A stretch of 51,672 nucleotides of DNA from NCBI GenBank assembly GCA_017443805.1, contig JAFSXY010000128.1:1-51672 (forward strand). The letters run 5' to 3'. Of this stretch, positions 1-51,672 are shown one piece after another. Position 1 is the first letter of the stretch. Every line of letters starts with the position of its first letter. This DNA comes from Clostridia bacterium (lineage in GTDB: Bacteria; Bacillota; Clostridia; Oscillospirales; Acutalibacteraceae). The position numbers were made by a program, and so were the translations under genes. Under the pieces are notes generated by a model. It saw only the letters and a program-made list of their open reading frames with translations, did not search any database and was not told the DNA's origin.

Positions 1-319
1 CCGCAAAACCAGTCTGGACGAGCTGCCGCAGCTTTGGAATATTCTGAAGGGCGACATGAGCCTGATCGGCCCCCGCCCGCTGATCCCGGAGGAAACGCAG
101 GTCCACGAAGGACGCCTGCGCGCAGGCGTTTACGCGCTGCGGCCGGGGCTGACGGGCTATGCGCAGATCAACGGCCGCGACCTGGTCAGTGCAGAGGAAA
201 AAGTACGCATGGATACACAATACCTGCAGAACTTTTCCCTGAAAACCGACGTTGAGATCCTCTTCAAAACCGTTTTCAACGTCCTGTCCGAGAAAGATAT
301 CCACGAGGGATTGATTTGA
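1..319 (+). CDS. Bacterial sugar transferase, C-terminal part (5' end outside window)
   Basis: The reading frame is open from base 2 and gives about 105 residues ending at a TGA. The segment [10 protein letters not shown] followed by [12 protein letters not shown] is the conserved C-terminal signature of the polyprenyl-phosphate hexose-1-phosphate transferase family (Pfam bacterial sugar transferase). These membrane-attached enzymes load the first sugar phosphate onto undecaprenyl phosphate to start exopolysaccharide, capsule or glycan synthesis. The N-terminal membrane helix and the start lie upstream of the window, so the substrate and any polysaccharide cluster cannot be judged. Family assignment is firm; the particular sugar is unknown. 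Confidence 0.93.
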
Positions 320-371
320 GCCCGCACGCCCCGGAGCGGCGGCCAAGCCTTGCAAAACATACAGCCCCTTT

Positions 372-394
372 CCCTGTTTTTGCTGAAAACAGGG
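372..394 (+). terminator. Inverted repeat after the sugar transferase gene, weak terminator candidate
   Basis: CCCTGTTTT (372-380) and AAAACAGGG (386-394) form a perfect 9-bp stem with a 5-base loop, 53 bases after the stop codon. The bases that follow are A-rich rather than T-rich, so it is a poor intrinsic terminator on the plus strand. Confidence 0.3.
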
Positions 395-421
395 AATAAA
401 AAAATTCATTGAAATAATGTT

Positions 422-667
422 TGGTATCAAAAGAAAATCATAGTGCTCTTTTTCTTGATCTGCGCAGTGCTCGGCCTGTTATAAACAACGGATCCTGCAC
501 CGGAAAGATACTCTTTCAACAGTGAAGCCGTATTATACGAAGGACGCAAAAACACCGCAGGCGGCACCTTTTTCTTCCCGACCGCGATCACCGAAAATAG
601 GGATCTCTTTTTTTTATTGGGAATTTGTCAACCCGTCATATGTTGTAAGAAAGATCGTGTTAATTAA
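422..667 (+). pseudogene. Decayed copy of the small secreted protein family found just downstream
   Basis: In the frame beginning at 431 the translation reads IVLFFLICAVLGLL, a stop (TAA, 482-484), then TTDPAPERYSFNSEAV and later GGTFFFP. The intact paralogue at 1217 has FALCAVMGLAKSTDLSAEKY and later KFYFFPKHAG, so the signal-peptide region and two later blocks align in order. The copy has an in-frame stop exactly where the relatives have the Lys of L(V/A)K(T/S)TDL, lacks a usable ATG and SD, and lacks the conserved C-terminus. I read it as a dead third member of a tandem family. The similarity is short and judged by eye. Confidence 0.45.
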
Positions 668-697
668 AAATATTTTTCCGACACTTTTTTGTTTTTG

Positions 698-725
698 TTG
701 ATTTTTTTCAAAAATGTGCTAAAAT
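698..725 (+). promoter_or_regulatory. Promoter candidate for the 796-1621 gene pair
   Basis: TTGATT (698-703), a 16-base spacer and TAAAAT (720-725) in a very AT-rich stretch, about 70 bases before the ATG at 796. Confidence 0.5.
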
Positions 726-795
726 AGAAACAGATATGGAACATTCAAAAGAAATCCGTATCATCATCGAAAAAAACACAAAGAAGCTGTTTGGT

Positions 796-1198
796 ATGTT
801 CAATTTTTTGAGAAGACTTGCTTCGTTTTTTTGCGGTCTGCGCCTTGTTAGGTCTTGTAAAAACAACCGACCTGCCGGTGGGGAAATATGCGATCTCTTA
901 TAGTGCGGTTTCCGGCTGTACAGACGTTTATTTCACCTATTCGGAACCCCTCAACAATCGTAACGGGGATCCCACTGCCTGTTCTATTATTGGAACCTGC
1001 CTTGAATTAAGCGGCGCAGGTCAATTTGGAGACTATGCGGCGACTTACCATTTTACTCCGAAACATGCAGGTAAAGCAACGATCGCATTCATTTATTCGC
1101 CTGAAAAGCTTTCCGACGCCATCGTATATATCAGCGTGTTTGAAGTGGATAAGGACCTGAACGTCACATTGAAGAGCATGAAGGAAGTTATCAGATAA
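796..1198 (+). pseudogene. Small secreted protein, frameshifted in a T7 tract (paralogue of the 1217 gene)
   Basis: From the ATG at 796 the frame encodes MFNFLRRLASFF and then goes out of phase. The frame one base later continues AVCALLGLVKTTDL and runs to 1198. Removing one T from the seven-T run at 826-832 joins them into one protein of about 133 residues that aligns along its length with the intact gene at 1217 (signal peptide, then GTCL, PKHAGKAT and VDKDLNVT blocks). The only in-phase start that avoids the shift is a TTG at 818 with no ribosome site. The product is unrecognised. The lesion could be a real mutation, a phase-variable tract or a sequencing error. Confidence 0.6.
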
Positions 1199-1216
1199 AA
1201 GGAGGAAAAATATATT

Positions 1217-1621
1217 ATGATGTCGATCATTCGTAAATTTGCAGCAATCTTTTTTGCGCTTTGCGCAGTAATGGGGCTTGCAAAAAGCACCGATCTGTCA
1301 GCGGAAAAATACATTTTTGAAAAAGATCCCCTCGGTGACCATTATTCACTTTATATTAATGTTGACGAAAGGGTCAAAGCAGACGATAGCTTTGAATGTC
1401 ACGCCATCGGCACCTGTCTCACTGCGGAAGACCACTCTTACGGCAACACAGACATGGGCAAGTTTTACTTCTTCCCGAAGCATGCCGGAAAAGCGACCGT
1501 TGCCATCGTTTACGCGCCAGACAAGCTCTCCGACGATACAACGCGCATTTATATTGTCAAGTTAAGCGTCGACAAGGATCTGAACGTGACCATCACGAAC
1601 GTTCGTGAAGTGATCCGCTGA
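1217..1621 (+). CDS. Small secreted protein of unknown function (intact member of tandem family)
   Basis: A 134-residue protein preceded by AAAGGAGG (about 11 bases before the ATG). Residues 1-25 look like a signal peptide (basic MMSIIRK followed by AAIFFALCAVMGL). The mature part of about 110 residues has a lone GTCL block, the stretch KFYFFPKHAGKATVAIVY and a C-terminal VDKDLNVTITNVREVIR. Alternating hydrophobic residues suggest a small beta-sandwich; the AGKATVAIVY stretch faintly resembles the end of chagasin-type (I42) inhibitors, but the match is too weak to assign. It lies 18 bases after the frameshifted paralogue and was probably cotranscribed with it. Function unknown. Confidence 0.75.
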   Translation: MMSIIRKFAAIFFALCAVMGLAKSTDLSAEKYIFEKDPLGDHYSLYINVDERVKADDSFECHAIGTCLTAEDHSYGNTDMGKFYFFPKHAGKATVAIVYAPDKLSDDTTRIYIVKLSVDKDLNVTITNVREVIR

Positions 1622-1686
1622 AAACAGATCGCAAATCAAAAGGGCTGTTGCATGCAGCGCATACCGAAAAGATAAGTAAAACGAAA

Positions 1687-1729
1687 CGGCACAAGGGTTT
1701 CCTCTTGTGCCGCTTCATTTGTTTTTTTT
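1687..1729 (+). terminator. Intrinsic terminator after the small secreted protein genes
   Basis: Perfect 9-bp stem CGGCACAAG (1687-1695) / CTTGTGCCG (1704-1712), with an eight-T run beginning nine bases later. It separates the plus-strand pair from the convergent gene ending at 1735. Confidence 0.7.
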
Positions 1730-1734
1730 CTTTT

Positions 1735-2445
1735 TCAAATCTGTTCGTGTTCCAGAAACGCAAGCTCCGCTTCCCTGTCCGCCTTGCTCTGCGCTTTTAC
1801 GGCGGCGCGGCGCGCCTTCCGGTTTTTGCCGATGATCCCGTTTTTGGAAAACGCCACAAGGAACATGCCCACCAGCGCGCCGGCGGAGCCGAGGATCAGA
1901 TCCACCATGGTATCGACCAGCCCGCCCTCGTCGAGGATAAAGGAGCGCTGGAGCGTATAGCCGTAGAGCCTGTCCATGGTGAATTCATAAAATTCCCAGC
2001 CCACGCACAAAAAAACAGCAAAGCAGAGTGCGAACATGGACGCGAGCGCGGGACTCAAATGCCGGGATCTGCCCTGAAATGCCACGGCGAAATCATAAGC
2101 AAAATATGCTGCGACCACGCCCGCCATAAAATGCTCCACAAGATCCATATGGGCGAAATTGGTTTTTGTGTTGAGCACATAGCCGATCACCACGCCGAAA
2201 AACAAAAAGACGTTGAGCAGCGTCTGAGAAAAATAGCCGACGCGCGTGATAAACGATTTTCCGCCGAGCAGCTGCCACAGATCCCACAGATGGGAAAAGG
2301 CAATGGAGAACAGCCCCATTAAAAACTGTGTGGTGGAGTGATGCAGCAATCCCCAGATCGAAAAGATCAAAAGCGACGCGCGCACCGCCCACCAAAGCAC
2401 GAGCTGCGGCATGGGAACACGGCCGATCCGGTTTAATTTTTTCAT
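1735..2445 (-). CDS. Multi-pass membrane protein, DUF2238/YjdF-like
   Basis: A 236-residue protein with about six hydrophobic segments and a basic, Ala-rich cytoplasmic tail (residues ~205-236). The combination CVGWEFYEFTMDRLYG followed by DTMVDLILGSAGALVG resembles the conserved end of the DUF2238 (E. coli YjdF-like) inner-membrane family, whose function is unknown. I chose the ATG at 2445, not the one ten codons upstream, because AGAGAGAAG sits just before it and the protein then starts MKKLNRIGR. It is a single gene convergent with its left neighbours and divergent from the dockerin gene at 2714. The family match is from memory of motif spacing and is moderate. Confidence 0.7.
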   Translation of the reverse strand: MKKLNRIGRVPMPQLVLWWAVRASLLIFSIWGLLHHSTTQFLMGLFSIAFSHLWDLWQLLGGKSFITRVGYFSQTLLNVFLFFGVVIGYVLNTKTNFAHMDLVEHFMAGVVAAYFAYDFAVAFQGRSRHLSPALASMFALCFAVFLCVGWEFYEFTMDRLYGYTLQRSFILDEGGLVDTMVDLILGSAGALVGMFLVAFSKNGIIGKNRKARRAAVKAQSKADREAELAFLEHEQI

Positions 2446-2713
2446 TGTATTCTTCTCTCTAAAATAATATTGCACGGAATATTTTACCCGAAACGGGTCG
2501 TCCGCGGGACAAAAATGTAATAATTGTCCGTTTTTCTGTCATTTCCGGGTTTTCATTTTACCATTCATTGTCAAAAAAATCAATCCTTAATATTTGCCGC
2601 AGGGCTTGCATAATTCCAAAAAATATTGTAAAATAAAATCGATTTTATCTGTATATTGTTTACAAAAATAAAATAGAGAAAGAGAAAATAAGAAATAAAG
2701 GGGAAAGTATGGC

Positions 2714-3697
2714 ATGAAAAAAGCCGCAAGCATTTTTTTAACTGTCAGTATTTTGTTCTGCCTGTGTTTTTCGTTAACGGGCACAGCAGCCGCCCTCCCC
2801 GGCGACGTGGACGGCGACGGCGCGGTCACCGCAGGCGACGCGCGTTTCATTTTACGCTTTTCGGTCAATTTGGAAGCGCCGCTGTCCGCGCAGCGCGCCC
2901 CGGCGGACATTGACGACGACGGAGAGATCACCGCATCAGACGCACGCTACGCCCTGCGCATGGCCGTTGGGCTGGATACGTATTTCAACATCGTGCTCTA
3001 TAACACCGCCCATCCGTACGTCGGCGCCACATTCAAGGACCTGCCGCCGAAAACCAGCATGTTTGACGTTGTTTACCAAACGGCGAAAAAATGGTGCTGC
3101 TATTACACGATACGCGCCGTATTCCGTCCCGCGCTGGAAAAGGCCGGCTATTCCAAAGAAGAAATCGACCGGCTGGCCCCGGACAATTACGACGCCGAAC
3201 GCAAGGCAAAGGCCATTAAGACCATGCTCAACTCCACCTTGCCGAAGTGGATGCTGAACACCTTTAACACCTGTTATTTCCCGTCTTTGCTTCTGGACTA
3301 TTATCTGAACCATCCGGAGGTCTGCACCTGCTATACATTTCGGCCGTATTACGACGACATGTTTGAGGACGGCGTATTGTATCCCACCGAAAATATAGCA
3401 GACTATACGCCGCGCGTGGGCGATATTCTGTTTGCATCCAACAAGGTCTCCACTTACGTCAACGATTATCCTACGGTCGACCACACGGCGCAGATCATCA
3501 CAGTGGCCCCCGACGGCACCTTTACATGCACGGACGGCTGCATCCTGCAGCCGAACCCCAATGACGAGCCCTACGTTACGGAGCGTCATTATATTTGGTG
3601 GGAGAAAACCAACACCTATATTTGGGAACATAACGACATCGTACAGACGCTGGTCATCGTACGGCCGAATTTATACGAAAGCGATTACAATTCCTGA
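2714..3697 (+). CDS. Secreted protein with N-terminal dockerin and possible CHAP/amidase-like domain
   Basis: A 327-residue protein. Residues 1-27 are a signal peptide. Residues ~29-88 are a type I dockerin with both calcium loops (GDVDGDGAVTAGDAR and ADIDDDGEITASDAR). Residues ~95-327 form a separate domain containing PRVGDILFAS (233-242) and VDHTAQI with His257, an arrangement seen in CHAP/NlpC-P60-type cysteine hydrolases; Cys204 or Cys206 could be the nucleophile. That fold assignment is inference. Dockerins normally dock to cohesins; no cohesin is in this window, and placing the dockerin directly after the signal peptide is less usual than a C-terminal dockerin. The start has a GGGAAAG ribosome site. 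Confidence 0.85.
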   Translation: MKKAASIFLTVSILFCLCFSLTGTAAALPGDVDGDGAVTAGDARFILRFSVNLEAPLSAQRAPADIDDDGEITASDARYALRMAVGLDTYFNIVLYNTAHPYVGATFKDLPPKTSMFDVVYQTAKKWCCYYTIRAVFRPALEKAGYSKEEIDRLAPDNYDAERKAKAIKTMLNSTLPKWMLNTFNTCYFPSLLLDYYLNHPEVCTCYTFRPYYDDMFEDGVLYPTENIADYTPRVGDILFASNKVSTYVNDYPTVDHTAQIITVAPDGTFTCTDGCILQPNPNDEPYVTERHYIWWEKTNTYIWEHNDIVQTLVIVRPNLYESDYNS

Positions 3698-3817
3698 GCA
3701 CCCTTCAAACATATTTTGACGATCCGAATACAGCCCGTATACGACATCGCTGCTGCCCGCAGGGCAAAATCGGCAGGCGTTAAGATTTTTATTAAAAAGG
3801 AAACGAACAGTTTTCCG

Positions 3818-3859
3818 TAAAAAAGCGACAAGGGACAAAAGCTCCCCTGTCGCTTTTTT
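3818..3859. terminator. Bidirectional intrinsic terminator between convergent secreted-protein genes
   Basis: The stem AAAAAGCGACAAGGG pairs with CCCCTGTCGCTTTTTT (about 3819-3833 with 3844-3858), flanked by A-runs on the left and T-runs on the right, so it can end the plus-strand gene at 3697 and the minus-strand gene ending at 3932. Confidence 0.8.
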
Positions 3860-3931
3860 CTTTTCGGTCTCCGGTAAGGCCGGATCTTTTATATCGCTGA
3901 GGATCGGACCCGTTTTTTTCGGCGGAAACGG

Positions 3932-6889
3932 TCATGCGTCAAAAAACTCCAAGCCGACGGCGACGCGCAAAATCAGCCGGGCGTCCGCGGCGGTCAATTT
4001 TCCGTCAAAATCAACGTCCGCAGACTGGAACGCATTGCTGCCGGCCGGATAATCCTCCAATCCCACAGCAGCACGCAAAGCAAGGCGCGCGTCGGCCGCT
4101 TCGATCCTGCCGTTGAAATCCACGTCGCCGAGCAGGAACATGGACGCGATCCTCTCCGCGCCGCAGACGGTACATACGCAGTGCATCTCCCCTGCTTCCA
4201 TCACATTGGATACCCGCAGGATCTTGTCGATCTTCCAGTCGTGGTCCGCCTGTTCTATGTGCGAATCGTCGTTGACACAAACACGGATATGCTGTTTTTC
4301 GTCCAAAAATTCCCACGCGCCGTAATCATGCCCGAACGCCGGATCCGGCTTCTCGCTCTTTAGACCGCACAGGGTACAGGTATACAAAACCAGGCCGTCC
4401 TGCGTACAGGTCGGCGCAAGCATTTTTTGGCCTGCGTCCCAAACGTGTTCGCGCACACAAACGATCAGCGTTTTATCGGCGCGGCCGTCCGTTATGTGCA
4501 GACGGTGCAGACCGACCGTTTCCAGAGCAAACGAAAACGCCGTTCCCTTTACAAACCCGTTTTCGGTGCGAAGATTTTCAACGGGCGTTTGGCTGAACAC
4601 AACGCTGCATGCATCTTCACATACGGCGGCATATTGCCTTTGTGTTCCCGCCTGCGAATAACCGAAGGTCTCGCCGCTGCAAACGGTATAATCGACCTTT
4701 TCTTTCCGCTCCAACCCGCAGATCGTACAAACGGCAACGCAGTAGGTTTCGCCGTTTTCCTGCCGCAGCTCCTCCCCTTCAAACAGGTGTTCGCCGTGCT
4801 TGTAATGAACGGTCGCCTGCCGGGTGAGCGCATCGTTGCGGCTGCCGATCAATATTTTATTCCACTGCGTCTGCGTACCGGCATAGTAAACGTCCGCCAA
4901 TGCCCCGCAATCGTCAAAAGCGGCTTCGCCGATCTTGACGACGCTGACAGGCAGCGTGAGACGCTGCAGATACGGGTGCGACGCGAATGCGCCGGGCGCG
5001 ATACACGTAACGCCGGAAAGAATGATGACCTCCTCCAGTTCCGGCATATCGGAAAACACCCGTGTTTCCACGATTTTTCCAACGGTAAGCACCTTAAGGT
5101 GACAGCCGTCAAACACGTTCTCGCCGATAAAGGATACGCTGTTGGGAATGGTGATCTGCGAAAGACTCGCGCAGCCGGCGAAGGCCTCGCTGCCGATGCT
5201 CTCCACCCCCTCCGGGATCAAAACGGTCTGCAGGTTTTCGCAATTCTTGAACGCAGCGTCGCCGATCGTGGTCACACCGGTGCCGATGACGACGTCTGTC
5301 AGGCCCGTACAGCCCTCGAAGGCGGAGTTGCCGAGCTCGGTCACGCTGTCGGGGATCTCGACGGAGGTAAGGCCCGTACAGCCCTTAAAGGCCGCGTCGC
5401 CGATAGACGTGACGCCTTCGGGGATCACGATCTCCGTCAGGCCGGAACAGTTTTCAAAGGCATGGTCGCCGATCGTTTCAAGCGAATCGGGCAATGTGAT
5501 CTCCGTCAGCCATGTGGCGTCCTTGAACGCACCGTCCGCAATACCCGTAACGTCGTCCCGGATCACGACCGCACCGTCTTCCGGCACGTCGCCCTTGATC
5601 CCGTATACAACCTGTCCGGCATACACAATGCCGTCCGGCTGAGCGGCAAGCCATGCGGTATTGGCAAACGCAAATCTGCCGATGCTGACGACTGTATCCG
5701 GAATTACAATTTCCAGCAGCGCGCTGCAGCCGGAAAAAGCAGAAGCTGCGATAGACTCGGGACCATCGGTGATTGTAACGCGCGTCAGATTTATAAGATC
5801 GGAGAAACGGCAGGTCTCGATCGCCTTGCCGACGGTCAGAGAGGTAATTCCGCTGCAGCCGGAAAAGGTCGCGCGGCCGAGATTGCGAACGCTGTCCGGA
5901 ATAGTTAAAGACGTAAGTCCCGTACAGTTCCAGAATGCATAGTCGCCGATATCCTCCAACGACGCCGGCAGCGTCAGCTGCGTCAGAGAGACGCAGCCGG
6001 CAAACGCGTCGGAGCCGATACGTTTGACCTTGTCCGGCAGCGTGATCTGTCTAAGCGCGGCGCAGTCGGAAAACGCGTAAGGGCCGATCGCCTCAGCCGC
6101 CTGCGTGACCGTAACGGTCTGCAAATTCGTCAGGCACATAAAATCGGTATTTTCAACGGCCTTGCCGACCGTGAGGGCAGTTACGCCCGTACAGCCCGTA
6201 AACGCCGTATAAGCCACGGTTTCCACCTGATCCGGCAGCGTCAGCGCACGAAGTCCGGTACAGTCCTTGAAAGCGTAAGCGCCGATGCTGACGGCTTCGT
6301 CCGGGAGCTGCAGCTCGGTCAAACCGCTGCAGCCCTCAAACGCAAACGCGCAGATATGTTTTGCCGACGGCAGGACCGTCAGCGTTTGAAGACTTTCGAT
6401 ATGAGAAAAACGGCAGCAGCCAAGCGCCTTGCCCGCCGTCAACGAACGAAGGCTTGTGCAGCCTGCGAACACGTCGGCGCCGAGGCTGATAACGCCGTCC
6501 GGGACCGTGAGAGCCGTAAGCGACGTACAGCCGGCAAACGCAAAATCGCCGATCGTTGTTATGCTTTCCGGCAGGCTGATCTCGGAAAGCGCCGCACAGC
6601 CGTTAAACGCGCCGGCGCCGATATGCGTAACGCCGCTTGTAAAAACCACTTTCGTGATCTCGGCGCGGTAGGCATCCCATGCAAACGTCGGCCCGTCCGT
6701 CATATCGCCCGACCCGCTGACGACGAGCACACCCTCGTCGTTCAGCGTCCAGATCACATTGTTTTCATTTTCCTGCGCGCCGCAGCTGCCGGACGCCGTG
6801 ACCCCGGCGCATACAGCCTGTACGAAAACAAGACAGATGAAGACAGTGAGCGCCGAAACCAGTATGGCTTTCATTCCCTTTTTTTTCAT
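3932..6889 (-). CDS. Secreted BspA-type leucine-rich-repeat protein with C-terminal dockerin
   Basis: A 985-residue extracellular protein. Residues 1-29 are a signal peptide. Then come some twenty or more BspA/LRR_5 repeats of about 23 residues, with patterns such as IGDFAFAGCTSLTALTVPDG, interrupted by variant SLTVGKA repeats, to about residue 690. A cysteine-paired region follows (CTICGLE, CTLCGLKS, CTVCGAER), and residues ~918-985 are a dockerin with two calcium loops (DVDFNGRIEAAD, DVDFDGKLTAAD). Such proteins usually bind host or polymer surfaces. The start follows AGGAG by about 13 bases and lies only 24 bases after the trkH stop, so read-through from the trk operon is possible. The repeat-rich DNA is a hotspot for copy-number change. 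Confidence 0.93.
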   Translation of the reverse strand: MKKKGMKAILVSALTVFICLVFVQAVCAGVTASGSCGAQENENNVIWTLNDEGVLVVSGSGDMTDGPTFAWDAYRAEITKVVFTSGVTHIGAGAFNGCAALSEISLPESITTIGDFAFAGCTSLTALTVPDGVISLGADVFAGCTSLRSLTAGKALGCCRFSHIESLQTLTVLPSAKHICAFAFEGCSGLTELQLPDEAVSIGAYAFKDCTGLRALTLPDQVETVAYTAFTGCTGVTALTVGKAVENTDFMCLTNLQTVTVTQAAEAIGPYAFSDCAALRQITLPDKVKRIGSDAFAGCVSLTQLTLPASLEDIGDYAFWNCTGLTSLTIPDSVRNLGRATFSGCSGITSLTVGKAIETCRFSDLINLTRVTITDGPESIAASAFSGCSALLEIVIPDTVVSIGRFAFANTAWLAAQPDGIVYAGQVVYGIKGDVPEDGAVVIRDDVTGIADGAFKDATWLTEITLPDSLETIGDHAFENCSGLTEIVIPEGVTSIGDAAFKGCTGLTSVEIPDSVTELGNSAFEGCTGLTDVVIGTGVTTIGDAAFKNCENLQTVLIPEGVESIGSEAFAGCASLSQITIPNSVSFIGENVFDGCHLKVLTVGKIVETRVFSDMPELEEVIILSGVTCIAPGAFASHPYLQRLTLPVSVVKIGEAAFDDCGALADVYYAGTQTQWNKILIGSRNDALTRQATVHYKHGEHLFEGEELRQENGETYCVAVCTICGLERKEKVDYTVCSGETFGYSQAGTQRQYAAVCEDACSVVFSQTPVENLRTENGFVKGTAFSFALETVGLHRLHITDGRADKTLIVCVREHVWDAGQKMLAPTCTQDGLVLYTCTLCGLKSEKPDPAFGHDYGAWEFLDEKQHIRVCVNDDSHIEQADHDWKIDKILRVSNVMEAGEMHCVCTVCGAERIASMFLLGDVDFNGRIEAADARLALRAAVGLEDYPAGSNAFQSADVDFDGKLTAADARLILRVAVGLEFFDA

Positions 6890-6913
6890 ACTTAAAAAGA
6901 ACTCCTATTTCGA

Positions 6914-8353
6914 TTATTTCTTGATCCAGGTATCCGGCGAAACCGCAAGCAGGATGGGGAAAACCTCCAGCCGTCCCAGCAGCATGGCTGCCGTCAGGAC
7001 AAGCTTTGAAAAGCCGGAAAACGCTGCATATCCCTCCATTGGGCCTGCAGCGCCGAAGGCGGGACCGATATTATTAAAGCAGGAAACGGTTGCGGTAAAG
7101 GACGTTTCCAGATCAAACGCGTCAAAGCTGAGCAAAAAGAAAACGATAAAAATACACAGGCAATAAACCGCAAGATAACTGCAGGTGTTGTGGATCACCG
7201 CTTCGTCTACCTTTTTGCCCTCCATGCGGATCACCTTGACGGAGCGCGGATGCAAAAGCTTGACCACCTCGCGGCGAATGACCTTGCACAAAATCATCAG
7301 GCGCGAGATCTTGAAGCCGCCCGCGGTGGAACCGGCGCAGCCGCCGATAAACATCAGGATAAACAGAATATTCTTGGACAGCTGCGGCCAAAGGTTGAAA
7401 TCGACGCTTGCAAAGCCGGTCGTCGTCAGGATCGCCGCCGTTTGGAAAGAGGCGTCTTTCAGCGTGACGGCCGCGTTTTGCGTCAAAGGATACGTATTCA
7501 CATAAATCAGGACGGTTGCCGCGGCGGCGATACCGACATAGGTCCAAAGCTCCCGGTTGCGTACCACGTCGCCCGCCCGCCGGACAAAAAACAAATAGTA
7601 CAAATTGAAATTAATACCGAAAAGAAACATAAATACGGTGATCACCCACTGCACAAAGGTCGAATACCCCACAAGGCTGTCCGCCCGCAGGCCGAAGCCG
7701 CCGGTGCCCGCCGTACCGAAAGCATAGACAAGCGATTCAAACAGATCCAGCCCACCGATCAGCAGGCAGACCGCCTCTGCGACCGTCAACCCCAAATACA
7801 GCAGATAAAGGATCTTTGCAGTATCCTTGGCGCGCGGCACGATCTTGCCCACGACCGGCCCCGGCATTTCGGCGCGCATGATATGGATGGGACGGTCGGA
7901 CGTATTTGTCAGCGCCATCAAAAAAACCAAAATCCCCATGCCGCCCAGCCAGTGCGTGAAGCTGCGCCAGAAAAGCATCCCGTGGCTCATGCTGCCGAGA
8001 TCCGTAACAATGGAGGCGCCGGTGGTGGAAAAGCCGCTGGCTGTCTCGAACAGCGCGTCGATATACGAGGGGATCTCGCCGCTGATAACAAACGGCAGCG
8101 CACCGAAGGCAGACATGAAGATCCAGGAGAGCGCAACGATCACGAAGCCCTCCTTTGCATAGATCACCCGATCCTTCGGTTTTAAGAAGTGTGCCAGCGG
8201 AAAAGACAGCGCCAGCATGCCGGCGGAACAGATCAAAAAACCGAACGCCGACTTCTCCCCGTAGATCAGGGAGACGCAGGCGGGCAGAAGCAGCAAAAAC
8301 GCTTCCGCCTTCAGAATCTGTAACGGCATATATAAAATCATTCTTCGGTTCAT
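6914..8353 (-). CDS. trkH: Trk-type potassium uptake protein TrkH (membrane subunit)
   Basis: A 479-residue polytopic membrane protein of the TrkH/KtrB family, which conducts potassium (with sodium or protons) into the cell under control of TrkA. Four pore-loop repeats are visible: ETASGFSTTGAS, AFGTAGTGGFG, TAAILTTTGFAS and SCFNNIGPAFG, each with the selectivity-filter glycine, plus the family motif GGMGILVF. I start at the ATG at 8353 (MNRRMILY) because GGAG precedes it; an open frame extends further upstream but only as a shadow of trkA. It follows trkA by 50 bases on the same strand, the usual trkA-trkH arrangement. Confidence 0.95.
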   Translation of the reverse strand: MNRRMILYMPLQILKAEAFLLLLPACVSLIYGEKSAFGFLICSAGMLALSFPLAHFLKPKDRVIYAKEGFVIVALSWIFMSAFGALPFVISGEIPSYIDALFETASGFSTTGASIVTDLGSMSHGMLFWRSFTHWLGGMGILVFLMALTNTSDRPIHIMRAEMPGPVVGKIVPRAKDTAKILYLLYLGLTVAEAVCLLIGGLDLFESLVYAFGTAGTGGFGLRADSLVGYSTFVQWVITVFMFLFGINFNLYYLFFVRRAGDVVRNRELWTYVGIAAAATVLIYVNTYPLTQNAAVTLKDASFQTAAILTTTGFASVDFNLWPQLSKNILFILMFIGGCAGSTAGGFKISRLMILCKVIRREVVKLLHPRSVKVIRMEGKKVDEAVIHNTCSYLAVYCLCIFIVFFLLSFDAFDLETSFTATVSCFNNIGPAFGAAGPMEGYAAFSGFSKLVLTAAMLLGRLEVFPILLAVSPDTWIKK

Positions 8354-8403
8354 GTTTTTTCTCCGCAAATAAAAAATCGGGAACAATACGGTTTTCGCGG
8401 CCG

Positions 8404-9762
8404 TTATACCAGGATGTCCGCCAGATCGTTCATCCGTTTGCCGGAAGCGATCACGATCACCTTGTCGCCGGGCAGAATGGCGTCCGCGCCGGAAGGAATA
8501 AAGGTTTTTCTTCCTCGTACGATCCCCGCGATCAGCGTGTTCGGCTTCAGCTGCAGCTCCCGCAAAGAGATCCCTGCACCGACAAATTCCGGCCGCACCT
8601 TGAATTCCAGCGCTTCCGCTTTGCCGTCCGCGATCTTGTACAGCGTTTCCACGTTGCTGCCGGAGGAGTTCTGAATGGCGCGCGCATAGCGGGTAACGAC
8701 CTCCGCTACGGAGTGCTTGGGAGAAATGATGGTTTCCAGCCCCAGACGCTCGGCAAGGCCTTTCAGCTCGGCACGGTTGACCTTGGAAATGACCTTCGGC
8801 ACATTCAGGGAGGACGCAAAGCACGAAAGCAGGATGTTCTCCTCATCCATACCTGTCAGCGCCACGAACGCATCCATAGAGCGAAGCCCCTCCTCCAACA
8901 GGAACTCCTGCTGCGCGCCGTCGCCGCAGACGACGGAGCAGGCGGGCAGCAATTGTGCGATCTCCTCGCAGCGCGAACGGTCCTGCTCGATGATCTTTAC
9001 GGTGTAACCGATGGAATCCAGCCGTTTTGCCAGATAATAGGCCGTACGGCTGCCGCCGAGGATCATGATATTGCGCGCCTGCTTCTGCAGGATATTCATT
9101 TGCTTAAAAAGCTTCTGGATCTCGGCGGGCGTAGCGGTAATACCGATCTTATCGCCGTCAAACAATGTAAAGTTTCCGTCCGGGATAAAGACGTCGTCGC
9201 CGCGCTGCACCGTGCACACCAAAAACGCGCCGCGGAATTTATCGCGCAGCGCCGAAAGCCGCTGGCCATGGAACGCACTGTCTTTTTTCAGGCGGAATTC
9301 CACCATTTCAAAATTGCGGTTGGCAAAGGTCTCGATCTTGATGGCGGACGGGAGCTTTAAGATATTGAACATCTCCCTTGCCGCGGTCATCTCCGGATTG
9401 ATGGTCATGGACAGCTCCAGCTGCTGCCGCACAAAGCCCAGGCTGCTGTCGTTGTAATCGGTTTTGCGGACGCGCGCCACGGTATGCTTTGCGCCGAGCC
9501 GCCGCGCAAACAGGCAGCTGATCATATTCAGCTCGTCCGAATCCGTTGCGGCAATAAACAGCTCCGCATCGGCAACGCCCGCTTCCAGCAGCGTATCCGA
9601 ATCCGCCGCGTTGCCGTAGACGCCGATCACATCATAAATATTCAGCAGGTTATCCACGCAGTCCTTGTCGACGTCGATCACGGTCACATCGTGTCCTTCC
9701 CTGACCATGCTTTCGGCAACAGCCGTACCGATTTTGCCGCAGCCGGCGATTATGACGTTCAT
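8404..9762 (-). CDS. trkA: Trk potassium transporter regulatory subunit TrkA
   Basis: A 452-residue peripheral cytoplasmic protein made of two tandem RCK units, as usual for TrkA. The first Rossmann motif is IIAGCGKIGTAVAE near residue 4, with IDVDKD ending the second strand; the second unit starts MILGGSRTAYYLAKRL near residue 230. Each half ends in a TrkA-C domain; the last runs to IVIASGKRMNDLADILV. It gates TrkH in response to bound NAD(H) or nucleotides. AAGGGA stands eight bases before the ATG. First gene of the trkA-trkH operon. Confidence 0.95.
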   Translation of the reverse strand: MNVIIAGCGKIGTAVAESMVREGHDVTVIDVDKDCVDNLLNIYDVIGVYGNAADSDTLLEAGVADAELFIAATDSDELNMISCLFARRLGAKHTVARVRKTDYNDSSLGFVRQQLELSMTINPEMTAAREMFNILKLPSAIKIETFANRNFEMVEFRLKKDSAFHGQRLSALRDKFRGAFLVCTVQRGDDVFIPDGNFTLFDGDKIGITATPAEIQKLFKQMNILQKQARNIMILGGSRTAYYLAKRLDSIGYTVKIIEQDRSRCEEIAQLLPACSVVCGDGAQQEFLLEEGLRSMDAFVALTGMDEENILLSCFASSLNVPKVISKVNRAELKGLAERLGLETIISPKHSVAEVVTRYARAIQNSSGSNVETLYKIADGKAEALEFKVRPEFVGAGISLRELQLKPNTLIAGIVRGRKTFIPSGADAILPGDKVIVIASGKRMNDLADILV

Positions 9763-9796
9763 ACACGCGTCCCTTCCGTTTCGATAATTTCCTTTT

Positions 9797-9825
9797 ATTA
9801 TACACCTGCATATTCTTTTTTTCCA
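9797..9825 (-). promoter_or_regulatory. Promoter candidate for trkA-trkH
   Basis: On the minus strand TGGAAA (9825-9820), a 17-base spacer and TATAAT (9802-9797), about 35 bases before the trkA start. The -10 box is perfect, the -35 weak. Confidence 0.6.
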
Positions 9826-9861
9826 CTTTTTTTTAATTTTTTCGTTTTTTTATAAAAAAAA

Positions 9862-9890
9862 TTGCTCTTTGCCCGTCTTTGTGGTACTAT
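9862..9890 (+). promoter_or_regulatory. Promoter candidate for pepT
   Basis: TTGCTC (9862-9867), a 17-base spacer and TACTAT (9885-9890), about 55 bases before the pepT ATG and divergent from the trkA promoter. Confidence 0.6.
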
Positions 9891-9945
9891 ATATACAAAT
9901 GACCGTACGCTTTTGTGCGGCGACTGCAAAACAGGAGGATCCGAC

Positions 9946-11151
9946 ATGGATATTCGGGAAAGATTTTTGACCTACGTTTCATTTTACACGACCTCGGACG
10001 AGGACAGCGAGACCTCTCCTTCCACCATGCGCCAGAAAGCGCTTTCGGAACACATTGCATCGGAGCTGCGCGCGCTGGGCGTGGATAACGCTTTTGCAAA
10101 CGACTTCGGCTACGTTTACGCTTTTCTCCCCGCAAACTGCGAAACAAACCAAAAGCCGCTGGGCCTGATCGCCCACGTGGACACAGCCCCCGCGGCGCCC
10201 GGCGAAAACATCAAACCGCGCGTGATCGACTACAGGGGCGGCGATATCGAACTGGGGAACGGCGTCGTCACACGCGAAAAAGACTTTCCTCTCTTAAAAA
10301 ATTACGTCGGGCAGCATCTGATCGTTACCGACGGCACAACCCTTCTCGGCGCGGACGATAAAGCCGGCGTGGCGGAGATCATGTCCGCTGTAGAATATTT
10401 GATCGCCCATCCGGAGGTAAAACACCGCGGCGTCGCGGTCTGCTTTACGCCTGACGAGGAGGTCGGCCGCGGCACGGAGCATTTTGATTTTGACGCGTTT
10501 CACGCAAAACAGGGTTATACCGTGGACGGCGGGACGCTCGGAGAGATCGAATATGAAAACTTTAACGCCGCGGCGGTAAAAATAAACGTCCGGGGCAGAA
10601 ACATCCACCCCGGCAGCGCAAAAAACAAGATGAAAAACGCCGTGCTTTACGCCTGTGATTTCGTATCGTGTCTCCCCGCCGCCGAAACGCCCGCCCACAC
10701 GGAAGGCTACGAGGGCTTTTATCATGTGCAGGAGGTCTCGGGCGATGAGAACGCCGCCGTCGTCAAGCTGATCATCCGCGACCATGACCTGGAAAAATTT
10801 ACGGCGCGCAAAACGTTCATCCGCAACCTGACCGACTATATGAACACCGTATACGGCGCCGACGTCTTTACGGCGGATATCCGTGACAGCTACTACAACA
10901 TGAAGGAAAAGATCCTGCCGCATTTTTCCCTGATCACCGACGCCGAAAAAGCGTTTGCCGACGCAGGCGTCACGCCGAAGATCATCCCCATCCGCGGCGG
11001 AACGGACGGCGCCATGCTCTCCTACCGGGGACTTCCCTGTCCCAATCTTTCCACGGGCGGCGAAAACTTCCACGGCCCGCATGAATTTGTGTCCGTGGAG
11101 GCAATGGAAACCATGACGAAGGTCCTGCTCAATCTGGTCAGACTTCCATAA
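9946..11151 (+). CDS. pepT: Peptidase T (tripeptide aminopeptidase, M20 family)
   Basis: A 401-residue cytoplasmic di-zinc aminopeptidase that removes the N-terminal residue from tripeptides; the usual length is about 405. Visible zinc and catalytic motifs are LIAHVDTAP (His77, Asp79), LLGADDKAG (Asp137), FTPDEEVGRG (Glu171/Glu172), YTVDGG and the dimerisation-domain GRNIHPGSAKNKM. Near the end, RGGTDGAMLS and STGGENFHGPHEF supply the last zinc histidine. The ATG at 9946 has AGGAGG seven bases upstream; the longer open frame before it contains the promoter. A single-gene unit with its own terminator. Confidence 0.96.
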   Translation: MDIRERFLTYVSFYTTSDEDSETSPSTMRQKALSEHIASELRALGVDNAFANDFGYVYAFLPANCETNQKPLGLIAHVDTAPAAPGENIKPRVIDYRGGDIELGNGVVTREKDFPLLKNYVGQHLIVTDGTTLLGADDKAGVAEIMSAVEYLIAHPEVKHRGVAVCFTPDEEVGRGTEHFDFDAFHAKQGYTVDGGTLGEIEYENFNAAAVKINVRGRNIHPGSAKNKMKNAVLYACDFVSCLPAAETPAHTEGYEGFYHVQEVSGDENAAVVKLIIRDHDLEKFTARKTFIRNLTDYMNTVYGADVFTADIRDSYYNMKEKILPHFSLITDAEKAFADAGVTPKIIPIRGGTDGAMLSYRGLPCPNLSTGGENFHGPHEFVSVEAMETMTKVLLNLVRLP

Positions 11152-11164
11152 CGGGATTTGTGAC

Positions 11165-11204
11165 ACGGGGGCCGTCCCATTCCGGACAGCCCCCGTATTT
11201 TTTT
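11165..11204 (+). terminator. Intrinsic terminator of pepT
   Basis: Stem ACGGGGGCCGTCC (11165-11177) with GGACAGCCCCCGT (11184-11196), one mismatch and a six-base loop, followed by a seven-T run. The T-run overlaps the end of the convergent permease gene. Confidence 0.85.
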
Positions 11205-12393
11205 ATTCTTTGATGCGTTTTGTTGTTTCGGTCTCCGGATCCAACTCCGTTTCGCCGTTCAGACGCATTTTGCGCTTTTCCAGCCGCGGCGCGATGCTCT
11301 CCTGATACAAAATCACGAAAATGGCAGCCACCGGCACGGCCAGTAAAATTCCCAGAATGCCGGCCACCTTACCGCCGAGAATGATCAGCACCAAAGTCCA
11401 GACCGCGGGAATGCCCAACGACCCGCTGAACAGACGCGGTTTAATGATCATTCCGTCAATGCTCTGCCATATGCAGATGAAAATGAAGAACCACAACGCG
11501 TTGAGCGGCTTATCCAAAATCAGGAAGAAGATGCCGATCGCACTGCCGATCATGGGACCGAACGTGGGAATGATATTGGTGATCCCGCATACCGCGGCAA
11601 TCAGGCCGGCATAGGGCATGCGCATGGCAAGCGTGAAAATCAGCACGCCGACGCCGATGATCAAAGCATCCAACAGCGTACAGCCGACATAGCGGATAAA
11701 AACAGCGTTGCAGCGGCTCCAAAGGTCGTTATTGCGCGCGAGCCGGTCTTTTTTCAAAACGGCAGCGCGCAGCTTTGCGAGCATGGAAAGCAGGCTCTTT
11801 TTTGCAACAAGGAAGCAAACGCCGAACAGAATGCCGACGGCAAAATTGGACACGCTGGACCCGACGCTGCCCAAAGCGGACAGAATGGTCTTGACGTTGT
11901 TTTTCATCAGATTGACAAGCTCCGACATGGAATTGTCCACAAGATCCGTAACCTTGGACAGATCCACGCTGATGTTTTTTTGGGCGGCAAAATCCGCAAG
12001 CTTATCGATCAGCGATTCGATTTTCTCCGTATAACTGTCCCAGTTTGAGATCAGCTTGGATACGCTCTGGCCCAAAGACGGGATCAGGGCGACCAGTAAA
12101 ACTGCAAGCACAAGCACCAGGCACACAACCGTCATAACGACCGCTAAAAGGTGGCGCGTGTTCTCCTTTTTGACTTTCTTAAAAATTTTTCTATTAAAGA
12201 ATTCGGAGACCGGGTTCAACAGATATGCGACGATCACGCCGATCACGACCGGAGAAAGCAGCTTCCAGACGGCGCCGAGCCCCGCGCCGATCAGCTGGAA
12301 ATGACTCAGCAGCAGATACAGCAGCACCGCGCTGCACGCGGCAAAGGTGTACGCCGCCCACGGCTGCGCGAGCATTTTTTTAAAACGTTTCAA
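11203..12393 (-). CDS. AI-2E family permease (PerM/YdiK-like)
   Basis: A 396-residue integral membrane protein with the AI-2E transporter family layout: two N-terminal helices, a third after a basic loop, a long amphipathic extracytoplasmic segment (about residues 105-165) and five helices toward the C-terminus. The stretch GLIAAVCGITNIIPTFGPMIGSAIG is the family's most conserved region; the last ~30 residues are charged and cytoplasmic. Members have been linked to autoinducer-2 export, Na+/H+ antiport and other roles, so the substrate is not predictable. The start is TTG at 12393 with GGGGGGAT seven bases upstream; the next ATG (12375) has no such site. Confidence 0.88.
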   Translation of the reverse strand: MKRFKKMLAQPWAAYTFAACSAVLLYLLLSHFQLIGAGLGAVWKLLSPVVIGVIVAYLLNPVSEFFNRKIFKKVKKENTRHLLAVVMTVVCLVLVLAVLLVALIPSLGQSVSKLISNWDSYTEKIESLIDKLADFAAQKNISVDLSKVTDLVDNSMSELVNLMKNNVKTILSALGSVGSSVSNFAVGILFGVCFLVAKKSLLSMLAKLRAAVLKKDRLARNNDLWSRCNAVFIRYVGCTLLDALIIGVGVLIFTLAMRMPYAGLIAAVCGITNIIPTFGPMIGSAIGIFFLILDKPLNALWFFIFICIWQSIDGMIIKPRLFSGSLGIPAVWTLVLIILGGKVAGILGILLAVPVAAIFVILYQESIAPRLEKRKMRLNGETELDPETETTKRIKE

Positions 12394-12426
12394 ACACGAT
12401 CCCCCCGAAAAAATTTTTACTGATTT

Positions 12427-12455
12427 ATTCTACAATAATTTTTCCGGCGCGTCAA
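12427..12455 (-). promoter_or_regulatory. Promoter of the AI-2E permease gene
   Basis: Minus-strand TTGACG (12455-12450), a 17-base spacer and TAGAAT (12432-12427), close to the sigma-A consensus, 34 bases before the TTG start. Confidence 0.75.
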
Positions 12456-12476
12456 TTCTTTTCGGGTAAAATATGC

Positions 12477-12911
12477 TCACAAAAAATCGCGCAGATCCTG
12501 CACGAGCTGATCCTCCAGCTTGATCAGCTTTTTGGCGACGTCCTTTGACTTTTCCTCCGCCGCTTCGTACTCATTCAGATATCGGTTCAGGGATTTGACG
12601 CCCATGTTGCACCCCTCTGTCATAAGATCGGCCACCGTTTTATCGGAGTCCTTCATCCCGAGCATGACGTTTGTTTTCAGCCACGACATGCCTTTTGCAA
12701 CCATGGGCGGCTCTTTTCCCTCGTCCCCGTATTCATCCAAAAGCGCGCCGATCTTTTCGACAAGATCCATATGCGCATGCCGGCATTCCTCCAACACCGT
12801 CCGCAGGCGCGCGTCCTGCGCGTGCTCGTACACTTCGTCGATGGACGTAACGCCCATTTTGGCGCCGGCGTCGCACTCTCTTAATAATTTGATGGTATCG
12901 CTTTCAATCAT
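12477..12911 (-). CDS. Four-helix-bundle protein, ferritin-like/DUF2383-type
   Basis: A 144-residue, wholly helical, acidic cytoplasmic protein. It begins IKLLRECDAGAKMGVTSIDE and contains the helix RTVLEECRHAHMDLVEKIG and a C-terminal charged helix. Pattern and length match the ferritin-like proteins annotated DUF2383/PA2169, whose role is not established; no complete di-iron ExxH pairs are evident. A very good ribosome site (AAGGAGG, seven bases) precedes the ATG at 12911. It stands alone between the permease and the divergent hydrolase. Confidence 0.75.
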   Translation of the reverse strand: MIESDTIKLLRECDAGAKMGVTSIDEVYEHAQDARLRTVLEECRHAHMDLVEKIGALLDEYGDEGKEPPMVAKGMSWLKTNVMLGMKDSDKTVADLMTEGCNMGVKSLNRYLNEYEAAEEKSKDVAKKLIKLEDQLVQDLRDFL

Positions 12912-12971
12912 AAAGCAGCCTCCTTTTTCAGTCAGTATCTCCGATTTTGGAAAAAAATATGCGTGAAAGAC

Positions 12972-13000
12972 TTGAAAAGTTCCGGGATAAGAGATAAAAT
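12972..13000 (+). promoter_or_regulatory. Promoter candidate for the SGNH hydrolase gene
   Basis: TTGAAA (12972-12977), a 17-base spacer and TAAAAT (12995-13000), 33 bases before the ATG at 13034. Confidence 0.7.
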
Positions 13001-13033
13001 ATTTTTGATTTGTAAAAAAAAGAGGTCGATCTT

Positions 13034-13921
13034 ATGAAAAAACTGCTTTGCGTTCTGCTTGCGGTCGTGATGCTCGCAAGCCTCAGTATTCCGGCGCTTG
13101 CAGCGTCCAATGCGCCGCTTTACTACGTTCTGCTGGGCGATTCCATTGCCGAAGGTTACGGCGTACGAAACTCGAACGAGGCCTGCTACGGGAGGATCGT
13201 TGCCGATACTAACGGCTATATTTATCAGAATTTCGGCAGGGCCGCGGTCGACAGCTGCGATCTGGTCAATTACCTGCAGGAAGGCAGCTTTTACGACAGA
13301 TATTATTCGATCCGCGCGTGTGTGGCCGCCGCGGATATCATCAGCCTGTCCGTCGGTGCGAACGATTATCTTTGCTACCATGACGTATACAATCTTGCTT
13401 TTCGCGCGATCCTCGGCGTCAACAAGGCCGAGTTAAACGCGATCGCCGACGCGTTTTACGACAATCTTTGCATGATCATCAATGAGATCCGCGCACTCAA
13501 TCCCACCGCGACGCTCCTTGTGCAAAAGGTTTACAGCATCTGGTACGGCCTTGCCGGCAGAGCCTTTGACGCAGCCGCGTCCCGCTGCAATGCGGTCATT
13601 GAAAAGTACGACCGCGAGCATCCCGGCACGATCCTGCTTTGCGACATCACGCCCGCCATGAACAGACACCCTGAAAATCTGGCGGACGACTGCGTACATC
13701 CGAACGCAAAGGGCAACGTTGCCATCGCAAAAATCGTTTTGCAGCAGCTTTACGACCTCGGTCTCGGCGCCGAGACCGAACCGGTCGTCAACCACCCCGG
13801 AATCGATTACGACTTATATGCAGAAGAAAACCCCGACAATCCGCTCAAGGGAAAACTTTTTACCGTCATGGTAAAGATCCTGACGGGCAACGGCGTCAAC
13901 GTTTTCCGGCGTACGGCATAA
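13034..13921 (+). CDS. Secreted SGNH/GDSL-family hydrolase
   Basis: A 295-residue exported lipase/esterase-fold enzyme. Residues 1-24 are a signal peptide. Block I is LLGDSIAEGYG with nucleophile Ser37; block II is NFGRAAVDS (Gly68); block III is SVGANDYL (Asn110); block V is DDCVHPNAKG with Asp219 and His222. These are the four SGNH catalytic or oxyanion positions, so the enzyme should be active; likely substrates are acetylated polysaccharides or lipids, but the sequence does not say which. About 45 residues after the catalytic domain have no recognisable domain. The zinc-ribbon remnant starts right after the stop. Confidence 0.92.
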   Translation: MKKLLCVLLAVVMLASLSIPALAASNAPLYYVLLGDSIAEGYGVRNSNEACYGRIVADTNGYIYQNFGRAAVDSCDLVNYLQEGSFYDRYYSIRACVAAADIISLSVGANDYLCYHDVYNLAFRAILGVNKAELNAIADAFYDNLCMIINEIRALNPTATLLVQKVYSIWYGLAGRAFDAAASRCNAVIEKYDREHPGTILLCDITPAMNRHPENLADDCVHPNAKGNVAIAKIVLQQLYDLGLGAETEPVVNHPGIDYDLYAEENPDNPLKGKLFTVMVKILTGNGVNVFRRTA

Positions 13922-13940
13922 AAAAGGAGGTAAAAAGCCA

Positions 13941-14381
13941 TAGGGCAAAACAAAAAACATGTACGAATTGCGGCACTGAGACCAGATTGCTGAAAAACAC
14001 AAAAATCCAGCTGGGTGAAATCGGAGAGCCCATGCTCTCCAGTTTTCTTTACGGCGGTATCTCCTCCAACATCAAGGAAGGCTCGCTGCCGGTGGATATT
14101 TATATGTGTCCGGCATGCGGAAAACTGGAGTTTTATAATTCGGAATATATCGAAGAGAAAAAGAGAAAAAAAATGAAAAACAAACGGAAGAAGCAGACTA
14201 CGAAATCTTTCGGGTCCGCTGTCCAAACTGCGATTATGTGTATAACGCAAATTATATGGTCTGCCCTGGCTGCGGAAAACAAAATGACGCGCCGATCCCA
14301 CAGTTGCCGTGTCCGTTCTGCAACCGTGAACACGATTTTGACGACGTAAAATGTCCGCACTGCGGGAAAACGCTTGTATGA
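13941..14381 (+). pseudogene. Zinc-ribbon protein gene with two single-base lesions
   Basis: A ribosome site AAAGGAGG (13923-13930) is followed not by ATG but by ATAGGG. In the frame of the first knuckle the protein reads CTNCG (from 13960), then CPACG, and runs to an A8 tract at 14166-14173. After it a different frame carries CPNCD, CPGCG, CPFCN and CPHCG and stops at 14381. Adding one G (ATGAGG) restores a start in the first frame, and adding one A to the A8 run joins both frames. The result would be about 146 residues with six CxxC knuckles (three zinc ribbons) around a charged linker. Function unknown. Two separate one-base losses favour a pseudogene; homopolymer sequencing error is possible for the second. 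Confidence 0.65.
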
Positions 14382-14471
14382 AATTGATGAGATAATCCGA
14401 GGAAACCGGATAATTATAAGGAAGAAGAGCGTGAGGACAGGTGACGGTTCCTTGTCTTGGAGCGCTTCTCA

Positions 14472-14508
14472 GTGAAGAGAAGAGAAGAGAAGAGAAGTGA
14501 AGTGAAGC
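14472..14508 (+). repeat. Short tandem repeat, GAAGA/GAAGT units
   Basis: About seven consecutive five-base units: GAAGA repeated, changing to GAAGT and ending GAAGC. It directly abuts a 20-bp palindrome. A slippage-prone simple repeat outside any gene. Confidence 0.85.
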
Positions 14509-14528
14509 GATGCCGGATATCCGGCATC
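14509..14528. repeat. Perfect 20-bp palindrome
   Basis: GATGCCGGATATCCGGCATC is its own reverse complement. It is not followed by a T-run, so it is not a plain terminator; it could be a protein site, a repeat-element end or a small hairpin. Confidence 0.85.
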
Positions 14529-14679
14529 TCACATTCCCTAATGCTTCCCGGACAATTTCTTGTAATATCGAACTATACTACAATTCAAGTCGTCTTCATT
14601 CCGGCATAAATTATGCCATACCTAATCAATTTTTCACTCTTTTATCTGTCCACTAATCTTGACAAGTTTCAATAAAAAA

Positions 14680-14707
14680 CCCACGCGTCGGCGTGGGATT
14701 TTTTTGT
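14680..14707 (+). terminator. Intrinsic terminator-like hairpin
   Basis: CCCACGC (14680-14686), loop GTCG, GCGTGGG (14691-14697), then a run of seven T. An A-run precedes it. It could end transcription from the zinc-ribbon locus. Confidence 0.7.
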
Positions 14708-14740
14708 TTTCAACCGGAAAAAGAATGAGATAATTGGAGT

Positions 14741-14922
14741 TTAATGAAGACGTCGGCTACGCCGACTAATGAAGACAGTACCTTTTGGCGCTTAATGAAG
14801 ACGGCGCAGCAAACTGCGCCTAATGAAGCAAAGTCGCCCTTTAATTAATTAGCTCCACAGGAGCGTCTTCATTCCTTCATTAGCGAAGCGTCTTCTTTAG
14901 CCCCGCAAGGGGCGACTTCATT
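14741..14922. repeat. Array of TAATGAAGAC motifs separated by small hairpins, inverted about its middle
   Basis: On the left, TTAATGAAGAC-type motifs at 14741, 14767, 14793 and 14821 alternate with hairpins GTCGGC-TAC-GCCGAC (14752-14766), an imperfect AGTACC-TTTT-GGCGCT (14777-14792) and GGCGCAG-CAAA-CTGCGCC (14803-14820). The centre is the palindrome TTAATTAA (14841-14848). On the right the motif appears inverted (GTCTTCATT at 14865, CTTCATTA at 14875, GTCTTC at 14890, GACTTCATT at 14914) with hairpins GCTCC-ACA-GGAGC and GCCCC-GCAA-GGGGC. The hairpin stems differ in sequence while the motif is kept. Not CRISPR: spacers are 14-18 bases and self-complementary. Confidence 0.8.
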
Positions 14923-14923
14923 G

Positions 14924-14951
14924 AAAAAACCTCGCTAACGCGAGGTTTTTT
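14924..14951 (-). terminator. Terminator of tRNA-Thr (bidirectional shape)
   Basis: A6, then CCTCGC-TAAC-GCGAGG, then T6: a symmetrical intrinsic terminator placed right after the 3' end of the minus-strand tRNA. Confidence 0.85.
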
Positions 14952-14952
14952 C

Positions 14953-15028
<76 letters not shown>

Positions 15029-15061
15029 AAATTTAATCTTAAAGTGCCTGCAGCAGAAGTT

Positions 15062-15090
15062 ATTATACACGAGCAAAGCTTCATTGTCAA
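15062..15090 (-). promoter_or_regulatory. Consensus promoter of tRNA-Thr
   Basis: On the minus strand TTGACA (15090-15085), a 17-base spacer and TATAAT (15067-15062): both boxes perfect, ending about 34 bases before the tRNA. Confidence 0.9.
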
Positions 15091-15213
15091 GCCTTTTTTC
15101 TGAAAAACAGGCGCAAACAAAAACGGCGGCATGGAAGAGTGTTTTACGGCATATTTTACGAAACACGGCGGTTCGCTTAAATAAAATTTAGACAGGAATT
15201 TTTCTTTTTCGTA

Positions 15214-15242
15214 TTGTATTTGCGAAAAAAAACAAATATAAT
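15214..15242 (+). promoter_or_regulatory. Promoter of the aspartate kinase operon
   Basis: TTGTAT (15214-15219), a 17-base spacer and TATAAT (15237-15242), about 50 bases before the ATG at 15294. Confidence 0.75.
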
Positions 15243-15293
15243 ATATTAAATATTTATAACGCGATCTTATTGAGATCGTTTGAGGTGAAGAAC

Positions 15294-16607
15294 ATGGTAA
15301 AAGTTGTAAAATTCGGCGGCAGCTCCCTGGCGGACGCCAAACAGTTCCAAAAAGTGGCGGGCATTATCCGCGCGGACTTAACGCGCCGTTACGTGGTCGC
15401 TTCCGCACCCGGCAAGCGCAACGCGCATGACGAAAAGGTAACGGACCTGTTACTGCAGTGCTACAAGCTTGCCAAGGACAAAAAAGACGTTACGCCCACT
15501 TTTGAGAAGATTGCGGACCGCTACCGCGGGATCATAAAGGACCTGGCGCTGGATTATTCGCTGGAGGAAGAGTTTGCCGGCATCAAGACGGCGCTTTTGC
15601 ACCACGCCGGCAGCGACTACATTGCCAGCCGCGGCGAATATCTGAACGCAAAGCTTTTGGCAAAATTTTTGGATTTCCCCTTTATCGACGCGGAAGACTG
15701 CATCTGTTTTCAGGAGAACGGCCTGCTTGACGCGGAAGAGACAAACCGCGAGCTGACCTCGCTTTTGAGCATGCACGAGTATGCCGTGATCCCGGGCTTT
15801 TACGGTATTCTGCCGGACGGCTCCATCAAAACCTTTTCCCGCGGCGGATCGGATATTACCGGCTCCATCGTGGCGGCGGCAGCCGGCGCAGACCTTTACG
15901 AAAACTGGACGGACGTTTCCGGCATGCTGATGGCGGACCCGCGCGTGGTCAACGATCCGCGCCCCATTGAAGAGATCACCTACCGCGAGCTGCGGGAGTT
16001 AAGCTACATGGGCGCAAGCGTGATGCACGAGGAGGCAATCTTCCCCGTCCGCAAGGCGCAGATCCCGATCAACATCCGCAACACGAACGATCCCGGCGCG
16101 CCGGGCACCATGATCGTACCCAAGGCCAAAAGCAACGTGGTGCCGACCGTGATCACCGGCGTTGCAGGCAAGAAAGGCATTACCGCCATCCATGTGGAAA
16201 AAGAGATGATGAACTCCGAGGTCGGCTTCGGCAAAAAGGTGCTGGAGGTGCTGGAAAACTACAACGTTTCCTTTGAGCACCTGCCCTCCGGCATCGACAC
16301 AATGAGCGTGCTGGTGGCGAACAAAGCCATTGAGGAATTCAAGGGTGCCATTACGGCAGACATGGTAAAAAAGGTCAATCCCGATTCCATCACGCTGGTG
16401 GAAAACCTTGCGCTGATCGCCATCGTCGGCCGGGGAATGGTCAACACCATGGGCACGGCGGCACGCGTATTCTCCGCGCTTGCGAACGCAGAGATCAACG
16501 TCCGCATGATCGACCAGGGCTCCAGCGAGCAGAACATTATCGTCGCGGTAGACGAAAAGCATTACCGGCGTTCGATCGAAGCCATTTACAACGAATTTGT
16601 GAAATAA
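15294..16607 (+). CDS. lysC: Aspartate kinase
   Basis: A 437-residue cytoplasmic enzyme phosphorylating aspartate at the entry to lysine, threonine and methionine synthesis. The N-terminal kinase domain shows KFGGSSLADAKQF, the RGEYLNAKLLA segment and SRGGSDITGS. The C-terminal part holds tandem ACT regulatory domains, e.g. FEHLPSGIDTMSVLV and NVRMIDQGSSEQNI, which usually bind lysine or threonine for feedback control. I start at 15294 (MVKVVKFGG) because GAGGTGA lies upstream. First gene of a probable six-gene operon; dut follows after four bases. The symbol is generic, since isozyme type cannot be told. Confidence 0.93.
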   Translation: MVKVVKFGGSSLADAKQFQKVAGIIRADLTRRYVVASAPGKRNAHDEKVTDLLLQCYKLAKDKKDVTPTFEKIADRYRGIIKDLALDYSLEEEFAGIKTALLHHAGSDYIASRGEYLNAKLLAKFLDFPFIDAEDCICFQENGLLDAEETNRELTSLLSMHEYAVIPGFYGILPDGSIKTFSRGGSDITGSIVAAAAGADLYENWTDVSGMLMADPRVVNDPRPIEEITYRELRELSYMGASVMHEEAIFPVRKAQIPINIRNTNDPGAPGTMIVPKAKSNVVPTVITGVAGKKGITAIHVEKEMMNSEVGFGKKVLEVLENYNVSFEHLPSGIDTMSVLVANKAIEEFKGAITADMVKKVNPDSITLVENLALIAIVGRGMVNTMGTAARVFSALANAEINVRMIDQGSSEQNIIVAVDEKHYRRSIEAIYNEFVK

Positions 16608-16611
16608 AGCT

Positions 16612-17049
16612 ATGGAAGTAAAAATCAAAAAACTGGATCCAAACGCAAAGCTCCCCGCCTACGGCACGCCTTACAGCGCCGGGGCGGACCTGTGCGCCTG
16701 CGCAGATGCTCCGATCGGGATCGCGCCGCACAAAACCGTTCTGGTGCACACGGGACTTGCCGCAGAGATCCCGGCGGGCTACGCAGGACTGATCTTCGCA
16801 CGCAGCGGGCTTGCGACAAAGCGCGGGCTCGCCCCTGCAAACAAAGTGGGTGTGATAGACTCCGACTACCGCGGGGAGATCATGGTATCCCTTCACAATC
16901 ATACGGAAGAGACACAGACCGTGGAGCCGATGGAGCGTATTGCGCAGCTGGTGATCGTTCCGTTTTTATCCGCGGAATTCACCGAGACAGATACGCTCTC
17001 CGACACCGTGCGCGGAGAGGGCGGCTTCGGCTCGACGGGACGGATATAA
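16612..17049 (+). CDS. dut: dUTP diphosphatase (dUTPase)
   Basis: A 145-residue trimeric enzyme hydrolysing dUTP to dUMP, keeping uracil out of DNA and feeding dTMP synthesis. All five family motifs are present: YSAGADLCA, ARSGLATKRGL, NKVGVIDSDYRGEI (catalytic Asp), ERIAQLVIVP and the C-terminal RGEGGFGSTGR lid that closes on the nucleotide. Length is standard. The start is four bases after the lysC stop without a strong ribosome site of its own, suggesting translational coupling. Confidence 0.96.
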   Translation: MEVKIKKLDPNAKLPAYGTPYSAGADLCACADAPIGIAPHKTVLVHTGLAAEIPAGYAGLIFARSGLATKRGLAPANKVGVIDSDYRGEIMVSLHNHTEETQTVEPMERIAQLVIVPFLSAEFTETDTLSDTVRGEGGFGSTGRI

Positions 17050-17065
17050 AAAAGAGGAGAACGCA

Positions 17066-18337
17066 ATGAACGGAAAACTGACAAAACACTCCACCGCGGC
17101 CGATTACGCCGTAAAGCTGTTAAGCGTACTTTGTCCGCTGATTTATTTCGCAAGCTATCTGACGCGCAAAAATTACGGCGTTATCATGACGGCGATCATT
17201 GAAAGCGAGGGCATGGCCGACGACGTAGCCGGATTTATCGAAACGCTTGCGCTGATCTCATACGGCGCGGGACAGGTCATCAGCGGTATTCTCGGCGACA
17301 AATTCAAGCCGCAGAATATTATTATTTGCGGGCTTTCCACAACCATTGCCTGTAATGTTCTCATGCCGCTTTGCCCCAACAACGTCCTGCGTGAAACCGT
17401 TTGGTTTGTCAACGGATTTGCGCAGAGCATGCTCTGGCCTCCTCTGGTGCGCATCATGGCGGAAACCATGGATCCGAAAACCTACAGCAAGGTATGCGCC
17501 AACGTAAACGTCGCGGGGATCGGCGGAACGATTTTCTTATACCTGTCCTATCCGCTGATATGGCAGAAGCTCTTCGGCGCATCCGGTTGGCGCGCGACAT
17601 TTTTCAGCTCGGCAATCATTTGCGGGATCATCCTTGCCGTTTGGGCATTCGGCTTCCGCTCCATACAATCGGATGAAAAGAGCGCCTTCAACAAGCAGGA
17701 CCGGGAAGACAAAGAAACGGCCGGCGGGAAAAAGCTCTCGGTGAAGCTGATCCTCGGCTCGGGCTTCCTTTTTATAGCGCTCGGCATTATCCTGCAGGGC
17801 ATGCTGCGGGACGGCATTACCGATTGGGACCCCAAAATGATCGCAGACACCTTCGGACTGACCGCGGACAAAGCGATCCTCAAGGCCGTGATCCTCCCTG
17901 TGATCGGCGTGGTCAGCCTCAAGCTTGTTGGCTTTATCAACGAAAAATATGTGAAAGACGAGGTCAAAGCGGCGGGGATCACTTTTATTATGGCGCTTGG
18001 CTGCCTGACAACGCTGTTTTTCTTCCATGACAAAAACGAATATCTCACGCTTGCGCTTTCCGCCGTTTCCGTGGGTCTGATGCATGCCATTAACTTTTTC
18101 CTGATTTGTATCGTGCCGCTGAAATTTGAAAAATATGGCGTTGTTTCAACCATGTCCGGCATTATCAACTCTTTGACCTACGTCGGCTCCGCCGCAGCGC
18201 TCTACGGCTTCGGTTTTATTTCGGAAACGACGGGCAACAACTGGCAGATCGTGATCGGCGTTTGGGTAGCCATTGCTGCGCTTGGCGTCGCCATGTGTTT
18301 TCTGGCCATCCGCCCCTGGAAGAAATTTCAGGCATGA
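17066..18337 (+). CDS. MFS transporter, organophosphate:phosphate antiporter-like (GlpT/UhpT type)
   Basis: A 423-residue protein with twelve predicted membrane helices. IYFASYLTRKNYGVIMTAI at residues ~25-45 resembles the RxN region of the OPA family, which exchanges sugar phosphates or glycerol phosphate for inorganic phosphate. AAAGAGGAGA precedes the ATG. The stop overlaps the next ATG (ATGA at 18334). Neighbouring ROK kinase and phosphosugar isomerase genes fit uptake of a sugar or sugar phosphate; the actual substrate is unknown. Confidence 0.85.
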   Translation: MNGKLTKHSTAADYAVKLLSVLCPLIYFASYLTRKNYGVIMTAIIESEGMADDVAGFIETLALISYGAGQVISGILGDKFKPQNIIICGLSTTIACNVLMPLCPNNVLRETVWFVNGFAQSMLWPPLVRIMAETMDPKTYSKVCANVNVAGIGGTIFLYLSYPLIWQKLFGASGWRATFFSSAIICGIILAVWAFGFRSIQSDEKSAFNKQDREDKETAGGKKLSVKLILGSGFLFIALGIILQGMLRDGITDWDPKMIADTFGLTADKAILKAVILPVIGVVSLKLVGFINEKYVKDEVKAAGITFIMALGCLTTLFFFHDKNEYLTLALSAVSVGLMHAINFFLICIVPLKFEKYGVVSTMSGIINSLTYVGSAAALYGFGFISETTGNNWQIVIGVWVAIAALGVAMCFLAIRPWKKFQA

Positions 18338-19080
18338 GGCCGCTTGCCGTTCCCCATCTGCCGCAGGCCGAAGTAAAGCTATGCGTGGCGCAGGACCACG
18401 CCTGCGCACAGTCGCTGACAAAGCGCGGCATTACCGTGCTGCACCCGGCGCCGTGCGGCACGCTGTCGGTTGAAACGAATGCGCATGCGGATATGCTTTT
18501 GTGCCACGCGGGCGGCGGCACGGTGTTTTTATCGGCGGACCAAACCGCTTTGTCCCCGGCGCTGCGCAATGCGGGGTTTACGGTACGGCTTGTCCCTCAG
18601 CCCGGGAAGGCGTATCCGAAGGATATTCTGCTGAACGTTCTGATCGGACGGGATTTTGTGCTCGGCAACCTGCCTTTTGCAGATGAAACGCTGCTTGCGC
18701 ATCTGATACAAAACGGGAAACGGCCGATCCGCGTCCGACAGGGCTACTCTAAATGCAGCGTCTGTCCCGTAACGGAAAACGCATTTATCACGGATGATCC
18801 GGGAATTGCGGACGCCCTCGGCAATGCGGAAAAAAACGTTTTGCCGATTTCAAAGGGCAGCGTTTATTTAAGCGAAAAACATTTCGGCTTTTTCGGCGGC
18901 GCTTGCGGGCTGATTTCCCCGGACGTCCTTGCCGTAAACGGCAGCCTGGCGACGCACACGGACGCGGATGCGATCCGCTCTTTTTTGAAAAAATACGGCG
19001 TTAAGCCTTTGGAACTGCGGCAAGGCCCTCTGATCGATATCGGCGGCATCCTTCCGCTGACGGAGACGGACCATGTATAA
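18334..19080 (+). CDS. GME-fold protein, DUF6873-like
   Basis: A 248-residue protein starting at the ATG that overlaps the transporter stop. It carries GYSKCSVCPVTENAFITDDPG and later GFFGGACGLISPDVLAVNG, a pattern I associate with DUF6873, a family with the guanidino-group-modifying enzyme (amidinotransferase-like) beta-propeller fold. No reaction is known for the family. Cys and His residues that could act in catalysis are present, but I cannot identify a proven active site. It overlaps the ROK gene by eight bases, so tight coupling is likely. Confidence 0.7.
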   Translation: MRPLAVPHLPQAEVKLCVAQDHACAQSLTKRGITVLHPAPCGTLSVETNAHADMLLCHAGGGTVFLSADQTALSPALRNAGFTVRLVPQPGKAYPKDILLNVLIGRDFVLGNLPFADETLLAHLIQNGKRPIRVRQGYSKCSVCPVTENAFITDDPGIADALGNAEKNVLPISKGSVYLSEKHFGFFGGACGLISPDVLAVNGSLATHTDADAIRSFLKKYGVKPLELRQGPLIDIGGILPLTETDHV

Positions 19081-20050
19081 TCTCGGCTTTGACATCGGCG
19101 GCACAAAATGCGCCGTGACCCTCGGCAACGACATAAAAAACGGCCTGCCCGGCGAAATCCTTGCGGACAAGCTGGTCTTTCCCACCCGCGCCGAGCGCGG
19201 CTGGCAGGCGGTGGTACGGGAGCTTCTTTCGACCGGCGACAGGCTTCTGGCGCAAAACGGCCTGTCAAAAGAGAACGTGAAGGCTGCGGGCATCTCCTGC
19301 GGCGGACCGCTGGACAGCGAGAAGGGGTTGATCCAATGTCCGCCCAACCTGCCGGACTGGAACGACGTACCGATCTGCGAGATCATAAGCGAACACTTCG
19401 GCTGCCGCGCCGTTTTGCAGAACGACGCCAACGCCTGCGCGGTCGCCGAATGGAAATTCGGCGCCGGACGGGGCTTAAAGAACATGATTTTTCTGACCTT
19501 CGGTACAGGCATGGGCGCCGGCCTGATCCTAAACGGACAGCTTTACTCGGGCACAAACGACCTTGCAGGCGAGGTGGGGCATATCAGACTTGCGTCTGAC
19601 GGACCCGTCGGCTACGGTAAAGCGGGCTCCTTTGAAGGCTTTTGTTCCGGCGGCGGCATTGCCCGGCTCGCGCAGCGGATGCTCGCAAACGCAAAAGAAA
19701 ACGGCGAAGCAAGCATCCTGTTCTCCGAACCGGAGCTCACGGCAAAAACCGTTGCACTCGCCGCAAAAAACGGCGACGCGCTTGCAGGCAGGATCTATCG
19801 GGAAAGCGCATACCGTCTGGGACAGGCCTTAAGCCTGCTGATCGACATATTAAACCCGCAGGCAATTATAATAGGCAGCATTTTTTCCAGAGATGAAGCG
19901 CTGTTCCGGGATACGGCGGAAGAAATAATCAAAAAAGAGTGTCTGCCGGGCGCCGAGGCGTCGTGCAGGATCTTAAAAGCGCAGCTGGCCGAAAATCTCG
20001 GCGACCTTGCGGCGCTGGGACTGGTCACAGAAAAGGAGGACACGCCATGA
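19073..20050 (+). CDS. ROK-family sugar kinase (lacking the zinc-binding cysteines)
   Basis: A 325-residue cytoplasmic kinase of the ROK (NagC/glucokinase) family without an N-terminal helix-turn-helix. It shows the ATP phosphate motif DIGGTKCAV, the catalytic segment NDANACAVAEWKFGAG, FGTGMGAGLILNGQLY and EVGHIRL with the ROK histidine. The usual zinc motif CxCGxxGCxE is replaced by GYGKAGSFEGFCSG, keeping only its terminal Glu and one displaced Cys, so structural zinc is probably absent. It sits between the GME-fold gene (eight-base overlap) and the isomerase gene (ATGA overlap). Likely phosphorylates a hexose, N-acylhexosamine or heptose. Confidence 0.88.
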   Translation: MYNLGFDIGGTKCAVTLGNDIKNGLPGEILADKLVFPTRAERGWQAVVRELLSTGDRLLAQNGLSKENVKAAGISCGGPLDSEKGLIQCPPNLPDWNDVPICEIISEHFGCRAVLQNDANACAVAEWKFGAGRGLKNMIFLTFGTGMGAGLILNGQLYSGTNDLAGEVGHIRLASDGPVGYGKAGSFEGFCSGGGIARLAQRMLANAKENGEASILFSEPELTAKTVALAAKNGDALAGRIYRESAYRLGQALSLLIDILNPQAIIIGSIFSRDEALFRDTAEEIIKKECLPGAEASCRILKAQLAENLGDLAALGLVTEKEDTP

Positions 20051-20691
20051 ACAAATCACGGGAAGACATTTTTGAAGCGCTGTTTCTCTCCTGCCCCGCT
20101 TTATTGCCGCTGCGGGAGGATATTTCCAGAGCATACCACATCCTGCGCAAATGCGCGCTTGCGAAAGCAAAGATCATGGTCTGCGGCAACGGCGGTTCGG
20201 CAGCCGACAGCGAGCACATCGTGGGAGAGCTGATGAAGGGCTTTAACATGCAACGTCCGCTCTCCTTTGAAGACAAAGAAAAATTTAAGGATATCCCCGG
20301 CGGAAAGGAAATCGCGGACAAGCTGCAATGCGGGATCAAAGCGATCTCACTTGTCAGCCAGACCGGACTCATTTCCGCTTTTGCAAACGACGTGGACGCT
20401 GCACTGGTATTCGCACAGCAGGTATTTGCCTATGCGGACTCCAAATATGACGTCCTGCTCGCCCTGACCACCTCCGGCAATTCCTTAAACGTAGTCAACG
20501 CCGCAAAAACGGCGCGCGCGGCGGGCATCCAAGTAGTGGCGATCACGGGCGAAACCGGCGGCGAAATCGCAACGTTTGCCGACGCCGTTATCCGACTGCC
20601 GGCGAAAGAACCGTTCGCGGTGCAGGAATATACGCTTCCCGTTTACCACGCTCTGTGCGCCATGCTGGAGGCGGACAATTTTCAGGCGTAA
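20047..20691 (+). CDS. SIS-domain phosphosugar isomerase, GmhA-like
   Basis: A 214-residue protein with one SIS domain. MVCGNGGSAADSEHIVGEL is the phosphosugar-binding loop of sedoheptulose-7-phosphate isomerases (GmhA/DiaA), and FANDVDAALVFAQQV and LLALTTSGNSLNVVNAAKTA follow in the same order. An insertion of about 25 charged residues follows the first motif. The ATG at 20047 is chosen over a longer open frame since AAAGGAGG lies just before it and it overlaps the ROK stop. Together with the ROK kinase it suggests heptose or hexose phosphate interconversion. Last gene of the operon. Confidence 0.85.
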   Translation: MNKSREDIFEALFLSCPALLPLREDISRAYHILRKCALAKAKIMVCGNGGSAADSEHIVGELMKGFNMQRPLSFEDKEKFKDIPGGKEIADKLQCGIKAISLVSQTGLISAFANDVDAALVFAQQVFAYADSKYDVLLALTTSGNSLNVVNAAKTARAAGIQVVAITGETGGEIATFADAVIRLPAKEPFAVQEYTLPVYHALCAMLEADNFQA

Positions 20692-20706
20692 CGATACCGA
20701 AAATCG

Positions 20707-20749
20707 GGAGCCCCGTTTGTTTGAAAACCAAACAAACGGGGCTCCTTTA
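20707..20749. terminator. Strong terminator after the lysC-to-SIS operon
   Basis: A perfect 17-bp stem (20707-20723 with 20729-20745, GGAGCCCCG... / ...CGGGGCTCC) around a five-base loop, followed by TTTAT. Its minus-strand side is also followed by a short T-run and may serve the convergent gene ending at 20832. Confidence 0.85.
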
Positions 20750-20831
20750 TAAAGTGGAGGAGAAAAACTGTGTTGCGGGGAAATTCCGGCGCATACGCCG
20801 TTTCATGCGCGGCGTCGGTTAAGAAATCTTT

Positions 20832-23800
20832 TTATCTGTTGAACAGCTTTTTGAAGAAATCCCCGATCTTTTTGAAGAATTCCCTGATCCGCGTGAAGAG
20901 CCTGGTGAAGAAGTTGCCCTTATTGTGATTGGGATCCTCTTCGCCGCAGCGCGTGCAGACGCCGTCTTCATTATAATCGTGGCCGAGCGCATCGACGAAA
21001 TCGCGGTTTTCGGTCTCGTCGCAGGCAGCGCACTTATATACGGTGTACCCTTCTTCCGTGCAAGTCGGCACAACGGTGTTTACCTGCACGGTGAAGCTGT
21101 GCGCGGCAAGCTCAAATTCCTCACAGCCGCTGATCACCATGCCGCAGTCCGCACAGACAACGCCGGCTGCGTGGCCTTTTTCGGTGCAGGTAGAAGCGAC
21201 TTCTTCCACATTTTCAACGCTTGTATGATCGCAGGCAAGACTCGGCAGCAAACCGACCTCACGGATCAGATCCAACGCACAGGGAACGAGGTGCGTTTTT
21301 CTGCCGTTGATGCTCACCATGTTGCGGGCGGCGATGCCCTGATCGCTCTCGTTTCCGGTGAAGATCTCCTGTACGGTGAGGGACGGCGCGTACATTTCAA
21401 GCTGGGCCTCCACCGTATCCGGGAAGAACGCGTCCACGATATAATCGGAGACGTTGATCAGCGCCTTGGTCACGGGCACGTTTCCGGCGATTAAGTCTTC
21501 CTTCACTTCAAAGTGGCTGAGAAGCGCGTCAAGGTTGCCGTCCAGCGCGTCGTCATAGAAGTCGCTGCGCAGAGCGGAAAGGGACGTGTAATTGGAGAAC
21601 AGCGTGTTCATGGGAAGAACGGCGTTCACAATACCGCCCAGCCGTTCCCAAACGCCCTTCATGCCGTCCAGGCTGCCGGAGGCGATCAGAAGTCCGTTGG
21701 TGAGGTGCAGGAAGCGGTCGGTCAGCGCGCTGAGGGTCGTTTCCCAGCTCCGGCTCTTTTCCACGCCGAGCTTCAGGTCAAACGTACCGACACCAAGCCC
21801 GAAGTCCGTATTCAGCCTGCCGATCAGGTCGTTTGCGGCGGCGTTGATCTTATCCACCGCAAAGGTGGCGGCATAGTAGAGGATATCCACCGCTTTGTTC
21901 ATGATCACGTCTTCCGCGCCGTCCTCGGCGACGTTCAGGTAATCCATGGCGACATAGGTGTAATCCCAGCCCTCAAAATCGACGGCGTTCATCACCTTGC
22001 CGAGAATCATATCCACGGCCGCGACTGCGATGGCGTCAAGGGTATCGAGATCTTCCACTCTCATGTGGAAATCATAGAAGATGCTGTCGGGATCATCCTC
22101 TGCCAGCAGATCGCAGGCCACGCGGATGCCGCAGTCAAGGGCGTTTTCAACGGAGGAGAAATCCATATCGTAGATCATACCTGCGTTAAAGCCGTGAGCG
22201 GAAGCAAACACCGCGCTGATATCGGCGGCCTCGGCAAGTCCCACAAAGGTATCGCGGTCGATATACTGCTTCATGGTATCCAGAAGCCCCGAGACCTTAT
22301 TGCAGATCTTCTGCAGGTTGGCGTACAGGTTCTCGTTGCCGCCGTCCACAAGGGCAAGATCCGCCATGCCGTCGTCGGATACGATCATATCCGCAAGACC
22401 GTAAAGGATATGGTTTACCTGGCCGACAACGCCGTTATAATCGTCGTAATTTGCGCTGACGTCAAGCAAACCGTAATCATATTCAGCTTCGGTATCGATA
22501 TAGCTTACAAGCGTGTTGATCTGCTCCAGCTCTTCGATCACGCCGGAAAGGTTTGTTACCACGACGGTGGCAACGGGGTTTGTAAGCGCGTTGTCCACGG
22601 CGGGCTGAATATAATCGGATTGGATCTTATCCTTTGTGATGCCTGCAAACTGCGCGTAGGTCCAAACGTTGCCGTCGTAGGAAATATCAAAGACGGGCGT
22701 TGCGCTCACTTCGGTCACAAAGGTATCTTCCGTTGCATAGCCCCTGTAGGCAAGCGAAACGGTAACGGAATTGATCGTTACGGAGCCCTCGATCGCCAGA
22801 TCCATGCCGAAGGAGGTCACCATATTCTGCGCCGCGGCAACGGCGGCGTTCACGGCTGTGTCGACCTGCTGCTGAATGGCGGGAAGCTGATTTGCGATCT
22901 GAGTATTTACATAGGTTTCAATATCGGAGAAGGAGATCTCGATCGGGAAGGTAAAGCCTGCCTCGGTAAGCTGCTCCGGAACGGGAGAGGCGTTCAGGAC
23001 GAATTTTTCTTCCATATCCGTGCCGTCGCCCGCCACGATCGCGGCAAACTGCGCGGGAAGCTCGACACCCTCGATCATATCATAGATCTCGGTGCCCTGC
23101 AGCTGCTCTTTGTACGGAGAGTAGATCACGGGCATATAGCTTTCAAAATCCGTGGAACCGGGATGATACGTGCCGACCACGCCGTTCGCGTCGCCGATCG
23201 TCACCTCGGGCGGCTCCACGTTCACGCCGGCGAGCACGGTCTTAACCATGCCCTGCAGCGCGGTGAGGAAGCCGGAAAGCAGGTCGTCAAGCTGATCTTT
23301 ATAGTCGTTTTGCAGCAGACCGACAAATTCCTTTACAAGCGTGTAGATATCGGTGGTGCGCAGATCCATGGCGTTCACGGCGTCGATGCTGTCCTGCGAA
23401 AGCGCGTCGCCGACGATCTCCAGGAATTTGGCCTTGATGCCGTTGTTCAAGATCTCGTCGAAGGTCTCGGTACGGGTCTCGGGGACGGTGTAACCCATTT
23501 CACGGGCGATCTCGCGGATAAACTTATCCTGAATATCGTTGCCCACAAGGTAATCGTCATAAAAGTCACGGATGGCTGTCCCCTCGGCAAAATTGGCTTC
23601 GATAAACTCGCCCACCTTGCCATAGTCAAACACCTCGTCGTCCCAGCGGAACACCTTGCCGAAGGTTTCGGCGTTGGCGGCGACAAATTCAAATATACTG
23701 AAAATGAAGTTGATATCGCCGTCTGCGCGGGTTTTATCCAGAGCGTCTGTTTCAAGGTTTTCAAAGTCGCCGCCGAGCTGCGGAAGGTAGTCTTTGTATT

Positions 23801-24107
23801 GCAGCAGGCTGTCCACGCCCGTGACGTCAAGCGGGATCTCTACGGTCTGACCGAAGACTTCCGCTTCGAAGGTGTTGAAATCGGCGGTTGCAGCCGCGAT
23901 CTTTCTGTCGAGCCAGTCAAGCAGAATGCCTGCGATCTGGTCGTAATTAAGAGACGCGACATAGTCCGCGTCGTTTTGGGCAACTTTTGCTTTGTCGTAT
24001 GCGGCATAGCCGGCTGCCGGATCATCAATGGTTTTCTCCGCAAAGGCGGGGAGGCAGCACATAAGCGCCATCAGAACACTGAGCGCAACTGCCAATACTT
24101 TTTTCAT
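20832..24107 (-). CDS. Large secreted protein of unknown function with Cys-paired repeats and amphipathic C-terminal tail
   Basis: A 1091-residue exported protein, start supported by AGGAGG. Residues 1-23 are a signal peptide. Residues ~25-960 are acidic, mostly helical and rich in Asp, Val and Ala, with no domain I recognise. Residues ~965-1060 hold Cys-paired repeats (STCTEKGHAAGVVCADCG, PTCTEEGYTVYKCAACD, DGVCTRCGEED) like those in the 985-residue dockerin protein. The last 27 residues begin NFFTRLFTRIREFF and continue with basic and aromatic residues alternating, a strongly amphipathic cationic helix that could bind membrane or wall polymers. No dockerin, LPxTG or membrane anchor is seen. 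Confidence 0.85.
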   Translation of the reverse strand: MKKVLAVALSVLMALMCCLPAFAEKTIDDPAAGYAAYDKAKVAQNDADYVASLNYDQIAGILLDWLDRKIAAATADFNTFEAEVFGQTVEIPLDVTGVDSLLQYKDYLPQLGGDFENLETDALDKTRADGDINFIFSIFEFVAANAETFGKVFRWDDEVFDYGKVGEFIEANFAEGTAIRDFYDDYLVGNDIQDKFIREIAREMGYTVPETRTETFDEILNNGIKAKFLEIVGDALSQDSIDAVNAMDLRTTDIYTLVKEFVGLLQNDYKDQLDDLLSGFLTALQGMVKTVLAGVNVEPPEVTIGDANGVVGTYHPGSTDFESYMPVIYSPYKEQLQGTEIYDMIEGVELPAQFAAIVAGDGTDMEEKFVLNASPVPEQLTEAGFTFPIEISFSDIETYVNTQIANQLPAIQQQVDTAVNAAVAAAQNMVTSFGMDLAIEGSVTINSVTVSLAYRGYATEDTFVTEVSATPVFDISYDGNVWTYAQFAGITKDKIQSDYIQPAVDNALTNPVATVVVTNLSGVIEELEQINTLVSYIDTEAEYDYGLLDVSANYDDYNGVVGQVNHILYGLADMIVSDDGMADLALVDGGNENLYANLQKICNKVSGLLDTMKQYIDRDTFVGLAEAADISAVFASAHGFNAGMIYDMDFSSVENALDCGIRVACDLLAEDDPDSIFYDFHMRVEDLDTLDAIAVAAVDMILGKVMNAVDFEGWDYTYVAMDYLNVAEDGAEDVIMNKAVDILYYAATFAVDKINAAANDLIGRLNTDFGLGVGTFDLKLGVEKSRSWETTLSALTDRFLHLTNGLLIASGSLDGMKGVWERLGGIVNAVLPMNTLFSNYTSLSALRSDFYDDALDGNLDALLSHFEVKEDLIAGNVPVTKALINVSDYIVDAFFPDTVEAQLEMYAPSLTVQEIFTGNESDQGIAARNMVSINGRKTHLVPCALDLIREVGLLPSLACDHTSVENVEEVASTCTEKGHAAGVVCADCGMVISGCEEFELAAHSFTVQVNTVVPTCTEEGYTVYKCAACDETENRDFVDALGHDYNEDGVCTRCGEEDPNHNKGNFFTRLFTRIREFFKKIGDFFKKLFNR

Positions 24108-24206
24108 CAGGATAGTCCTCCTATTTTAATTTGGCGCGTCGTATCGGGACGTGCTGACCGGAGGGGCAGTGAAACAAAATGGATATTTCTGTCGCCTTCA
24201 TTTTTA

Positions 24207-24235
24207 ATTTTATAGAAGATTTCCGTTTTTTTCAA
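24207..24235 (-). promoter_or_regulatory. Promoter candidate for the 1091-residue protein gene
   Basis: On the minus strand TTGAAA (24235-24230), a 17-base spacer and TAAAAT (24212-24207), about 100 bases before the start codon. Confidence 0.6.
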
Positions 24236-24245
24236 GCGACAATTT

Positions 24246-24278
24246 CGCCGTTTTTGTACACAGCATACAAAAACGGCG
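24246..24278. terminator. 13-bp inverted repeat after the TetR gene
   Basis: CGCCGTTTTTGTA (24246-24258) and TACAAAAACGGCG (24266-24278) are perfect inverted repeats around a seven-base loop, 57 bases past the regulator's stop. A clear T-tail is missing on the minus strand, so it may be an incomplete terminator or a regulator site. Confidence 0.55.
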
Positions 24279-24334
24279 ATGTAATTCCAGATGATTGTTG
24301 TATAAATACTTCAAAAGAATGAACAAATTGCAAA

Positions 24335-25606
24335 CTAAAGAGTCTGCAGCTTCTTTTTGATGCGTTCCAATTCCGTGCGCTTGGCAAGCAGCTCTGCGTC
24401 CGTCATATCGCCGATATAGTTCATGGAAAACAGCCGCATGGCGTAAGCGAGGTAATACGAAAGAAGCAAATGGAATTTCTCGCCGCACGGCCCGTCCGCT
24501 TTCTCTTTTTCGGCGATCAAAATACGCATCAGATAAGCGAACACCCCGCCAAGAAGATAGGTAATGCTGCCGTTCATAAAGATCGCGCGCACGCCTTCGA
24601 TTTTATAGGAGACCATTTCGCCCCTGAACACCTTAAGCGCTTCCAACGTGAGCGCCTGCGGATTATCAAAAAAATACAAAAAGGCGGAAACGAAAACCAG
24701 AGTGGTATTCTCCAGCACCTTCATTACATAATCCGTGAAATCGGTAAAATGAGCGTAGAAGGTGCTGCGCGGATAGCCCGCAGCGGCGCAGAATTCGCTT
24801 AATTTTACGTCATAAAACCGTTTTTGCGAAAGGAGCTTGAGCGCCGCGCCGCCCAGCGTATAGTAAAAAACCTCGCTGCCGCCGTAGCGCGAGGCAAAGC
24901 AGGCGGCGATGTTTTCGATCAGGGAACGCGACGGATCGTATGCGGGAAGATTACGGTCCGGATAGATTGCAGGCGCCAGCTTTTCGACCGTGATCAGGGT
25001 AAGCCACGTGGAAAACAGCTCCGGCGCAACAGCAAGGTTCTCCTGTACCCGGAAGGAAGCGCGTTCGTCGGCGGTCAGCGAAGAAGCAAGCTGTGCCTGC
25101 AGCCGCATGGCGATCTGATAAGGCATGGCGCGTTTGTTGACGCGGTGCGAGAGCGTGAACAGCAGCGTTTCGTTTTCGACCATGATCCTCCACAGCGTAT
25201 CCACGTAATCCCGCATCCCTTCCGGCGTTTTTTCCTCCGGGATCGGGACAGACAGAAATTTATCCGTCAGCTCTTCGCAGCAGGCGTCGTACAGCGCCGT
25301 CACGTTCGGGAACAGCTTATAAAAGGTGGTACGGTTCACGCCGGCCGCTTTGGTGATCTCGGAAACGGAGATGCGCTCGATCTCCGTAGGATGCACCAAA
25401 AAAGAAAGGTAATATTTTGTGCCGGACTCCAGATTTTTCAGCAGCTTTTTGCGGTCGTAAAAGCTGCAGTAAAGGCGGAAATGCCCGTCGATGTATTTGG
25501 CGAGCTGCGGGATCAGCGCCAAGCCCTTGACCGAGGGACGCGGTTCTTCCAGCATGGCGATAAACGCCGCCATAATGCGCGCATGTGCGGAAAGCTCCTG
25601 TTCCAT
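24335..25606 (-). CDS. Transcription regulator with two TetR-type DNA-binding units in one chain
   Basis: A 423-residue protein, about twice the usual TetR length. Residues ~60-107 form one TetR N-terminal domain (helix-turn-helix VSEITKAAGVNRTTFYKLFP), and residues ~250-295 a second (KLSEFCAAAGYPRSTFYAHF). Each is followed by its own helical, ligand- or dimer-type domain, so the gene looks like an internal duplication or fusion of two TetR genes. I start at the ATG at 25606, seven bases after AAGGAGG. A palindrome in the divergent intergenic region may be its operator. Targets and ligand unknown; the divergent zinc-ribbon pair is the nearest candidate. Confidence 0.88.
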   Translation of the reverse strand: MEQELSAHARIMAAFIAMLEEPRPSVKGLALIPQLAKYIDGHFRLYCSFYDRKKLLKNLESGTKYYLSFLVHPTEIERISVSEITKAAGVNRTTFYKLFPNVTALYDACCEELTDKFLSVPIPEEKTPEGMRDYVDTLWRIMVENETLLFTLSHRVNKRAMPYQIAMRLQAQLASSLTADERASFRVQENLAVAPELFSTWLTLITVEKLAPAIYPDRNLPAYDPSRSLIENIAACFASRYGGSEVFYYTLGGAALKLLSQKRFYDVKLSEFCAAAGYPRSTFYAHFTDFTDYVMKVLENTTLVFVSAFLYFFDNPQALTLEALKVFRGEMVSYKIEGVRAIFMNGSITYLLGGVFAYLMRILIAEKEKADGPCGEKFHLLLSYYLAYAMRLFSMNYIGDMTDAELLAKRTELERIKKKLQTL

Positions 25607-25700
25607 CACATTGCCTCCTTTTTTCTGTTCATCCACCAGTATAACAGAAGATCAAAAAAACCACAAGCGACACATTTGGTTTTTTTGCAGTGTTTTTAGA

Positions 25701-25739
25701 AGACGGCATTATCCTGTGAACCGGTAACGGTTACCGTCT
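25701..25739. promoter_or_regulatory. Nested palindromes, candidate operator
   Basis: CGGTAAC-G-GTTACCG (25722-25736) is a perfect odd palindrome, partly enclosed by AGACGG (25701-25706) and CCGTCT (25734-25739). It lies between the TetR-like gene and the divergent promoter at 25786, the normal place for a TetR-family operator. Confidence 0.5.
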
Positions 25740-25785
25740 GACCGCGTACCGGGTATCCGTACTTTTTACAGTTTTGTTACAATCC

Positions 25786-25814
25786 TTGATTCTTTGAAAA
25801 AACAATGGTATGAT
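25786..25814 (+). promoter_or_regulatory. Promoter of the two membrane zinc-ribbon genes
   Basis: TTGATT (25786-25791), a 17-base spacer and TATGAT (25809-25814), 32 bases before the ATG at 25847. Confidence 0.7.
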
Positions 25815-25846
25815 TATGCCCGTAAACAAAAGGAGGAAATGAAAAA

Positions 25847-26332
25847 ATGAAAAGAATTCGCACTGTAAAGACCGCTCTGCGCACAACGCTTATCCCTGCG
25901 CTGCCTGCGTTTACCGTTGTTCTTTGCGGCCTGCACGGTGCGGCGATCCGGGTGAAAGCGTACCCTGTTATTCCGGCAATTGTACAAACTGATAATAATT
26001 TGATTCTCCCCGATGACCATGTTCTATTCCATATAATTGATTATCTGGTCCCCGCCATAACGGTTTGTGTCGTTTTGATTTACATCTTTTTTCTTATCCG
26101 CAAAATGGCAAAAACGGAAAAAGAGGGAGATGAAGAAATCAGGAAATATACACGACGGCCGGAGAACGCCAGACGCTGGCTGTCGACCAATCCGGAAAAG
26201 GATCTGCAGAAAAGGATAAACGGAAATCAAACCGAATTGCCCGTCACCTGCCCCTACTGCGGCGCGATCGGTTATACAGACAAGGCCGGCAACTGCAAAT
26301 ACTGCGGAAGATCAATAAAAAAAAGGAGATAA
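25847..26332 (+). CDS. Small membrane protein with C-terminal zinc ribbon
   Basis: A 161-residue protein with a strong AAAGGAGG site. Residues ~12-32 form a first hydrophobic segment, residues ~62-86 (IIDYLVPAITVCVVLIYIFFL) a second; a basic, charged linker follows. Residues ~135-155 are a zinc ribbon, CPYCGAIGYTDKAGNCKYCG. The ribbon should be cytoplasmic. The next gene begins six bases after the stop and encodes a paralogue (shared RTVK/QT start and same ribbon spacing). Function unknown. Confidence 0.8.
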   Translation: MKRIRTVKTALRTTLIPALPAFTVVLCGLHGAAIRVKAYPVIPAIVQTDNNLILPDDHVLFHIIDYLVPAITVCVVLIYIFFLIRKMAKTEKEGDEEIRKYTRRPENARRWLSTNPEKDLQKRINGNQTELPVTCPYCGAIGYTDKAGNCKYCGRSIKKRR

Positions 26333-26338
26333 TCAACA

Positions 26339-26854
26339 GTGAAAATCAATCGTACCGTACAAACCGTTCGTCGCACCGTTCTGCTGTCTGCCCTGCTCGC
26401 GGCAATCCTACTGTTTTACGGCCTGTACAGCACGGTTAAGCAAAACATAGTACGAGCGGACGTGAGAATGGAAGTCTCATACGGAGACGACGGATACGCC
26501 TACATTTATCCCGTTGAAGAACAAACCGACAACACCGAGGAAGTCATGGGAACGATAGGATTCGTGGCAGTCCTGCTGATCGGCATTCCGCTTGCGGTCT
26601 ATTCCAATCATAGAGAAAAGGAAAAGAAAGAGGAAGAGCAGGCGGAGATCGTCAGACGCGCCGCTCAGGCGGCGACTGAATCTGCACGGTGCAGGAACAC
26701 TGAACTGCGTCTGCAGCAGGAAAAAGAAGCCAAAAAAGCAAAAGCGGAAGAAGCAAGGAGAAACGCCGAGCTGCTTCCCTGCCCCGGCTGCGGCGCGGTG
26801 GGCTCTATCGACGAGCACGGTTGCTGCGAATACTGCGGCAGACAAAGAAGATAA
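26339..26854 (+). CDS. Small membrane protein with coiled coil and C-terminal zinc ribbon (paralogue of previous gene)
   Basis: A 171-residue protein starting with GTG at 26339 behind AAAAGGAGA. It has hydrophobic segments at ~14-32 and ~70-88, then a long charged Lys/Glu/Ala-rich helix (EKEKKEEEQAEIVRRAAQAA onward) likely to form a coiled coil, and a zinc ribbon CPGCGAVGSIDEHGCCEYCG at ~148-167. Layout and the VKINRTVQTVRRT start match the upstream gene, so this is a tandem duplication with a lengthened linker. Function unknown. Confidence 0.8.
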   Translation: MKINRTVQTVRRTVLLSALLAAILLFYGLYSTVKQNIVRADVRMEVSYGDDGYAYIYPVEEQTDNTEEVMGTIGFVAVLLIGIPLAVYSNHREKEKKEEEQAEIVRRAAQAATESARCRNTELRLQQEKEAKKAKAEEARRNAELLPCPGCGAVGSIDEHGCCEYCGRQRR

Positions 26855-26871
26855 CCAAGAAAGATAAAATG

Positions 26872-26911
26872 AACCGGGATCTTCGTTCCATATACGAAAA
26901 TCCCGGTTTTT
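26872..26911. terminator. Bidirectional terminator between the zinc-ribbon genes and the sulfoquinovose operon
   Basis: AACCGGGAT (26872-26880) pairs with ATCCCGGTT (26900-26908), with an inner TTCGT/ACGAA stem. A short T-run follows on the plus strand and a T-rich stretch on the minus strand. Confidence 0.75.
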
Positions 26912-26935
26912 CCATTTATTTACACGCAAAAACCG

Positions 26936-28336
26936 TCAGGCCCGGTTCATCTGTTCTTTCATTTGCGCAAGCCGCTTTTTGGACAGCGGATAGGCAAACT
27001 GCATTAAAAGGAACATGACGATCAGGACTGCTGCGGGAACCGCCGTGGAAATCACGTACAGGTTTTTCAGCACGGAAGCCGACTGCACGGTGGCTTCTAC
27101 GTCGTAACCGATCATCTGCAGCAACGCCGCGCTGCCCGCGCCGGCAAGCGTCTGTCCGAGCTTGCGGGTAAAGGAATAAAAGGCGTAGCTGGTACCCTCT
27201 TCCCGTCTGCCGCTGAGCAGCTCGTGGAAATCGATCACATCCATCACCAGCGCCCAGACCTCCAAAACAAGGAAGGTCTGTCCCGCGCCGGAGAAGAAGA
27301 GCAAAGCAAGAAAAACATAGGGATTATCCGCAGCGGCGGAACCGCGCAGCAGGAACATGACCACGTTGACAACGGCCGCAAAGGCCAGACCGTAGGAACA
27401 GATCTCTTTTTTTCCGAAGCGCTTGATCAGCCGGCTCATCAGCGGGATAAACATCGCCATGGGCAAATAGGTAAACACGGTGACAAAGCTGTACAATTCC
27501 GGTTTGTTATAATAGTTTTTCAGCAGGTAATTGTAATTGGTCTGCGTATACATCTGGAATGCGATCAGCAGCATGGAGATCGCGCACAGCACAAGAAACG
27601 GCCGGTTTTTCAGCAGCGCTTTTACGGTATGTCCGATATGCAGCTTTTCCTGCGTCTGCTTCGGCGGAAGCGAAACGCGCTCCTTTGTCATCTTAAAATG
27701 CGCAAAATACACAAAGACGGACACGACCGCAAGCACGGCGACGGACAGCGTCAGCTTTTTGCCGTCGAGCACCTTTGTGCCGTCGGCAAGCGTGGAATAG
27801 ACTACAAAAGGCAGCAGCATGGTGCCGGGCACGCCGCCGACGCCCGCGCCGATGGAACGCCACATGGACAAAGAGGAGCGTTCGATCTCATCCGTTGTAA
27901 CAACAGACGCCAAAGAGCCGTACGGGATATTGGTTCCCGTATACATCATGCCGTAGAAAATATAAGTCACGTAGGCAAAAATCAGATACTGCGTGGAGGA
28001 GAGCCCGGGGATCTGCGTGAACATCAGAACGGCGGCGATCGCGAGCGGAACGGCCGCTCCCAGGATATACGGACGGAAACGCCCGTATTTGGACGGCTTA
28101 CGGCTGTCGATAAAGCCGCCCCACAGCGGATCGTTGATCGCGTCCCAAATGCGGGCGACGATCATCAGAGTGGAGATCTTTTTCGGCTGGATCTTCAGTA
28201 CATCCGTATAGAACAGCTGCTGAAAGGACGAGATCAGAGAAAACGTCATCAGACCGCCGGCGTCGCCGAGGGCGTAGCCGATCCGGTCCTTCATCCCGAT
28301 CCCGTAGGTCTTTTCGGAATTCGCGATATTATCCAT
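26936..28336 (-). CDS. GPH-family sugar:cation symporter, probable sulfoquinovose importer
   Basis: A 466-residue protein with about twelve membrane helices. ARIWDAINDPLWGGFIDSR is the family signature of the glycoside-pentoside-hexuronide (MelB-like) symporters, and the N-terminus (RIGYALGDAGGLMTFSLISS) also fits. E. coli's putative sulfoquinovose importers YihO and YihP belong to the same family. It is the last gene of the sulfoglycolysis operon, 34 bases after the exporter gene, so import of sulfoquinovose or its glycerol glycoside is the natural inference; the sequence alone cannot prove substrate. Confidence 0.87.
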   Translation of the reverse strand: MDNIANSEKTYGIGMKDRIGYALGDAGGLMTFSLISSFQQLFYTDVLKIQPKKISTLMIVARIWDAINDPLWGGFIDSRKPSKYGRFRPYILGAAVPLAIAAVLMFTQIPGLSSTQYLIFAYVTYIFYGMMYTGTNIPYGSLASVVTTDEIERSSLSMWRSIGAGVGGVPGTMLLPFVVYSTLADGTKVLDGKKLTLSVAVLAVVSVFVYFAHFKMTKERVSLPPKQTQEKLHIGHTVKALLKNRPFLVLCAISMLLIAFQMYTQTNYNYLLKNYYNKPELYSFVTVFTYLPMAMFIPLMSRLIKRFGKKEICSYGLAFAAVVNVVMFLLRGSAAADNPYVFLALLFFSGAGQTFLVLEVWALVMDVIDFHELLSGRREEGTSYAFYSFTRKLGQTLAGAGSAALLQMIGYDVEATVQSASVLKNLYVISTAVPAAVLIVMFLLMQFAYPLSKKRLAQMKEQMNRA

Positions 28337-28370
28337 GATAAAGGTTCCTTTCCCTTTGATTGGTACGGTA

Positions 28371-29105
28371 TTATTTCAATAACAATGAGACGCCGCTGAG
28401 CAGCATCAACGCGTAGGTCAAGATCAAAAATGCCTTACGGCTCATTTTATCGGCGATCCGGTTGCCGAGCAGGATCGCACCGACCAAAACGGCCAGACAA
28501 ACCGCCGTCAGCACAAGCGTTTCCCCGGTAAAGCTGCCGGACAGGGCGTCCGTGACTGCCAAAACGGCATTTAGAACGATCCACACGGCGCTGAGCGTGG
28601 CGCGGAACGTATCGGTTTCTTTCAGTTTTACACTCGCATAGCTGACGATCAGCGGGCCGCCGCAGACGAACAGACCGTGCACAAGCCCGCCCAACACCAG
28701 AAAAACATAACCGAGCGCCCTGCTCTTCTCCGCGAGATCCTTTTTCAGCAAAAAGCCCGCGAAATTCATCAGCGCAAAAACAATCACAAGCGCGCCGAGC
28801 AGCTTGAACAACAGTCCGCCGGTTGCGGAGAGCAGCGTTTTCAGATACGCGCCTGCAAGCATGCCGGGCAGCGTGACGCCGAGGATCAGCAGCAGTTCTT
28901 TTTTATCGACCGCCGTATGTTTTTTTGCAACCACGCCCACGGAAGCGGCCAGTCCCATTACGTTCAAAACGGGACGCGCGGTATCCAGCCCCACCAGCAT
29001 AACGGAAAAGGGCATGGCCAGCACCGTACCGGCAAAGCCGGTCACGCATTGGATGATATTGGACAGAAAAACAACGGCTAAAAAACCGACGGTCCGGGCG
29101 TTCAA
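28371..29105 (-). CDS. TauE/SafE-family permease, probable sulfonate exporter
   Basis: A 244-residue protein with seven or eight membrane helices. The N-terminal NIIQCVTGFAGTVLAMPFSV and central GLVHGLFVCGGPLIVSYASV are the paired repeats of the TauE/SafE (DUF81) family, which moves sulfite and organosulfonates. It overlaps the isomerase gene by four bases within the sulfoglycolysis operon. The likely cargo is dihydroxypropanesulfonate or sulfolactaldehyde, the three-carbon sulfonate end products. Direction and cargo are inferred from context. Confidence 0.88.
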   Translation of the reverse strand: MNARTVGFLAVVFLSNIIQCVTGFAGTVLAMPFSVMLVGLDTARPVLNVMGLAASVGVVAKKHTAVDKKELLLILGVTLPGMLAGAYLKTLLSATGGLLFKLLGALVIVFALMNFAGFLLKKDLAEKSRALGYVFLVLGGLVHGLFVCGGPLIVSYASVKLKETDTFRATLSAVWIVLNAVLAVTDALSGSFTGETLVLTAVCLAVLVGAILLGNRIADKMSRKAFLILTYALMLLSGVSLLLK

Positions 29106-30433
29106 AACGCAAAGACCTCGATACCGAGCATTTTTCCGAGCGAGGAAACGGCGGCGGAGATATCCCCCATGGCGACCGCATAATGGGGCTCCCAGCCGTA
29201 TTCCACCGCGCCGCGGACAATGCTTTCCGCATTGCAGGCGGTTCTGATTACAACAGTAGTCCCCGCATACTGCTGCGGGCGGTCCAGCGCCTCGCCCTTT
29301 ACGGTCAGGATACGGAACGCACCTTTTGCGTCCTTCCCCACGCGCAGGACCGTGACCGCCGGCGCTGCTTTACAGCCGAACTCCAGCGTCGGGCCGATTT
29401 TCCGGTTGCAGTGTACGCCCGCCTTTGCGCCGGTATCTTCCCGCGCAAGCGAGCATGCGCCGGTGCCGCAGTGCCAAAACGTTACGGTATTTTCTTTGCG
29501 GTCCAATGCGACGGGATCGCCGAAAAACGCGGGCTTGCCCGTCAACTCCGCCGCTATGTACATGGACAAAGCGCCGTAGGTATCCGCCTCGCACGCTGCG
29601 GGCACACCGAGGTCGTTGAGCATGGCGAGCACCGCGCAGACGGGCGTGCCGAAGGACGTAAAGAAATCCGGCCAGCAGCGCGAAGACAGCGCGCCGATAT
29701 GATTTTCTTTTACGAAATCATCATAGGCTTTATACAGCCGCGCAAAATCCAACACGTTTTGCGCGTTGATCCCATCCAGCCCGCAAATGCGGCGCGAAGC
29801 GTCCGCAAGATACGGCGCGGCGTCCGCCTGAGAAAAGGATTTCGCTTTTTCGATCAGCTCCCGCGCCTCAATGGACAGGATATTGCAGCCGAAGGCGGAC
29901 ATGATCTCGCCGTCCAGCGCCTTACCGAAGCCAAAGCCCTGCGGCGTTTGGCCCACCTGCAGTACGTTCAGCGAACAAAGCGCCTTTTTCACGCGCGCCG
30001 CGCTGAATACGGCCGCGAGCGCCCCCGCCGTTTCACTGTCGGCAGGCGAACCGTAAACGAAGGAATACGGCCTGCCGAAAGCAGAGAGCATATTTGCCGC
30101 GCTGAACGCCCCGGTGAGAGCGTTGAGCTTCAGCCTGCCGGTATCCGCCGCCGGCTCCTCCGGCGTCCAGAGCAAGACGGGGCAGGACAGTTTCCGCAGC
30201 GCCTCGGCCGTATACGCGCCGTTGGCAAAGGTCACGTTCTGGATCACGGCAAGATCGGCAGACTTCCCTTCCAGAAACGCCTCCACCTGCGCCGTGCCGA
30301 GCAGTGTTGTGTCGGGGACGGCAATATTTTCATCCAGCGTACGCAGCAGCGCCGAAGACTGCCGGAATACCTGCGCAGCGGCCGCCTGATCGAAGGTGGG
30401 CACGCCGATCGGGATATAAACGGAACGGAACAT
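29102..30433 (-). CDS. L-fucose/L-arabinose isomerase-fold enzyme, probable sulfoquinovose isomerase
   Basis: A 443-residue cytoplasmic protein of the metal-dependent L-fucose isomerase-like family. SRCWPDFFTSFGTPVCAVLA, CEADTYGALSMY (metal-ligand Glu) and FWHCGTGACSLA (metal-ligand His) are the recognisable C-terminal active-site segments. In the operon it lies between the YihU-like reductase (five bases away) and the exporter (overlapping). In transaldolase-type sulfoglycolysis, sulfoquinovose is converted to 6-deoxy-6-sulfofructose by such an isomerase, rather than by the YihS-type enzyme of E. coli. The family is sure; the substrate is contextual. Confidence 0.87.
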   Translation of the reverse strand: MFRSVYIPIGVPTFDQAAAAQVFRQSSALLRTLDENIAVPDTTLLGTAQVEAFLEGKSADLAVIQNVTFANGAYTAEALRKLSCPVLLWTPEEPAADTGRLKLNALTGAFSAANMLSAFGRPYSFVYGSPADSETAGALAAVFSAARVKKALCSLNVLQVGQTPQGFGFGKALDGEIMSAFGCNILSIEARELIEKAKSFSQADAAPYLADASRRICGLDGINAQNVLDFARLYKAYDDFVKENHIGALSSRCWPDFFTSFGTPVCAVLAMLNDLGVPAACEADTYGALSMYIAAELTGKPAFFGDPVALDRKENTVTFWHCGTGACSLAREDTGAKAGVHCNRKIGPTLEFGCKAAPAVTVLRVGKDAKGAFRILTVKGEALDRPQQYAGTTVVIRTACNAESIVRGAVEYGWEPHYAVAMGDISAAVSSLGKMLGIEVFAF

Positions 30434-30438
30434 TTTGA

Positions 30439-31296
30439 TTACCTTTCCTTTACGATTTTGTAGGTCGCGCGGAAATCGAGCTTTCCGAGACCTTTTTGGA
30501 TCCCCTCGTCATACACGGCCTTGGCGTTGGCGGCGCCGGGCATGGGAAATCCCTTTTCTTCGCTGAGCGCCATACAAATACCAAGGTCCTTGTGCATATT
30601 TTCCATGGAAAACGCCGTTTCCCAGTTTTCGGCGGCAAGGTTGCGCCACTGGCCGTCCAGATAGAAATTCTGTCCGCCGCCGTAGGAGATCGCCTCGGCG
30701 AAATCGCCCGGTGAGATCCCGCATTTACATGCAAGCGCCAGCGTTTCGTTGACGCCGTTCTGGATCTGCGCCACAAGCGCGTTGTGGCAGATCTTCATGG
30801 TGATGCCGCTGCCGACGTCGCCCATACGTTTGACGTTGCAGCCCATATAAAGCAGAATGGGCCGGATCTCCTCAAACAACGCTTCGGAACAGCCCGCGTA
30901 AATGCCGAGCGTCCCGGCGATGGCCGCGGGCTTGGATTTTACAACGGGGCAATCCGCAAATCTGCCGCCGCGCGCTTCTACGCGCTTTGCCGTAGCGACG
31001 GAAACGGAAGGGTCGACCGTGCTCATATCGATGCAGATCTTTGTTTCGTCGATCGCGGGTAAAATCTCATCGTAGACGCCGGTCAGGTGCTCGGATCTGG
31101 GCACCATGGTAATGATCACGTCGCTTTTTTCGGCAAGCGCAAGGTTTGAGGGGCAGCCTGCCGCGCCGAGAGCGGCAAGCTTTGCGGTCTTTTCGGGGAC
31201 GACGTCAAAAACGTAAACAACGTCGTCGTGTTTTTTTACGATATTCTCACACATGGACTCGCCCATGACGCCGAGTCCGATAAATCCGATCTTCAT
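30439..31296 (-). CDS. Beta-hydroxyacid dehydrogenase, probable sulfolactaldehyde reductase (YihU-like)
   Basis: A 285-residue NAD(P)H-dependent enzyme of the 3-hydroxyisobutyrate dehydrogenase family. The Rossmann motif is FIGLGVMGESM (residues 5-15), the catalytic lysine Lys168 (ITMKICHNA), and the family segment MHKDLGICMA matches YihU's HKDLGI. The substrate loop reads CPVVKSKPAA, where YihU has PVGRTS; the sulfonate-contacting Arg is replaced by Lys120. It should reduce sulfolactaldehyde to 2,3-dihydroxypropanesulfonate. Its ribosome site (GGAG) overlaps the stop of the transaldolase gene. Confidence 0.88.
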   Translation of the reverse strand: MKIGFIGLGVMGESMCENIVKKHDDVVYVFDVVPEKTAKLAALGAAGCPSNLALAEKSDVIITMVPRSEHLTGVYDEILPAIDETKICIDMSTVDPSVSVATAKRVEARGGRFADCPVVKSKPAAIAGTLGIYAGCSEALFEEIRPILLYMGCNVKRMGDVGSGITMKICHNALVAQIQNGVNETLALACKCGISPGDFAEAISYGGGQNFYLDGQWRNLAAENWETAFSMENMHKDLGICMALSEEKGFPMPGAANAKAVYDEGIQKGLGKLDFRATYKIVKER

Positions 31297-31300
31297 GGCT

Positions 31301-31987
31301 TTACTCCGTGACCGTTTTATCCCATGCGGCGCAGAATTTTCCGAGGCCGTAATCCGTAAACGGATGATAAAAGCTGTCCTTGAAAACCTGCAGGCCGGCG
31401 GTCACGATATCGGCGCCGGAAACGGCACAGTCCACAAACTGCTTGCCGGTGCGCACCGCGGCGCAGATGATCTGCGTTTCGCCGTAGAAGCCGTAGTTTT
31501 TATAGATATCCACGATATCCTGAATATACGCGCTGCACTCCTCGCCGCTGGACTCCTTCCAGCCGATAAAGGGCGAAACGAACAAGGATTTGTTCTTGGC
31601 GGCGATCAGCGCCTGCGAGGCAGAGAACACAAGCGTCAGGTTGGTCCGCACACCCTTCTGCTCCAGTCTGCGCGCTGCGGCTATCCCCGCCTGCGTGCAG
31701 GGGATCTTGATCACGAAATTCGGGCACATGGCGGCAATTTTGCAGCCCATGGCGACCATTTCGTCCGCGTTGTCCAGATGCGGGTTGATCTCCACGGAGA
31801 TCGGGAATTTATCCCAGCCGGTCAGGCCTTTTTCCGCTGCGAAATCACTGAGCTCAGAAAGTACGGTCAGGAACGGCTTGCCGCTGTTCATGATATGGTT
31901 GGGGTTTGTGGTCACGCCGTCGATACCGAAGGTATCGTACGCCTCGCGGATCTCATCGATCTTTGCGCTGTCTAAAAAATACTTCAT
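31301..31987 (-). CDS. Transaldolase, probable 6-deoxy-6-sulfofructose transaldolase
   Basis: A 228-residue enzyme of the short transaldolase/fructose-6-phosphate aldolase family. FGIDGVTTNPNHI and CPNFVIKIPCT with Schiff-base Lys94 are diagnostic; GADIVTAGLQVF near the C-terminus also fits. Within this operon it should move the dihydroxyacetone unit of sulfofructose to glyceraldehyde-3-phosphate, giving fructose-6-phosphate and sulfolactaldehyde. The ATG at 31987 overlaps the stop of the upstream glycosidase gene by one base (TAATG) and follows AAAGGA; the longer open frame is only a shadow of that gene. Confidence 0.92.
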   Translation of the reverse strand: MKYFLDSAKIDEIREAYDTFGIDGVTTNPNHIMNSGKPFLTVLSELSDFAAEKGLTGWDKFPISVEINPHLDNADEMVAMGCKIAAMCPNFVIKIPCTQAGIAAARRLEQKGVRTNLTLVFSASQALIAAKNKSLFVSPFIGWKESSGEECSAYIQDIVDIYKNYGFYGETQIICAAVRTGKQFVDCAVSGADIVTAGLQVFKDSFYHPFTDYGLGKFCAAWDKTVTE

Positions 31988-34008
31988 TATATATCCTTTC
32001 CCTGATAGATTTTTTGCAGAGTTTTTTGTAAGTCGAGCAGCTCTTCCCCGCCGTTTTTGCGCACGAACACGGGCGGACAGCCGAGCGGCGCGGGCACGTC
32101 GTATACGCCGCCGCCGTATTCCCTGCCGGAAAATGCGTGGATCCACATATCGTTCGGCAGAAATACGCGCCGGTTTTTTGCATCCGGTCTTAAAACAGGC
32201 GCGACAAGGATATCGCGGCCGAGCAGGTATTCGTAGCTCTCATTGAACGCCGCTTCCTCCGGATAATAGAAGAACAACGGCCTTACGACGCCCACGCCCT
32301 TTTCGGCGTTATAAGCGACCGCGTCTTTGAGATAGGGCTTGAGCGCCTTATGCATCCGGCTCATAACCGCGCCGTGGCAAAGCACCTGCTCGCTTGCGTC
32401 AAACTGCGCGTTGAGATCGGGATTTAAGCCCTCGTGCGAGCGCATCAGGGGTGAAAAAGCGTTCATCTCGCACCAGCGCATATACGTTTCTTCGCTGCGC
32501 TTCAGGTTGAAAAAGCTGGTATAGCCGCCGATATCGGAATGCGAAAGACCGAAGCCGCAGACCGTAAGGTTCAGCATGGCGGGGATCACCGACGGCAGAC
32601 CGAAATCCATGGAGAAGTCCACGTGGTTGTCGCCGTTCCACATCATGGTGGAATAACGCGGCGTTTCGCTGTAGCCCGCGCGCGTAAAGAACATGATCTC
32701 TCCCAGCTTTCCGGTCTCCTCCAGCAGCTCGCGATTGAGCCTTGCCCAGCGCGCCGGCCAGGTATTGTGCACAAGCTCCGGGTTTTCTTTGCTGAACAAA
32801 ACGCAGTCCGTAGGCAGATATTCGCCGAAATCCGCCATCCAGCCGGAAAGCCCGAAATCGATCATATTGGTTTTGATCTTATCCTTCAGCCACCGCACCG
32901 CGTCGGGGTTTGTCAGGTCGATCATGGCCGCGGGGAAGGTGGTGATGGTCACGTAATAATCCTCACCCGCCTCGTTTTTGACGCAGTAGCCGAGGGCGGA
33001 CGCCTCCGTATACAGTGCTTTTTCCACCGCGAGAAAGGGGTTGCAGTACCCCAGCACACGGACGCCCTTATCGGCAAGCGCTTTTATCTTATCCGGCAGT
33101 TCGGGATAGAGTTCGGCGTCCCATTCCCAGTTCCAGACAAGCTGTTTGCCGGCGGCGGTCACGCGCCTGCCCTCCCAGTCCTGGATCCAGACGCCGCAGA
33201 CGTCCGCACCGTGGGCAAGCACATTCTCCACCTTATCCATCATGATCTGCGTGCCGCCCTGGATGCCGAGGATCTCGCCGTCGTACACCCAATCGGGCAG
33301 CGGCGGCTGACGCCCCAGCAGGTCGGACAGGGTTTGGAGCACGTCCTCAAACGTTTTTCCAAAGCCGAACCAGCACGGCGCCACCGTATCGGTTTTGATC
33401 ACAAAACGGTCGGCTGCAGTAAAATCAAATTCGTTGCGCGCCGTTGAAGCGGAATGGAAGAAATACCTGCGGGAGCTTAAATATGTGGGCTGCGCGTAAT
33501 AGGTCTCGTAGTCGGTCAGTTTTTGTTTCTTCTGTGAATTCCGTATGCCGACCAGCTGCTTTACGAGTTTTTTTCCCACCTGCAGGGCGTTGTTGTGCTC
33601 CGCCACCCAGACGTTCACCTTTTCGCCGCGCAGGTCGAACGCGGTAAAGTTCTCCCCTGCCCCGTACACGTGCTCGCTTGCCTCGGCGGGCACCGTCATC
33701 CACAGGCGGTTATACTCCGAAAGGCCTTCAAAATCCACGCGCAGGCACTGCGGCGTTTGGGCCGTCAGGAGTACGCTGCCCTCGGTGAGCGTGATTTTCG
33801 CGGACGCTTCGAACGCTTCCACGCCGACAACGGCAAGCGTTTTTCTGCGGGCGAAAGTCTCGGTGATCCGGAAGCTGCCGCGCTTCATCACGTAATCGTT
33901 GCTCCCGCTGCCGACCTCCAGCAGCGCGTCCTGTTCGGAGACCTTAAAAATCAAACGGTTATCGTATAAAATTTGCAGGGCGCCGTTTAACGCCCGAAAT
34001 TCCAGCAT
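31987..34008 (-). CDS. yihQ: GH31 sulfoquinovosidase (YihQ-like)
   Basis: A 673-residue glycoside hydrolase family 31 enzyme with no signal peptide, expected to release sulfoquinovose from sulfoquinovosyl glycerol in the cytoplasm. GWMADFGEYLPTD holds the nucleophile Asp393, and MMWNGD the acid/base Asp460. Against E. coli YihQ as I remember it, these and other active-site residues align with a constant offset of 12. The substrate-pocket residues Gln250 (GIQGG), Gln276 (IQDW), Trp292 and Tyr496 are conserved, but Gln289 (GKQLVW) replaces the sulfonate-binding Arg301. First gene of the operon, with promoter and GGAGAGAG ribosome site. Confidence 0.93.
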   Translation of the reverse strand: MLEFRALNGALQILYDNRLIFKVSEQDALLEVGSGSNDYVMKRGSFRITETFARRKTLAVVGVEAFEASAKITLTEGSVLLTAQTPQCLRVDFEGLSEYNRLWMTVPAEASEHVYGAGENFTAFDLRGEKVNVWVAEHNNALQVGKKLVKQLVGIRNSQKKQKLTDYETYYAQPTYLSSRRYFFHSASTARNEFDFTAADRFVIKTDTVAPCWFGFGKTFEDVLQTLSDLLGRQPPLPDWVYDGEILGIQGGTQIMMDKVENVLAHGADVCGVWIQDWEGRRVTAAGKQLVWNWEWDAELYPELPDKIKALADKGVRVLGYCNPFLAVEKALYTEASALGYCVKNEAGEDYYVTITTFPAAMIDLTNPDAVRWLKDKIKTNMIDFGLSGWMADFGEYLPTDCVLFSKENPELVHNTWPARWARLNRELLEETGKLGEIMFFTRAGYSETPRYSTMMWNGDNHVDFSMDFGLPSVIPAMLNLTVCGFGLSHSDIGGYTSFFNLKRSEETYMRWCEMNAFSPLMRSHEGLNPDLNAQFDASEQVLCHGAVMSRMHKALKPYLKDAVAYNAEKGVGVVRPLFFYYPEEAAFNESYEYLLGRDILVAPVLRPDAKNRRVFLPNDMWIHAFSGREYGGGVYDVPAPLGCPPVFVRKNGGEELLDLQKTLQKIYQGKDI

Positions 34009-34038
34009 GGCACTCTCTCCTTTGCAGATCTTTGCTCT

Positions 34039-34068
34039 ATTTTACCTCATTTCCCGCCGAAAAGTCAA
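34039..34068 (-). promoter_or_regulatory. Promoter of the sulfoquinovose operon
   Basis: Minus-strand TTGACT (34068-34063), an 18-base spacer and TAAAAT (34044-34039), 30 bases before the glycosidase start. No clear operator palindrome was seen next to it, and no regulator gene lies in the operon. Confidence 0.75.
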
Positions 34069-34103
34069 CAATTTCACATACGCGTTATTTTATGATTTTT
34101 TCC

Positions 34104-34132
34104 TTGCCATTTTGTCATTGCCATGTTAAAAT
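34104..34132 (+). promoter_or_regulatory. Promoter candidate for the exonuclease III gene
   Basis: TTGCCA (34104-34109), a 17-base spacer and TAAAAT (34127-34132), 27 bases before the ATG at 34160 and divergent from the sulfoquinovose promoter. Confidence 0.65.
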
Positions 34133-34159
34133 AAATATATATGTTTTGGGAGTGTCGCA

Positions 34160-34924
34160 ATGCTGAAATTCGTTTCATGGAACGTAAACGGTCTGCGCGC
34201 CGTGGCGGGAAAAGGTTTCCGGGATATTTTTCAGGCGATGGACGCGGATTTCTTCTGTCTGCAGGAGACCAAACTGCAGGCAGGACAGATCGATCTTGCG
34301 TTTCCGGGGTATACGTCCTATTGGAACTACGCGGAAAAAAAGGGTTACTCCGGCACCTGTATTTTTACAAAGCACACGCCGCTTTCCGTCCGGTACGGGA
34401 TCGGCGAAGCGCAGCACGATACGGAAGGCCGCGTAATCACGCTGGAATACACGGACTTTTTTCTGGTCACCGTGTACACGCCCAACGCGAAGGATGATCT
34501 GTCAAGGCTTGCCTACAGACAGATATGGGAGGACGCGTTCCTTGCATACTTAAAACGGCTGGAGCGCGAAAAACCCGTTGTTTTCTGCGGGGACTTAAAC
34601 GTGGCGCACACCGAGATCGACTTAAAGAACCCCAAGACCAACCGGCACAGCGCCGGCTTTACGGATGAGGAACGCGCCAAATTTTCCGCGCTGCTCGCCG
34701 CCGGTTTTACGGATACCTTCCGGTATTTTTATCCGGACAAGACGGGCGCCTACTCCTGGTGGAGCTACCGCCGGAACGCCCGCGCGACAAACGCAGGCTG
34801 GAGGATCGATTATTTTATAGTAAGCGACTGTCTCCGGGATAAGCTTGTTGACGCTGAAATTTGCAGCGATATATACGGGTCGGATCACTGCCCGGTGGCG
34901 CTGATCGCGGATCTGAACGTTTGA
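34160..34924 (+). CDS. xth: Exodeoxyribonuclease III (AP endonuclease)
   Basis: A 254-residue base-excision-repair enzyme that cuts the DNA backbone at abasic sites. Family motifs are all present: [21 protein letters not shown] (metal-binding Glu), [27 protein letters not shown] (catalytic Asp/Asn), [20 protein letters not shown] and the C-terminal GSDHCPV with the catalytic Asp-His. Length is typical. The next gene begins 13 bases on and is probably cotranscribed. Confidence 0.96.
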
Positions 34925-34937
34925 GGGAGGATTGGTT

Positions 34938-36677
34938 ATGAGAACAGTATACGCAATGGACGCCGGATGGAAACGGAAAACGGCGGAGGCGGAGGAAGAG
35001 ACATATTCCCTGCCGCTGCAGACCGCTCTGCTGCAGCCGGAGGAGCCTGCGGAATTGTATCGCGTCTTTTCGGTGCCGGACGGCGATAACATCGGGGACT
35101 TCTTTCTTATCCTTGAACACCTGACGGCGGCGTTCGACGTGCTGATCGACGGCAAATTTGTCGCACATGCCGAAAGTCTGTTCGCACCGGTGTGCATCGA
35201 TATATCCGCATACGTGGTAAAAGGACAGCAACAGACGCTTTCGCTGCAGCTGCAGCCCGCCGCCGCGCCGGACAGCGCGTTTACCTTCGGGAGCGCAAAG
35301 ATCATCGGGACGCACAAATCTCACTTTGACCTCACCGTGCCGGGCGCGTCTCCCTTAAGCGTACAGACCTCGTTTACGGACGAAGGCGTTACAGTGACCG
35401 TAGACGCGGCGCTTGTCAACCCCAACAACTACGATATCGTGATATACAGGCTTGTCGACCCCGCCGGAAAGACCGTGGGCATCCGTACCGAACGGCCGAC
35501 CGCGCCGACGACGGTTTTCACGCTGCCCAAACCGATGCTGTGGGACGGCGTTCACGCTGCGTATAAATACCGCTTGGAAGCCGTACTGAAACGTGACGCC
35601 GCCGTATTGGACGTCGCCGAGCTCAGCTTCGGCATACGTAAGGCGCAGCTGGATCCCTCGGGATTATTCCGGCTGAACGGCCTGAAGATCCCGCTGGGCG
35701 GCGTTGCGCTTTTACCTGCCCCCGCGGACAGCACCGAAATGGAGCTTTTACATACGCTGGATGCAAACTGCGTAAAGATTTTTACGCTTTACCCCGACGA
35801 AAAGCTGCTGGATTTGTGCGATACGCTCGGCATTATTGTTTTTTTTACATTTTCTGTGGATACTGCCGACCGGGAAACGGAACTTGCCGGCACGATCAAG
35901 CTTCTGCAGAGCCATCCGTCGGTTTGCTTCTTGTGCTGCGACACACGCGATCTGAGCCTGCTTAAACAATTTACCGATACCGTACACAAATACGCACCGG
36001 AAATGCTCACCGTAGGCGGATGCGATATTCTGGACGAAGAGAGCTTATCCGATGCAGTACCGGACCTGCTGCTGCTGAAGATTTCGGAAACAGACGGAAG
36101 CGCAGAGGTTCTGGAACTGGAAACGAAAGTGACCGCCGCGCTGAAAGCGCACCCAGATTACCGTTTTGCGGTGTTCGCCGACGCGCCGGACGCCCTCGCG
36201 CAGACGGAAGACGCCGGCGCCGCTTTCTCCGTGTGGCATGAAAAGATCTGGCGGATCTTTTACAACAAGAAAAACGTGGTGGCCTACTTCGCAGGTTATC
36301 TGACCGACGGCGATACGCCTGACGCAACGCCCGGTCTGGTTTGTGCGGATCACGACGGCATAAAAGACGCGTTCTGGTTCTACCGCACGCAGTTCTCCGC
36401 CGACGGCTTTGTAAAGCTCTGCGCGCCGGAACACACAAGCACAACGCGCAAGCTGATCGACATAAAATGCTACACCAACACGCCGCCCATCCGCCTGACC
36501 GTAAACGGCAAGCAGAAGAAAAAATACAAATGCGACGCCATCTCCGACAGCGTGTATGTTTTCCGGAACATTAAGCTCCGCAAGCGCAACAACACGATCG
36601 TGATCTCCACCTCGGCCGGGACGGACTCGGAAGTGATCTACCGTCTGCGCAGGGCGCACGGCGCACAGACAGAATAA
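34938..36677 (+). CDS. GH2-like protein lacking the acid/base catalytic Glu
   Basis: A 579-residue protein with the glycoside hydrolase 2 layout: jelly-roll domain (~1-125), Ig-like domain (~128-232), the junction FGIRKA (231-236), the barrel entry GLFRLNGLKIPLGGVALL (242-259) and YPDEKLLDLCDTLGIIVFF (285-303), and a C-terminal beta domain with RLTVNGKQKKKY. The segment that in active members reads HPS...GNE is HPSVCFLCCDTRD (326-338), so the acid/base Glu is replaced by Arg, and no clear nucleophile Glu motif follows. It is short for GH2 and has no signal peptide. Likely a binding protein or pseudoenzyme. I start at ATG 34938, seven bases after GGGAGGA. Confidence 0.8.
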   Translation: MRTVYAMDAGWKRKTAEAEEETYSLPLQTALLQPEEPAELYRVFSVPDGDNIGDFFLILEHLTAAFDVLIDGKFVAHAESLFAPVCIDISAYVVKGQQQTLSLQLQPAAAPDSAFTFGSAKIIGTHKSHFDLTVPGASPLSVQTSFTDEGVTVTVDAALVNPNNYDIVIYRLVDPAGKTVGIRTERPTAPTTVFTLPKPMLWDGVHAAYKYRLEAVLKRDAAVLDVAELSFGIRKAQLDPSGLFRLNGLKIPLGGVALLPAPADSTEMELLHTLDANCVKIFTLYPDEKLLDLCDTLGIIVFFTFSVDTADRETELAGTIKLLQSHPSVCFLCCDTRDLSLLKQFTDTVHKYAPEMLTVGGCDILDEESLSDAVPDLLLLKISETDGSAEVLELETKVTAALKAHPDYRFAVFADAPDALAQTEDAGAAFSVWHEKIWRIFYNKKNVVAYFAGYLTDGDTPDATPGLVCADHDGIKDAFWFYRTQFSADGFVKLCAPEHTSTTRKLIDIKCYTNTPPIRLTVNGKQKKKYKCDAISDSVYVFRNIKLRKRNNTIVISTSAGTDSEVIYRLRRAHGAQTE

Positions 36678-36710
36678 ATCACGCTTTTGATCTGATTTAT
36701 GAAACAGCAA

Positions 36711-36744
36711 AACGGGTACGCCGCTTTTCAGCGACGTACCCGTT
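36711..36744. terminator. Terminator between convergent GH2-like and PPTase genes
   Basis: AACGGGTACG (36711-36720) and CGTACCCGTT (36735-36744) are perfect inverted repeats with a second small CGC/GCG pair inside. T-rich bases follow on either side, so it may work in both directions. Confidence 0.75.
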
Positions 36745-36772
36745 ATTATTGCGGCACGGAAACGGACGGACG

Positions 36773-37372
36773 TTACAAATCCGCCTGTGTCAGCGTACAG
36801 ATCACGTACCCTTCCGGATAAGAAAAAACAGCCGTTTCTTTGTCAAAATCGACCGTTTTCAGCCGTTTGGTAAAGCCCTCGCCTGACAGCTTGGCGAACG
36901 CCTCTTTGTACGTCCAGACCTCAAAAAAGCGGCGCAGCGTCTCGGGATCGGTCACGTCCCCTTCCGGCGGAAGCGCGCCGAAGATATAGGTTTTATCGGC
37001 GTCCGTACAAAAAAACTTTGTCAGATTTGCGGGAGAAGGACGGATCTGCTCGATATCAAAGCCCACTTCCCTGTCGGCAAAGGCGGCGCCTGCCAGCCTG
37101 CCCGCGTGGCTGACGGAAAAGAAAATACCGGCATCATCGACATAAGGCTTTCCCGTATCGGAAAGCCTTATCTGTATTTCTTCCGGCCGGCAGCCGGTCA
37201 AACGCGCCAGCTCGCGCCGTACCAGCATATCCGCCAGCACACAGCGCTTTTTATCATCAGCGAAACGGTACGCGTCGCATTTTTTCCGGCGTGCGGGCGA
37301 CATTTCGGCATATCCCGCGGCAAAAGCGGCGTCGGTCAGTTCGTCGATGTTTTCCACGATCACCCTGCACAT
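36773..37372 (-). CDS. 4'-phosphopantetheinyl transferase (Sfp-type)
   Basis: A 199-residue enzyme that moves phosphopantetheine from coenzyme A to a carrier-protein serine. Visible motifs: TGKPY, FFSVSHAG (residues 84-91), VGFDIEQI (103-110; Asp and Glu bind Mg) and FFEVWTYKEAFAKLSGEG with the catalytic Glu-Lys. Sfp-type enzymes are usually longer (about 220) but all motifs are complete. It starts nine bases after the stop of the carrier-protein gene, so its partner is almost certainly that protein. Confidence 0.93.
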   Translation of the reverse strand: MCRVIVENIDELTDAAFAAGYAEMSPARRKKCDAYRFADDKKRCVLADMLVRRELARLTGCRPEEIQIRLSDTGKPYVDDAGIFFSVSHAGRLAGAAFADREVGFDIEQIRPSPANLTKFFCTDADKTYIFGALPPEGDVTDPETLRRFFEVWTYKEAFAKLSGEGFTKRLKTVDFDKETAVFSYPEGYVICTLTQADL

Positions 37373-37381
37373 CGGACCGCT

Positions 37382-37612
37382 TTACATATCCCGATATTTT
37401 TCGATGATATCGATCGCGTCCTGCACCGTGGCAAGATCCATCGCCTCACGGTCGGGGATCTCCACATCAAAGGACTCCTCGATCTCCACGGCCAGATTGA
37501 CAAGCTCCAGGGAATTGAGCCCGAGATCGGTACGGATATTGGTCTCCGGGGTTATTTCTGCGGGATCGATATCCACAAACTCGCCGATGATCTCTCTCAT
37601 TTTTTCAAGCAT
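37382..37612 (-). CDS. Acyl/peptidyl carrier protein
   Basis: A 76-residue acidic four-helix carrier protein. RTDLGLNSLELVNLAVEIEE contains the DxxxNSLE variant of the attachment motif, Ser34 being the phosphopantetheine site. It lacks a fatty-acid synthase context (no fabD/F/G nearby) and sits between a condensation-like acyltransferase and a phosphopantetheinyl transferase, so it should be a dedicated carrier of that small pathway. Spacing to the neighbours is 18 and 9 bases. Confidence 0.94.
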   Translation of the reverse strand: MLEKMREIIGEFVDIDPAEITPETNIRTDLGLNSLELVNLAVEIEESFDVEIPDREAMDLATVQDAIDIIEKYRDM

Positions 37613-37630
37613 ACTGTATCCTCCGTTTTT

Positions 37631-39007
37631 TCATTCCACTAAATCAAGCAATTCCGAAATCCTTACGCCGGGATCTTCGATGCCTTTGAGAATGATTTTA
37701 ACCATATTTTCGTGTAATCTTTTTACGTCCGCCTCCGTAACGATCTTGCGGCGATACATATAATACATCATAATGCCGCCGGTTTTGGGATCCGGATAAC
37801 ACACGGCGTACATCGGGTTGAAATACCTGCCCGGCGTGTACGTCCGGAAATCGACGCTTACGTCGCCGAAATCCAGCGGCGGGATCGGCAGCCAGGAGAA
37901 CATACAGGAAGAAACGCCCTGCGTGGCGGAATGCCCGTACATTTTCATCAGCATCCCCCGCGCGTTGACGAACGGATAGCTTAAATGCCGGAACAGCTGC
38001 GTACGCACGCGCAGGAACTCGTCCAGCCCCTCTTTGAACGTCGCCGTTTCGGGGATGATCGTGCGCACCTGCAGCGTTTGCGCCATGCAGCCGCAGGTCC
38101 GTTTATCCTTATAGCTGATCCGCTTGCCGCACATCAGATTCATAAAGACGTCTTCCGTGCGGTAGTTGATGGCGGAAAGATAGGTCCGGATACCGAGCAT
38201 AAACAATGACTCCGGCGCGACGTTATTTTCCCTGCAGAATGCAAAAATCTTTTCGCCGTCCTCTTTCGGGATCAGGTACTGCGTTTCGTCCGCCTTGTCA
38301 TTTTGCGGCGCATAGGCGGCCTTTGTGACGCGCAGATCCGGATCGCCGGTTTTTTTGCGTTCTTTTTCCAGCAGCTGATTGCCGTGCACGCCTGCATAAA
38401 ACGGCTCGCCGCCCTCGGCGAAATAGGCCTTATAAAACGCTTCGCCCTTTTGGAGCCGTCCGGGGTCGTTTGCCCTTGCAAGCTCCTTGACGATATAGTC
38501 CTCAAAGGAATACAGCGGTTCGGGAAGCGCGGTCCGGTTATAAAGCGCGCGGTATACGCCCATCAGATCCATAAAGAAGATCATGATGCCGATGGCATCC
38601 AGCGCCAGATGCGTGCAGTTAAAATACACCCCGCGGTTCCCGTTTGCGGCTGTGTAGAAATAGATCCGGAACGTCTCGTCCTTTAAGAAGCGGATGGGCG
38701 CAGCTGCGTCTTTGCGGAAGAATTTCTCCTCCTCTTCGGCGGAGCCGAAATGAAGGACCGGCACGCTCTGCATCCGAAATTCGTCCACAAAATACTGTTG
38801 GATCTTTCCGTCCGTTTTGGTAAAACGCAGACGCAGCGCGTCGTTGCGTTCAAACTCCAAATTTAGGGCTTTGGTCAACAGATCGAAATCCAGATCCCGG
38901 TTCACCGCAAATGAAGCGGGCACGTTGACGATCTCTTTATGAAAGCTGAACGTCACCAGCATATAAATATTCTGCTGTGATGGCGTCAGGTCATACAGGC
39001 CTCCCAT
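37631..39007 (-). CDS. Stand-alone condensation-domain-like acyltransferase
   Basis: A 458-residue protein resembling non-ribosomal peptide synthetase condensation domains and related acyltransferases (the WES/PapA fold). It starts with GLYDLTPSQQNIYMLVTF, like the LTxxQ opening of C-domains. The HHxxxDG motif appears as THLALDA, keeping catalytic His133 and Asp137. It has no attached adenylation or carrier domain. It heads a three-gene operon with an ACP and a phosphopantetheinyl transferase and probably transfers an acyl group from that ACP to an unknown amine or alcohol. The ATG at 39007 follows AAGGAG. Confidence 0.82.
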   Translation of the reverse strand: MGGLYDLTPSQQNIYMLVTFSFHKEIVNVPASFAVNRDLDFDLLTKALNLEFERNDALRLRFTKTDGKIQQYFVDEFRMQSVPVLHFGSAEEEEKFFRKDAAAPIRFLKDETFRIYFYTAANGNRGVYFNCTHLALDAIGIMIFFMDLMGVYRALYNRTALPEPLYSFEDYIVKELARANDPGRLQKGEAFYKAYFAEGGEPFYAGVHGNQLLEKERKKTGDPDLRVTKAAYAPQNDKADETQYLIPKEDGEKIFAFCRENNVAPESLFMLGIRTYLSAINYRTEDVFMNLMCGKRISYKDKRTCGCMAQTLQVRTIIPETATFKEGLDEFLRVRTQLFRHLSYPFVNARGMLMKMYGHSATQGVSSCMFSWLPIPPLDFGDVSVDFRTYTPGRYFNPMYAVCYPDPKTGGIMMYYMYRRKIVTEADVKRLHENMVKIILKGIEDPGVRISELLDLVE

Positions 39008-39054
39008 GTGATCACTCCTTTCGTTCATTTTAACATAAGGCGCATGGAAATGCA

Positions 39055-39115
39055 ACAAAAAAAAGAAAGGCGTTTTGCGCAAAGCAGCCGCCCTGCGGAA
39101 CAGGACAGCTGCCTT
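39055..39115 (-). terminator. Terminator candidate of the hydrogenase operon
   Basis: On the minus strand, right after hydA, the imperfect stem 39115-39101 / 39094-39082 is followed by a small GCG-CAAAA-CGC hairpin and then TTTCTTTTTTTT (39068-39055). Confidence 0.55.
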
Positions 39116-39133
39116 CTGTTTATTGAACAAAGC

Positions 39134-40882
39134 TCAATATTTTTGTCTGACGGTGTAGCCGGTGTGCAGGATCTCATGCGCCTTATGCGAATTCGGCTCG
39201 CCGAAGAACTCCTCGTATACGCGCTTGATATCGGGGTTCTCATGGGATTTCCGGACGGGAAGCTGAATATCGTCATTATAAAGACCTGCCGCACGGACGG
39301 CGCGCACGTCGGTAAAGTTGCGCACGCTTGCGGGCTGGATGGGCTGGCCGCCGCCGTTGACGCAGCCGCCGGGACAAGCCATGACTTCGATAAAGTCATA
39401 CTGCTTTTCGCCACTCTTAACCATTTCAAGCACCTTTTTGGCGTTAACGGTGCCGGAGCAGACCGCCACACGAATCACGTTGCCGGCGATGGTGTAGGTG
39501 GCTTCCTTGATGCCCTGGGTACCGCGCACATCTTCAAACTCAAGCTTGGGCAGCTCTTCTTTTGTAAGCGTTTCGTACGCCGTACGGAGCGCCGCTTCCA
39601 TCACGCCGCCGGTCGCGCCGAAAATGGTGCCGGCGCCGGAGCCGAGGCCGAAGGGAAGATCGTAGGTGTCGTCAGGCAGCTCATTGAACAGGATACCCGC
39701 CTTTTTGATCATACGGGCAAGCTCTCTGACCGTCAGCACGGCGTCGATATCGGGCAGGCCCGGGACCGCAGTGTGGTCAAGACGCTCCGCCTCGAATTTC
39801 TTGGCGGTGCAGGGCATAACGCTGACAACGTAAATATCCTTGGGATCGATCCCCATCTTTTCGGCGTAATAGGTCTTGGCGGTCGCGCCGAACATTCCCT
39901 GCGGGGATTTGCAGGTGGAAAGATTGGGAATAAACTCCGGATAATAGGTCTCGCAGAACTTGATCCAGCCGGGCGAGCAAGAGGTGATCATCGGCAGATG
40001 GTCTTTTTTGGTATACCGGGTAATAAACTCGGTGGCCTCTTCCATGATGGTAAGGTCGGCGGAGAAGTTGGTATCGAACACCTTATCAAAGCCCAGCGCG
40101 CGGAGCGCGGCAACCAGCTTGCCGGTCACAACGCTGCCCATGGGATAGCCGAATTCCTCGCCGATGCCGACGCGCACCGCAGGCGCGGTCTGCACGATCA
40201 CATGCTTGGCGGGGTCTTCCAGCGCGGCGGCGACTTTCGCCGTATCGTCACGCTCGGAAAGCGCGCCCGTGGGACAGACCGTGATGCACTGTCCGCAGGA
40301 AATGCAGCCCACTTCGCCCAGGGGCTTTTCAAACGCGCAGCCGATATGCGTATCAAAACCTCTGGCGTTTGCGCCGATCACGCCGACGGCCTGATTGACC
40401 GTACATACGGCGGCGCAGCGGCGGCAAAGGATGCACTTCTCGTTATCCCGGTACATATGGGAAGCGGAACGGTCGATCTCGTACGTATTCTTGGCGCCGG
40501 CAAACGCGTTTTCGTCCTCGATGCCGTAATCGTGGCAGAGCTTCTGCAGCTCGCAGGAACCGGAACGCACGCAGGAAAGACATTCTTTTTTATGGTTGGA
40601 AAGCAGCAGCTCAAGATTGACTTTTCTGGCGGCAACCAGCTTGGGCGTATTGGTCTGCACCTCCATGCCTTCGGAAACCTTGGCGACGCAGGCGGGCACG
40701 GGGCCTCTGGCGCCGGTCGCTTCCACAAGGCAGATCCGGCACGCGCCGATCTCGTTGACGTCTCTTAAATAGCACAGCGTGGGGATATTGATACCGACCT
40801 TGCGGGCAGCATCAAGAATGGTAGTGCCGGCAGGCACGGTAACGGAAATTCCGTTGATTTTTACATTCACATCAGCCATCAT
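39134..40882 (-). CDS. hydA: [FeFe] hydrogenase catalytic subunit (HydA/HndD type)
   Basis: A 582-residue cytoplasmic iron-sulfur enzyme that makes or uses H2. Residues ~1-80 are a plant-type 2Fe-2S ferredoxin domain (CYLRDVNEIGACRICLVE). A His/Cys cluster motif follows (CLSCVRSGSCELQKLCHDYG), then two 4Fe-4S motifs (CILCRRCAAVC, CISCGQCITVCP). The H-cluster signatures are TSCSPGWIKFCE, MPCTAKKFEAER and MACPGGCVNGGGQP, and the small-subunit domain lies at the C-terminus. It is third in a NuoE-NuoF-HydA operon, i.e. the trimeric electron-bifurcating (NADH plus ferredoxin) type. Confidence 0.96.
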   Translation of the reverse strand: MMADVNVKINGISVTVPAGTTILDAARKVGINIPTLCYLRDVNEIGACRICLVEATGARGPVPACVAKVSEGMEVQTNTPKLVAARKVNLELLLSNHKKECLSCVRSGSCELQKLCHDYGIEDENAFAGAKNTYEIDRSASHMYRDNEKCILCRRCAAVCTVNQAVGVIGANARGFDTHIGCAFEKPLGEVGCISCGQCITVCPTGALSERDDTAKVAAALEDPAKHVIVQTAPAVRVGIGEEFGYPMGSVVTGKLVAALRALGFDKVFDTNFSADLTIMEEATEFITRYTKKDHLPMITSCSPGWIKFCETYYPEFIPNLSTCKSPQGMFGATAKTYYAEKMGIDPKDIYVVSVMPCTAKKFEAERLDHTAVPGLPDIDAVLTVRELARMIKKAGILFNELPDDTYDLPFGLGSGAGTIFGATGGVMEAALRTAYETLTKEELPKLEFEDVRGTQGIKEATYTIAGNVIRVAVCSGTVNAKKVLEMVKSGEKQYDFIEVMACPGGCVNGGGQPIQPASVRNFTDVRAVRAAGLYNDDIQLPVRKSHENPDIKRVYEEFFGEPNSHKAHEILHTGYTVRQKY

Positions 40883-40893
40883 TCCGTTCCTCC

Positions 40894-42774
40894 TTATTTC
40901 TTACTGATAGCGTTTTTCTTGCAGTTCGTCATGCAAACGCCGCACTTGACGCACTTGTCGGGATCGATCACATAAGAAGGAAGCTTGTGACCGGGCGCGA
41001 CGTAATCCGTCTTGCTGATGGCGCTCGCAGGACAGTTCTTCGCGCACAGGCCGCAGCCGATGCAGGCGTCCTTGTCGATGGTGAACGTCAGCAGATCCTT
41101 GCACACGCCGGCGGGACATTTCTTGTCGCGCACGTGGGCAATGTACTCGTCCTTGAAGCGCAGATAGGTGGAAAGCACGGGATTGGGAGCGGTCTGGCCG
41201 AGCGCGCACAGCGAGTTGTTCTTGATGTAGTAGCAAAGCTCTTCCATCTTGTCCAGATCTTCCATAGTGCCCTTGCCGGAGGTGATCTTTTCCAGAATTT
41301 CATACAGACGTCTGGTGCCCACGCGGCAGGGCGTGCACTTGCCGCAGGACTCGTCCACCGTAAAGCCGAGGAAAAACTTGGCGATATCGACCATGCAGTT
41401 GTCCTCGTCCATGATGATCAATCCGCCTGAGCCGACGATAGAACCGATCGCCGCAAGACTCTCGTAGTCGATGGGCGTATCCAGGAACTCCGCCGGGATG
41501 CAGCCGCCGGAAGGACCGCCGGTCTGCGCAGCCTTGAACTTTTTGCCGTTCGGGATGCCGCCGCCGATATCCTCGACGATCTCGCGCAGCGTGGTGCCCA
41601 TGGGGATCTCCACAAGGCCGGTGCGGTTGATCTTGCCGCCGAGCGCAAACACCTTGGTGCCCTTGCTGGTCTCGGTGCCCATGGAGCTGAAAAATTCCGC
41701 GCCCTTGAGGATGATCTGCGGAATGTTGGCGTAGGTTTCCACGTTGTTGTTATTGGAGGGCTTGCCGAACAGACCTTTCTCCGCCGGGAAGGGCGGACGG
41801 GTCCTGGGCTCACCGCGGTTGCCTTCGATGGAGGTCATAAGCGCCGTTTCCTCGCCGCAGACAAACGCGCCGGCGCCCAGACGGATGTGCAGGTCAAAAT
41901 CAAAGCCGCTGCCGAAGATATTCTTGCCCAGCAGGCCGTAGCTGCGGGCGTCGTCGATCGCCTTCTGCAGATGCGCGACGGCGATGGGATATTCCGCACG
42001 CACGTAAACGTAACCCTCGGTCGCGCCGATGGCGTAACCGCAGATGGCCATGGCTTCCACGATGCAATGGGGATCGCCTTCCAAAATGGAACGGTCCATA
42101 AACGCGCCGGGGTCGCCCTCGTCCGCGTTGCAGACCACGTATTTCTGGTCTGCTTTATAAAGAGATGCAAAATACCATTTTTTACCGGTGGAGAAGCCGG
42201 CGCCGCCGCGGCCGCGAAGGCCGGAATCGGTGACGACCTTGATGACTTCCTCGGGCGTCATCTCGTTGAGCACCTTGTTCAGCGCGGCATAACCGTCCAT
42301 TGCGATATACTCGTCAATGTTTTCGGGATCGATCGTACCGCAGTTGCGCAGCGCGACGCGCTCCTGCTTTGCATAGAACGTGGCGTCCTTCAGCGCGCTG
42401 ACAGGCTTGCTGCCCTCGCTGTACACGAACTCCTCGACAACGCTGCCGCCCTTGAGGTGCTTTTCAACGACCTCTTTCGCTTTTTCAGCGGTCATTTTAA
42501 CATATGTAACTTTTTCTTTGCCTGCCTCCAGGACCTCGATCACGGGCTCATACTGACAGATACCGATACAGCCGGTCTGTGTGACGCTCACCTTATCGGA
42601 AAGGCCCGCCTTGGCGATTTCCTCCGTCAGGGTATCCAGCACGGGACGCGCGCCGGCAGCAATACCGCAGGTCGCCATACCGACGACGACGCGGATGTCG
42701 CCGCTGCCCTCTTCAGGCAGAACTTTACTTCTCATTTTTTCTCTGATCGCAGCAAGATCTGCTAATGATTTCAT
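40894..42774 (-). CDS. hydB: NuoF-like hydrogenase subunit (HydB/HndC type)
   Basis: A 626-residue FMN- and NAD(H)-binding subunit. The N-terminal ~120 residues form a thioredoxin-like 2Fe-2S domain (MATCGIAAGA, GCIGICQYEP). The NuoF core begins near residue 190 with GLRGRGGAGFSTGKKW and includes the 4Fe-4S motif SCGKCTPCRVG. Two C-terminal ferredoxin motifs are CIGCGLCAKNCP and CVKCGVCMTNC. In bifurcating hydrogenases this subunit splits electrons between NADH and ferredoxin. It starts 41 bases after hydC and ends 11 bases before hydA. Confidence 0.96.
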   Translation of the reverse strand: MKSLADLAAIREKMRSKVLPEEGSGDIRVVVGMATCGIAAGARPVLDTLTEEIAKAGLSDKVSVTQTGCIGICQYEPVIEVLEAGKEKVTYVKMTAEKAKEVVEKHLKGGSVVEEFVYSEGSKPVSALKDATFYAKQERVALRNCGTIDPENIDEYIAMDGYAALNKVLNEMTPEEVIKVVTDSGLRGRGGAGFSTGKKWYFASLYKADQKYVVCNADEGDPGAFMDRSILEGDPHCIVEAMAICGYAIGATEGYVYVRAEYPIAVAHLQKAIDDARSYGLLGKNIFGSGFDFDLHIRLGAGAFVCGEETALMTSIEGNRGEPRTRPPFPAEKGLFGKPSNNNNVETYANIPQIILKGAEFFSSMGTETSKGTKVFALGGKINRTGLVEIPMGTTLREIVEDIGGGIPNGKKFKAAQTGGPSGGCIPAEFLDTPIDYESLAAIGSIVGSGGLIIMDEDNCMVDIAKFFLGFTVDESCGKCTPCRVGTRRLYEILEKITSGKGTMEDLDKMEELCYYIKNNSLCALGQTAPNPVLSTYLRFKDEYIAHVRDKKCPAGVCKDLLTFTIDKDACIGCGLCAKNCPASAISKTDYVAPGHKLPSYVIDPDKCVKCGVCMTNCKKNAISKK

Positions 42775-42815
42775 AGAGCAAATATTCCTTCCTTCAATTT
42801 TGGATTATTTCCGGT

Positions 42816-43310
42816 TTATTCGTACTTTTTCAGAATGTCGGGAATCATATCCGGCGTCAGACGACCGTAAACGTCTTCATTGATCATCATAACGGGTGCA
42901 AGACCGCACGCGCCGATGCAGCGGCAGGCCTCCAGCGAGAATTTCGCGTCGTTGGTGCATTCGCCCGGCTCAATGCCCAGCAGCTCGCAGAGCTTGTCCA
43001 GCACCTGCTGGGAACCCTTGACGTAACACGCCGTACCCAGACAGACGGAAATGTTGTACGTGCCCTTGGGAGAAAGCGCGAACTGCGCATAGAACGTGGC
43101 TACGCCGTACACCTTTTCCATGGGGACGTCCAGCCCCTCGGCGATCATCTTCTGCACCTCGTAAGGCAGATATCCGTAAATCGCCTGCGCTTCCTGCATC
43201 ACTGCCATCAGGCGGCTTCTGTCACCGTTTGCCGCAGCAATGACGTCTTTGAGCTTTGCTTCCTGCTCGGGCGTTCCCTGAAAGGGAAGCTTGCTGATCT
43301 TTTTGACCAT
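42816..43310 (-). CDS. hydC: NuoE-like hydrogenase subunit (HydC/HndA type)
   Basis: A 164-residue thioredoxin-fold 2Fe-2S protein. The four cluster cysteines are in SVCLGTACYVKG and ACRCIGACGLAPV, the normal NuoE pattern, after a helical N-terminal bundle (LMAVMQEAQAIYGYLP). The ATG at 43310 has GGAGG upstream; an upstream open extension has no ribosome site. First gene of the hydrogenase operon; its own promoter in the AT-rich region 43380-43450 was not clear. Confidence 0.94.
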   Translation of the reverse strand: MVKKISKLPFQGTPEQEAKLKDVIAAANGDRSRLMAVMQEAQAIYGYLPYEVQKMIAEGLDVPMEKVYGVATFYAQFALSPKGTYNISVCLGTACYVKGSQQVLDKLCELLGIEPGECTNDAKFSLEACRCIGACGLAPVMMINEDVYGRLTPDMIPDILKKYE

Positions 43311-43490
43311 AAATTTTCCTCCGTATAAAAATATCCAAAAATAAACGAACCCGCGTCTGCGCGGCAAGAAAAAACAGAAAGCCGCGTAAACTCACAGTAC
43401 AGTATAGCATATGTTTTTTTCCGCGTAAATAGGAAAATGCAAAAAAATTGACAAAATTTTGACAATTTATGCCCGCGCGCCGAAAAACAT

Positions 43491-43519
43491 TTGACCTTTC
43501 CGGTGCGTTGTGTTATATT
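43491..43519 (+). promoter_or_regulatory. Promoter of the esterase gene
   Basis: TTGACC (43491-43496), a 17-base spacer and TATATT (43514-43519), 33 bases before the ATG. Two further TTGACA boxes lie at 43448 and 43459. Confidence 0.7.
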
Positions 43520-43552
43520 TTATTTAATTTAGCATAAAAAGGGGCGTCAGTC

Positions 43553-44350
43553 ATGCAAAGATTTTTCCTTTGGGAAAACGATATTCCGCTTTTTGATCCC
43601 GCTTACGGCGATTTTAAGCCGTATATCGACCTGTATCTGCCCGAAAACGGGGAAGACAAAAATCCCTGTATCGTGGTCATCCCCGGCGGCGGCTACGGCT
43701 GGGTAAGCGTGCAGGACGAGGGCGATAAGATCTGCCGTTTTCTGAATGCGCACGGCTACGCGGCCGCGATGCTCAATTACCGGATCGCGCCGTATAAACA
43801 TCCCGTTTATCTGCTGGACGCGCAGCGCGCCATCCGGCTGGTACGCTTTCACGCGGCAGACTGGAACATCGACCCGGAGAAAATCGGGACCATCGGTTTT
43901 TCCGCCGGCGGACATCTGTGCTGCATGACGGCCGTGTGTTATGACGACGGAAAACCGGACGGCGACGAGATAGACAAGGCCTCCTGTCGGATCAATACGG
44001 CCGCGCCCTGCTACGCCGTGACGACGCTGGACAAAAACGTCGCCCATTCCGACACGCGCAAAAATTTCCTGGGCGGTAAAGACGACGAGGCGCTCGCCTA
44101 TGCGTTTTCAACGGAGAATATGCTGCGCGACGATATGCCGCCGATCTTCTTATGGCATACGGCCGCGGACGACGTTGTGCCGCCGGAATGCTCCCTGCGC
44201 CTGGCTTCGGCGCTGATCAAACGCAGGCTGCCGTGCGAGCTGCACATCTTTCCCTTCGGCGGACATGGCCTGAACCTGGCTGCCGGAACGCCCCTGGCCG
44301 ATCAGTGGCCGGCGCTTTATATCCGGTGGCTGGACCACTATAACCGATAG
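43553..44350 (+). CDS. Alpha/beta hydrolase, acetyl-esterase type
   Basis: A 265-residue cytoplasmic esterase-like enzyme (BD-FAE/COG0657 type). VVIPGGGYGWVS supplies the oxyanion hole, TIGFSAGGHLCC the nucleophile Ser in GxSxG, TAADDVVP the acid residue and FPFGGHGLNL the catalytic His. Relatives remove acetyl groups from xylan or other sugars. It has its own promoter and is followed by leuS after 76 bases. The actual substrate is unknown. Confidence 0.9.
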   Translation: MQRFFLWENDIPLFDPAYGDFKPYIDLYLPENGEDKNPCIVVIPGGGYGWVSVQDEGDKICRFLNAHGYAAAMLNYRIAPYKHPVYLLDAQRAIRLVRFHAADWNIDPEKIGTIGFSAGGHLCCMTAVCYDDGKPDGDEIDKASCRINTAAPCYAVTTLDKNVAHSDTRKNFLGGKDDEALAYAFSTENMLRDDMPPIFLWHTAADDVVPPECSLRLASALIKRRLPCELHIFPFGGHGLNLAAGTPLADQWPALYIRWLDHYNR

Positions 44351-44362
44351 GCAATTCCGATA

Positions 44363-44391
44363 TTGCATTTGCGGCTGAGATATGATACTAT
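44363..44391 (+). promoter_or_regulatory. Promoter candidate for leuS
   Basis: TTGCAT (44363-44368), a 17-base spacer and TACTAT (44386-44391), 36 bases before the ATG. The leader is too short for a T-box element. Confidence 0.65.
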
Positions 44392-44426
44392 AAAGGAAGA
44401 TTTATAATACATGAGGTAGAATACAA

Positions 44427-46832
44427 ATGGCTTACGATTTTAAGACCGCTGAAGCGAAGTGGCAAAAAAAATGGGAAGAATCCGGCGTTTTCCACGCGCT
44501 TGACAAATCCCCGAAAGAAAAATTTTACGCCCTGGTGGAATTTCCCTACCCCAGCGGCGCAGGCATGCACGTGGGACATATCAAGGCCTATTCCGGCTTG
44601 GAGGTCGTGAGCCGGAAACGCCGCAAGCAGGGCTATAACGTACTGTTCCCCATCGGCTTCGACGCTTACGGTCTGCCCACCGAGAACTACGCGATCAAGA
44701 CGGGCATCCACCCGCGGGCCGTTACCGACAACAACATCGCGAAATTCACGGGACAGCTGCAGAGAGTCGGCTTTTCCTTTGACTGGAGCCGCGTGATCGA
44801 CACCACGCAGGAGGACTACTACAAGTGGACACAGTGGATCTTTCTGAAAATGTTTGAACACGGGCTCGCCTTCCGCGACAAAACGCTTGTAAACTACTGC
44901 CCGTCCTGCAAGGTCGTACTCTCCAACGAGGACAGCCAGGGCGGCAAGTGCGACATCTGCCATTCCGACATCATCCAAAAATCAAAGGACGTCTGGTACC
45001 TGCGCATTACGGCGTACGCCGACAAGCTGCTGGAGGGACTGGACACGGTGGATTATCTGCCCAACATCCGGCTGCAGCAGGAAAACTGGATCGGCCGTTC
45101 CACGGGCGCCTTTGTGAATTTTGCCGTAAAAGACACAGAAGAAAAGCTGCGTATTTACACGACGCGGCCGGATACGCTGTTCGGCGTCACCTTTATGGTC
45201 ATGGCGCCCGAACACCCGCTGCTGGACAAATATAAAGACCGTATCCGCAACTTTGCGGAGGTGGAAGCCTACCGCGCCGCCAGCGCGAAAAAGACCGAAT
45301 TTGAGCGCACGCAGCTTGTCAAGGACAAAACGGGCGTAAAGCTTGACGGTTTTACGGCCGTCAACCCCGTCAACGGACAGGAGATCCCCGTTTTCATCTC
45401 CGATTACGTGATGATGGGCTACGGCACGGGCGCCATTATGGCGGTGCCCGCCCACGACCAGCGCGACTATGAATTTGCGAAAAAATTCGGCGTGGATATC
45501 ATTGAGGTCATTCGCGGCGGCGACATGGAAAAAGAAGCCTATACCGGCGACGGCGAGATGATCAATTCCGGCTTTTTAAACGGGCTGACCAACAAAAAAG
45601 AGAGCATTGCCGCCGCGATCCGCTATCTGGAAGAACGCGGCCTCGGAGAAAAAGGCGTGCAGTACAAAATGAAGGACTGGGCATTTAACCGCCAGCGCTA
45701 CTGGGGCGAACCCATCCCGATCGTCTACTGTGACGACTGCGGTATGGTGGCGGTCCCCTACGACGAGCTGCCGCTGCGTCTGCCGAAGGTGGAAAACTTC
45801 GCGCCCGGCTCCGACGGCGAAAGCCCCCTTGCCAAGATCCCGGAATTTGTCAACTGCACCTGCCCGAAATGCGGGAAGGCCGCGCGCAGAGAAACGGACA
45901 CAATGCCGCAGTGGGCCGGCTCCAGCTGGTATTTCCTTCGCTATATCGATCCGCACAACAACGCGGTTTTTGCCGACCGGGACAAACTGAACTACTGGGG
46001 CATGGTCGACTGGTACAACGGCGGTATGGAGCACGTTACGCGCCATATGATCTATTCCCGCTTCTGGCATAAGTTCCTTTACGATCTGGGCGAGGTGCCC
46101 TATGCGGAGCCGTACGCCAAGCGCACCGCGCAAGGCCTGATCTTAGGGCCGGACGGCGAAAAAATGAGCAAATCCAAGGGCAACGTAGTGGATCCCAACG
46201 ACGTTGTGGACGCGCTCGGCGCGGACGTATTGCGCACCTACGTCCTGTTTATGGGCGATTACGAAAAAGCGGCGCCGTGGAGCGAAAACAGCGTAAAGGG
46301 CTGCAAACGCTTTATTGACCGCGTATGGGGCCTTTGCGATATCCTGACGCCGGGCGAGGGCTACTCCAAAGAACTGGAAAGCGCCTTCCACAAAACGATC
46401 AAAAAGGTTTCGGAAGACATTGAAAACCTGAAATACAACACCGCCATCGCGGCGCTGATGACGCTGCTTAATCAGATCTACGACAAAGGCAGCATCACCG
46501 AAGCGGAATTGTTTACGTTTATTTCGCTGCTCAATCCCTTTGCGCCGCACATAACGGAGGAAATGAACGAAAAACTCGGGAAGTCCGAGCTGCAGGCCGT
46601 TTCCGCGTGGCCCGTTTACGACGAAGCCAAATGTGTGGACGAGACCATCGAGCTTGCCGTACAGATCAACGGCAAGGTCCGCGCGCGGATCACCGTCGCC
46701 GCCGACTGCGACGACACAACCGCCATCGCGGCCGCAAAAGAACATCCGGACGTTCAAAATATGATCGCGGGTAAAACCGTGGTCAAGGAGCTGTACGTCA
46801 GGGGCAGACTTGTAAATATCGTTGTAAAATAA
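44427..46832 (+). CDS. leuS: Leucyl-tRNA synthetase
   Basis: An 801-residue class I synthetase of bacterial length. The HIGH-type motif is YPSGAGMHVGHIKAY near residue 40, the CP1 editing domain includes TTRPDTLFGVTFMVMAPEHP and VPAHDQRDYEFAKKFG, and the KMSKS motif is GEKMSKSKGNVVDPND near 575. The anticodon-binding domain and the short C-terminal lid follow. GAGGTAGA stands before the ATG. The sulfatase-like gene starts 16 bases downstream, so the peptide locus may also be read from the leuS promoter. Confidence 0.98.
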   Translation: MAYDFKTAEAKWQKKWEESGVFHALDKSPKEKFYALVEFPYPSGAGMHVGHIKAYSGLEVVSRKRRKQGYNVLFPIGFDAYGLPTENYAIKTGIHPRAVTDNNIAKFTGQLQRVGFSFDWSRVIDTTQEDYYKWTQWIFLKMFEHGLAFRDKTLVNYCPSCKVVLSNEDSQGGKCDICHSDIIQKSKDVWYLRITAYADKLLEGLDTVDYLPNIRLQQENWIGRSTGAFVNFAVKDTEEKLRIYTTRPDTLFGVTFMVMAPEHPLLDKYKDRIRNFAEVEAYRAASAKKTEFERTQLVKDKTGVKLDGFTAVNPVNGQEIPVFISDYVMMGYGTGAIMAVPAHDQRDYEFAKKFGVDIIEVIRGGDMEKEAYTGDGEMINSGFLNGLTNKKESIAAAIRYLEERGLGEKGVQYKMKDWAFNRQRYWGEPIPIVYCDDCGMVAVPYDELPLRLPKVENFAPGSDGESPLAKIPEFVNCTCPKCGKAARRETDTMPQWAGSSWYFLRYIDPHNNAVFADRDKLNYWGMVDWYNGGMEHVTRHMIYSRFWHKFLYDLGEVPYAEPYAKRTAQGLILGPDGEKMSKSKGNVVDPNDVVDALGADVLRTYVLFMGDYEKAAPWSENSVKGCKRFIDRVWGLCDILTPGEGYSKELESAFHKTIKKVSEDIENLKYNTAIAALMTLLNQIYDKGSITEAELFTFISLLNPFAPHITEEMNEKLGKSELQAVSAWPVYDEAKCVDETIELAVQINGKVRARITVAADCDDTTAIAAAKEHPDVQNMIAGKTVVKELYVRGRLVNIVVK

Positions 46833-46848
46833 CTAGCCAACAGAAGCA

Positions 46849-48282
46849 ATGACAGAGAACAAACCCAATCTTATCTATCTTTTTGCCGACCAGCTTCAGC
46901 TGAAAGCGCTCGGATACGCAGGCAACGCGCTTGCGAAAACAACCTTTCTGGACGCGCTGGCAGCAATCAGCGTGAATATGCCCAACGCCTGTTCCGGCCA
47001 TCCCCTGGGCGGGCCGTACAGAGCTTCCCTGTTCACAGGGAAATACTCCACCTCCACCGGCATGGTCATGAACGCGCTGCGTATTGCGCCGGTCCACCGT
47101 ACCTTTGCGCACATTTTGCATGACAACGGTTACGAAACGGCGTTTATCGGCAAGTGGAACATGTATTCCGCAAAGCTCGGCCGCAGCCACGCTGTGCGGG
47201 ACTCCTTTATCCCGGCGGACGAGAACCGTCTGGGCTTTGACGACTTTTTCGCCGCGTACGATTACCATCACTACTATTACGCGCCGGCGGCGTATTACCA
47301 CACCGACAGCAGCGAAAAGCGGTTCGCGCGCGGCTATGAACCGGATTTTCAGACCGATCTTGCCATAGAAAAACTCCGGGAATACGCGGACAAAAAACAG
47401 CCGTTTGCCATGTTTGTCTCTTTCGGCACGCCGCACGATCCGTGGACGAAGGAAAACGTGCCTGCAAAATATTACGATCTGTTCCGCGACACGGATTTCC
47501 CGCTGCCGGAAAACTACAGCCCGAAAAACGACCCGCACGCCGACGCATGGGGCCGTATGAACAAAAAAGAACGCGCCATGCTGCCGGAGTGGCAGCGCTG
47601 CTATGCCGCCATGACCGCGAACCTCAGCGATAACGTCGGCCGCCTGTATGAGGCGCTCAAACAGACTGGACTTGCGGACGATACGATCTTTGTTTTTACC
47701 TCCGACCACGGCGAGATGTTCGGCGCGCACGGCAGGCGTGAAAAAAACATTTTTTACGATGAAGCCGTAAACGTGCCATTTTTGATCCGGTACGGCGACA
47801 GGCTGCCCGCCGGCGTAAATTTGACGCCCCTGAATACGGTGGACATCCTGCCGACTCTTATGTCGCTGATGAACATGAAAGAGGACGCCTGCTTTGAGGG
47901 AAAAGATCTTTCCGAAGCGATCAGAAACGGCAAGCAGGCAGACAACGCCTGCCTGCTGATGGGGACCGGCCCCACCGCCGTTTGGGGCGCAAACCGGGAA
48001 TGGCGCGGCTTACGGAACGACCGGTTCACCTACGCAGTCTACCGCGCCGACAGCGAAGAATTCCTGTTTGACAATATCGAAGATCCGCTGCAGATGCACA
48101 ATCTGGCGTCGGAGCCGGACTGCAAACCGCAGCTGCGCGAGCTGAAAAACAAACTGTTTGCCGAAATGGCCCTGATCGGCGACGATTTTGAACCGAACGT
48201 CTTTTATAAAAAGAACTGGATCACACGCAGGATGATCAGACCGGTCCTTCCGAAACGGAAGGATCCCGGCGCAAAAAGGTGA
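46849..48282 (+). CDS. Sulfatase-fold protein without the formylglycine cysteine
   Basis: A 477-residue cytoplasmic member of the sulfatase/alkaline phosphatase superfamily. Metal and fold motifs remain: FADQLQLKALGY at the start, FTSDHGEMFGAHGRREKN, and YDEAVNVPFLIRYG. But the signature CxPxR, which carries the Cys or Ser made into formylglycine, reads GGPYR (Gly54-Arg58) in an otherwise normal PYRASLFTGKYS context, and GKWH reads GKWN. It therefore cannot work as a normal sulfatase; it may be a pseudoenzyme or use another nucleophile. The stop overlaps the ribosome site of the radical SAM gene, four bases before its start, so it seems part of the peptide locus. Confidence 0.88.
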   Translation: MTENKPNLIYLFADQLQLKALGYAGNALAKTTFLDALAAISVNMPNACSGHPLGGPYRASLFTGKYSTSTGMVMNALRIAPVHRTFAHILHDNGYETAFIGKWNMYSAKLGRSHAVRDSFIPADENRLGFDDFFAAYDYHHYYYAPAAYYHTDSSEKRFARGYEPDFQTDLAIEKLREYADKKQPFAMFVSFGTPHDPWTKENVPAKYYDLFRDTDFPLPENYSPKNDPHADAWGRMNKKERAMLPEWQRCYAAMTANLSDNVGRLYEALKQTGLADDTIFVFTSDHGEMFGAHGRREKNIFYDEAVNVPFLIRYGDRLPAGVNLTPLNTVDILPTLMSLMNMKEDACFEGKDLSEAIRNGKQADNACLLMGTGPTAVWGANREWRGLRNDRFTYAVYRADSEEFLFDNIEDPLQMHNLASEPDCKPQLRELKNKLFAEMALIGDDFEPNVFYKKNWITRRMIRPVLPKRKDPGAKR

Positions 48283-48286
48283 GAAA

Positions 48287-49873
48287 ATGGACGAAAAATA
48301 TCCGCTTTTTACGCTGCTGATTGAAATCACGAAAAAATGCAACGCCGCCTGCGACCAGTGCGGCAGCCGCTGCGATATCCACAGCGAGGAACTGCTCTCC
48401 AAGGAACAGATCCTTGCCGCGCTGCGGGATATCCGCGACAATATCGGCACGTATACCATGCTCAACATCTCCGGCGGAGAACCGCTGATGCGCCGCGATC
48501 TGTTTGAGATCATGCAGGAAGCGACCGCCATGGGCTTTGACTGGGGCATGGTGACCAACGGTTCGCTGATCACGGACAAAACCATTGAGGAAATGCGGAA
48601 AAGCGGCATGAAGACCATTACGGTCAGCGTAGACGGTCTGCGGGAAACGCACGATTCCCTGCGCCATCTGCCGGGCAGCTGGGACCATATCCTCGAAGCG
48701 CTGAAAAAGCTGAAAAAAGCGGCGTTTCTCGATCACCTGCAGGTCACGTTTACCGCAAACCGGCGCAACGTTTACGAGTTTGAAGAGCTGTACCGCATTC
48801 TGAGCCCCATCGGGCTGGATTCCATCCGCGTCAGCTTTATGGACCCGATCGGCCGCGCGCTGGATAATACCGACCTGCTGCTTACGCGGGAAGAGATCCT
48901 GTATATCACAGACCTTGCGAACAGGATCAACGCCCACCCGCGCAACACGCGCATCGAGTGGGGCTGCCCGCACTTTTTGGGGAAACAGCTGAACAACCGG
49001 CGTTTTCTGTGTTTTGCGGGCATTTATACAGCCTCCGTTTTATATAACGGCGACATTTTCGTTTGCCCGAACGTCCCGCACAGGAAAGAGCTTATTCAGG
49101 GAAACATTCTGACCGACAGCATCAGCGAAACCTGGAAAAACGGTTTTACGTATTTCCGGAACCGTCCGCTGCCGTCCAAATGCGGGGACTGCAACTATCG
49201 GAACGTCTGCAAAGGTGATTCCCTGCATACGCTTGATTTTGATACCAACGAGCCGCTGTTCTGTTACCGGGATTATTTGGAGCAGCCGCCGATACAAACC
49301 TATAAGGACGCGCTTTTTGCAAGATATCCGGACGTATCTTTTTACGAGATCTCCGGCGGTGAGCCCGACGCGGATGAGATCATCATTGAACCGGACGCCT
49401 TTTTGTCGATCCGCCAGTATTTCCATCTCGGCAGAAAGAATCCGCAGTCGATGTATGAACAACAGATGGCGCTTATCGGTTTTTCCGCCTGCAAAACGAG
49501 CGTGGTGCGGTACGTGATTCCCTGCGACGGCGCCCTGCGGGCGGAGGATAACGCAATTTTTTCAGGAAAAATCCTGAAAACTGTTGACAACGAGCTGGAA
49601 ATCATTAATAATAATTATTACAGGAGTGATGACCGCGTACTATGCGGCAGCGAGTGCAATAATAAAGACCCGATGAAATTTCTCGGCTTTATTCACAGCC
49701 ATCCCACGCAGAGTGAACTGCAGTATTCAACAGGCGACGACAGGATCCACGCCCGTATGCTGCATAAATTCGGCGCTTACTTCGGCATTCTTGTGCACCC
49801 CGCAAGCGGCGCCATGGGCGCTTACTACGGCAAAGAGCTTCGGCAGGCAAAGCTTGTCATACCGGAGTTATGA
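48287..49873 (+). CDS. Radical SAM/SPASM enzyme fused to a C-terminal JAMM (MPN+) metalloprotease domain
   Basis: A 528-residue protein. Residues ~8-230 are a radical SAM domain: ITKKCNAACDQC gives cluster cysteines 18, 22 and 25, followed by NISGGEPLMRRD. Residues ~240-330 are a SPASM domain: C242-x12-G-x4-C260 and C299-x2-C302-x5-C308, then C326; the next expected cysteine of the CX3C pair is Ser312. Residues ~385-528 look like a JAMM zinc peptidase with Glu391 and the motif HSHPTQSELQYSTGDD (His470, His472, Ser481, Asp484). The chain would couple peptide modification and cleavage. Directly downstream are three small peptide genes. I know of no described enzyme with this fusion. Confidence 0.9.
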   Translation: MDEKYPLFTLLIEITKKCNAACDQCGSRCDIHSEELLSKEQILAALRDIRDNIGTYTMLNISGGEPLMRRDLFEIMQEATAMGFDWGMVTNGSLITDKTIEEMRKSGMKTITVSVDGLRETHDSLRHLPGSWDHILEALKKLKKAAFLDHLQVTFTANRRNVYEFEELYRILSPIGLDSIRVSFMDPIGRALDNTDLLLTREEILYITDLANRINAHPRNTRIEWGCPHFLGKQLNNRRFLCFAGIYTASVLYNGDIFVCPNVPHRKELIQGNILTDSISETWKNGFTYFRNRPLPSKCGDCNYRNVCKGDSLHTLDFDTNEPLFCYRDYLEQPPIQTYKDALFARYPDVSFYEISGGEPDADEIIIEPDAFLSIRQYFHLGRKNPQSMYEQQMALIGFSACKTSVVRYVIPCDGALRAEDNAIFSGKILKTVDNELEIINNNYYRSDDRVLCGSECNNKDPMKFLGFIHSHPTQSELQYSTGDDRIHARMLHKFGAYFGILVHPASGAMGAYYGKELRQAKLVIPEL

Positions 49874-49893
49874 TAAAAAAGGAGATGTTTTTC

Positions 49894-50091
49894 ATGCGCG
49901 ATTTCTTTTTAAGAGTCTTCGATGCAATAAAGGCTTTTTTCCAAAGGATTTTCCATATCCGTACGCAGCAGCAAGCAGTCGAGATCCCCGAAGAAAACAA
50001 TTCCGTGGATTTTCCCGTCGTATGCTATTACGGCTGCCCCAACAGCAATAAAGCGAAAAAACTGCAGCTGAGCAAAAAGCTGTACAGATAG
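49894..50091 (+). CDS. Candidate modified-peptide precursor 1 (65 residues)
   Basis: Starts at ATG 49894, nine bases after AAGGAG; an earlier in-frame ATG overlaps the upstream stop, but the two sister peptides begin at the same MR(D/E/A)FF point. An amphipathic basic/aromatic N-terminus (MRDFFLRVFDAIKAFFQRIF) is followed by a variable linker of about 20 residues, longest of the three, then VCYYGCPNSNKAKKLQLSKK and LYR. The end is nearly identical in all three copies. It fits a leader-plus-core precursor of the adjacent radical SAM/JAMM protein. Alternatively the N-terminal helix is the active, membrane-binding part. Confidence 0.85.
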   Translation: MRDFFLRVFDAIKAFFQRIFHIRTQQQAVEIPEENNSVDFPVVCYYGCPNSNKAKKLQLSKKLYR

Positions 50092-50116
50092 ATAAAAAAA
50101 AACGGAGGTGTTTAAC

Positions 50117-50260
50117 ATGCGTGAGTTTTTTATCCGCGTTTGGGAATGGATCAAACGCGTGTTCCACATCAAGTCCAAAAACGACGTCGTTTGTTATTAC
50201 GGCTGTCCCAACAGCAACAAAGCAGCAAAACTGCAGCTGAGCAAAACGTTGTACAGATAA
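50117..50260 (+). CDS. Candidate modified-peptide precursor 2 (47 residues)
   Basis: Starts at ATG 50117 behind CGGAGGTG. The protein opens MREFFIRVWEWIKRVFHIKS and closes VVCYYGCPNSNKAAKLQLSK-TLYR, with almost no linker (KND). The tail DNA differs from copy 1 mostly at third positions, so the three genes arose by tandem duplication and the tail is under selection. It has two cysteines, as in copy 1. Confidence 0.85.
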   Translation: MREFFIRVWEWIKRVFHIKSKNDVVCYYGCPNSNKAAKLQLSKTLYR

Positions 50261-50282
50261 CGCGTTTCGGGAGGTGTATTCC

Positions 50283-50441
50283 ATGCGCGCGTTTTTTGCC
50301 CGTATATGGGCGTGGATCAAAAAAGTACTGCATATCAAATCCAAACAGGACAACGATCCCGGTGAAATTGTGGACTATTACGGCTGCCCCAACAGCAACA
50401 AAGCAAAAAAACTGCAGCTGAGCAAAAACATCTACAGATAA
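50283..50441 (+). CDS. Candidate modified-peptide precursor 3 (52 residues)
   Basis: Starts at ATG 50283 behind GGGAGGTG. It opens MRAFFARIWAWIKKVLHIKS, has a short acidic linker (QDNDPGEI) and ends VDYYGCPNSNKAKKLQLSKN-IYR. The first cysteine of the other copies is Asp here, so only the GCPN cysteine is invariant. The terminator follows seven bases later, closing the locus. Confidence 0.85.
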   Translation: MRAFFARIWAWIKKVLHIKSKQDNDPGEIVDYYGCPNSNKAKKLQLSKNIYR

Positions 50442-50447
50442 AAAGTC

Positions 50448-50478
50448 TGCGCGGCGTTAAAAGCCGCGCACTTTTTTT
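50448..50478 (+). terminator. Terminator of the peptide operon
   Basis: TGCGCGGC (50448-50455), a seven-base loop and GCCGCGCA (50463-50470), then a seven-T run. Confidence 0.85.
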
Positions 50479-50481
50479 GCA

Positions 50482-50514
50482 AAAAAAAATCCTGCCCTTA
50501 CGGACAGGAATTTT
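50482..50514 (-). terminator. Terminator of tuf
   Basis: TCCTG (50490-50494) and CAGGA (50505-50509) with two inner G-C pairs; the minus strand continues into a run of nine T, 12 bases after the tuf stop. Confidence 0.75.
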
Positions 50515-50525
50515 TTGTTTGAAGA

Positions 50526-51672
50526 TCAGTCTTCGTTGATGGCGATAACAACGCCGGAACCAACGGTACGGCCGCCTTCACGGATAGCGAAGCGAAGACC
50601 TTTTTCGATAGCGATGGGGGTGATCAGCTCAACGTCCATATCAACGTTGTCGCCGGGCATGCACATCTCAGTGCCTTCGGGCAGGGAGATAACGCCGGTC
50701 ACGTCGGTGGTTCTGAAATAGAACTGCGGACGATAGTTGTTGAAGAAGGGCGTATGTCTGCCGCCTTCATCCTTGGTCAGAACGTAAACCTGACCGGTGA
50801 ACTTGGTGTGAGGATGAATGCTGCCGGGCTTAGCAAGAACCTGACCTCTTTCGATCTCGGTTCTCTGCACGCCACGAAGCAGGCAGCCGATGTTGTCGCC
50901 GGCCTCGGCATAGTCGAGGATCTTGCGGAACATTTCGATACCGGTCACAACGACCTTTCTCTTCTCATCGGTCAGACCAACGATCTCAACTTCTTCGCCG
51001 GTCTTCAGCTGGCCTCTTTCCACTCTGCCGGTGGCAACGGTACCACGACCGGTGATCGTGAACACGTCTTCTACGGGCATCAGGAAGGGCATGTCGGCCT
51101 TACGGTCGGGCGTGGGGATATAGGAGTCAACAGCGTCCATCAGTTCCCAGATGCAGGCGATCTCGGGAGCGTTCACGTCGCCGCCGTCATATTCCAGAGC
51201 CTTCAGAGCAGAACCCTTGATGATGGGGGTCTCGTCGCCGGGGAATTCATACTCGTCGAGCGTCTCACGGACTTCCATCTCAACCAGTTCGATGAGCTCT
51301 TCGTCATCGACCTGATCGCACTTGTTCAGGAAAACGATGATATAGGGCACGCCTACCTGACGGGCAAGCAGAAGGTGCTCTTTGGTCTGCGCCATGGGGC
51401 CGTCGGTCGCGGCGATAACCAGGATCGCGCCGTCCATCTGCGCAGCACCGGTGATCATGTTCTTGATATAGTCGGCATGGCCGGGGCAGTCAACGTGCGC
51501 ATAGTGACGGCTTTCCGTCTCATATTCCACGTGCGCGGTGTTGATCGTGATACCACGGGCTCTCTCTTCGGGAGCTTTATCGATGTTGGCGTAATCAACG
51601 AAATCCGCCTCGCCCTTCATAGCGAGAGTCTTGGTGATGGCAGCGGTAAGCGTGGTCTTGCCGTGGTCAACG
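50526..51672 (-). CDS. tuf: Elongation factor Tu (5' end outside window)
   Basis: The open frame runs to the window edge and gives about 381 residues; only some 15-20 N-terminal residues are missing. G-domain motifs are VDHGKTTL (P-loop end), [30 protein letters not shown] and GSALKALE; domains II and III follow with [15 protein letters not shown] and the C-terminal [10 protein letters not shown]. The GTPase delivers aminoacyl-tRNA to the ribosome. Codon choice is visibly more biased than that of its neighbours, as expected for a highly expressed gene. Confidence 0.98.

Follow-up and report, generated by a model that had tools for sequence, protein, structure and literature searches.

We found that a Clostridia bacterium (Acutalibacteraceae; GCA_017443805.1) encodes an enzyme that, judged by sequence and phylogeny, belongs to a JAMM-bearing branch within a group of radical SAM/SPASM enzymes, and that the partner proteins of this group share an X-Y-G-x-P motif. 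The gene lies ahead of three small peptide genes in a window of 51,672 nucleotides, the whole stretch of DNA analyzed (contig JAFSXY010000128.1, positions 1 to 51,672, forward strand). An encoded precursor adjacent to, and conserved with, the modifying enzyme, as in RiPP-type systems, was found at 31 of 33 JAMM loci. With a probability of roughly 0.4, we read the protein as a splicease-like enzyme that would excise tyramine at Tyr-Gly to give an alpha-ketoamide, its JAMM part removing or gripping the basic tail of the peptides.

Locus organization

The locus (48287-50485, + strand) comprised the gene for the 528-aa enzyme, then the three peptide genes, then a terminator:

48287..49873, +: radical SAM/SPASM-JAMM fusion enzyme, 528 aa (ORF, domain searches, homologue alignment); radical SAM at residues ~10-210, SPASM at ~225-330, JAMM at ~335-528
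48338..48361, +: CX3CX2C cluster motif C18-C22-C25 (CNAACDQC; sequence, alignment)
49010..49264, +: SPASM cysteines C242, C260, C299, C302, C308, C326 (Pfam, alignment)
49457..49459, +: codon of the JAMM catalytic Glu391, within SMYEQQMALIGF (alignment)
49694..49738, +: JAMM H470-x-H472-x8-S481-x2-D484 (HSHPTQSELQYSTGD; alignment)
49894..50091, +: peptide 1, 65 aa, with a hydrophobic/basic N-terminal stretch, a linker and CYYGCPNSNKAKKLQLSKKLYR
50117..50260, +: peptide 2, 47 aa, tail CYYGCPNSNKAAKLQLSKTLYR
50283..50441, +: peptide 3, 52 aa, tail DYYGCPNSNKAKKLQLSKNIYR
50440..50485, +: intrinsic terminator hairpin and T run (-18.8 kcal/mol, z -2.4)

An earlier note on this DNA had placed the ORF, the cluster cysteines C18, C22 and C25 and the JAMM residues E391, H470, H472, S481 and D484 at these positions, correctly, and had the peptide genes follow after 20-25 bases each, with a terminator behind them, which also holds: the peptide ATGs (49894, 50117 and 50283) lay 20, 25 and 22 bases past the preceding stop, each with a 5- or 6-base Shine-Dalgarno match upstream, and the hairpin came last. 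In-frame alternative starts were present upstream of all three peptides, an ATG at 49870 for peptide 1 and GTGs at 50108 and 50274 for peptides 2 and 3. Nothing in 46700-50540 exceeded Rfam gathering scores.

When flanking ORFs of at least 90 aa (273 from 32 loci) were compared by BLAST, the largest cluster spanned at most five loci, so the sulfatase-like gene directly upstream in the window was considered local. Among 469 small ORFs preceded by Shine-Dalgarno sequences, BLAST gave no cluster beyond three loci, the peptides aside. As no neighbor other than the peptides was conserved by BLAST, a comparison that would miss a very divergent partner, there was no sign of a separate recognition protein.

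A phage, plasmid or virus origin of the enzyme was rejected: one scan of viral contigs returned no relative, two phage records matched over just 56% of the query, no plasmid record reached 80% query cover (6 records at E 1e-20), and at E 1e-7 none did so among the best 60 of 234 plasmid matches.

Radical SAM, SPASM and JAMM domains

The enzyme is a radical SAM/SPASM member by its cluster motif and SPASM cysteines. The CX3CX2C motif was found in 30 of 31 aligned homologue rows, and the remaining one (L056) has it in its upstream sequence. Invariant in all 31 were C242-x12-G-x4-C260, C299-x2-C302-x5-C308, C326 and C227, as was Ser312, where the usual SPASM pattern puts a further Cys after the position equivalent to C308. 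L045, which has an internal deletion, was excluded from this alignment; L057, truncated by its contig end past residue 94, entered none of the counts. Of the three domains expected in the earlier note, radical SAM and SPASM were recovered above the Pfam cut-offs (4e-23 and 1.2e-7, respectively), whereas JAB fell short, both for Prok-JAB (PF14464; E 0.06, 15.9 bits, cut-off 25) and for PF01398 (15.7 bits, cut-off 22.5).

Because the Prok-JAB score is below cut-off, the JAMM assignment rests on family evidence. Prok-JAB matched at E up to 1 in 12 of 17 family members (best, 0.0033), and a C-terminal profile searched against the PDB (E up to 10; best, 0.04) hit 14 distinct sequences, all of them AMSH, AMSH-like or STAM-binding JAMM proteases. 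Profile-profile comparison with five Prok-JAB domains gave E 4e-5 and a probability of 69%, unlike comparison with a RadC-type JAB profile, which gave no real match. The fusion enzyme shares the E ... HxH(P) ... SxxD motif with AMSH/STAMBP and bacterial Prok-JAB proteins, and an HPTQ stretch with the AMSH-like protease Sst2 in alignment. It differs from them in its fusion to radical SAM/SPASM, in its putative substrate, a short peptide tail in place of ubiquitin, and in the spacing from the second His to Ser, which is longer by one residue (H472-x8-S481, against x7 in most Prok-JAB rows compared).

The JAMM residues are conserved across the family, as the note's interpretation had supposed: Glu391, His470, His472, Ser481 and Asp484 were invariant in 31/31 aligned homologues. 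The rest of the domain varied, and this difference suggests that the intact residue set has been retained for catalysis. The same invariance argues against a JAMM part that recognizes the basic tail for the radical SAM domain without cutting, or that has another target. Such a role would fit the subthreshold Pfam scores, the co-occurrence of tail and JAMM (below) and the lack of any recognition partner or leader conserved by BLAST at the loci, and we consider it doubtful but worth keeping in view. A binding module of this kind would be compatible with splicing by the radical SAM half.

Tail-bearing peptides and their co-occurrence with JAMM

Across genomes we collected 59 distinct tail-bearing peptides with the tail consensus YYGCPNSxKxxKLxL, using a search that required YG and fixed several tail residues. 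These are genes and not chance ORFs. A Shine-Dalgarno match of at least 4 bases preceded 56 of the 59 at the script-chosen start, which is wrong for at least three of them. All had YYG, HYG or FYG at the motif, YG being required by the search. Tail codons gave a pN/pS of 0.28, biased low because several tail residues were fixed by the search, with pS near saturation at 0.69. Past the motif, mean net charge was +5.6 in 57 tails versus -3.0 in 36 ORFs of JAMM-less loci.

Members differed at the N-terminus: some had a hydrophobic stretch that was often amphipathic, others a lipoprotein signal or a transmembrane segment. We use no stronger wording than "often amphipathic" because the hydrophobic moment exceeded z 1.5 in 28 of 51 non-lipoprotein N-termini (1.9, 1.1 and 0.5 in window peptides 1, 2 and 3). 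Among the 59 peptides, lipoproteins numbered 8 by script and 11 by eye, the script count being lower because late starts were chosen for some peptides; several early-branching JAMM members carried the tail on lipoproteins. Cleavage near the HIKSK/linker region, as suggested in the earlier note, is not favored, since that region is variable, with lipoprotein signals in its place elsewhere, while the C-terminal tail is the stretch tied to JAMM.

Tail peptides lay beside 31/33 JAMM-bearing enzymes and 0/35 JAMM-less relatives. Among 250 genomes of the family, the tail occurred in 5, all within the 6 that have the JAMM enzyme, and among 26 genomes of the genus in 7, all within the 8 that have it. 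No tail peptide was found in one genome with the enzyme (L050/G004), and the first-branching JAMM enzyme (L065) had a different tail (YGCPNPNSINYDDI...). In the tree of the family, JAMM was acquired once, so its association with the tail counts as a single event; this tree, the first one built, left out ten near-duplicate or odd rows, including L045 and L056, as well as L088, for which the ORF search pattern gave no hit. On the note's question whether the same short peptides always follow the enzyme, the peptides stay next to it, upstream in some members and downstream in others. That adjacency on either side, together with the confinement of the tail to JAMM-enzyme genomes in both samples, makes it very improbable that these are free-standing membrane peptides with an incidental enzyme neighborhood, even though tail peptides also occurred on contigs other than the enzyme's in two fragmented genomes (G022 and G123). 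The note's picture of maturase and protease in one chain beside repeated substrates is supported by the intact JAMM residues and the recurrence of the peptides in other genomes.

JAMM-less relatives and phylogeny

The best-scoring NCBIfam family for the enzyme (residues 1-330) was TIGR04133, "rSAM_w_lipo", at 227 bits, below its cut-off of 425. TIGR04103, nif11-class maturase 3, ranked fifth at 113.7 bits (cut-off, 725; not reached), with AhbD, NirJ2 and TIGR04053 slightly above it. We take TIGR04103 to be the family of the spliceotide/PlpXY maturases, and presumably of PlpX through IPR026482, which we equate with that model.

YGPP proteins stood beside JAMM-less relatives at 26/32 loci and at 0/20 control loci (13 Prok-JAB loci plus seven further radical SAM loci from the enzyme's own genome); the looser YG.P occurred at 28/32 versus 5/20. 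Locus L075 had no YGxP. At all three TIGR04133 plasmid loci examined, a lipoprotein with YGSP, YGTP or YGMP adjoined the enzyme, a likeness to the fusion locus; TIGR04133 proteins themselves differ in having no JAMM domain, and the two partners scanned differ from the window peptides in being larger lipoproteins with carboxypeptidase-regulatory-like similarity and no basic tail. The TIGR04134 cut-off was exceeded by partners at two plasmid loci (L058 and L060) and one YGPP locus (L088). Several JAMM-less partners carried a YG(L)PPExF stretch, and a Nostoc precursor adjoining a TIGR04103 enzyme ends in ALYGLPPELF.

The Cys of the tail motif was present in 56 of the 59 peptides, often with a second Cys before YYG, and SPASM enzymes often make Cys cross-links. 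A radical SAM part that cross-links this cysteine, as a thioether or C-C macrocycle at YYGC, with JAMM trimming the product, would fit these observations. Three peptides, including both of L056, have YYGAP in its place, and the partners of JAMM-less relatives have YGPP, YGVP, YGSP, YGTP or YGMP without Cys there, so the common motif is X-Y-G-x-P and Cys chemistry, thioether formation included, is unlikely as the defining step, which the earlier note had implied. The group's tree neighbor of known chemistry, with PlpX placed in TIGR04103, is a splicease rather than a thioether-forming enzyme.

In two trees, the larger group including TIGR04133/TIGR04134 joined the TIGR04103/TIGR03913 group. TIGR04133, YGPP and JAMM enzymes (29 rows) joined five TIGR04103/TIGR03913-type rows with support of 97/93 when compared with PqqE, MftC, NirJ, two TIGR04053, TIGR04347 and two unassigned SPASM proteins. 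With 21 rows and the same five, support was 99/97 against two AhbD-type, three NirJ2, NirJ, two TIGR04053, TIGR04347 and MftC; PqqE and the two long-branch unassigned rows were absent. Both trees are unrooted, with hand-picked rows, and were flagged for long branches and unusual composition. As the enzymes branch within the TIGR04133-containing group, itself joined to TIGR04103/TIGR03913, "candidate new RiPP class", as the locus had been called, is too strong.

The enzyme's group sits beside TIGR04103 and not inside it, TIGR04133 is classed as "hypoth_equivalog", and the AhbD, NirJ2 and TIGR04053 models outscore TIGR04103 on the window enzyme. All this would suit some other chemistry on the Tyr or Gly of X-Y-G-x-P (e.g., oxidation, epimerization or a Tyr cross-link) in place of tyramine excision. 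We judge that improbable, given that X-Y-G-x-P is shared with a TIGR04103 precursor, whose motif comes close to the YG(L)PPExF of several JAMM-less partners.

Proposed mechanism and comparison with known systems

Under the splicease-like reading, the locus would be a minimal peptide-maturation cassette of one bifunctional enzyme and membrane-anchored substrates. The radical SAM half would excise tyramine at Tyr-Gly of the substrate, leaving an alpha-ketoamide, and the conserved basic C-terminal tail would serve as a "follower", replacing leader and recognition partner. Tentatively, and at somewhat less than even odds, we propose that JAMM is active as a zinc protease: it would grip this follower and cut it off at the motif or directly beside it, perhaps behind Gly (between G and C). 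What stays would be a peptide tethered to the membrane that carries a ketoamide close to its terminus. We infer retention on the membrane from the hydrophobic or amphipathic stretch, transmembrane segment or lipoprotein signal at the N-terminus. Quite unlikely is a fuller version in which JAMM hydrolyzes Gly-Cys after splicing and frees the follower, so that the displayed peptide would carry an alpha-ketoacyl-glycine at its end as a warhead or metal ligand; extended to the TIGR04133/TIGR04134 and YGPP lipoproteins of gut bacteria, it would make these surface proteins that bear beta-amino ketoamides in their backbone.

Like the PlpXY system, the locus combines a radical SAM/SPASM enzyme, an XYG substrate motif and, with PlpX placed in TIGR04103, a neighboring clade in trees. 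Resemblance to the PlpX substrate motif rests on XYG, which is short. Splice tags given for PlpXY include GGPIRPLYGLPI, and one PlpA-type tag, GAVAAGYGVVFPG, lacks P at the same place (PMC10533398). PlpX was shown to act jointly with PlpY, a recognition protein, on precursors whose leaders are of the Nif11 or nitrile-hydratase-like type (PMC11002830). In contrast, the enzyme here is JAMM-fused and its substrates are putatively membrane anchored; no PlpY-like partner, Nif11 or nitrile-hydratase leader was found by BLAST of neighbors or by Pfam and NCBIfam searches of the three window peptides, which matched no leader family.

The cutting off of a C-terminal follower, as proposed here for JAMM, has a parallel in the zinc hydrolases PurAH/BotAH, amidohydrolases of different chemistry that are not fused to the modifying enzyme. 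In bottromycin maturation, this hydrolase is reported to remove the follower (PMC10885120). In the literature searched, whose scope left out key splicease papers, no description of a fusion with such a putative built-in follower protease was found, in line with the earlier note's view of its novelty; the sole retrieved text joining "JAMM", "radical SAM" and "RiPP" concerned MftG and mycofactocin use (PMC11778925).

One shared motif and two trees link TIGR04133/TIGR04134 and the clostridial YGPP proteins to spliceotide chemistry, and the JAMM fusion adds an apparent built-in follower protease. Splicing would predict a mass change of about -135.07 Da at YG, and a JAMM follower protease would predict zinc-dependent loss of the tail. 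As its nearest chemically known relatives excise a piece at tyrosine-glycine, the fusion makes it possible to test for an unusual modification of proteins in gut bacteria, in which a single protein would combine a putative peptide-backbone modifier with a putative zinc protease.

Locus organization and enzyme domains

As the earlier note had read it, three peptide genes followed the enzyme gene at short spacing, and then came a terminator hairpin (-18.8 kcal/mol). A Shine-Dalgarno sequence lay in each of the three gaps (20, 25 and 22 bases), and the genes were placed as follows:

46849-48282, + strand, sulfatase-family protein (Pfam, 7.7e-46)
48287-49873, + strand, radical SAM/SPASM-JAMM enzyme, 528 residues (ORF reading)
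starts at 49894, 50117 and 50283, + strand, three peptide genes 3' of the enzyme (ORF reading)

The upstream sulfatase-like gene stopped four bases before the enzyme ATG. Sulfatases carry the active-site motif C/S-x-P-x-R; here the stretch read GGPYRAS, and Gly seems to replace the formylglycine Cys/Ser. No neighbour cluster, the sulfatase-like gene included, recurred in more than 5 of 32 enzyme loci.

Pfam matched Radical_SAM (residues 12-155, 4e-23) and SPASM (residues 242-303, 1.2e-7) above cut-off in the window enzyme, as anticipated in the earlier note, but the expected JAB/MPN domain gave only weak matches (Prok-JAB 0.06, JAB 0.13). The JAMM signature that it had read, E391 ... H470-S-H472-x8-S481-x2-D484, nevertheless proved invariant: across an alignment of 31 sequences (identity to the window enzyme down to 49%), all five residues were kept in 31/31, as were C227, C242, C260, C299, C302, C308 and C326. 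CX3CX2C was present in 30 rows, and the 31st (L056, with an insertion) had the motif on the upstream reading. Radical SAM, SPASM and JAMM residues are all intact in the fused enzyme. At E up to 10, a C-terminal profile of 17 sequences matched 14 distinct PDB sequences (best E 0.04), every one an AMSH-like, STAM-binding or Sst2 JAMM protease, with the HxHPTQ motif aligned in all three alignments printed. At E up to 1, Prok-JAB matched 12 and JAB 8 of the 17 profile members, while hhalign aligned the motif against five Prok-JAB domains of related genomes (E 4e-5, probability 69%) and gave no useful match to eight RadC-type domains. On these comparisons the C-terminal domain is taken as JAMM, with the reserve that its His and Ser stand one residue further apart than in most rows compared.

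The Oribacterium enzyme (L056:5700-7752) had two insertions, one past the CX3CX2C motif and a second between the radical SAM and SPASM parts that consisted of repeats resembling AQIxQIDRDAQI. The enzyme at L045:5983-7500 lacked 25 residues directly after GGEP, either a real deletion or an assembly error.

Distribution and phylogeny

Full-length enzymes of 70-78% identity occurred in seven genomes besides the window's own (98 genomes searched, own and relatives). Every one of the 32 loci from a contig search bore the title Clostridia, Clostridiales, Clostridiaceae, Ruminococcaceae, Lachnospiraceae or Oribacterium, and 31 of them reached the JAMM part. Rumen or omasum was named in 13 of the 32 titles, and RUG codes, which we take to denote rumen genomes, appeared in 11 more. 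The full enzyme was present in six of 250 genomes in the family sample, at only 41% identity in G297 (locus L065). At a limit of E 1e-75, the class sample (391 genomes) added 15 matches, none of which extended into the JAMM part. When 61 radical SAM/SPASM domains were placed in a tree, all 27 JAMM-bearing rows lay on the same side of one branch (100/93), which is consistent with a single gain of the JAMM part.

Tail peptides and their link to the JAMM part

We gathered 59 distinct tail peptides from the window, from 31 contig loci and from six additional loci, with one to six adjacent to each enzyme where found. Since the search demanded (Y/H/F)YG(C/A)PxS, those positions were fixed by construction; outside the pattern, Leu stood twelve residues past the first aromatic in every peptide, directly preceded by Lys in 48. 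The motif Cys was replaced by Ala in three (one of two in L046, both in L056). Tail codons gave pN/pS 0.28 over 1711 pairs, a value biased by the several tail residues that the search fixed.

The tail motif adjoined 31 of 33 JAMM-bearing enzymes versus 0 of 35 JAMM-less ones. The peptides of L046-L049 and L052, lipoproteins with a lipobox, lay mostly upstream of the enzyme. Those of L056 include lipoproteins too, and the L051 peptide has a transmembrane segment. The tail DNA pattern occurred in 5 of 250 genomes of the family sample, all five with the JAMM enzyme, and in 7 of 26 genomes of the genus, all within the eight enzyme-bearing ones. Mean net charge over the 20 residues after YGxP was +5.6 in JAMM systems (57 tails) versus -3.0 in JAMM-less systems (36 ORFs). 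Because the JAMM part was apparently gained once, all these figures reflect one evolutionary event and are not independent support. In the fragmented genomes G022 and G123, tail peptides also lay on contigs other than the enzyme's, where action in trans is possible.

No peptide was found at the JAMM-bearing locus L050. L065, also JAMM-bearing, lacked the tail motif; its adjacent partner ends YGCPNPNSINYDDI...:

L065:3077-3706, - strand, zinc-ribbon-like protein, 210 residues (Pfam DZR E 0.005, below cut-off)

The L065 enzyme was the first-branching JAMM enzyme, and this partner terminates with a YGCP motif. At L089:1458-1523 (- strand; G289, contig C39), a complete YYGCPNSNKTAKLQTSRKELL tail stood in frame right after a TGA stop, which occupies the position of the Cys before YYG in other tails; the preceding ORF resembles a multi-pass membrane protein. 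Decay of the tail or recoding of the TGA could explain this arrangement.

JAMM-less relatives

Most neighbours of JAMM-less enzymes were small lipoproteins or membrane proteins in which (V/L/I)YGPP occurred one to five times, as in LYGPPEIF and VYGPPEYF. YGPP was found in 26 of 32 JAMM-less loci versus 0 of 20 control loci, and the looser YG.P in 28 of 32 versus 5 of 20. Among the six loci without YGPP, L070-L072 had IYGP(M/R)P in a zinc-ribbon-like protein, L074 and L076 had YGVP and YGSP, and L075 had AYG only. The zinc-ribbon-like partners in L065 and L070-L072 may represent another, soluble type of substrate. At three plasmid loci of TIGR04133, lipoproteins carried YGSP (Parabacteroides), YGTP (Phocaeicola) or YGMP (Treponema) shortly past the lipobox; in a scan run without the Phocaeicola protein, the Parabacteroides and Treponema lipoproteins and the YGPP lipoprotein of L088 exceeded the TIGR04134 cut-off. 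X-Y-G-x-P is thus common to nearly the whole group. A membrane-anchored peptide family with this motif is linked to the enzyme, and the basic tail is confined to the JAMM branch.

Probable relation to spliceases

At the YG of an XYG motif, the splicease PlpXY cuts out a tyramine equivalent and then rejoins the chain (PMC10533398, PMC11002830); the tags assayed include GGPIRPLYGLPI and GAVAAGYGVVFPG (PMC10533398), and IPR026482 is given for PlpX (PMC11002830). On a Nostoc plasmid, a TIGR04103 enzyme adjoined a Nif11 precursor with the C-terminal end ALYGLPPELF. We take IPR026482 to be TIGR04103, and PlpX would therefore be a member of that model. TIGR04103 and TIGR03913 rows grouped with TIGR04133, YGPP and JAMM rows at 97/93 (42 rows, 8 outsiders), and at 99/97 in a second tree (36 rows, with AhbD-type and NirJ2 among the 10 outsiders), both trees carrying long-branch and composition warnings. 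Against this link, TIGR04103 ranked only fifth among the models that matched the window enzyme. Beside TIGR03913-type enzymes, one of two DUF1843 precursors in L124 and one of three in L122 had PYGPAM or PYGAGI near the N-terminus, possibly an XYG motif, which was absent from the other three:

L124:1787-1999, DUF1843 precursor with PYGPAM or PYGAGI
L122:2196-2366, DUF1843 precursor with PYGPAM or PYGAGI

Proposed mechanism and novelty

We put the probability that the radical SAM part excises tyramine at YG at about one half. More tentatively, the JAMM part would bind the tail and probably remove it. A C-terminal Gly marks the site after which known JAMM enzymes act, so a cut after the Gly would fit JAMM habits. 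Clustering of neighbour ORFs at the enzyme loci detected no partner like PlpY, the recognition protein of PlpX, beside the enzyme, which fits a scheme in which the tail and the JAMM domain would have replaced it.

The earlier note had not recognised the fusion as described, and we likewise found no prior description of a radical SAM-JAMM fusion in the literature searched, a scope outside which the key splicease papers fell; a review of RiPP leader proteases mentions neither JAMM nor JAB (PMC10885120). No claim of novelty is made for the wider YGxP group. Rather than the candidate new RiPP class first proposed, the locus represents the JAMM-fused version of a radical SAM/lipoprotein group, one partly covered by existing NCBI models (TIGR04133/TIGR04134), and it is probably related to spliceotide systems.
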